From positions 1 to 32,128 of the forward strand of contig NZ_JAILFV010000002.1 in assembly GCF_024697385.1 (NCBI RefSeq): a stretch of 32,128 nt of DNA, given 5' to 3'. The number at the start of each line of letters is the position of its first letter. The first letter of the stretch is position 1. This document shows, piece by piece, positions 1-32,128 of the stretch. Source of the stretch: Anaerovibrio sp. Lineage in GTDB: Bacteria > Bacillota > Negativicutes > Selenomonadales > Selenomonadaceae. The notes beneath the pieces were generated by a model. The model had not been told where the DNA came from and ran no database searches. It saw only the letters and a program-made list of their open reading frames with translations. The position numbers and the translations under genes were made by a program.

Positions 1-117
1 CTCCCGTGCGCGGGAACATAATTTCCCGTTCTAATTTACATAGCGGACTGTTAATGGCACTATATCATAAGAAAATATATTTGTCGATACCGTGTGTAGT
101 GTACACTTTGTCAAAAG

Positions 118-142
118 TTATTGGCATACTTATTGGCATACT
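118..142. repeat. Perfect 12-bp tandem repeat beside tRNA-Arg
   Basis: The unit TTATTGGCATAC occurs twice head to tail (118-129 and 130-141). A 10-bp palindrome, AGTGTACACT, lies just before it at 98-107. Nothing in 1-224 looks like a real gene. The repeats lie about 85 bp beyond the 3' end of the tRNA-Arg gene, on the side where tRNA-targeting integrative elements insert. They could be integrase arm sites or an operator, but no integrase is visible in the window. Confidence 0.6.
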
Positions 143-173
143 AGAGGTGCAAATCATGATCTTGCCCGCAGAA

Positions 174-215
174 AACAAAAACCTCGAAATCAGCACAAGC
201 ACTGACTTCGAGGTT
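174..215 (-). terminator. Intrinsic terminator of tRNA-Arg
   Basis: AACCTCGAA (180-188) pairs with TTCGAGGTT (207-215), and TCAG (190-193) pairs with CTGA (202-205). Read on the minus strand the hairpin is followed by a T-rich tail, GTTTTTGTTTTC. It ends the tRNA-Arg transcript. Confidence 0.8.
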
Positions 216-224
216 GTTTTCATC

Positions 225-301
225 TGGTGCGAATGGCGCGATTCGAACGCGCGACCCCCTGCTTAGGAGGCAGATGCTCTATCCAGCTGAGCTACATCCG
301 C
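225..301 (-). tRNA. tRNA-Arg (anticodon CCT)
   Basis: The minus strand folds as a full cloverleaf of 77 nt with an encoded CCA end. The acceptor stem is GCGGATG/CATTCGC, the D-arm has GCTCAGCTGGATAGAGC, and the T-arm has GCGCG-TTCGAAT-CGCGC. The anticodon loop is CTCCTAA, so the anticodon is CCT, which reads the arginine codon AGG. Confidence 0.95.
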
Positions 302-358
302 AACAGTATTATTTTACACTTTATATCCTTGTTTTGTCAATGAATTGATAAATAAGTA

Positions 359-2266
359 TCAATCACACAATGTTTCCGCCATTACCGTCTTTTCATCCAT
401 GTTGGCCGCACTGGTATTTTCCCGCAAATACAAGGCCCGCATTGCATTGAGAATGGCCAGGACTGCAACCCCTACATCAGCAAACACTGCAGCCCAAAGG
501 GAGGTATAGCCCAGGACACCTGTTATCATGACCAGCACCTTGATCCCAATGGAACCAATAATGTTCTGCCAACATATCCCCATTGTCTTTCTAGCTATCT
601 GAATAGCAGTACCCAATTTATTCAGCTCATCTGTCATCAATACAACATCTGCGGCCTCTATAGCGGCATCTGATCCAATACCACCCATTGCGACACCAAT
701 ATCAGCCCTGGCAAGTACCGGAGCATCGTTTATACCATCTCCTACATAAGCCAGGGTCTTGCCCGGGGAGACGTCCTTCAACAGCCTGTTGACACCACCC
801 ACTTTATCGGCCGGCAGCAGTTCAGCCATCACTTCATCCATTCCTACCACAGCTGCAACCTTGTTGGCAATATCCGTCTTGTCTCCGGAAAGCATTACCG
901 TTTTCCTTATACCGGCATTTTTGATTGTCTTTATGGCATTAGCCGCACCAGCCTTGATACGGTCAGCAATCAGGATATAGCCTGCATATATATCATCTAC
1001 CGCGATGTATACGACTGTCCCGGTAACAGACGCCAATTCATGGGAAATATTCATTTTGGTCAGCAAGGGTTCATTGCCGGCCGCAATCCTGTGGCCCCGG
1101 ACTGTAGCTAACACCCCATAGCCTGCCTCTTCCCTAATATCATCCACGCTTTCCCGATTAATACTTTTCCCATAGGCTCTTTGCAGGGACTCAGCAATAG
1201 GGTGCAACGAATCTATTTCAGCAGCTGCCCCATAAAACAAGAGTTCCTCCTTGCTTATTGAACCAACAGGGACCACTTCCTGGACATCAAAGCAGCCCTC
1301 TGTGATAGTTCCGGTTTTATCAAAGGCAACTATTTCCACATCAGCCAAGCGCTCCAGATAATCTCCTCCCTTGACCAATATTCCCTTGCGGGATGCCCCA
1401 CCAATACCGCCAAAAAAGCTCATTGGGATGGAAATCACCAATGCACATGGGCAGGAAATAACCAAAAATGTCAGTGCCCTATACAACCAGACATCAAAGG
1501 CCTCACCCAGCAACAAGGGTGGCAATGCAGCCACCAATATGGCAATGCCCACTACTATGGGAGTATAATATCTGGCAAATCTGGTAATAAATTTCTCCGT
1601 TTTTGCCTTTTGAGTTCCAGAGGTTTCAACAAGCTCCAAAACCCTTTCTACGGTAGACTGATCATAGGTAGCCGTTGCCTTGAGCCTGATGGAAGCAGTC
1701 TGATTTATACAGCCGCTTATTGCCGTGTCGCCGATGCCCAGCTCTCGAGGAACGGATTCCCCGGTAAGTGCTGCTGTATCTACGAAGGATTTACCATCGA
1801 TGACCTCACCATCCAAGGGAATGCGCTCTCCTGGTCTTACCAGCAGCACTTCTCCCACCTCAACCTCATATGGATCTACCTGAATGACCTGCTCATTCCT
1901 AACAACATTGGCATAATCCGGCCTTATATCAATCAGCTCACCAATTGAATTTCTGACCCTGCCGGTAGCATAGGACTGAAACCATTCACCCAGCTGATAA
2001 AAGGCCATAACTGCTGCCCCCTCAGCATACTCATGAATGAGCATCGCTCCTATTGAAGCAACAGACATAAGGAAAAATTCATCGAAAACCTGTCCTTTAC
2101 CAATGTTCCTTACTGCCTTTAAAAGCACATCCCAGCCTACCACTGCGAAGGATAGCACAGCCAGTCCGATGCCATAAATGGTTGTCTCTCCCAAAAAAAT
2201 ACTTGCAGCTAAAATCACAATACCGGCAATTATTCGTTTTAATGTATTTTTTTGCTTAATAGTCAT
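359..2266 (-). CDS. zntA: Zn/Cd/Pb-exporting P-type ATPase (PIB-2), lacking its own HMA domain
   Basis: This inner-membrane pump uses ATP to export soft divalent metals. Visible P1B-ATPase motifs in order are the actuator TGES (TALTGESVP), the metal-site SCPCALV in a membrane helix, DKTGTIT with the phosphorylated Asp, the SLHPIAES His-Pro motif, and GDGINDAP near the C-terminus. The last helices keep a Lys (IGIKVLVM) and an Asp (FADVGVAV). In the ZntA/CadA branch these mark Zn/Cd/Pb selectivity rather than copper. At 635 residues it is shorter than typical CadA/ZntA because no N-terminal HMA domain is present. That domain is encoded by the gene 15 nt upstream, so the two are very probably cotranscribed. 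The start is the ATG at 2264-2266 after GAGGCTGAGA. The family is certain; the exact metal is inferred. Confidence 0.93.
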   Translation of the reverse strand: MTIKQKNTLKRIIAGIVILAASIFLGETTIYGIGLAVLSFAVVGWDVLLKAVRNIGKGQVFDEFFLMSVASIGAMLIHEYAEGAAVMAFYQLGEWFQSYATGRVRNSIGELIDIRPDYANVVRNEQVIQVDPYEVEVGEVLLVRPGERIPLDGEVIDGKSFVDTAALTGESVPRELGIGDTAISGCINQTASIRLKATATYDQSTVERVLELVETSGTQKAKTEKFITRFARYYTPIVVGIAILVAALPPLLLGEAFDVWLYRALTFLVISCPCALVISIPMSFFGGIGGASRKGILVKGGDYLERLADVEIVAFDKTGTITEGCFDVQEVVPVGSISKEELLFYGAAAEIDSLHPIAESLQRAYGKSINRESVDDIREEAGYGVLATVRGHRIAAGNEPLLTKMNISHELASVTGTVVYIAVDDIYAGYILIADRIKAGAANAIKTIKNAGIRKTVMLSGDKTDIANKVAAVVGMDEVMAELLPADKVGGVNRLLKDVSPGKTLAYVGDGINDAPVLARADIGVAMGGIGSDAAIEAADVVLMTDELNKLGTAIQIARKTMGICWQNIIGSIGIKVLVMITGVLGYTSLWAAVFADVGVAVLAILNAMRALYLRENTSAANMDEKTVMAETLCD

Positions 2267-2281
2267 TTGATCTCAGCCTCG

Positions 2282-2500
2282 TTATTTACCTATTACAACA
2301 TCCGGCTCATACCCGTGAATAATTTCCTCTGATTTCTGCAAGACATAATCCATTTTATCCTCATCGACTTCCAGCAGCATTCTCTGACTCATAAAATTAA
2401 CACGACAAGACTTTACCTCCGGCAGTTTGCTGATGGCATCCTCCATTTTACCTGCGCAAACAGCACAATCCAAGCCTTCCAGTTTAATATTTTTCTTCAT
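2282..2500 (-). CDS. Free-standing HMA-domain metal-binding protein
   Basis: This 72-residue soluble protein is a single heavy-metal-associated domain. The metal-binding loop is GLDCAVCAGKME, with Cys11 and Cys14. The GLDC form with a following acidic patch resembles the HMA domains fused to Zn/Cd ATPases more than copper chaperones (which have GMTCxxC). It lies first in the operon, directly before the P-type ATPase that lacks an HMA domain, so it probably acts as the detached metal-sensing or delivery domain of that pump. The start is an ATG preceded by GAGGAG. Its role as a partner is inferred from context. Confidence 0.88.
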   Translation of the reverse strand: MKKNIKLEGLDCAVCAGKMEDAISKLPEVKSCRVNFMSQRMLLEVDEDKMDYVLQKSEEIIHGYEPDVVIGK

Positions 2501-2519
2501 AACTGATCATCTCCTCATC

Positions 2520-2551
2520 AATAACATATGAATGTCTGTTCATATGTTATT
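2520..2551 (-). promoter_or_regulatory. ArsR/SmtB-type metal operator
   Basis: A perfect inverted repeat, AATAACATATGAA (2520-2532) and TTCATATGTTATT (2539-2551), is separated by 6 bp. The core ATATGAATG-TC-TGTTCATAT has the 12-2-12 layout and ATATGAACA half-sites known for SmtB/CzrA/CadC repressors. It overlaps the -10 box and the start of transcription of the HMA/ATPase operon, as expected for a metal-released repressor. No ArsR-family gene is adjacent, so the regulator must be encoded elsewhere. Confidence 0.75.
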
Positions 2552-2576
2552 GTATCATGTTCACAAAATCTGTCAA
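2549..2576 (-). promoter_or_regulatory. Sigma-A promoter of the HMA/ATPase operon
   Basis: On the minus strand a perfect -35 TTGACA (2571-2576) and -10 TACAAT (2549-2554) are separated by 16 bp. Transcription should start near 2542, inside the palindromic operator. Confidence 0.75.
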
Positions 2577-2668
2577 CATACTTTTCACTTATTTAACATT
2601 TCCAATATCTCCCCGGCCCCTGCCCCATGGACTTATGAATACTGCTTATTCTGAAAATTTTCCACATA

Positions 2669-2698
2669 AAAAGGACTGGAACCAGGTCCAGTCCTTTT
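2669..2698 (-). terminator. Intrinsic terminator of niaP
   Basis: AAAAGGACTGGA (2669-2680) pairs perfectly with TCCAGTCCTTTT (2687-2698) over 12 bp with a 6-nt loop. The minus-strand tail is T-rich. It lies 46 bp beyond the transporter stop codon. Confidence 0.85.
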
Positions 2699-2744
2699 AG
2701 ACAAAATAAGCTTTAATTAAATTTAATCATTGGCCATCTGAGCG

Positions 2745-4073
2745 TTATCCAATGCTTTCCAGTTGCTTCTGTCGTGTTTCTGTTCCCAAGGTCAACACTA
2801 CTGCTGATACCACAATGAATACCGCTGCAAACATGATAAATACATTATTTATACCCATTTGTCCTGAGATCATTACACCAACAAGGGCTGGTGCAATCAT
2901 TCCACCAATACGGCCAAAGCCAGCTGCCCAACCGCTTCCCAAGGCTCTCATGGATGTTGGATACAGCTCCGGCGTATAGGTATAAATAACACCCCAGGCA
3001 CCCAAATTGAAGAAGGACATTGTTGCTCCCCAGAAAAGCAGCATTTCTGAAGTTGCAGCATTGCCAAAGAAGTAGCTGGCTACGCCACTCATCAACAAGA
3101 AAACTGAAAGTGTATTTTTTCTCCCGATTACATCTACCAGCCAGGCCGCACAATAATATCCAGGCAATTGAGCAACCGTCATGATCAATACATACTCAAA
3201 GGTTTTGACAACGGCAAAGCCCTGCTGGAAAACGATTGATGGCAACCACATGAATATCCCGTAATAACTGTACACGATACCAAACCAGGCCATCCACAGC
3301 ATGATTGTCCTCTTTACGTATTTTTCACTCCAAAGGGTTTTCGGTCCAGCCACTTCAACAGCAGCACTGCCCCTTTCCTCAGGAGTTAATTCCTTATCAA
3401 ACGGTACGCTGTCTATATGAAGTTTTTTCTCCAAATCCAAAATAATTTCCTTTGCTTCCTCAACCTTATTTTTGGAAATCAGATATCTAACTGATTCCGG
3501 CATATGAAGCCTGATTAAAAATACATACAGCGCCGGCAAGGTACCTATGACAAAGGCAATTTTCCAGCCAAACTGTGGAATCAGCAAATATGCTATACAT
3601 GCTGCTACCAACCAACCAATGCCCCAAAAACTCTCTAGCAGAACTATAAATCTGCCACGCAGTCTGGTAGGAGCATATTCTGACATCAGGGTAGCCGCAA
3701 CCGGCAGCTCGCCGCCCAGGCCAAAACCTACCAAAAATCTAAAGAACAACAAGGTTTCATAATTCCAGGCCAATGCGCACATCCCTGTTCCCAGGGCATA
3801 CATAAGAACTGTTATTGTAAACACTTTTTTACGGCCTATTCTGTCGGCTATGGTACCGGATATTACAGCACCCAGGGCCATACCTATCAGGCCTATGCTG
3901 CCGATCCAGCCCATCTGTCCTGGTGTAAGGCCCCATTCCTTGGCCAACACAGGCAAAACAAAGGCAATAAGCCCTGTATCCATTGAATCAAATAACCAAC
4001 CTAGCCCAGTCACCAAAAGCAATTTGTAGTGAAAAGAGCCTACAGGCATTTTTTCCAGTCTGTCCAAAATCAT
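2745..4073 (-). CDS. niaP: MFS transporter, NiaP-like (niacin uptake)
   Basis: This 442-residue major facilitator protein has about 12 hydrophobic segments. It shows the MFS loop motif DRIGRKKVF after helix 2, a second copy DVIGRKN after helix 8, and the GGELPVA and LLESFWGIGW stretches. From memory of the family, it resembles B. subtilis YceI/NiaP along its length (GLGWLFDSMDTG, FNLGAWGVIYTYTPE, FGRIGGM), a proton-coupled nicotinate importer in the metabolite:H+ symporter group. It is monocistronic, with its own promoter, terminator and a NiaR-like operator upstream, which supports niacin as substrate. The start ATG follows TAGGAGGA. A related aromatic-acid or sugar-acid transporter is the main alternative. 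Confidence 0.8.
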   Translation of the reverse strand: MILDRLEKMPVGSFHYKLLLVTGLGWLFDSMDTGLIAFVLPVLAKEWGLTPGQMGWIGSIGLIGMALGAVISGTIADRIGRKKVFTITVLMYALGTGMCALAWNYETLLFFRFLVGFGLGGELPVAATLMSEYAPTRLRGRFIVLLESFWGIGWLVAACIAYLLIPQFGWKIAFVIGTLPALYVFLIRLHMPESVRYLISKNKVEEAKEIILDLEKKLHIDSVPFDKELTPEERGSAAVEVAGPKTLWSEKYVKRTIMLWMAWFGIVYSYYGIFMWLPSIVFQQGFAVVKTFEYVLIMTVAQLPGYYCAAWLVDVIGRKNTLSVFLLMSGVASYFFGNAATSEMLLFWGATMSFFNLGAWGVIYTYTPELYPTSMRALGSGWAAGFGRIGGMIAPALVGVMISGQMGINNVFIMFAAVFIVVSAVVLTLGTETRQKQLESIG

Positions 4074-4095
4074 TACTTTACATCCTCCTATAATC

Positions 4096-4111
4096 AGCTG
4101 TCATGACACCT
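4096..4111 (-). promoter_or_regulatory. Candidate NiaR operator
   Basis: AGCTGTCATGACACCT is a 16-bp palindrome with one mismatched pair. Its TGTC-AT-GACA core matches the niacin-repressor (NiaR/YrxA) motif as I recall it. It lies about 10 bp downstream of the predicted transcription start of the niaP-like gene, a repressing position. The site itself is seen; the regulator is inferred. Confidence 0.6.
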
Positions 4112-4129
4112 ATTTATACACATGTATGT

Positions 4130-4157
4130 ATTTTACTCTTTTTTATAGAAAAAGCAA
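4130..4157 (-). promoter_or_regulatory. Probable niaP promoter
   Basis: Minus strand -35 TTGCTT (4152-4157) and -10 TAAAAT (4130-4135) are spaced by 16 bp, with A/T-rich DNA upstream. The start point would be near 4122, just before the palindrome. The rest of the niaP upstream spacer (about 4158-4328) shows nothing I can name. Confidence 0.5.
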
Positions 4158-4328
4158 GAAAAATATATCACTATTAAGCAATTTCTTTATCCCCACTGAT
4201 CATATGACCGCATTTCACAAATTGCTGACATGTTGATGTGTACTGCTTCCTGGGGCTCAGAAAGAGGACTAACATTTACACTGCATGGATTTCAGATTAT
4301 TATTCTGTTCTAGGACAATGTAAGTAAA

Positions 4329-4361
4329 AAAATACACCGGACTATGTGTCCAGTGTATTTT
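4329..4361 (-). terminator. Intrinsic terminator of the murA-glycosyltransferase operon
   Basis: AAATACAC-C-GGAC pairs with GTCC-A-GTGTATTT around a short loop (one mismatch). On the minus strand it is followed by a TTTTTTTAC tail. Confidence 0.8.
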
Positions 4362-4376
4362 AAATCTCAAATATTC

Positions 4377-5828
4377 TTATTGTCTGGCTTTTCGGTAATA
4401 TACCCGGGCATTCTTAAATGATTCCAGCAGCTCCCATTCAGCAGTATTGAAATCCTTCTCGAAGGAATCAAAACGCCTGTTATTCAAAATCAGGTAAATA
4501 TCCTTGTCTTCAGGCAACTCCTCAAAGGATATAAACGGCATGACATTTTTTGCATTCCAGCTTTTGCCATCCGGTAACATTCCAGGAATAGCTTTGGCGT
4601 CCTCCAGCCGATAAACTAATTTATCACCATAAAAAACATTTGATGTCTTATAGTCGCCATAGCTTACCACCAGATCATCCGCCTTGACACGATCCTTATA
4701 AACGGCTGCGACATTCTTGCAGGAATATCCTTCATTGGAGCAGGCAGGTACGGCTACCGCAAAGGTCAGTACCGCATAAAGCGCCAACATCACCCCTACT
4801 GTACGCTTGACCAGCTTCTCCCGGTCGTACAGATATCTGGCAATAAGGATTGCAATAGGCAAAAGCGCAGGCAAGGTATAAGTCGTGTACTTTGTTGCCA
4901 TGCACTGATAAAAAATATTGACCACCAGGGCCCATACCAGCAAAAAGCTGCCGGTCATATCCAGTTCCGGGCGTTTTTTCAGCTTGATATACTTTCGGAT
5001 AACTGCAGGTAATGTCCAGCTCCAAGGCAAACAGCCCAAGAAAAAAATCATCAGGTAATAATACCATACATTCCATTGTGGGTGCTCTGATTGTGTAGCC
5101 CTAAGAAAGTTATGTACTCCCAGGAAATTATTTACAAACTCCATCCCATGGATAGTATACATGGCATAATACCAACTACCTGCCACAAGAGCATAAAGCA
5201 ACAATCCCTGAGGCAGCTTCAGACGAAGAATTTCCTTAAAATCCCGTCTGATAAAGATATATACCAACAGGATAAATCCAGGAAGCAATAAACCTATAGG
5301 GCCCTTATCCAATGTAGCAAGCCCGGCAAACAAATAGCACAGATAATAATAACTGCGCTTTCCTGTACTATAGCCAAGATAAAAGAAAATCAATACAGCA
5401 TCAAAAAAGACAAACAAGGTTAAATCAGTGATAACTGTTTTTGATAAAAGCCAGTATTCAAAGCAGGTTCCCAGGATACCGGCAGCCATGAGACCTGTTT
5501 TCCGGTCATACAGCTTTCTGGCAAATAAATATGTCATCATCAATCCCAAAACGCCAAAAACACTTGGGAAAAATCTGGCGGCAAATTCATTTACACCGAA
5601 TAGTTTATAGGCAACAATCAATTCCCAATAAAAAAACGCCGGTTTGTCATACCAATAATTGCCATATATTCTAGGTGAAACATAATCCCCTGAACGCATC
5701 ATTTCCAAAGCGGTAAGGGTATAATTTGATTCCACCGGGTCCGTAATGGCTATTGCCCAATTCCCCAGCAAAAACAACACCAACCCAACAATGCCAATGA
5801 GGGAAAGATCTCTCTTAGTTATGTCCAT
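4377..5828 (-). CDS. ArnT/PMT-type (GT39/83) membrane glycosyltransferase
   Basis: This polytopic membrane enzyme probably moves a sugar from an undecaprenyl-phosphate carrier to a lipid or protein on the outer face of the inner membrane. Near the N-terminus, after one helix, Asp30 and Glu33 sit in DPVESNY, the place of the catalytic acidic motif in ArnT-like enzymes. YDKPAFFYW (Asp61-Lys62-Pro63) matches their conserved EKPP/DKP loop. Many hydrophobic helices follow to about residue 360, then a soluble C-terminal domain of about 120 residues. At 483 residues it is somewhat shorter than ArnT (about 550). It lies 18 nt downstream of murA, so it shares the envelope operon. Lipid A or cell-surface decoration fits a diderm host, but donor and acceptor are unknown. 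Confidence 0.8.
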   Translation of the reverse strand: MDITKRDLSLIGIVGLVLFLLGNWAIAITDPVESNYTLTALEMMRSGDYVSPRIYGNYWYDKPAFFYWELIVAYKLFGVNEFAARFFPSVFGVLGLMMTYLFARKLYDRKTGLMAAGILGTCFEYWLLSKTVITDLTLFVFFDAVLIFFYLGYSTGKRSYYYLCYLFAGLATLDKGPIGLLLPGFILLVYIFIRRDFKEILRLKLPQGLLLYALVAGSWYYAMYTIHGMEFVNNFLGVHNFLRATQSEHPQWNVWYYYLMIFFLGCLPWSWTLPAVIRKYIKLKKRPELDMTGSFLLVWALVVNIFYQCMATKYTTYTLPALLPIAILIARYLYDREKLVKRTVGVMLALYAVLTFAVAVPACSNEGYSCKNVAAVYKDRVKADDLVVSYGDYKTSNVFYGDKLVYRLEDAKAIPGMLPDGKSWNAKNVMPFISFEELPEDKDIYLILNNRRFDSFEKDFNTAEWELLESFKNARVYYRKARQ

Positions 5829-5846
5829 TTACTGCTCCTTATTTAT

Positions 5847-7112
5847 CTACACATCAACCCGTCTGATATCAGCACCCAGGCCAATCAGTTTGGCAACAAG
5901 GTTATCATATCCCCTGTCAATGTGATGTATATACCCTATAGCGGTTTCGCCATCAGCCACCAGCCCGGCCAATACCATAGCTGCTCCTGCCCTGAGGTCA
6001 GTCGCCTTTACCTGGCAACCTGTCAATGAAGGCACACCTTCCACAACTGATGTTCTTCCATCAATCTTGATATTTGCGCCCATACGCTTTAATTCATCAA
6101 CATGCATAAATCTATTTTCAAATACGGTCTCTGTCACCATCCCCGAGCCTTCAGAAACAGTCAGCATGGCCATGAACTGCGCCTGCATATCCGTAGGGAA
6201 GCCAGGATATGGCATAGTCTTGATATCCACAGCCTTGGTAACAGTATCACAAAAGACACGAATGCCATCTATATGCTCTTCAATGCTGACTCCTGCTTCC
6301 TTCAGTTTTGCAATGACAGGCTTCAGATGCTCACTTATGGCGTTTTCGATATATACATCTCCCTTGGTCATAGCAGCAGCTACCATATAGGTACCTGCTT
6401 CGATACGATCCGGAATAATAGTATAATTCTTGCCGGTTAATTTCTTAACACCATCAATTTTAATAACATTGGTACCGGCACCACGAATTTTGGCACCCAT
6501 GACATTCAAATAATTTGCCAAATCAATAATTTCCGGCTCCTGGGCAGGGTTTTCAATGACAGTCTGTCCTTCCGCCATAGAGGCTGCCATGATTATGTTC
6601 TCAGTAGCACCCACACTTGGGAAATCCAAATAAATCCTTGCACCCTTTAATCCCTGTGGAGCATGAGCCTCAATAAATCCATGACCGATATTGACCTCTG
6701 CCCCCAAGGCCTCAAAGCCCTTTAAATGTAGGTCAATAGGGCGTGTACCGATGGCACACCCTCCTGGCAGCGAAATTTTTGCCTTACCATACCGGGCCAG
6801 CAATGGGCCGATAATAAGAAAGGATGCCCTCATTTTCCTTACCAGGTCATATGGAGCCTCACAGCTGGCAATACTTGAACTGTCCACCATCAGGGTATTC
6901 TTGTCAGCGTCAAACTCCGCCTTTACACCCAGCTTGACCAAAACCTCGGTAATAGTATGAACATCATCCAGCGCAGGAACCTCTTCCAATCGACTCGGTG
7001 TATCCTGTCCCAAAAGAGTTGCAGCTATAATAGGCAAAACAGCATTCTTGGCACCACTTATTTTTACGCGTCCAGTCAAACGCTTGCCACCATTTATTAT
7101 CAACTTTTCCAT
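5847..7112 (-). CDS. murA: UDP-N-acetylglucosamine 1-carboxyvinyltransferase
   Basis: MurA transfers enolpyruvate from PEP to UDP-GlcNAc, the first committed step of peptidoglycan synthesis, in the cytoplasm. The 421-residue length is typical. Key residues are visible: Lys22-Asn23 in SGAKNAVLP, and the active-site Cys119 in [10 protein letters not shown], the residue alkylated by fosfomycin. [12 protein letters not shown] and [10 protein letters not shown] are also family stretches. It has its own promoter and leads a two-gene operon with the glycosyltransferase. The start ATG follows AGGGGGAAATTTACATAA, a somewhat long spacing. Confidence 0.97.
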
Positions 7113-7164
7113 TTATGTAAATTTCCCCCTAAAATAGGCATACTTCTTGACATTAATACACTTC

Positions 7165-7193
7165 AGTTTACCATATATGTTATTCTCTTGCAA
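7165..7193 (-). promoter_or_regulatory. murA promoter
   Basis: Minus strand -35 TTGCAA (7188-7193) and -10 TAAACT (7165-7170) are separated by 17 bp. The leader is about 45 nt. Confidence 0.65.
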
Positions 7194-7265
7194 ATTGAAA
7201 AGAAAAGTTTTGGCAGCAATAAAATAAATACCATTTTTTCTGTCAGAAATACATCTCCAAATGAT

Positions 7266-7299
7266 AAAAGGGCCGGAAAACCATCTCGTTTTCCAGCCC
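7266..7299 (-). terminator. Intrinsic terminator of the iron-dependent dehydrogenase gene
   Basis: GGGCCGGAAAAC (7270-7281) pairs with GTTTTCCAGCCC (7288-7299) with one mismatch. The minus-strand tail is TTTTAT. It separates the dehydrogenase from murA. Confidence 0.75.
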
Positions 7300-7356
7300 T
7301 GATTCATGTCAAACCCGTCTATTTTACGCCGGGCTTTTCATTACAGTCTATGACAG

Positions 7357-8538
7357 TCATTTATTGACACTTTGGTATATTGCCATGACATCCGCCTTAC
7401 TCATTGGATGGAATACTCCAACCTTTTTGGAATCATTAGCCGTACAGATATCAGCAAGTTTTTCTATATCTGCATCTGAAAGGACTCCGATTCCCAATTT
7501 ACTAAAGTTCGTAGGCAATCCAATCTGCTCAAAGAATTCCCTGGTCATGCGAATACCTGCCCTGGAGCGTTCTTCTGCTGTACCGGCATTAACACCCCAT
7601 ACCCTTTCAGCATACTGGGCAAACCGTTCCGGGTTATCCTCGTAAACGAACCGCGCCCAGGCTGGCCACATTACTGCCAAGGATGCCCCATGGGTAACAT
7701 CATATACTCCACTAAGGACATGACCCAACTTGTGGGCAGAAAACTCCTTGCCCCGTCCCAGTCCGGTAAAACCATTGTGTGAAACACTGCCACACCACAT
7801 GATTTCACTCATGGCCTGATAGTTTTTCCTATGTGCCACTGCTATACGACCATATTTGATGACATTTGTCATCAGGGCTTCCGCCACCAGATCAGTAAAT
7901 ACATTGTCCTCAGTATATGATATATATCTTTCCAGGGTATGCATAATAATATCTGCAACACCACAGGCAATCTGGTATGGTGGCAGGGTAAATGTCAGTT
8001 CCGGATTCATTATCGCAAAATCAGGTCTGATCAGGTCACTGTGAGCACCACCTTTTCTGCCTGTACCATCAATGGTCAGTACAGCCGAATCACTGGTCTC
8101 GCTTCCGGCAGCCGCAATTGTAAGGACTACCCCTATTGGGGCACAGACATCAAAGGTGCGTCCCTTGTCCCAATATTCCATGATATCGACTTCAGGGTTG
8201 GCCACCCCTACTGCCACAGCCTTTGCTGTGTCAATAACACTTCCTCCACCGACTGCCAGGACCATATCAGCACCAAAATCGATTGCCTCCTTTACAGCCT
8301 TCTGGGCAAAGGACAGAACAGGATTTGGCTGAACCCCGCCCAAAGTCTTAAAGAGAATATCTCCTGCGGTGAGATTTTCTTCTATCCTCTTTAAAAGACC
8401 ACTGCGCTCAACACTTCCGCCACCATAAATCACCATTACCCTCGAACCACCGTATTGCTGTACTTTTGCTGCAGTCTGGGCCTCAGCATTTTTGCCAAAA
8501 ACGATATCAGTCGGACAATAAAACTCAAAATTCTGCAT
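7357..8538 (-). CDS. Iron-containing alcohol dehydrogenase (butanol dehydrogenase-like)
   Basis: This cytoplasmic group III NAD(P)-linked dehydrogenase reduces aldehydes such as butyraldehyde to alcohols in fermentation. The Rossmann part shows YGGGSVERSG and VGGGSVIDTAKA. The metal-binding half has ACGVADIIMHTLE (Asp and His ligands), FSAHKLGHVLSG and DVTHGASLA (His ligands). The length of 393 residues fits the BdhA/YugJ/YqhD group. I start at the ATG at 8536-8538, which follows GGGAGGG; the longer open frame upstream runs back into upp and has no family similarity. The ribosome site lies immediately after the upp terminator, so expression may depend on read-through. Cofactor and in vivo substrate are not readable from sequence. 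Confidence 0.92.
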   Translation of the reverse strand: MQNFEFYCPTDIVFGKNAEAQTAAKVQQYGGSRVMVIYGGGSVERSGLLKRIEENLTAGDILFKTLGGVQPNPVLSFAQKAVKEAIDFGADMVLAVGGGSVIDTAKAVAVGVANPEVDIMEYWDKGRTFDVCAPIGVVLTIAAAGSETSDSAVLTIDGTGRKGGAHSDLIRPDFAIMNPELTFTLPPYQIACGVADIIMHTLERYISYTEDNVFTDLVAEALMTNVIKYGRIAVAHRKNYQAMSEIMWCGSVSHNGFTGLGRGKEFSAHKLGHVLSGVYDVTHGASLAVMWPAWARFVYEDNPERFAQYAERVWGVNAGTAEERSRAGIRMTREFFEQIGLPTNFSKLGIGVLSDADIEKLADICTANDSKKVGVFHPMSKADVMAIYQSVNK

Positions 8539-8550
8539 AAAATCCCTCCC

Positions 8551-8594
8551 TAAAAAATACTGCCGACCGGCACACAGTATGCACCAGCCGGCAG
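8551..8594 (-). terminator. Terminator after upp, abutting the dehydrogenase ribosome site
   Basis: Minus strand CTGCCGGCTGGTGCA and TGTGCCGGTCGGCAG form a 15-bp stem (8560-8574 with 8580-8594, several G-U pairs) around a 5-nt loop. TATTTTTTA follows. The next bases are the GGGAGGG ribosome site of the dehydrogenase gene. Confidence 0.8.
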
Positions 8595-8612
8595 ATAACG
8601 CCCAATATACTA

Positions 8613-9248
8613 TTACAATGTTCCAAAAATCCTGTCCCCGGCATCCCCAAGCCCAGGAACAATATAACCGTGTTCGTTGAGGCACTCATCTATGGCAGCC
8701 ACATAAACCGGCACATCAGGATGTTCCTCATTGATTACCTTAATTCCCTCCGGTGCAGCAACCAGGCACATAAGCACAATATTCTTGGCGCCCTTTTCTT
8801 TTAATAAGGACAAGGCCGCTGCAGATGATCCACCGGTAGCCAACATCGGATCAACAACAATCAAGGTACGCTCAGCCACATCTCCAGGCAGCTTGCAGTA
8901 ATATTCTACAGGCTTTAATGTTTCCGGATCTCTATACATACCTACATGACCTACTCTTGCTGATGGAATCATGTTTACTACACCGTTCAGCAGGCCCAGG
9001 CCAGCCCGGAGAATCGGAACTACGCCTACTTTTTTACCGGCCAAAACCTTGGCCTTGCATTTTGCCACAGGGGTCTCGATATCAATTTCCTTAAGCGGAA
9101 AATCCCTGGTTACTTCATAGGTCATGAGCATTGCTATCTCTTCAAGCAACTGACGAAAATCCTTGGAGCTGGTCTCCTTTTTACGCATGATAGTCAGCTT
9201 ATGCTGAATTAATGGATGATTTACTACAATGGCTTTTAAATCTGACAT
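8613..9248 (-). CDS. upp: Uracil phosphoribosyltransferase
   Basis: Upp makes UMP from uracil and PRPP, in cytoplasmic pyrimidine salvage. The PRPP-binding loop is [11 protein letters not shown], and the C-terminal uracil-binding stretch is [17 protein letters not shown]. It has 211 residues from the ATG at 9246-9248, preceded by AGGAGG, which matches the family length (about 209); the upstream extension of 8 codons is not needed. It follows glyA as in B. subtilis but has its own promoter. Confidence 0.97.
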
Positions 9249-9289
9249 TTTTTCCTCCTGATGAGATATCATTATTCTTAACTACTAAC

Positions 9290-9318
9290 ATTATAACGCA
9301 ATTGTCGCAATTTTCCAA
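9290..9318 (-). promoter_or_regulatory. upp promoter
   Basis: Minus strand -35 TTGGAA (9313-9318) and -10 TATAAT (9290-9295) are 17 bp apart. The spacer contains AATTGCGACAATTGCG, a short direct repeat. GACAATTGCGTTATAAT closely resembles the sequence before aroF at 19884-19900. No clear terminator for glyA is seen in 9319-9388. Confidence 0.65.
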
Positions 9319-9388
9319 AGATAAAACGCATATCAAAATATACACCTAATCTATGGCAATAACATATAGCATTATTTACATCAGCGTA

Positions 9389-10636
9389 TTATTCGTACAA
9401 TGGATATTTTTTGCACAGAGCAGCTACACGGCTTCTCGCTTCGCTCTTAGCACCTTCATCTTCAGGATTATCCAATACAAGGGCTATTATATTGCCCACC
9501 TCACGCATATCATCCTCTTTGAATCCACGGGTAGTGAGGGCAGGTGAGCCCAATCTCAGGCCACTGGTAACAAATGGGCTGAGCTTCTCAAATGGGATAG
9601 TGTTTTTATTGGCAGTTATTCCCACCTCATCCAATACATTCTGAGCAATCTTACCGGTAATATTTTTATTGGTCAGGTCAACCAGCATTAGGTGATTGTC
9701 TGTTCCCCCAGAGACAATCCTGAATCCTTTTTCAGTGAGAGTCTCTGCCAAAGCCTTGGCATTCTTCAAAATCTGCTGAGCATACTCCTTGAACTCCGGA
9801 GACAGTGCTTCCTTAAAGGCTACAGCCTTAGCTGCAATAACATGCATAAGTGGGCCTCCCTGAATGCCAGGGAAAATAGCCTTGTTGAACTGTTTGCCGA
9901 ATTCTGCATCCTTGCATAAAATCAAGCCGCCACGAGGACCGCGCAAGGTTTTATGGGTAGTGGTGGTTACAACATCTGCATATGGAACAGGTGACGGGTG
10001 AAGCCCTGCAACTACCAATCCGGCAATATGGGCTATGTCTACCATCAGATAAGCACCAACTGAATGGGCAATATCTGCCAGTTTAGGAAAATCCAACACT
10101 CTTGCATAGGCTGATGCACCTGCTACAATCAGCTTTGGCCTGCACTCCTCTGCTACCTTTCTGATGTGGTCATAATCAAGCTGTTCTGTATCAGCACTTA
10201 CACCATAAGGGACAATCTTAAAATATTTCCCTGACATATTCACCGGACTGCCATGGGTAAGATGCCCACCGTCAGTGAGATTCAGCCCCATTACAGTATC
10301 ACCCGGGGTCAACAATGCAAAAAATACTGCCATATTAGCCTGAGCTCCTGAATGTGGCTGTACATTTGCATACTCTGCCCCAAAAAGCTCCTTGGCACGA
10401 TCAATAGCCAGCTGTTCTACAACATCTACATACTCACAGCCGCCATAATACCGCTTTCCAGGATATCCCTCAGCATACTTATTGGTAAGGACACTCCCCT
10501 GAGCTGCCATTACGGCTGAGCTGACAATATTTTCTGATGCTATAAGTTCCAATTTGTTGCGCTGACGATTTAATTCATCATCTATTACCTTCGCTACCTC
10601 AGGGTCAACAGTCTTAAGTTCATCCATTAAGCTCAT
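9389..10636 (-). CDS. glyA: Serine hydroxymethyltransferase
   Basis: GlyA is a PLP enzyme that interconverts serine and glycine while loading tetrahydrofolate with a one-carbon unit, in the cytoplasm. The PLP lysine is Lys229 in [16 protein letters not shown]. Other family blocks are [31 protein letters not shown] and DIAHIAGL. The length of 415 residues is normal. The start ATG follows AGGAGGA. It lies 21 nt after rpiB and is probably cotranscribed with it. Confidence 0.98.
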
Positions 10637-10657
10637 AACTAAATCCTCCTGCTATAA

Positions 10658-11104
10658 TTATTTATTTTCCAAAGCCATCATTTTTTCAATCCGGCGTTTA
10701 TGGCGTTCACCATTTGAAAACTCTGTATCCAGCCATGCCCTGACAATTTCACTTGCAGGTCCGGGTCCCAGGACCCTTCCCCCCATGACCAGAACATTTG
10801 CATCATTATGTTCCCTTGACATACGGGCAGAATAAACATCACTGCAAAGTGCCGCCCTTATACCATGAACCTTATTGGCTGCCATGGAGATGCCTATGCC
10901 TGTACCGCACATCAGTATGCCCCGTTCAGCCTGCCCATCTTTAATTTTATGACAAACCTTCTCGGCTATATCAGGATAATCCACAGACTCCTTATTGAAT
11001 GTTCCCGCATCTTCAACCTGGATATCCTTATATTCTGATAATACCTCCAACACAGAATGCTTTAGCTCCAGTGCTCCATGATCGCACCCTATACAAATTT
11101 TCAT
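10658..11104 (-). CDS. rpiB: Ribose-5-phosphate isomerase B
   Basis: RpiB interconverts ribose 5-phosphate and ribulose 5-phosphate in the cytoplasm. CIGCDHGALELK is the N-terminal sugar-phosphate site. DYPDIAEKV and RGILMCGTGIGISMAANK follow, with the catalytic Cys in MCGTG. SREHNDANVLVMGGR and GERHKRRIEK complete the LacAB/RpiB signature. I start at the ATG at 11102-11104 (148 residues) after AGGAGAAGG; the longer open frame adds 13 non-homologous residues. It is B. subtilis ywlF in position, before glyA. The 219-bp spacer upstream has no gene; an ATAACGCC motif occurs there. Confidence 0.96.
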   Translation of the reverse strand: MKICIGCDHGALELKHSVLEVLSEYKDIQVEDAGTFNKESVDYPDIAEKVCHKIKDGQAERGILMCGTGIGISMAANKVHGIRAALCSDVYSARMSREHNDANVLVMGGRVLGPGPASEIVRAWLDTEFSNGERHKRRIEKMMALENK

Positions 11105-11323
11105 CCAACCTTCTCCTATTCTTAATCTACTTTCTAAGACCATTTTCTAGAGTATTGTAACATAGATAACGCCATAGATAAATTTATTTTTAATGGATAT
11201 GAAAAAATCGGCCTGTTTTCACAGACCAATTCCCTTACGCATATCCGATAGTATTCTTCCCTGCCGGTACTACCCTTAGCAGATAACCCTACTGTCATGC
11301 ATATATTTTTTATTAATAACCAA

Positions 11324-11965
11324 CTATGTCCTTAACGCACATTTCATGATATCAGCGGCAGGGATAGCTCCCTGGCGGACAATATATGGGACATCTCCTG
11401 TACAATCAACAATGGTTGATTCCACCCCCAACTGACATGGCCCTCCATCTAAAATCATCGGTATCCGCCCACACATGTCATCATAAACCATCCGTGCGGA
11501 TACAGGGCTGGGATGAGCTGATATATTTGCACTTGGCACGGCCAATGGACCTCCCACTGCCTTTAGTACGGCCAAAGCAATCTCATTATCAGGAATTCTG
11601 ATTCCCACTGTTGACTTTCCCCCAGTAACAATCTCAGGAACAATATCTCTCTTTGGCAATATAACTGTTATTGGGCCGGGACAAAATTCCTTAAATAATC
11701 TCCAGGCCATATCAGGAACCCTTGCAGCAATTTCCCCGGCCATGGCAATATCACTTATTTGCAGGGAAAATGCCTTATATCCGGGGCGCTCCTTGGCTTC
11801 ATACAATGCTCTGACGGCCATGGGGTTAAGTCCCGCAGCAGCCAATCCATACACGGTCTCCGTGGGCATGGCCACCAGCTTGCCATCACGAATCAGTTTG
11901 GCAGCCTGTTTGATAAACCCCATGTCCTTTTTTAAATCAGCTATCCTAACTACTTCTGTTTCCAT
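11324..11965 (-). CDS. tsaC: L-threonylcarbamoyladenylate synthase (TsaC/YwlC family)
   Basis: The enzyme makes threonylcarbamoyl-AMP from threonine, bicarbonate and ATP, the first step of t6A37 tRNA modification. The YrdC fold is shown by PTETVYGLAAAGLN, KERPGYKAFSL, PGPITVILPK, VGIRIPDN, PSANISAHPSP and LGVESTIVD. At 213 residues it is the short TsaC form, without the C-terminal domain of Sua5. The usual Pro-Leu after the KxRP motif is replaced by Phe-Ser-Leu. Its start overlaps the end of prmC by 16 nt, which implies translational coupling. Confidence 0.93.
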   Translation of the reverse strand: METEVVRIADLKKDMGFIKQAAKLIRDGKLVAMPTETVYGLAAAGLNPMAVRALYEAKERPGYKAFSLQISDIAMAGEIAARVPDMAWRLFKEFCPGPITVILPKRDIVPEIVTGGKSTVGIRIPDNEIALAVLKAVGGPLAVPSANISAHPSPVSARMVYDDMCGRIPMILDGGPCQLGVESTIVDCTGDVPYIVRQGAIPAADIMKCALRT

Positions 11966-12819
11966 AATACGACAACCCTGTTAATACCAGCCAAATCCTT
12001 TACTATCTCAATTCTGCCCCAACCGGCTTTTTCTGCAAGCTCTACCAAGGCATCACTTTGATTTATGCCGATTTCCATTGCCAAAAAGCCCTCGTCCTCC
12101 AATAACGGTAATGAATCAACTACCAGCCGCCTGTAAAAATCAAGGCCATCTTCACCGCCATTCAAAGCCAACTCAGGTTCAAAGGATTTCACATCCTGAT
12201 CCAGCGATACTATATCCCCTGCAGGAATATACGGCGGGTTGGAGACTATGGCAATAAATTTTCTGTCCTTGACCGGTTCCAGCAAATCCCCCTGTAAAAA
12301 CTCTATCCTTGAGGATAAACCCATGCGCTGAGCATTTTCACGGGCTACTGCAATAGCCTCAGCCGATACATCAACGGACACAGCCTGCAGGGAGGACAAA
12401 TATTTCAACAACGACAAGCATATAGCCCCAGACCCGGTTCCTATATCAGCTATGGCCCCTATGTCCCCGGCCCCGGTTTTCAGCCTGAATATAACAGTTT
12501 CCACTAAAATTTCCGTATCCGGTCTTGGTATCAGCGTATCCTCAGTAACAATAAAATCGAGGCCCATAAAGTCCTTATGCCCCACTATATATGCCACAGG
12601 CTTATGCTGCACCCTCTGCTTTATATAGCTTTTGAATTCTGCCAGCTCCTCGTTGCTCAAGGGCTGATCAAAGTGCACATAAAGGTAAATTCTTTCCTTT
12701 TTCAAAACATGACAAAGAAGCACCTCACTATCCAAACGGGGAGAATCAACACCGGCCTTTTGGAAGTATTGTTCTGTCCATTTTAACAGCCTGCCTATTG
12801 TCCATAACTCATCTGCCAT
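11950..12819 (-). CDS. prmC: Release factor glutamine methyltransferase
   Basis: PrmC methylates the Gln of the GGQ motif in class 1 release factors. It has an N-terminal helical substrate-binding domain (about 1-85), then an SAM-dependent Rossmann domain. DTLIPRPDTEILVE, ADIGTGSGAICLSLL (SAM loop) and the catalytic VSNPPYIP motif are visible. The length of 289 residues is normal. It follows prfA, its substrate, by 9 nt and overlaps tsaC. Confidence 0.97.
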   Translation of the reverse strand: MADELWTIGRLLKWTEQYFQKAGVDSPRLDSEVLLCHVLKKERIYLYVHFDQPLSNEELAEFKSYIKQRVQHKPVAYIVGHKDFMGLDFIVTEDTLIPRPDTEILVETVIFRLKTGAGDIGAIADIGTGSGAICLSLLKYLSSLQAVSVDVSAEAIAVARENAQRMGLSSRIEFLQGDLLEPVKDRKFIAIVSNPPYIPAGDIVSLDQDVKSFEPELALNGGEDGLDFYRRLVVDSLPLLEDEGFLAMEIGINQSDALVELAEKAGWGRIEIVKDLAGINRVVVLWKQK

Positions 12820-12828
12820 GATTACCTC

Positions 12829-13905
12829 TTAGTCAACATTTTTCATGCGTTCTGCCTGATCTGCAGTTATCAGCCCATTTAAGAGCTCATCCAGCTGCCC
12901 ATCCAGAACAAAATCCAATTTATGTAATGTCAGGCCTATACGATGGTCTGTTACACGCCCTTGAGGGAAATTATAGGTTCTTATCCTTTCACTGCGATCG
13001 CCTGACCCGACCTGACTCTTGCGGTCTGCAGCTATAGAATCCGTCTGTTGTTGCTGTGCCTGCTCAAGAACTCTGGCTCTAAGTACCCGCATTGCTTTTT
13101 CCTTGTTTTTAAGCTGGGATTTTTCATCCTGACACTGCACTACAATACCTGTCGGCATATGTGTAATGCGTATTGCCGTTTCTGTCTTATTGACATACTG
13201 GCCACCTGCACCACCTGCACGGTATGTATCAATGCGAATATCCTCATTCTTAATTTCGACTTCCACATCATCTGCCTCAGGCAGGACAGCTACAGTAACT
13301 GCTGATGTATGGATCCGGCCGCCTGATTCTGTAACAGGTACACGCTGCACCCGGTGGGTTCCACTTTCGTATTTTAACTTGCTATATGCGCCATATCCCT
13401 CGACAGCAAAAGAGACTTCCTTAAAGCCTCCTATTTCAGTAGCATTGGAATCCAGGATACTTACCTTCCAGCCCTGACTCTCAGCATATCGGGAGTACAT
13501 ACGGAAAAGATCACCTGCAAAAAGTGCCGCCTCTTCACCACCTACTCCGCCTCGGATTTCAACTATGACATTCTTGTCATCATTGGGATCTTTTGGCAAC
13601 AACATAATCGGCAGCTCATTATCCAACTCTTCCTTGCGTTTTTTAAAATCTGCCAGTTCATCCTCTACCATGTGACGGAATTCATCATCATCGATGCCTT
13701 CACTGAGCATTTCCTTATTATCATCAATGCCCTGACATACTTTCTTGTATTCCCTGTAAGCATCAACTATCGGTATAAGGGAAGAATGCTCCCTATTATA
13801 ATGTTGCCATTTATTCATGTCTTCCAAAACAGACGGATCACTTATAAGGGATTCCAGCTCAAGGAACTTGTCCTCCACCGCCTGTAATTTATCCATAATA
13901 TTCAT
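12829..13905 (-). CDS. prfA: Peptide chain release factor 1
   Basis: RF1 ends translation at UAA and UAG. The 358-residue protein shows the RF1-specific recognition tripeptide Pro-Val-Thr in [14 protein letters not shown] and the peptidyl-tRNA hydrolysis motif in [31 protein letters not shown] is also diagnostic. The start could be the ATG at 13903-13905 or one three codons in (13894-13896); no strong ribosome site separates them. It lies 47 nt after the DUF1385 gene in the rpmE operon. Confidence 0.97.
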
Positions 13906-13952
13906 ACAGTCTTCAGTCTTTCTTCTATAGTCCCATAATTAATATCTGCAAA

Positions 13953-14897
13953 TCACAGTGTAACAGATGCTGTAGCCCGCATTGTTTCCGGCTGGGGCTC
14001 ATCAGCACAGCGATATTCACCTGTACCCTCAGGAATCTTATCCTCAGGCAAAACTGCCTTAACCGATTCAATTGCCACTTCCATCATGTCGTCATCAGGT
14101 TCTCTGGTGGTGAGATACTGAAGCCACAAGCCTGGTTTTACGGCCCATCCCAGTACACAGTTATCAGAATTGGCTGATAATCTGATAATTTCGTAAGAAA
14201 TACCTGCAACAACCGGCAATAAGACCACACGACTGAGAATGCGCAGCCACAGGTCCGGCCACCCCAAAAAAGCGAAGACAAATATGCTGACCAACATTAC
14301 TATCAGCAAAAAGGAGGTCCCGCATCTTTTATGGAGACGGGTATGTTTTTTTACATTCTCTACTGTAAGAGGTTCACCTGCCTCGAAGCAGGCGATAGTT
14401 TTATGTTCGGCACCATGGTATTGAAAAACGCGCTGGATATCCTTCATGGCAGAAATAGCGAAAATATATGCCAGGAAAATAAGCAGGCGCAATACCCCTT
14501 CCATGAGGTTCAAAAAAACAGGATCATCGGTTATAAAATGAAACAGCTTGGCTGCTCCTGTTGGAATAGCTACAAATAAGACAGCCGCCATTACAAAGGC
14601 AAAAACGATGGTGGTTGCCAGCTCCTTATCGGAAATCTGTTCCTCTTCCTCCCCAGCCATCTGTGCTGAATAAGACAGGGAGCGTATTCCCATTACCAGT
14701 GATTCTCCCAGGGAAACACAGCCCCTGAAAAAAGGCTTTTTTAAGATTGGAAATCTATCCCCCAGTGAGTTTACCGGTTTGACCTGTATTTCAATTCTTT
14801 TATCCGGTGTACGCACTGCAGTGGCCACCTTTTTAGGGCCACGCATCATCACACCTTCTATTACTGCTTGTCCGCCAACAGTTATTTTATCACTCAT
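13953..14897 (-). CDS. yqhQ: DUF1385 membrane protein (YqhQ family)
   Basis: The function of this conserved family is not established. The 314-residue protein opens with GGQAVIEGVMMRGPK, the family hallmark, and carries QYHGAEHKTIACFEAGE and RLHKRCGTSFLL. Their clustered His, Glu and Cys residues suggest a metal or active site. About four hydrophobic helices are visible (roughly 95-115, 130-150, 195-215 and 220-240). An acidic, proline-rich tail follows DDDMMEVAIE. It occupies the place that tdk has in B. subtilis between rpmE and prfA. The start ATG follows GAGGTAATT. Confidence 0.9.
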   Translation of the reverse strand: MSDKITVGGQAVIEGVMMRGPKKVATAVRTPDKRIEIQVKPVNSLGDRFPILKKPFFRGCVSLGESLVMGIRSLSYSAQMAGEEEEQISDKELATTIVFAFVMAAVLFVAIPTGAAKLFHFITDDPVFLNLMEGVLRLLIFLAYIFAISAMKDIQRVFQYHGAEHKTIACFEAGEPLTVENVKKHTRLHKRCGTSFLLIVMLVSIFVFAFLGWPDLWLRILSRVVLLPVVAGISYEIIRLSANSDNCVLGWAVKPGLWLQYLTTREPDDDMMEVAIESVKAVLPEDKIPEGTGEYRCADEPQPETMRATASVTL

Positions 14898-14967
14898 AAT
14901 TACCTCATAAATCTTACATTCTATATAAACTCCGACAAATGGGAGGCCAAAAAGTCCTCATATACAA

Positions 14968-14995
14968 ATGAGCAGAGCATTTCTGCCCTGCTCAT
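14968..14995 (-). terminator. Possible weak terminator or processing hairpin after rpmE
   Basis: ATGAGCAG-A-GCA and TGC-C-CTGCTCAT form a strong hairpin 14 bp beyond the rpmE stop. The minus-strand tail TTTGTATA is weak, so partial read-through into the DUF1385 gene is likely. Confidence 0.55.
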
Positions 14996-15009
14996 GAATA
15001 CTTGAGTTA

Positions 15010-15210
15010 TTACTTCTGTGCATAACGCTTGTTGAACTTCTCAATACGACCACCAGCTGCTATATCACGCTGACGGCCAGTGAAGAAAGGATGACATTTT
15101 GAGCATACATCAACTCTCAGCTCCTGCTTGGTGGAGCCAGTAGTAAAAGTATTACCACAACCACATACAACCTTTGCCTCATAAAACTCCGGATGAATTC
15201 CTGCTTTCAT
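15010..15210 (-). CDS. rpmE: 50S ribosomal protein L31, zinc-binding form
   Basis: L31 is a small protein that bridges the large subunit to the small one. The 66-residue protein starts [12 protein letters not shown] and has the zinc ribbon Cys16-x-Cys18 ... Cys37-x2-Cys40 (VCGCG and VCSKCHPFF), so it is the zinc-containing C+ type. The ATG at 15208-15210 follows GAGGTG; the longer open frame upstream is leader sequence. It is the first gene of the rpmE - yqhQ - prfA - prmC - tsaC operon, behind a strong promoter and a structured leader. Confidence 0.97.
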
Positions 15211-15340
15211 TCTATACACCTCGCTTTTCCCCAAATTGGGAGTATTACAAATCCACTCTGCGCGGACTTGGTCCGACTTAGCTTCCCAAAATAAGGGGCA
15301 AAGCCGAAAAATCAACTTTTCAGACGCCTAGCGCCTAACT
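15211..15340 (-). promoter_or_regulatory. Structured rpmE leader (candidate L31 autoregulatory RNA)
   Basis: The 5' untranslated region is about 130 nt. Nested pairings are visible: CCCC (15229-15232) with GGGG (15295-15298), TTGGGA (15236-15241) with TCCCAA (15284-15289), and CGGAC (15263-15267) with GTCCG (15271-15275). The outer stem ends about 6 nt before the ribosome site. L31 leaders that bind L31 are known in Firmicutes and other groups; whether this belongs to a known class cannot be told here. Confidence 0.5.
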
Positions 15341-15346
15341 TGTGAT

Positions 15347-15375
15347 ATTATAACACACACTATATCCCCTTGCAA
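15347..15375 (-). promoter_or_regulatory. rpmE operon promoter
   Basis: Minus strand -35 TTGCAA (15370-15375) and a perfect -10 TATAAT (15347-15352) lie 17 bp apart. Predicted start near 15340. Confidence 0.8.
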
Positions 15376-15469
15376 GATTTAATACAGAAAAAAATCTTGA
15401 AAATTTGTCATATATACACCATAATATTAAGAGAAATTTTGAAAATATTTATCCTCTGGGAACAGTTGC

Positions 15470-15524
15470 CGAATTTCCCCTTTGAAGAAGGAGAATAAGC
15501 ACTGTAAAGCAGAGGGAAAATTCG
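15470..15524. repeat. Long imperfect inverted repeat upstream of the ClpX-like gene
   Basis: CGAATTTCCCCT (15470-15481) pairs with AGGGAAAATTCG (15513-15524) over 12 positions with one mismatch, around a 31-nt loop. The flank of 15376-15573 shows no gene. It may be part of a longer decayed element that continues into the structured repeat at 15574. Confidence 0.5.
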
Positions 15525-15573
15525 ATGAAATTCAGGAAGTTTACTGAACCCCTGGGAATAATCCTCATTTGAT

Positions 15574-15736
15574 ATAACGCCATTGTTAACAGTTTTCCGT
15601 AGGGGAAATGTTCAAATCAGCGTTCCCTTAAAGGGACTGACTTCCTGTCGCAATTTGGCGGAAGATATTAACTCACCGCCTGTTATTACCATTACGCCCC
15701 CACCTTAAGTGGCCAGGGGACAGTTCTTACTCGTTA
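15574..15736. repeat. Structured intergenic element, copy A
   Basis: It begins ATATAACGCCATTGTTAAC and ends near CTCGTTATAC, 20 bp before the ClpX-like gene. Its hairpins in plus-strand order are TTTTCC/GGGGAA (15593-15607), TCAG/CTGA enclosing CCC/GGG (15617-15640), GGCGG/CCGCC (15657-15680), and CCAC/GTGG (15700-15712) flanked by CCC/GGG. Copy B at 19886-20062 has the same order, with compensated base changes in two stems. No protein is encoded. It may be a MITE-like repeat or a noncoding RNA. Confidence 0.65.
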
Positions 15737-15755
15737 TACAGAAAGGTAGACTCTT

Positions 15756-17039
15756 ATGAACAGTAATGCACCTACTATTACCTGCAGTTTCTGCAAGCGC
15801 AAGGTGGTAGCAAACACACAGTACGATGTACCAATATATGATCCACGGTCAGGTTTTTCCCTATGCGCAAACTGCATAAAGGATATATATCATCTTATAG
15901 AAGACCATCAGCAGGATGAGAACATCCGCCAAAATGAAGAAACAGAACAGGCCATCAATGATGAACTGACCCGCATAAAACCTCATCTGGTCAAGGAATA
16001 CCTGGATCAATATATAATCAATCAGGACCATGCAAAAAAAGTGTTGTCAGTAGCCATCTACAATCATTATAAGCGCATGAAATATGGCTTCAAGCATCCT
16101 GAAGGTGACGAAGAAATAGAAAAATCAAATGTCATAATTCTTGGACCTTCCGGCTGTGGAAAAACTGCACTTCTATCCCACCTTGCCAGGATGCTCGATA
16201 TTCCTTTTGCGGTAACAGATGCCTCCAGCCTCACAGAAGCAGGCTTTGTAGGTGCAGATGTGGAAGTAGCAGTCCGCAACCTTTATTACGCAGCAGATAA
16301 GGATATCAGTCGATGTGAACATGGCATCATATACCTGGATGAATTCGACAAAATTGCCAGAAAATCAGGTGAAAATAATACCATAACAGCAGATCCGGGA
16401 CACGAAGGTGTTCAACAGGCATTACTGAAAATGCTGGAGGGTAATGTGGTTGAATTTACTGCCCGAGGGCAAAGGAAGCATCCTGAAGCTCCTACCATAA
16501 AGGTCGATACCAAAAACATCTTGTTTATAGTTGGTGGAGCCTTTGTAGGCATTGAAAAAATAATTGCCAAAAGAATTCACAAGAATGATGCCAATATAGG
16601 CTTTGGCGCCCAGGTAGAGGGCAAGGGGGAAAAACCTGATTTTGATGAGCTTATACATCAGACGACCCCTGAAGATTTGATGAAGTTTGGTATCATTCCG
16701 GAAATAATCGGGAGACTGCCTATTATCTGCACCCTGGAAAATCTCGATGAGGATGCCTTGCTGCGCATACTTACCGAACCGAAAAATGCTCCGGTCAAAC
16801 AATATCAAAAACTCATGGAAATGGATAATGTCCAACTGGAATTTGATAAAGATGCCTTACAGGCAGTTGCCCAAAAGGCAATTGAAAGAAAAACCGGGGC
16901 ACGCTCCTTAAAGGGCATCATCGAGGATACCATGCTGAACATAATGTTCGATATACCTCAATCTGATGCCAATCGCAAAGTCACCATTACCGCCGACTGT
17001 ATCAACGATGGTGCAGATCCCCTGATAGAAGAAATTTAA
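15756..17039 (+). CDS. clpX: Divergent ClpX-family AAA+ unfoldase
   Basis: ClpX unfolds tagged proteins and feeds them to ClpP. The 427-residue protein has an N-terminal zinc finger (Cys10, Cys13, Cys37, Cys40), Walker A GPSGCGKT (130-137), Walker B IIYLDEF with Asp195-Glu196, the RKH pore loop (240-242), the IGF loop that docks on ClpP (281-283), and the sensor-2 region TGARSLKG. It departs from canonical ClpX in several places: C-x23-C instead of C-x18-C in the finger, pore loop GFVGAD instead of GYVGED, and DPGHEGVQQ instead of DVSGEGVQQ. clpP, tig and lon are not next to it, and it sits alone behind a structured repeat. It may be a second, specialised ClpX; a main clpX elsewhere is expected but not visible. 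The ATG follows AAAGGTAG. Confidence 0.88.
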   Translation: MNSNAPTITCSFCKRKVVANTQYDVPIYDPRSGFSLCANCIKDIYHLIEDHQQDENIRQNEETEQAINDELTRIKPHLVKEYLDQYIINQDHAKKVLSVAIYNHYKRMKYGFKHPEGDEEIEKSNVIILGPSGCGKTALLSHLARMLDIPFAVTDASSLTEAGFVGADVEVAVRNLYYAADKDISRCEHGIIYLDEFDKIARKSGENNTITADPGHEGVQQALLKMLEGNVVEFTARGQRKHPEAPTIKVDTKNILFIVGGAFVGIEKIIAKRIHKNDANIGFGAQVEGKGEKPDFDELIHQTTPEDLMKFGIIPEIIGRLPIICTLENLDEDALLRILTEPKNAPVKQYQKLMEMDNVQLEFDKDALQAVAQKAIERKTGARSLKGIIEDTMLNIMFDIPQSDANRKVTITADCINDGADPLIEEI

Positions 17040-17050
17040 ATACACAAGAG

Positions 17051-17099
17051 AAGAGGCTATGACAACTTGCAAAAGCAAGCTGACATAGCCTCTGTTTTT
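17051..17099 (+). terminator. Terminator of the ClpX-like gene, shared with the kinase gene end
   Basis: AGAGGCTATG (17052-17061) pairs with CATAGCCTCT (17084-17093), with CTTGC-AAAA-GCAAG (17066-17079) inside. GTTTTTA follows on the plus strand. The T-tract overlaps the stop codon of the convergent histidine kinase gene, for which the same hairpin can act with a weaker tail. Confidence 0.85.
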
Positions 17100-18750
17100 A
17101 TTTGTTGACAGTAAGTTTTCCCTGAAGAGCCTGCTGAATAATGCTGAACATAGCTTTTACATCAACCGGCTTGGTGATATGTGCATTCATGCCACATTCA
17201 AAGGATTTTCTTATATCCTCCTCAAAGGCATTGGCCGTAAGTGCCAGGATTGGTATTGTCTTGCAGTCTGATTTGCCTGATGCACGAATCTTGGAGGTAG
17301 CAGTGAGCCCGTCCATGTAAGGCATCCGCACATCCATCAGTATCAGGTCATATGTGCCCGGAGCATTTGACATATACTGGCTTAAGGCGTCCCTGCCATT
17401 TTCTGCCACATCCACAACCATACCTTTTTTGGTTAAAAGCTGCTTATCGATTTCAAGATTAATGGCATTATCGTCCGCCAAAAGTACCCGCTTGTCAATA
17501 AACAATTCCTGCTGCAAATCATCTTCCTTAGGCTGTGCCACTACGGCAATATCCAAGTCCACCTCAACCCTGAAGGTACTTCCCTGTCCTTTGGTGCTTT
17601 CGAACTCGATTTCGCCACCCATCTTTTTTACAATATGGTTACATATTGCTAAGCCAAGACCTGCACCACCATATATGCTGGTACTGTCATCATATTCCTG
17701 TTCAAAGGCCTCAAATACCTTGGATTTAAAGTGATCATCAATGCCTACGCCCGTATCCTTGACCTCAAATTCCAGAGACTGTCTGCCAATCTCCTCACCT
17801 ATCAGCTTCACATTGAGTTCAACACTGCCAAATCTCTGGGTATATTTAACAGCATTTGACAGCAAATTGCGCAAAACCTGACTGAAGCGCTCTGCATCAA
17901 AGTTAAAGCTCTTTGCAATTCCTTCATCCACATTCAACTGGAAATTGATTTTTTTCGCATATGCATTGGCTCTTGCCTTCTCAGCCACCCCTTCAATAAA
18001 CGGGCGGAAAAGTACAACATTCTCAGCCAGCTTAATATCATCATTTTCAATATGAGCAATATCCAAAACATCATCTATCATATCCAGCATCATTCTGGAA
18101 GACACATCAATTTTGTCGAAGCAATACTCCACATAGTCCTTTTCCTGAGTACGGCCTTTTCCCAATTCTGTCATACCGACAATTGAATTAAGTGGGGTCC
18201 GCAGCTCGTGACTCATGTGGAACAAAAACTTTGATTTTGCCTGGCTGGCCTCCTCAGCATGATGAAGGGCCCCCCGGAGAGCTTCCTGCATCTGGCTCTC
18301 TTCCCGAACTATATTGGTAAAATCATGCTGGGTAACCACCAAAACATCCCTTTCGTCAAGATCAAGATAATGCATGGAAATTTTCTTATATTGTAAATGA
18401 GGCATATTGGGAAGATCTACCCGATAAACGCCGGTAAACTCACCAAATTTATCCACAGTGTCAATAATATTAGGCAACTGAAACATCTTGCCACAAACAA
18501 TACGGTCTTCTTCCACAAGATACTTCTGAATGACCTTATCTACCCCCTGATCATAATCCATGCTGAAGGATTTTTCATCAAGTTGAGGCTCCGCAAGCCA
18601 TCTTACAATATGAAGCATATGTGTATCAATATCAATATAACCAACAAAATCGATTACATCCTGGAGAGCACTTTCAATGATACTATGCTCCTTGTCAATA
18701 TTCAGTTCGCCGGACTTTACTTTTTTGTCATTTCTATTTTCCATATCCAT
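17098..18750 (-). CDS. Cytoplasmic hybrid histidine kinase with receiver domain
   Basis: No membrane helix or signal peptide is visible in the 550 residues, so it should sense a cytoplasmic signal. An N-terminal sensor region of about 150 residues looks PAS-like but has no clear motif. The HisKA site is FHMSHELRTPLN (His181), followed by an ATPase with an N box (NLLSNAVKYT, about 295), DTGVGI (332) and GGAGLGLAI (361). A receiver domain begins at RVLLADDN (421), with phospho-Asp473 in LILMDVRMP and a conserved Lys in HITKPVD. It lies 37 nt after aroF and may be cotranscribed; no output domain or partner regulator is nearby. The start follows AGGATAGG. Confidence 0.92.
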   Translation of the reverse strand: MDMENRNDKKVKSGELNIDKEHSIIESALQDVIDFVGYIDIDTHMLHIVRWLAEPQLDEKSFSMDYDQGVDKVIQKYLVEEDRIVCGKMFQLPNIIDTVDKFGEFTGVYRVDLPNMPHLQYKKISMHYLDLDERDVLVVTQHDFTNIVREESQMQEALRGALHHAEEASQAKSKFLFHMSHELRTPLNSIVGMTELGKGRTQEKDYVEYCFDKIDVSSRMMLDMIDDVLDIAHIENDDIKLAENVVLFRPFIEGVAEKARANAYAKKINFQLNVDEGIAKSFNFDAERFSQVLRNLLSNAVKYTQRFGSVELNVKLIGEEIGRQSLEFEVKDTGVGIDDHFKSKVFEAFEQEYDDSTSIYGGAGLGLAICNHIVKKMGGEIEFESTKGQGSTFRVEVDLDIAVVAQPKEDDLQQELFIDKRVLLADDNAINLEIDKQLLTKKGMVVDVAENGRDALSQYMSNAPGTYDLILMDVRMPYMDGLTATSKIRASGKSDCKTIPILALTANAFEEDIRKSFECGMNAHITKPVDVKAMFSIIQQALQGKLTVNK

Positions 18751-18760
18751 TAACCTATCC

Positions 18761-18796
18761 TATCCTAACTCAAAATCATATCCTAACTCAAAGCTC
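18761..18796. repeat. 18-bp tandem duplication at the aroF end
   Basis: TATCCTAACTCAAA occurs at 18761-18774 and again at 18779-18792, a period of 18 bp. The second copy covers the aroF stop codon (18788-18790); the first fills the aroF-kinase spacer. It looks like a recent slippage duplication. Confidence 0.65.
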
Positions 18797-19819
18797 ACGA
18801 ATGTATAGACCCGAATCCTGCATAAAGCCAGATAATGCTTTTATCCCCTTCATCACCTCCACATAATGTTCAGGAGTTAATGACTGCTGCCCATCAGACA
18901 GGGCCACAGCCGGATCCGGATGAACTTCCATCATAATCCCATCTGCTCCTGCAGCCACAGCAGCATAAGCCATAGGCTTTACCATACGCCACTTACCTGT
19001 CCCATGGCTGGGATCCACCACTATTGGTAAATGGGATAAATGCTTTATTGCAGCGACTGCGCTTAAATCCAACGTGTTTCTGGTATAGGATTCATAACTG
19101 CGTATGCCCCGCTCACAAAGTATTACCTTATTATTGCCCTCGTTAACTATATATTCAGCAGCACTCAGCCACTCCTCAATTGTAGCCGACATACCTCTCT
19201 TGAGTAAAACCGGCTTGTTCTGCCGGCCCAGCTCCTTTAATAGCCGGAAATGCTGCATATTTCTCGCTCCCACCTGGAGCACATCTACATACTCAGCTAC
19301 CTTCTTCACATTTTCCACTTCGGTAACCTCGGATATAATCTTCAAACCTGTTCGTTCTCTTGCATCAGCCAGATACTTCAGCCCAAGCTCCTCCAGGCCC
19401 TGAAATGAGTACGGGGATGTTCTGGGCTTATATGCCCCTCCCCTGAGGAATTGTGCTCCACCGGCTTTTATTATTTCAGCGCTGGCCATAATCTGTTCCT
19501 TGGATTCCACTGCACAGGGCCCAGCCATAACCACCACATTTCCATTTCCAATCTTGATGCCATCAACATCTATTACAGTAGATTCAGGATGAAATTCCCT
19601 GCTGACCAAGGTGTAATTCTTGGATATGTTGACTGTCTTTTCAACCCCTTTCAGGGATTCAACATCCAGACAGCACATTTTTTCCTTGTCACCAATAACA
19701 CCAATTATTTTTTGTGCAGCTCCCTGCATCACCTTGGCAGAAAGGCCATTGGCTTCTACTGCTTCCATGACTCTTTGTATACTGTTTTCATCTGCATCTG
19801 AACGCATGATTATAACCAT
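18788..19819 (-). CDS. aroF: 3-deoxy-7-phosphoheptulonate synthase (DAHP synthase, type I-beta)
   Basis: The enzyme joins PEP and erythrose 4-phosphate, the first step of the shikimate pathway. An N-terminal ferredoxin-like regulatory domain (about 1-70, [15 protein letters not shown]...) is typical of the Bacillus/Thermotoga type. The barrel shows MAGPCAVES (metal Cys), [49 protein letters not shown] and IMMEVHPDP. The length of 343 residues is normal. It lies downstream of pheA, with structured element B between them. The start follows GAGGG. Feedback control through the N-terminal domain is known for this type but not readable here. Confidence 0.96.
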
Positions 19820-19885
19820 AAAACCCTCACATCAGCTAACAAAAGAAATCGGCTGATTAATTATCTTCTTTAGCACTTAAACGAT

Positions 19886-20062
19886 TATAACGCCATTGTC
19901 CAAATTTTTCTTTTAAAAAAGAAAACTCTTCCAATTAGCGTTTCCCCTAAAGAGACTAACTGCGTGTCTCAACGAGGTGGGAAATATGTTCACCACCTGT
20001 TAAAGCTTGTCCCCTCCACCTATAGAGGAAGGGGACATCTTACACCGAGTTATTACTTGTTA
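19886..20062. repeat. Structured intergenic element, copy B
   Basis: It fills most of the pheA-aroF spacer and overlaps the last codons of pheA. It begins TATAACGCCATTGTCC. Its hairpins in plus order are TTTTCTT/AAGAAAA (19907-19924), TTAG/CTAA (19935-19959), AGGTGG/CCACCT (19975-19998), and TGTCCCCT/AGGGGACA (20008-20037) with CCT/AGG inside. It aligns along its length with copy A (shared blocks AGCGTT, AAAG-GACT-ACT, CACC-CCTGTTA, AGGGGACA, GTTAT). Confidence 0.65.
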
Positions 20063-20901
20063 TCCGAAAAAACTACCGGAAAACGCCCTGGATTTCTGAG
20101 CCATATACTTTTTCGACGAATAGCCTGTATGGCTGCATCCAAATTAACCGTCCTGGCAGGAACATCCACATCAAAAAAGAAAATGTATTCCCCCAGTCCG
20201 GTACGGGCAGGTCTGGATTCGATACGGGTCATATTAACATCCCGTGTTGCCATTTCCAGCAATACCTCACACAACCGGCCTGCATCCTTGCCATCAATCT
20301 GACATATAATGAGGGATTTTGTCCTAGGCCAGTCAGTCGTAAGATCATTACGGGACAACTGATAAAATCTGGTGGAATTATTGGCATGATCCTCTATGTT
20401 CTCAGCCAATACTGTTAAGCCATTCATTTGCCCCGCCCGCTTGGTACATATTGCAGCCCAGCCACTTTTGTCCGGGCTTTCAGCGACCTGCTGGGCAGCA
20501 GCTGCTGAGCTTGCTACCGCATCCAACTCGGCATCAGGATAATTATTCATCAAAAAATCCCGACATTGAGCCAAGGGTTGGGCATGGGATAAAATTTTGG
20601 TAACACCGGCAGAGGTATCCTTCACCATCAGGTGATTATGAACCCCCCATATCAATTCACATACCACCTTAAGCTTATCACTATTTGCCAATATATCCAA
20701 GGTTATATTAATCGAACCTTCTATGGAATTTTCTACAGGAACCAGGCAGGTATCTACCTTGCCAAGCTCTACAGCACGAATAGCGGAATATATATTAGGA
20801 AAGGGTACCAGTTGGCATTGCTCCGGCAGCTGATCATTTAAATAAATTGCCGCTGCCTCACTATGAGTACCTGCAGGCCCTAAAAATCCTAATGTTTTCA
20901 C
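20053..20901 (-). CDS. pheA: Prephenate dehydratase
   Basis: PheA converts prephenate to phenylpyruvate, the phenylalanine branch. The 282-residue monofunctional enzyme has LGFLGPAGTHSEAAA at the start, the catalytic NSTRFYQLSR motif, and a C-terminal ACT domain (about 195-270) with the phenylalanine-binding RIESRPARTGLGEY. The start is GTG at 20899-20901 after AGGTGA. It precedes aroF on the same strand, so the pair supplies aromatic amino acid synthesis and is probably feedback-controlled by phenylalanine. Copy B of the structured repeat begins within its last codons. Confidence 0.95.
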   Translation of the reverse strand: MKTLGFLGPAGTHSEAAAIYLNDQLPEQCQLVPFPNIYSAIRAVELGKVDTCLVPVENSIEGSINITLDILANSDKLKVVCELIWGVHNHLMVKDTSAGVTKILSHAQPLAQCRDFLMNNYPDAELDAVASSAAAAQQVAESPDKSGWAAICTKRAGQMNGLTVLAENIEDHANNSTRFYQLSRNDLTTDWPRTKSLIICQIDGKDAGRLCEVLLEMATRDVNMTRIESRPARTGLGEYIFFFDVDVPARTVNLDAAIQAIRRKSIWLRNPGRFPVVFSDNK

Positions 20902-20933
20902 TTACAAATCACCTATCTATACAAATATATTCT

Positions 20934-20991
20934 TTATCCTGTTGGATAACAATCAGCTGCGTCAAAGGTTGTTACCGGAGCATAAGCACCG
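20934..20991 (-). promoter_or_regulatory. Two hairpins in the pheA leader
   Basis: TTATCC-TGTT-GGATAA (20934-20949) is a perfect 6-bp hairpin, and CGG-A-GC-ATAA-GC-A-CCG (20976-20991) a second one. They lie 30-90 nt before the pheA start. They could belong to an attenuator, but there is no T-tract terminator and no recognisable T-box. The rest of the 398-bp pheA-korD spacer is A/T-rich and holds the kor promoters. Confidence 0.35.
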
Positions 20992-21106
20992 TACTACCTG
21001 TAAACTATCGGACTATATATATATTCATCTATACTTATTGTCCCACTCAATTATATAATAATTATTCTCTATCATCAATTAAGTTACAAAGTAAATGCTT
21101 CATTGA

Positions 21107-21135
21107 TTGACTTTTTATAAATAAATTGTTATATT
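21107..21135 (+). promoter_or_regulatory. Upstream kor promoter
   Basis: -35 TTGACT (21107-21112) and -10 TATATT (21130-21135) are 17 bp apart, in very A/T-rich DNA. The leader from this start would be about 160 nt. Confidence 0.5.
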
Positions 21136-21216
21136 AACTATATTGTTTTAATCATATAAAATATTATGCCAAATTAAAAATTATACATAATACATTTAGT
21201 CTACATGTTATATATT

Positions 21217-21225
21217 TGGTATAAT
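21217..21225 (+). promoter_or_regulatory. Proximal kor promoter (extended -10)
   Basis: TGGTATAAT is an extended -10 box with a perfect TATAAT. Transcription would start near 21232, 68 nt before korD. The -35 region is weak. Confidence 0.5.
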
Positions 21226-21299
21226 TTTATGTGACGATATGCGGCATGATTATTTCAAATTTTGCCGGCCATTTTCATAGACAATGGGAGAGTGATAAA

Positions 21300-21500
21300 A
21301 TGAATTCCGAGATTACCATCAAGCTGCCTAGGTGTAAAGGCTGTGGAATTTGCGTTGCTTTTTGCCCCAAAAAGGTCCTTGCTGTAGATGAGCTGGGCAA
21401 GGTAATGGTTGTTGAGGCAAATTCCTGCATTGGCTGTGGTCAGTGCGAATTAAGATGTCCTGATTATGCAATTTTTGTAGATAAGAAGGTGGAAGCATGA
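21300..21500 (+). CDS. korD: 2-oxoglutarate:ferredoxin oxidoreductase, delta (ferredoxin) subunit
   Basis: This 66-residue iron-sulfur subunit passes electrons from the thiamine enzyme to ferredoxin. Two [4Fe-4S] motifs are visible: CKGCGICVAFCP and CIGCGQCELRCP. I start at the ATG at 21300, which follows GGGAGAG; the open frame extends 23 codons upstream without homology. It is the first gene of a tightly packed operon, and its stop overlaps the start of korA by 4 nt (ATGA). Confidence 0.93.
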   Translation: MNSEITIKLPRCKGCGICVAFCPKKVLAVDELGKVMVVEANSCIGCGQCELRCPDYAIFVDKKVEA

Positions 21501-22645
21501 ATAAAGCTAGGTTGATGCAGGGAAATGAAGCATGTGTAGAAGGTGCATTGGCAGCAGGTGTTCGTTTTTTTGGCGGATATCCAATTACGCCTTCCACAGA
21601 AATAGCCGAAGGCATGGCAAAACTCTTGCCAGGTGTTGGCGGTAAATTCATCCAGATGGAGGATGAAATTGCCAGCATGGGTGTTGTATTAGGTGCATCC
21701 CTGGCCGGGAAAAAGGCACTCACTGCCTCATCCGGCCCTGGTATTTCACTCAAACAGGAATTAATTGGCTATGCAGCAGCCGCCGAAATACCTGTTGTCG
21801 TAGTCAATGTACAGCGTGTAGGTCCGTCTACCGGCCAGCCTACTGCCCCATCCCAGGGTGATGTGATGCAGGCACGGTGGGGAACTCATGGTGATCATCC
21901 AATGATTGCCTTGTCCCCATGGAGCGTACGGGAAGCCTTTGATACTGCTGTTATGGCAGTAAACTATTCCGAACGGTTCCGTACCCCGGTAATACTTCTG
22001 ATGGATGAAATTGTCGGCCATCTTAGGGAAAAAGTAGAACTTCCTGATGAAGCATCCCTGGATATATACCCACGCCGAAAACCTAACTGCACACGAAAAG
22101 ATGGTTATCAGCCATTTACACCGGCAAATGACCTGGTACCAAATGTAGCCAATTTTGGTGAAGGCTATCACATTCATGTAACAGGGCTTATTCATGATGA
22201 TACCGGATTTCCAGTAGGCAGTCCTAAAATTACCCGTGAGGTTACCGAGCGGTTGCACAAAAAAATAGAAATTGCACGGGACGAAATCACTCATGTTGAA
22301 GAGTATTTCATGGATGATGCAGAATATGCCGTAATAGCCTTTGGTGGTACTGCCCGTACAGCCTATGAGGCAGTTGCCAATGCCCGCAAAAATGGTATAA
22401 AAGTCGGTATGCTCCGCTTAATTACCATATGGCCATTTGCCGATGCAGCCATCAATAAAATTGCAGATAAAGTAAAGGGCATTTTAGTTACTGAACTGAA
22501 TTATGGTCAGCTTATTGGTGAAGTGGAACGCGTTGTAGCAGGACGCTGCCCTGTGGAGCTTTGTGCTAAATATGATATGACTATATTCGAGCCATCAGAA
22601 ATAGAATCCGCTATAAATGAGCTTGTTACAGGAGGTAAGGCATAA
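21497..22645 (+). CDS. korA: 2-oxoglutarate:ferredoxin oxidoreductase, alpha subunit
   Basis: KorA carries the 2-oxoacid and part of the CoA site of this anaerobic complex, which makes or cleaves 2-oxoglutarate with ferredoxin and CoA. The 382-residue protein shows GYPITPSTEIAEGMA, QMEDEIASMGVVLGAS, TASSGPGISLKQE and RVGPSTGQPTAPSQGD, typical of the 2-oxoglutarate/2-oxoisovalerate class rather than pyruvate synthase. It overlaps korD by 4 nt and korB by 1 nt. Branched-chain 2-oxoacid specificity (VOR) is the main alternative. Confidence 0.93.
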   Translation: MNKARLMQGNEACVEGALAAGVRFFGGYPITPSTEIAEGMAKLLPGVGGKFIQMEDEIASMGVVLGASLAGKKALTASSGPGISLKQELIGYAAAAEIPVVVVNVQRVGPSTGQPTAPSQGDVMQARWGTHGDHPMIALSPWSVREAFDTAVMAVNYSERFRTPVILLMDEIVGHLREKVELPDEASLDIYPRRKPNCTRKDGYQPFTPANDLVPNVANFGEGYHIHVTGLIHDDTGFPVGSPKITREVTERLHKKIEIARDEITHVEEYFMDDAEYAVIAFGGTARTAYEAVANARKNGIKVGMLRLITIWPFADAAINKIADKVKGILVTELNYGQLIGEVERVVAGRCPVELCAKYDMTIFEPSEIESAINELVTGGKA

Positions 22646-23469
22646 TGGAAAGATCTTTTGAAAAATATTTTCGCCAGAATCGCCTGCCACACCTCTGGTG
22701 TCCAGGCTGTGGCAACGGTATTGTAATGAAAGCTATTGTTCAGGCCATTGAAAAAAAGGGCCTTGATCAGGATAAAACCATTATCGTATCCGGAATCGGA
22801 TGCTCCTCCAGAGCATCCGGATATATGGATTTTGATACCCTGCATACGGCCCATGGTCGTGCAATTCCATTCGCTACAGGAATAAAACTGGCCAACCCGG
22901 AACTCAATGTCATTGTTATCACAGGAGACGGCGATTGCACTGCCATCGGGGGCAATCACTTTATTCATGGTTGCCGCCGCAATGTAGATTTGACTGTTAT
23001 ACTTTTCAATAACAGCATTTATGGAATGACAGGCGGTCAGGCCTCCCCTATGACACCAACGCACAAAAAAGCCACCACAGCACCTTATGGTGCCATTGAC
23101 AGGAACTTTGATGCCTGCCGTCTGGCCGAAGCTGCTGGTGCTACTTATGTATCACGCTCTACTGCTTATCATGTCCAGCACCTGACAGACATGATTGCTG
23201 GTGGTATCGACAACAAGGGCTTCTCATTCATTGAGGCCATTTGTCAGTGTCCGACCTCCTATGGCCGTAAAAATAAAATGGCTGATCCTGCAAAAATGAT
23301 GATGTGGATGCGGGATAATGCCGTTATGAAAGCTGCCTGGGACAAGCTGCCTGCTGAAAAGAAAACCGAAGAAAAATTCCCTATTGGGGTATTCTACAAT
23401 GAAAGCGAAACGGATTATGCCTCTGCATATGATGAGGTTATCCAATTGGCAGGAGGTGCTGACAAATGA
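22645..23469 (+). CDS. korB: 2-oxoglutarate:ferredoxin oxidoreductase, beta (TPP) subunit
   Basis: The beta subunit binds thiamine diphosphate. LWCPGCGNGI is the family N-terminal motif, and the TPP/Mg motif runs from GDGDCTAIGGNHF to LFNNSIYGMTGGQ. QASPMTPTHK follows, usual for KorB. The length of 274 residues is normal. AGGAGG precedes the ATG, which overlaps the korA stop (TAATG); the end overlaps korC by 4 nt. Confidence 0.94.
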   Translation: MERSFEKYFRQNRLPHLWCPGCGNGIVMKAIVQAIEKKGLDQDKTIIVSGIGCSSRASGYMDFDTLHTAHGRAIPFATGIKLANPELNVIVITGDGDCTAIGGNHFIHGCRRNVDLTVILFNNSIYGMTGGQASPMTPTHKKATTAPYGAIDRNFDACRLAEAAGATYVSRSTAYHVQHLTDMIAGGIDNKGFSFIEAICQCPTSYGRKNKMADPAKMMMWMRDNAVMKAAWDKLPAEKKTEEKFPIGVFYNESETDYASAYDEVIQLAGGADK

Positions 23470-23999
23470 GAAAACAGCTTAGATTGTCCGGCTCCGGCGG
23501 ACAGGGGGTAATCACTGCTGCTATTATTTTTGCGGAAGCAGCAGTTGCGGAAGGTATGGAGGCTGTACAGTCACAATCCTACGGGCCGGAAGCGCGGGGT
23601 GGCGCTTCTAAATCCGAGGTCATCATTGATGATCAGCCGATATATCATCCTCATGTGGAGACACCTGATGTCGTGTTAGCAATGACTCAAAAGGCTGCTG
23701 ACAAATATTACACAGATCTGAATTCTGATGGCATATTGATTCTTGACACGGATTTGGTTCCTGAACCACCAAAATTCCCAAATATTATCAAAATTCCAAT
23801 TACAAAACTAGCAGTAGAAGATATTGGAAAAGCTCTTTTTGCCAATATAGTTGCCTTGGGAGCACTGGTCAAGGTAACAGACATTGTAAGTTTGGATGCC
23901 ATCAAAAAAGCTGTAGCCAATCGCGTACCACCACATACTGTTGAACAAAATATGAAGGCATTACAGGTTGGTTGGGACGCTGTTTCCAAGAGCATGTAA
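23466..23999 (+). CDS. korC: 2-oxoglutarate:ferredoxin oxidoreductase, gamma subunit
   Basis: The gamma subunit completes the complex and helps bind CoA. The family motif LSGSGGQGVITAA is at the start, with QSYGPEARGGASKSEVI after it. The 177-residue length fits the free-standing gamma subunit. It is the last gene of korDABC and is followed by a strong terminator. Together the four genes give ferredoxin-linked 2-oxoacid metabolism in an anaerobe. Confidence 0.93.
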   Translation: MRKQLRLSGSGGQGVITAAIIFAEAAVAEGMEAVQSQSYGPEARGGASKSEVIIDDQPIYHPHVETPDVVLAMTQKAADKYYTDLNSDGILILDTDLVPEPPKFPNIIKIPITKLAVEDIGKALFANIVALGALVKVTDIVSLDAIKKAVANRVPPHTVEQNMKALQVGWDAVSKSM

Positions 24000-24021
24000 A
24001 TTATCAAATATCACCTAAAAA

Positions 24022-24049
24022 AGAGGGGGGAGCTTATGCTCTCCCCTTT
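24022..24049 (+). terminator. kor operon terminator
   Basis: A 12-bp stem (24022-24033 with 24038-24049, two G-U pairs) with loop TTAT and a TTTATC tail lies 22 bp after the korC stop. Confidence 0.8.
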
Positions 24050-24080
24050 ATCATTAGCCAAAAATATCCATAACGTAAAA

Positions 24081-24123
24081 ATAAAAGCTCTCCCCCTGGA
24101 GCAAAATCCCCCAGGAAGAGAGC
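24081..24123 (-). terminator. Terminator of the chemoreceptor gene
   Basis: GCTCTC (24087-24092) pairs with GAGAGC (24118-24123), with CCTGG/CCAGG inside. On the minus strand TTTTATTTTTA follows. An ATAACGCC motif sits directly beside it at 24126. Confidence 0.8.
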
Positions 24124-24170
24124 CTATAACGCCACCGTATTTAATGGAAGGCTAACTGTATCACTGGATA

Positions 24171-26228
24171 TTACAATTTGAACTGTGAAATGAGCTTCTG
24201 CAAATCCTGTGCCAATTCGGCCAGATTCTGTGAAGCTGCAGTAACATCAACCTGGGAGCTTTGCTGTCCCTTGATGGAATCAGAGATAATCTCAGTCTCA
24301 TGATTGTTTTTGGCAGCAATATCCTTCAAATCTTCAGAGGACCTGAGCACATCATCATTTCCTTGTGAAATTTCCCGCATATGCCTGGAAACGCCGACCA
24401 TACCATCGGAAACCTTCTGAATGTGATTTACCAAATCTTCGAACAGGTGGCTGGTCTTATCTATAGCCTCAGTTCCCTTGGCAACCTCTTCACTGCTGCT
24501 GGTCATGCCTGCTACGGCCTTATCGGTAAATACACCTGAGGTATTGATTAACTGAGCTACATTCTCAGCCGCCTCCTGGGACTGCTCTGCCAATTTACGG
24601 ACCTCTTCAGCAACTACCGCAAATCCTCTGCCCTGTTCACCTGCACGGGCAGCCTCTATAGCTGCGTTCAATGCCAACAGATTCGTCTGTCCGGCAATAC
24701 CGGAAATTGTATCTACAATCTGCCTGATTTCCTGTGAATGTTCACCCAGCTTAACAATTGCTTCCTGGGCCTCGGAAATACGCTGTCTGATAATGTGCAT
24801 CTGCTGAGTAGCCTGATCCATAGATGCTTTATTATCCTGCATGGCTTTTATACTCTGATCCGTAGCCTGTTGTGTACCTTCAACTACCAGATTAACATCA
24901 TTAATGGATTCACCAATGTGATTAATCTTATCTACTGATGACAAAACAGCATCTTCCTGCATCTTGGAGCCATCGGACACCTCATTCACAGAAGATACTA
25001 TACTATCAAGGCTCTTAGCCGATTGATCAGAGGTAGCAAACAACTCTTCACTGGCAGCAGAAACCTGCTGTGCCATATTATCAACTTCGACTATAATCCC
25101 CCGGATTGACTTGGCCATATCTGCCAGACTGTTGGACAGCTTGCCCATCTCATCCTCATGGTCAATAGAAAGATCGACATTCAGATTGCCCTGTGCCATT
25201 TCATGGGCAGCAGCCATTAATTTACGAATTGGTGCATCAATACGCTTGTTGAAAATTACCAGCATAGTTACACACAACAGAATGATTACTATTACGGAAA
25301 TTATAACGCTTATCAGCATAGCCCGGGTAATTGCGCCACTATAATCAGATTTAGGTGCAACTGCTACCAGTCTCATGCCGGTATTGCCAATTGGTGCAAC
25401 AGAAATATATGAATCTTCGCCAAAAGCCGTACTTTCACAATCCCTGACTGCACTTTCCGGAGTTACCTCCATAATCTGCCTACCGATAGTTGCCATATCA
25501 GGATTAGAACTTTCCTGAATCTTATCCTTCATGTTAAGATCAGCATCCTTATATGCAACCATAAGACCTGACTGAGTAACTATAAATGCAAATCCATTAT
25601 CGCCAATCTTTATGTCCCTTACATAATCCTCCAGCTCTTTTAAGCCAATATCTACAGTGATAACACCTACAGTGGCACCACCATGCTTAATTGGGAATGA
25701 GCTGGTCATCATTGAAGTATCTGTTACAGGGTCATATGCCGGTTCATCCCAGAAAACCTTATCAGCACCCTTGATACTTGCTACATACCACGCAAACTGC
25801 GGATAATTATATGCTTCATTACTGTAATCCATAGTCAGGTCAAGAGAACCATTATCCCCCTTGAAAATATATGGACCAAACCATTTTTCGCCACCTGGAT
25901 ACGCATTAGGTGCAAACCAAAGTCCACTACCAAAAATAATCGGATCCGAAGCCACAAAATTTCTCATATAAGAATATGTAAGCTCGATATCATAATTTGC
26001 CATTGATGACAGCAGCCGTCCCAAGGACTCCGTCTTGCCGGCAACATTTGTCATGCGTTTGTCAACAACATCAGCATCAAATGCAGCTCTCTCCTGCAAG
26101 GTGCTTTTGACTCCGGACTCCATACTACTGGATACATTACTGGTGTTAACCACAGTCAAAATCCCCAGCAATATGACTGTTACCGCAACTATGCTGACTA
26201 CAAACATAGTTTTTAAACTTTTATTCAT
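24171..26228 (-). CDS. Methyl-accepting chemotaxis protein with dCache sensor domain
   Basis: This inner-membrane chemoreceptor signals to CheA/CheW. Helix 1 is about residues 8-28. A periplasmic double-Cache domain spans about 35-300, with [34 protein letters not shown] and GVITVDIGL. Helix 2 is about 304-328, then HAMP (about 330-385) and a long coiled-coil signalling domain with the hairpin tip [20 protein letters not shown]. The length of 685 residues is normal. The layout suggests a small ligand such as an amino or organic acid, but the ligand is not readable. It is monocistronic; the start follows AAGGAGGG. Confidence 0.95.
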
Positions 26229-26383
26229 GTATAGCCCTCCTTAACTAATAACACTTAAAATTAAGTCTACATAGTTAAAATTTTTTATTATATGTTATAA
26301 ATTATAACATATACACTAAAAATAATCTGCTATATTTTTTTACCAACAAATCATTAAAAGAGTATATATTAACTTACAAAAGC

Positions 26384-28291
26384 TCAGTCCTGTGGCTTTA
26401 ATACCCCATTTTGATAAGCCGTGAGCAAATTATACAGATCTGTTATTTCTTCCTGAATAATCTTACCTTCATCTGTATCTCCCACACTGGTATTTTTGGA
26501 CTGTAATTCAATTGTTTCAGAAACCGATTCTATATCCTTATTGTTCTTCAAGGCTTCCTTAACATCAGCTACAGTCTGATGCTCCAAAAGTCTCAGGCCA
26601 CGGGAATTTGATATAAGCGTATATCCCGAAATACCAGTTTTATTATGATATGCCCTGCAGAATCCGCCATCAATTACTATGGCCTTGCCATTGGCTTTAA
26701 CAGGAGTTTCACCCTTTTTAACCTTTACAGGAACATGCCCATTTATTATGTGGCCCTCCTCAGGAGCAAGACCAAACTCTTCCAGAATATGCTCGCAGAC
26801 CTCTTCACGATTAATCAGCTTATAATATGGATCAGCCGGCTCCTTCCAGGTCTCTTCGTCCTCCAGGAACATCCTTTCAAAGGTCCTGAATTCCCTTCCG
26901 GATATTGGTGACATTCTGCCACTCCACAAAAACCACATAAAATCCAGTGCCCTCTGATCCTTGCCGGACTGTGCCTTTCTGGCCAACTGATCAACAAAAT
27001 CCAGATATGCCCGGCCTTTATAGGTCTTTCCGTCAAATGTAATTTCTGCAAAGGAACCATCCTCATTCAAAGGTACACAACCATGAAAAAGAAGATTGCC
27101 ATTAAAGCATGTATACACACTGCCGTGCTTATACAGGAAATCAACATGCCGTCTCAAGTTTTCACTTTCAGTGAAGAATGACTTCAGATGGGTCATGATA
27201 GTTTGTTCTTCCTCAGTCAGCTCATAAGGATTTTTAGGATCTATCGTAGGAAAATATGCACTTGTCAGAGCATATTTCTTGCCGTTTAACTTAAAACAGG
27301 AGGAATTATAGTCCACATGCTCCAGCATTAACCGGTTATCCATCTGGAAATCAGGATTGCGCTTAATAAGCTGTCCCTCCAGTTTGAACATAATCATCGA
27401 CATGGCCTTTTCAGATGCCTTCAAAGGACTCTCATCCGGATATATTCTGTGGGCAAACAGGGATAAAGGCCTCAGGCTTATGGCATAACCTTTTTCCAGT
27501 ACATCGGTATTATTATAACGAAGACTGTTCCTTACTACACCAGCTATACAAACATCGCTTCCACAGGCTGCGCCCATCCACATTACATCATGATTTCCCC
27601 ATTGAATGTCAATGGAATGATAATTCATTACCATTTCCATAATGGCATCGGGACGATTTCCCCTGTCAAAGAAATCACCCACTATATGCATATGGTCAAC
27701 TGCCAAACGCTTAATCAGCATCGTTAATGCAATAATAAAATCAGTTGCTCCATCTATCTGAACAATCATGTTCAGCAATCTCTTATGATAGATAAACTGG
27801 GCATGGTCTGCCTCAGGATGTGTATTCATAAGCTCTGTAATAACTGTTCGGTAGCTCTGGGGAATAAAGCTTCTAACCTTGGCCAAAGGATATTTATATG
27901 ACATTAATTTGGTAACTTCCAATAATCTGGCCAGATTTTCCCTATACCATTCAGGAGTATTTCCCCGTTCAGATTTAATCTGCTCTATTTTATCCTTTGG
28001 ATAATAAATCAGGGTGCAAAATTCCGCTTTTTCATCATCTGTCAGGCGTGCACCAAATACATAGTCAACCTTCTCCTTGATAACTCCTGAACAGTTATTG
28101 AATATATGATAAAAAAGTTCATATTCACCGTGAAGGTCACTTAAAAAATGTTCAACGCCTTTTGGCAGACTCAAACTGGCCTGCAAATGAATTAATTTGG
28201 AATAAACCGCTTCTTTGGTCGGATATTTTTCGGCCAATAAGCGCAGGTATCTCTGTTTTTGTTTTTGTAAGCTGGTTAATGGTGCTTTCAT
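26384..28291 (-). CDS. fbp: Fructose-1,6-bisphosphatase, class III
   Basis: This gluconeogenic enzyme hydrolyses fructose 1,6-bisphosphate to fructose 6-phosphate. It is the Firmicutes class III type (B. subtilis Fbp), in the metallophosphatase superfamily. LPKGVEHFLSDLHGEYELF holds the first metal-binding Asp and His; VGDFFDRGNRPD and QWGNHDVMWMGAACG hold the others, and GHVPVKVKKGE the last His. I choose the ATG at 28289-28291 (635 residues) after AGAGG; the frame extends upstream through another ATG at 28313-28315 to a TTG at 28319-28321, both lacking a good ribosome site. No clear terminator is seen in the 155-bp spacer to the chemoreceptor gene. Confidence 0.95.
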   Translation of the reverse strand: MKAPLTSLQKQKQRYLRLLAEKYPTKEAVYSKLIHLQASLSLPKGVEHFLSDLHGEYELFYHIFNNCSGVIKEKVDYVFGARLTDDEKAEFCTLIYYPKDKIEQIKSERGNTPEWYRENLARLLEVTKLMSYKYPLAKVRSFIPQSYRTVITELMNTHPEADHAQFIYHKRLLNMIVQIDGATDFIIALTMLIKRLAVDHMHIVGDFFDRGNRPDAIMEMVMNYHSIDIQWGNHDVMWMGAACGSDVCIAGVVRNSLRYNNTDVLEKGYAISLRPLSLFAHRIYPDESPLKASEKAMSMIMFKLEGQLIKRNPDFQMDNRLMLEHVDYNSSCFKLNGKKYALTSAYFPTIDPKNPYELTEEEQTIMTHLKSFFTESENLRRHVDFLYKHGSVYTCFNGNLLFHGCVPLNEDGSFAEITFDGKTYKGRAYLDFVDQLARKAQSGKDQRALDFMWFLWSGRMSPISGREFRTFERMFLEDEETWKEPADPYYKLINREEVCEHILEEFGLAPEEGHIINGHVPVKVKKGETPVKANGKAIVIDGGFCRAYHNKTGISGYTLISNSRGLRLLEHQTVADVKEALKNNKDIESVSETIELQSKNTSVGDTDEGKIIQEEITDLYNLLTAYQNGVLKPQD

Positions 28292-28407
28292 TGCCAAAGA
28301 GCCTCTTTCTTCCATTATCAAGATTTTACTTCAATAAATACTATAACCTATATTATTAAATTCTATAAAAAAACCTTTTTTCCTTTAAAAAAACAATAAT
28401 GCAACAA

Positions 28408-28445
28408 AAAAGGGTAAGCAAAACAAAATAGTTCTGTTTACCCTT
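28408..28445 (-). terminator. Flagellin gene terminator
   Basis: AAGGGTAA (28410-28417) pairs with TTACCCTT (28438-28445). On the minus strand the tail is TTTTTTGTTGC. Confidence 0.8.
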
Positions 28446-28459
28446 AAAAGTACTGACAA

Positions 28460-29776
28460 TTACCGTAACAGATTCAGGAACCAGCCTGAATTACTGTTTG
28501 CCTGTGCCAACATTGCCTGAGCAGCCTGCATCTGGATGTTATTACTTGTATATTCAGTAATGGCTTTGGCCATATCTGCACCAATAATTGTGGTCATGGC
28601 AGAAGTTACATTTTCCTGTTGGGTAGTGATATTGCTCTGGGTGTACGACAACCTTGATTGCATTGCCCCCACGGTAGTCTGCTGTGACAGCAATCTTTCT
28701 ATTGCATTATCTATAACATTAATGGCCGCATTGGCATGCTCCTGGGTGGAAACACTGAGATATGAGCCATCAGAACCCTGAAGGCCCAAGGCTCTTGCGC
28801 TCATATCACCAAGTCCGACATGCATGTTTTGACTGGCATGCGTACCTGTATGCAATACTAAGGAATTATCCTCTCTCTTATCTGCACCAACTATGGATTC
28901 AGTAAAATCATCCAGTACACTGTCTACAGATTTTTTTTCATTCCCTGAAGAATCTGTTATGGAAATGGTGAACCCGGCTATCGAACCAGCTTTGCCTGAT
29001 TCTGCTGTCTTAACAGTGATTGCATTCTTTTCGTCAACCGTATGAAGCTCCTTACCAGTTGTATCCTGGCCTATTAAGGAGGTGGCTGTATCCATGGATG
29101 AGGTATCAAAAACTGTACCGGCACCGGCTTCATTTGCCTTATTAAATATATCAGCCAATGTAGCCTCCCCGGCAGCAAAGGAAGTAGAATAAGTCTTGCC
29201 ATCCTTTACAAAGGATATATTCACTGTATCTGTAGCATCAATATTAAGATTATCTCCCTGCCTACGGGTAAGATCTGTGAGCTTGGTTGCTCCGGTAGTA
29301 TCCAGTCCAAGGCTTCTGTTAGTATACGCCTGGTTTGTGGCCTCAGTAGCAGTGCTGTTGGTACCATTCAACAGATACTTCCCATTATAAGTAACCAAAG
29401 CATTATCATTGATCTGATCAATATACTGATTGAGTTCCTGCTGAATCGCAGCTCTATCGCTATCCTTTGCCGTATCATTGGCAGCAGCAATAGCTTTTTC
29501 CTTGAGTGTCTGCAATATATCCAAAGTACTGGACATTGCACCATTGGCTACATTAAGCATACTATTCCCCGTCTGAACATTGGACAGTGTCTGTTCCAGA
29601 GAACCGATTTCAACACTCATCCTCTTTCCAATAGCATACCCTGAAGCATCGTCTTTAGGGGAATTAATTTTATTGCCTGTAGCAACCTGATTAAGACTTT
29701 TGGCAGCCGCAGCATACTTACTATTCATTATATTCAGAATAGATAATTGTTGGGCATAAGAACTTATCGTCGCCAT
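28460..29776 (-). CDS. fliC: Flagellin
   Basis: Flagellin is exported by the flagellar type III system and polymerises into the filament. The 438-residue protein starts MATISSYAQQLSI at the ATG after AGGGAGGT; the 9-codon extension upstream is ignored. The N-terminal D0/D1 domain (about 1-150) has the family stretch TGNKINSPKDDASGYAIGKR. A variable middle follows (about 160-330, rich in Thr, Asp and Gly). The C-terminal D1/D0 holds LSYTQSNITTQQENVTSAMTT and ends WFLNLLR. Residues 89-96 read QTLKEKAI where TLR5-active flagellins have QRVRELAV. It stands alone with its own promoter and terminator. Confidence 0.95.
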   Translation of the reverse strand: MATISSYAQQLSILNIMNSKYAAAAKSLNQVATGNKINSPKDDASGYAIGKRMSVEIGSLEQTLSNVQTGNSMLNVANGAMSSTLDILQTLKEKAIAAANDTAKDSDRAAIQQELNQYIDQINDNALVTYNGKYLLNGTNSTATEATNQAYTNRSLGLDTTGATKLTDLTRRQGDNLNIDATDTVNISFVKDGKTYSTSFAAGEATLADIFNKANEAGAGTVFDTSSMDTATSLIGQDTTGKELHTVDEKNAITVKTAESGKAGSIAGFTISITDSSGNEKKSVDSVLDDFTESIVGADKREDNSLVLHTGTHASQNMHVGLGDMSARALGLQGSDGSYLSVSTQEHANAAINVIDNAIERLLSQQTTVGAMQSRLSYTQSNITTQQENVTSAMTTIIGADMAKAITEYTSNNIQMQAAQAMLAQANSNSGWFLNLLR

Positions 29777-29846
29777 AGTATTACCTCCCTGTTTATAAAA
29801 CATATAACATCCGTGTCAAAAAAAGACATACTTCCTCTTAATTATA

Positions 29847-29873
29847 TTATCGATTATTTTTAGATTAAATTAA
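29847..29873 (-). promoter_or_regulatory. Candidate sigma-28 promoter of flagellin
   Basis: Minus strand TTAA (29870-29873), 15 bp, then ATCGATAA (29847-29854) resembles the sigma-28/sigma-D consensus TAAA-N15-GCCGATAA. The leader would be about 64 nt. The -35 part is poor. Confidence 0.45.
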
Positions 29874-29876
29874 ATA

Positions 29877-30141
29877 TAAAAAAAATTTTTAAATTTTTTA
29901 TGACGCGAATTTATAGTATAATGTAACCTGTAGTGTTCAAAACTCACTTTTTAAATATTTTTCTGACTGATAAACGGCAGATACACTATATATTATATAA
30001 TAATTTATCCGATGTTAACAGGTGCCAAGATTCCATGAAGAAATTCCGATGATTTTTTACATCATTGACTAATTCCTTTGAATTAGTGGGATTATATTTT
30101 CTTGCATCTTGTTATACCCCGATAGAGAGGAACATCATAAA
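29877..30141. other. Divergent spacer between flagellin and a membrane-protein gene
   Basis: The 365-bp spacer 29777-30141 has no gene. Besides the flagellin promoter it holds two hairpins: ATGAT/ATCAT (about 30049-30065) and a perfect CTAATTC-CTTT-GAATTAG (30069-30086). The second lies just downstream of TTGACT (30065-30070), but no -10 box stands at a normal distance from that -35. The hairpin could be an operator for the rightward gene. Confidence 0.4.
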
Positions 30142-31233
30142 ATGAACGATATCAACTGGCAGGAAATGTTGAAACGAGGCCATAAACAAACCAAGCTTCA
30201 ACGAATAATAGGTATCATAGCACTCGCAATTATATTAGGCTTCGCCATGTGGCATTTTTTTTATGCTTCAACACCTGAATATGCTCTTAATCAATTGGAG
30301 AAAGCAATCCAGACCAATGATCAGGCATTATTCGAAGAATACTGCAACCTGGACAGTATTACGGCTAAAGCATACGATGATCTGACACGGGATATGTTTG
30401 CCCATGACAGTCATCTTTCCAATGAAACCAAGGTGATGTTTGAAAGGTTTTATATGAAAATAAAACCTCAGCTGATAACTGAAACAAATAAACTGCTGTT
30501 ATCTTACATCTCATCCGGGAAATGGAATGCACCAACCAATAATAATATTTTAAAAGGCCGACAGCTGGGAATTGACTATGAATACCTCGTAGAGCGTTCC
30601 CAATTACGAAATACCACCCTGATAAAGGTGGACAATATCACACGCCATAACAATGATGCGATTGTTAAAATTATTGTAAGGGATAAATATACTGACACAA
30701 ATTATACCTTGAATCTGGTAATGGCCAAGAGTGACGGAAGCTGGAAAATTGTTGAAATCCAAAATTATCGGGACTATATAGATTTTTTAAGTCCTATTCA
30801 GGAATCCGGCATCAAAAAATATATTAATGATACATCTGATATTACCCAAAAATACAACTCTATTCTGGATGCACAACAGACAAGATTCAAAAAACTGAGT
30901 AAAACCAGTGATGGAAAGCTTACAACAAATAATCGCAGCAAATTGGTTTCCTATATCCGTTCGGATATAATTCCGGCACTTGAAAAAAGACAGGAAGAAT
31001 TAAATGAGTTCCCTGTAAACGACGGAGCCCAATATCTTGCCCTTCAACGGAAGGAATCCACTCGGTTATCTGTTGCTGCCTGGGAGCATTTCATTACAGC
31101 ACTGGAGACTGACAGCCCTGAAGAATTCAATATCAGCAACGCATTTCATAAGGATGCAATGAATATCGATCACAGAATAGATGACATTATTAAAAATACA
31201 GCCATCAGCACTGAACTGCCATCAACACCTTAA
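30142..31233 (+). CDS. Single-pass membrane protein of unknown function (DUF2939-like N-terminal part)
   Basis: I do not recognise a characterised family. The 363-residue protein has a basic cytoplasmic N-terminus (residues 1-25), one membrane helix at about 26-44 (IIGIIALAIILGFAMWHFF), and a long extracytoplasmic part. After the helix, TPEYALNQLEKAIQTNDQALFEEYCNLDSI resembles the repeat-like start of DUF2939 proteins. The central domain has alternating strands (about 150-220), and a charged, helix-rich region follows (about 225-340), possibly coiled coil. The ATG at 30142 after AGAGAGG is chosen; the open frame begins 11 codons earlier. It stands alone, divergent from flagellin and convergent with dedA. 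Confidence 0.75.
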   Translation: MNDINWQEMLKRGHKQTKLQRIIGIIALAIILGFAMWHFFYASTPEYALNQLEKAIQTNDQALFEEYCNLDSITAKAYDDLTRDMFAHDSHLSNETKVMFERFYMKIKPQLITETNKLLLSYISSGKWNAPTNNNILKGRQLGIDYEYLVERSQLRNTTLIKVDNITRHNNDAIVKIIVRDKYTDTNYTLNLVMAKSDGSWKIVEIQNYRDYIDFLSPIQESGIKKYINDTSDITQKYNSILDAQQTRFKKLSKTSDGKLTTNNRSKLVSYIRSDIIPALEKRQEELNEFPVNDGAQYLALQRKESTRLSVAAWEHFITALETDSPEEFNISNAFHKDAMNIDHRIDDIIKNTAISTELPSTP

Positions 31234-31260
31234 AACAGTGATTCAAACATAAAATATCAA

Positions 31261-31304
31261 AGACCTCCATACTCCGAAAGCACCGGAATATGGAGGTCTG
31301 TTTT
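31261..31304 (+). terminator. Bidirectional terminator between the membrane protein and DedA genes
   Basis: AGACCTCCATA (31261-31271) pairs with TATGGAGGTCT (31289-31299), with TCCG/CGGA inside. GTTTTTG follows on plus; the minus tail is TTTGATATTTT. Confidence 0.85.
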
Positions 31305-31316
31305 TGCAATACAAAA

Positions 31317-31928
31317 TTAATTCAGTTTATTTTTCTTTTTTCTTCTATATCTGAGATAAAGTACGGCCACAACCACCACGAGTATTATACAAAAAATAAT
31401 ACTGATTTCATGCCCAACCTCCATCATAACTCTCCAGCCTTCACCAAGAGTATATCCAATAGCTAAAATCAATATTGTCCAAGGTAAAGAACCAATAAAA
31501 GTATAAAAGAAGAATTTTCTCATATTTACATGTGCAAATCCTGCAGGAAGCGAAATAAATGTGCGGACAACCGGAAGCATGCGACTGAAGAAAACAGCTT
31601 TAATACCATACTTATCAAACCACTCCTGGGCGATATCCACATGAGAGGCCTTTACAAAGAAATATTTTCCATATTTATCAACAAATGGCCTTCCACCAAG
31701 ATGCCCAACATAATAAGCAAAAACTGATCCCAGCATACCACCAATCATACCTGCTGTTGTAGCCATGAGAAAAGTCATTCTGTCAATATATATCATGTAA
31801 CCTGCAAAGCCCAAGATCAATTCGCTTGGAATAGGAATACAGGCATTCTCGAACCCCATTAAAAGTGCAACTGCAAAATAACCCCAAGTGTCAATAAACT
31901 GTAAAAAAACATCTGCAAATTGTGACAT
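31317..31928 (-). CDS. DedA family membrane protein
   Basis: DedA proteins are inner-membrane proteins; recent work shows that members flip undecaprenyl phosphate or other lipids. The 203-residue protein has the re-entrant motif FENACIPIPSELILGFAGY, with a conserved Glu, and the Arg-rich FFSRMLPVVRTFISLPAG. About four to five hydrophobic segments and a basic C-terminal tail (RYRRKKKNK) are visible. It is monocistronic. The start follows GGAAGGA. The exact lipid is not readable, but a role in recycling the carrier used by cell-wall and surface-sugar enzymes would fit. Confidence 0.93.
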   Translation of the reverse strand: MSQFADVFLQFIDTWGYFAVALLMGFENACIPIPSELILGFAGYMIYIDRMTFLMATTAGMIGGMLGSVFAYYVGHLGGRPFVDKYGKYFFVKASHVDIAQEWFDKYGIKAVFFSRMLPVVRTFISLPAGFAHVNMRKFFFYTFIGSLPWTILILAIGYTLGEGWRVMMEVGHEISIIFCIILVVVVAVLYLRYRRKKKNKLN

Positions 31929-31957
31929 GCCAACATCCTTCCGTTAAGCAAGATACA

Positions 31958-31980
31958 AAAAAAGAGTCCCTTTGGACTCA
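31958..31980 (-). terminator. Terminator of the tRNA-Asp/Phe cluster
   Basis: GAGTCC (31964-31969) pairs with GGACTC (31974-31979) around a 4-nt loop, and seven T residues follow on the minus strand. Confidence 0.8.
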
Positions 31981-31990
31981 CTAGCACAAA

Positions 31991-32066
31991 TGGTGCCTCA
32001 GAGCGGAATCGAACCACTGACACGGGGATTTTCAGTCCCCTGCTCTACCAACTGAGCTACCGAGGC
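31991..32066 (-). tRNA. tRNA-Phe (anticodon GAA)
   Basis: The minus strand folds as a 76-nt cloverleaf with encoded CCA. The acceptor stem is GCCTCGG/CTGAGGC, and the anticodon loop CTGAAAA gives GAA. Confidence 0.96.
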
Positions 32067-32070
32067 ATAA

Positions 32071-32128
32071 TGGCGACCCGAAGGGGACTTGAACCCCTGA
32101 CCTCCGCCGTGACAGGGCGGCATTCTAA
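32071..32128 (-). tRNA. tRNA-Asp (anticodon GTC), 5' part cut by the window edge
   Basis: The visible 58 nt cover the 3' part including the encoded CCA, the T-arm AGGGG-TTCAAGT-CCCCT, and the anticodon arm CCGCC-CTGTCAC-GGCGG with anticodon GTC. The 5' acceptor and D-arm lie outside the window. It is separated from tRNA-Phe by 4 nt. Confidence 0.92.

Follow-up and report, generated by a model that had tools for sequence, protein, structure and literature searches.

Two hairpin-rich intergenic repeats of Anaerovibrio are probably copies of a non-autonomous IS200/IS605-type transposable element

We describe a non-coding mobile element, real, widespread and recently active, two copies of which (A and B) are located in a 32,128-nt stretch of DNA from Anaerovibrio sp. 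(contig NZ_JAILFV010000002.1); this whole stretch is called the window. Copies A and B are probably members of a non-autonomous palindrome-associated transposable element (PATE) family of the IS200/IS605 type, which a Y1-type transposase would mobilise in trans in single-stranded form. The mover itself, its Y1 nature, its action in trans and the single-strand intermediate are what we infer from several lines of evidence: dispersed copies, empty sites, absence of target duplication, a fixed end opposed to a variable target-side pentamer, covarying hairpins, an orientation linked to replication in three of the four genomes, a near-absence from genes and a left end similar to that of IS605. In the proposed mechanism, both end hairpins would fold while the lagging-strand template is single-stranded. 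A Y1-type transposase supplied in trans would recognise these hairpins, the element would be excised as a single-stranded circle and the circle would be inserted 3′ of another [T/A]ATAA with no duplication of the target. Copies of the family number in the hundreds and are spread over two classes of Bacillota; PATE-like elements have been little studied in bacteria.

Copies A and B in the window

The earlier note on this DNA, made from the sequence of the window, had described two similar stretches with hairpins in the same order. Copies A and B indeed align end to end and share the order of hairpins; the limits of both had to be corrected to those in Table 1, copy B having been drawn 13 bp too long rightward. 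The covariance model R1, derived from 35 copies of the host, had two matches only in the whole window, and these are copies A and B. Folded alone as DNA, copy B is clearly more stable than its shuffles (z = −4.96), while copy A is weakly more stable (z = −1.96).

The target pentamer of copy A ends 17 bp before a downstream plus-strand gene (15756-17039) that we take to be clpX-like. Genus relatives with this gene read GATA(TA)GAAAGG at the site of copy A and have no element upstream; the non-coding DNA there is too diverged to define the exact empty site. Copy B lies between two minus-strand genes, presumably pheA (stop codon 20053-20055) and aroF (start 19819).

Table 1. Positions of copies A and B and of their parts in the window
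Feature	Position	Strand	Remarks
Copy A, long form, diverged member, left pentamer ATATA	15572-15733	+	R1 match 15572-15737, 103.5 bits; limits from other copies and empty sites
Target pentamer TTATA right of copy A	15734-15738	+	
Copy A hairpin 1, near left end (right end on minus strand)	15576-15624	+	AACGC...GCGTT, covarying pairs 7-51 and 8-50
Copy A hairpin 3 (GGCGG/CCGCC), internal conserved core	15657-15680	+	
Copy A hairpin 4, near right end (IS605-like left end on minus strand)	15697-15719	+	
Copy B, long form, subfamily ending CACCGAG	19885-20049	+	R1 match 19885-20053, 190.1 bits
Target pentamer TTATT right of copy B	20050-20054	+	Overlaps the pheA stop codon
Copy B hairpin 1	19889-19942	+	
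Copy B hairpin 3 (AGGTGG/CCACCT)	19975-19998	+	
Copy B hairpin 4 (GTCCCC/GGGGAC)	20009-20036	+	

Copy number, forms and distribution

A search for further copies, which the earlier note had proposed, found them both in the host and in its relatives. BLAST (E ≤ 1) against the 2.28-Mb host assembly gave 44 matches with A and 52 with B; these were combined by position and afterwards manually, extra rows of a single copy and other-strand matches of the palindromes being joined, which left 64 places. Three size forms were observed: a long form of ∼168 bp, a short form of ∼143 bp that lacks the 26-bp module of the long form, and mini-forms of 87-90 bp. Copies with both ends mostly measure ∼87-190 bp and are thus too short for a transposase gene, as is characteristic of PATEs. 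Two copies of ∼330 bp look interrupted in hairpin 4 (compare L234 and L237).

In the family of the host, R1 matched 64 of 189 genomes, representing 14 of 30 genera; within the genus, 12 of 16 genomes had matches. A pattern scan of contigs listed at least 80 stretches, a sample biased toward part of hairpin 3, which was included in the pattern. Records of Anaerovibrio, Selenomonas and Schwartzia accounted for 75 of those listed, and the other five came from three assemblies labelled Hungateiclostridiaceae, Bacillota and Eubacterium. The pattern scan of viral contigs had no copies among the matches listed. A second model, R2, matched 24 of 58 genomes of a clostridial order, among them single-contig genomes rich in copies; R2 was built from 32 copies, the five from outside the three named genera among them, and is thus partly circular with respect to this search.

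In the sampled windows of genome G008, taken as Anaerovibrio sp. RM50, 13 of the 38 pattern-matched copies are identical, which indicates that the element was recently active there.

Many of the 64 places in the host are at contig ends; this unlabelled hairpin-element repeat seems to break draft assemblies.

Insertion sites and ends

To find empty sites, 15 left-end matches in genome G005 were taken as loci; 11 of them had a right end. For 7 of the 11, related genomes have an empty site with a single TTAT[A/T] and no duplication. Filled sites read [T/G]TATAACG on the left and CTCG-TTAT[A/T] on the right, where the empty relatives have one TTATA or TTATT; one locus (L123) is a base off its closest relative, and two further relatives read TCATT there.

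Pentamers were counted at 227 insertions, located by interior anchors, with shared flanks collapsed and the pentamers left free to vary. The left pentamer is TTATA in 218 of the 227 and TTATT in none; the right one is TTATA in 201 and TTATT in 17. Among the insertions with another pentamer than TTATA (26 on the right, 9 on the left), none has the same pentamer at both ends. Together with the empty sites, this disagreement shows that the target is not duplicated and that one side is the target.

The earlier note had suggested a MITE-like repeat. This holds for a multi-copy, gene-less and mobile repeat with maintained pairing, but not for a classical MITE, since there is no target duplication. 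A TA-duplicating MITE of the IS630/Tc1-like kind could account for TATAACG at both ends, with a TA at each; still, the empty sites keep the whole TTATA or TTATT, not what symmetric TAACG ends beside a duplicated TA would leave, and the end pentamers disagree whenever they vary. We regard this explanation as practically untenable, and for the loci compared it is refuted.

No flank consensus beyond TTA-T[A/T] (the hyphen marking the boundary) was seen in 87 copies. IS110 bridge-RNA elements have an extended common target of about 11-14 bp. With no such consensus in these 87 copies, a bridge-RNA (IS110) element was ruled out, and so was an integron attC array.

On the minus strand the insertions read [T/A]ATAA-CGAG...CGTTATAA, which is the arrangement of IS200/IS605, with insertion beside a specific pentanucleotide on one side. 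On this strand the target [T/A]ATAA is followed by CGAG.. and, after ∼14 nt, by hairpin 4 of the left end. Next come hairpin 3, the hairpin-2 module where present, hairpin 1 and, at the right end, ..CGTTATAA. Transposases of the IS200/IS605 type place their elements 3′ of a tetra- or pentanucleotide and leave no duplication (PMC7290912). Hairpins 1 and 4, which covary, lie close to the two termini, as would be expected of a PATE. The short inverted termini TTATAACG/CGTTAT consist mostly of target and cleavage-site-like sequence; PATEs have no terminal inverted repeats. Head-to-tail copies share a single TTATAA.

Covariation of stems

In an alignment of 104 non-redundant copies, made by sequence alone, stems 1, 3 and 4 as well as inner stem 1 have alternative Watson-Crick pairs; one pair of the outer stem, for example, is CG in 84 copies, GC in 11 and TA in 5. 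Two compensated swaps between A and B had been pointed out previously. The change from GGCGG/CCGCC to AGGTGG/CCACCT is real, and the same stem has GC/CG and CG/TA alternatives across the 104 copies. The change from TCAG/CTGA to TTAG/CTAA is present in both sequences, but the pairing is not kept family-wide: all four pairs are possible in only 32 long-form copies out of the 63 parsed, a set in which 13 seem to be mis-parsed.

A restricted test was applied to 28 pairs picked after viewing the alignment, with a null model of our own. It gave 40 inferred same-branch double changes between Watson-Crick pairs, versus 2.5 on average and at most 6 in 100 simulations with independent columns on the same tree. 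In 300 simulations the number of paired cells changed on both sides did not exceed 117 (221 observed) and the number of unpaired cells did not fall below 428 (312 observed). The unrestricted, phylogeny-aware test of all column pairs was not significant (best E-values 0.15, 0.7 and 2.3), and the three top-ranking column pairs all belonged to stems. The covariation check proposed in the earlier note is thus positive in the restricted test and not significant in the all-pairs test. RNAalifold, run on 48 host copies, recovered chiefly hairpin 3. The double changes could alternatively arise when palindromes are corrected in concert by template switching. Compensated changes in the main stems can show the base pairs and loops that a single-strand transposase reads.

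Strong co-variation of stems would also agree with a structured noncoding or cis-regulatory RNA, dispersed by chance, whose folding maintains the pairs, and so would an internal core (hairpin 3) common to Negativicutes and Clostridia. We find this quite improbable. Single-change intermediates on the plus strand are G-T in 39 cases, A-C in 52 and others in 56; the similar counts of G-T and A-C mark neither strand as an RNA, and the minus-strand RNA that had been hinted at by one stem of copy B finds no confirmation in them. Copies are situated between genes in all four relative orientations. The scan of the window at Rfam gathering scores returned three tRNA matches only, with no family over the element, and the scores from permissive scans of elements all stayed far below gathering, with the highest reached by RAGATH-32 on L099 (22.8 bits; gathering 41.8) and snoR117 on L482 (21.4; gathering 42). 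The proposal of an undescribed noncoding RNA is therefore unsupported, given no gathering match, no G-U excess on either strand and unrelated intergenic sites. On present evidence the element is not an RNA gene.

Orientation relative to replication and avoidance of genes

The G-rich strand is the lagging-strand template. With strand composition taken in 20-kb windows, the minus strand of full copies coincides with the G-rich one in 33/48 cases in G008 and in 29/32 in G166 (taken as Selenomonas ruminantium SIG239); for partial copies the counts are 15/20 and 9/10, respectively. At places where neighbouring genes converge or diverge, 23 of 30 copies in these two genomes agree, so that gene direction alone is insufficient to explain the bias. 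All 20 of the copies listed (of 39 matches) agree in the single-contig genome G209. There is no bias in G224, where 9 of the 16 copies listed (of 17 matches) agree. A set of 8-kb loci, which shares genomes with the sets above, has the minus strand of 51 of 71 copies on the G-rich strand. The window itself is C-rich on the plus strand, and the orientation of A and B fits the same pattern.

IS200/IS605 transposases use the lagging-strand template (PMC6006769); the corresponding orientation was found in three of the four genomes. As a control, the full-length 165-aa tnpA genes of IS200 in G224 were on the G-rich strand in 7 of 7 cases, or 9 of 11 when four further Y1 matches were added. IS605 copies of one published genome have no strand preference (10/22, PMC7290912), hence the orientation bias is not universal.

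None of 80 full copies and 4 of 30 partial copies in G008 and G166 are inside an ORF of at least 120 aa. Under a looser ORF rule, 3 of 71 copies in the 8-kb loci set are inside an ORF.

Similarity to IS605 ends

Genomes of Anaerovibrio, Schwartzia and the Selenomonas group contain IS605-type elements of about 1.8 kb with left flank TTTAA, whose tnpA was recognised by PF01797 and whose tnpB-like frame behind tnpA was judged by eye. Their left ends, along with that of one clostridial Y1 locus, read TTTAA, ∼15 nt and GTCC[T/C]CCACCTCTTAGGTGGGGG or a variant, to be compared with [T/A]ATAA, ∼14 nt and GTCCCCCACCTCTATAGGTGG[G/C]GG or a variant on the minus strand of our element. Seven element ends were compared with six IS605 left ends, and all 42 comparisons had p ≤ 0.015 versus dinucleotide shuffles, which do not preserve hairpins. 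The two types are alike in the sequence of the left-end hairpin, in its spacing to the cut and in an AT-rich left pentamer ending in TAA; no relation between their right ends was seen, their target pentamers differ, and IS605-type elements have genes whereas the element has none. The resemblance of the hairpins could be due to convergence. A match to a transposon end was among the refuting outcomes that the earlier note had named, and the likeness to IS605 left ends favours the mobile-element half of its reading.

Search for the mover

Y1_Tnp (PF01797) was found in 10 of the 16 genus genomes and is present in G000 and G209. The PF01797 search detected no Y1 in G005, G008, G009 (99-100% complete, many copies), G013, G015 and G016, nor in G166, G185 and G191; apart from G013 all of these are listed as copy-rich, and some are draft assemblies, from which a multi-copy IS could be missing. 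A Y1 transposase in the carrier genomes, expected for the IS200/IS605 type, thus went undetected in several copy-rich ones, raising the question of what moves the element in Anaerovibrio sp. RM50 and Selenomonas ruminantium SIG239.

Neither a profile scan nor inspection by eye showed a Y1 gene between element ends. Profiles of left and right ends, paired at distances of 230-4000 bp in 3.04 Mb biased to the surroundings of elements, revealed no autonomous copy; the only two matches were the interrupted-looking elements of ∼330 bp. A mover of the IS91 type (Y2) was ruled out, with a Y2 transposase in 1 of 16 genus genomes (G011). No RAYT linked to the element was seen in the loci examined.

Several of these observations, namely undetected Y1 in copy-rich genomes, no autonomous copy and unbiased orientation in G224, weigh against the PATE interpretation. 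So do the unbiased IS605 set of PMC7290912, the short inverted termini, unusual for PATEs, and a likeness to IS605 that concerns the left end alone and is possibly convergent.

It is conceivable, though we hold it unlikely, that another enzyme moves the repeat, also without duplication, such as a recombinase of the tyrosine or another type that acts on a circle with the palindromic junction CGTTATAACG. Such an enzyme would agree with Y1 genes undetected in several copy-rich genomes, with the short inverted termini, with no autonomous copy and with the single TTATAA common to head-to-tail copies. However, the asymmetry of a fixed and a variable end and the replication-linked orientation are both predictions of single-strand Y1 transposition, and the left end of the element resembles IS605.

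Within the reading as a single-strand transposon, a more speculative and rather doubtful idea is that the element represents an ancient, purely non-coding lineage of Negativicutes and Clostridia. Its hairpin 3 core (CAACGAGGCGGGAGATATGCTC) would serve beyond end recognition, and its mover would be no recognisable Y1 transposase, considering that several copy-rich genomes, one of them with 13 identical copies, have no detected Y1.

Comparison with known elements

The paper listings and passages searched (the latter from PMC3119063, PMC7290912, PMC6006769 and PMC3733652) showed no repeat of this kind from Anaerovibrio, Selenomonas or Clostridia. The element is new as a family as far as this literature goes, ISfinder being outside its scope.

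PATEs of Haloquadratum walsbyi are gene-less, occur in many copies, have near-terminal palindromes similar to IS605 ends and do not duplicate the target, a short target oligonucleotide being present at one end; IS200-type transposase genes in Haloquadratum are nearly all broken, yet insertions are strain-specific (PMC3119063). The element shares with these PATEs the gene-less, palindromic, non-duplicating, one-end-target and many-copy traits, as well as the puzzle of the missing transposase. It differs in sequence, host domain and target, in having short inverted termini, a conserved internal hairpin 3 and an optional hairpin 2, and in that covariation and replication orientation were measured here.

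The small mobile repeats SMR-A of Haloquadratum are ∼110 bp long, with inverted termini, no duplication and a movement called enigmatic (PMC3119063). A size of this order, inverted termini, no duplication and a mover not known are common to SMR-A and the element. SMR-A insert into IS605/PATE palindromes, whereas the element targets TTAT[A/T], very rarely inside an ORF, and has IS605-like end hairpins. REPINs and REP sequences, thought to be moved by RAYT, a relative of Y1 (PMC3116915, PMC8266576), are likewise short palindromic intergenic DNA; the element is longer and its ends are different.

Insertions and separate modules

Hairpin 4 of the element is interrupted by foreign DNA in three copies, one at locus L095 and two in genome G166 (L234 and L237). 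The L095 insertion (73 bp) has long inverted ends and begins with CAATGTCATTTAGTTAAG...; the insertions in L234 and L237, compared with it at their beginnings only, start in the same manner. The situation is reminiscent of the SMR-A small mobile repeats of Haloquadratum, which target PATE palindromes (PMC3119063).

At locus L208, a further hairpin-2 module lies inside hairpin 4, inverted as judged by eye, giving the impression that the module is itself mobile. Hairpin 1 was also detected alone, outside the element, in L040 and in the 5′ flanks of L095 and L099. Matches to the left end alone were common (146 groups), many of them weak or corresponding to the element's own palindrome.

Coordinates of features in element loci and in the window
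Feature	Location	Positions
Insertion in hairpin 4	L095	1641-1713
Stretch with further hairpin-2 module in hairpin 4	L208 (Schwartzia)	701-887
Solo hairpin 1	L040	1748-1799
DNA 5′ of copy A	window	15430-15570

Flanking sequences and strand

In the genus genome G005, L135, L137 and L139 are 90-bp mini-forms. Flanks of the latter two are homologous to each other, and a similar, element-free flank adjoins L135.

In clostridial copies L360, L482 and L460, a string (AGGTGGCGGGTACCGC in L482) adjoins hairpin 4 on the minus strand; we take it to be T-box-like. Rfam gave no T-box match to L360 or L482.

Full-length IS200 tnpA copies mostly switch strand along the single contig in G193, G208 and G224, in keeping with lagging-strand insertion; the GC-skew comparison concerns G224 alone.

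By eye, nothing clearly equivalent to the ∼130 bp immediately 5′ of copy A is present in the genus relatives compared, where the upstream region at this site is shorter.
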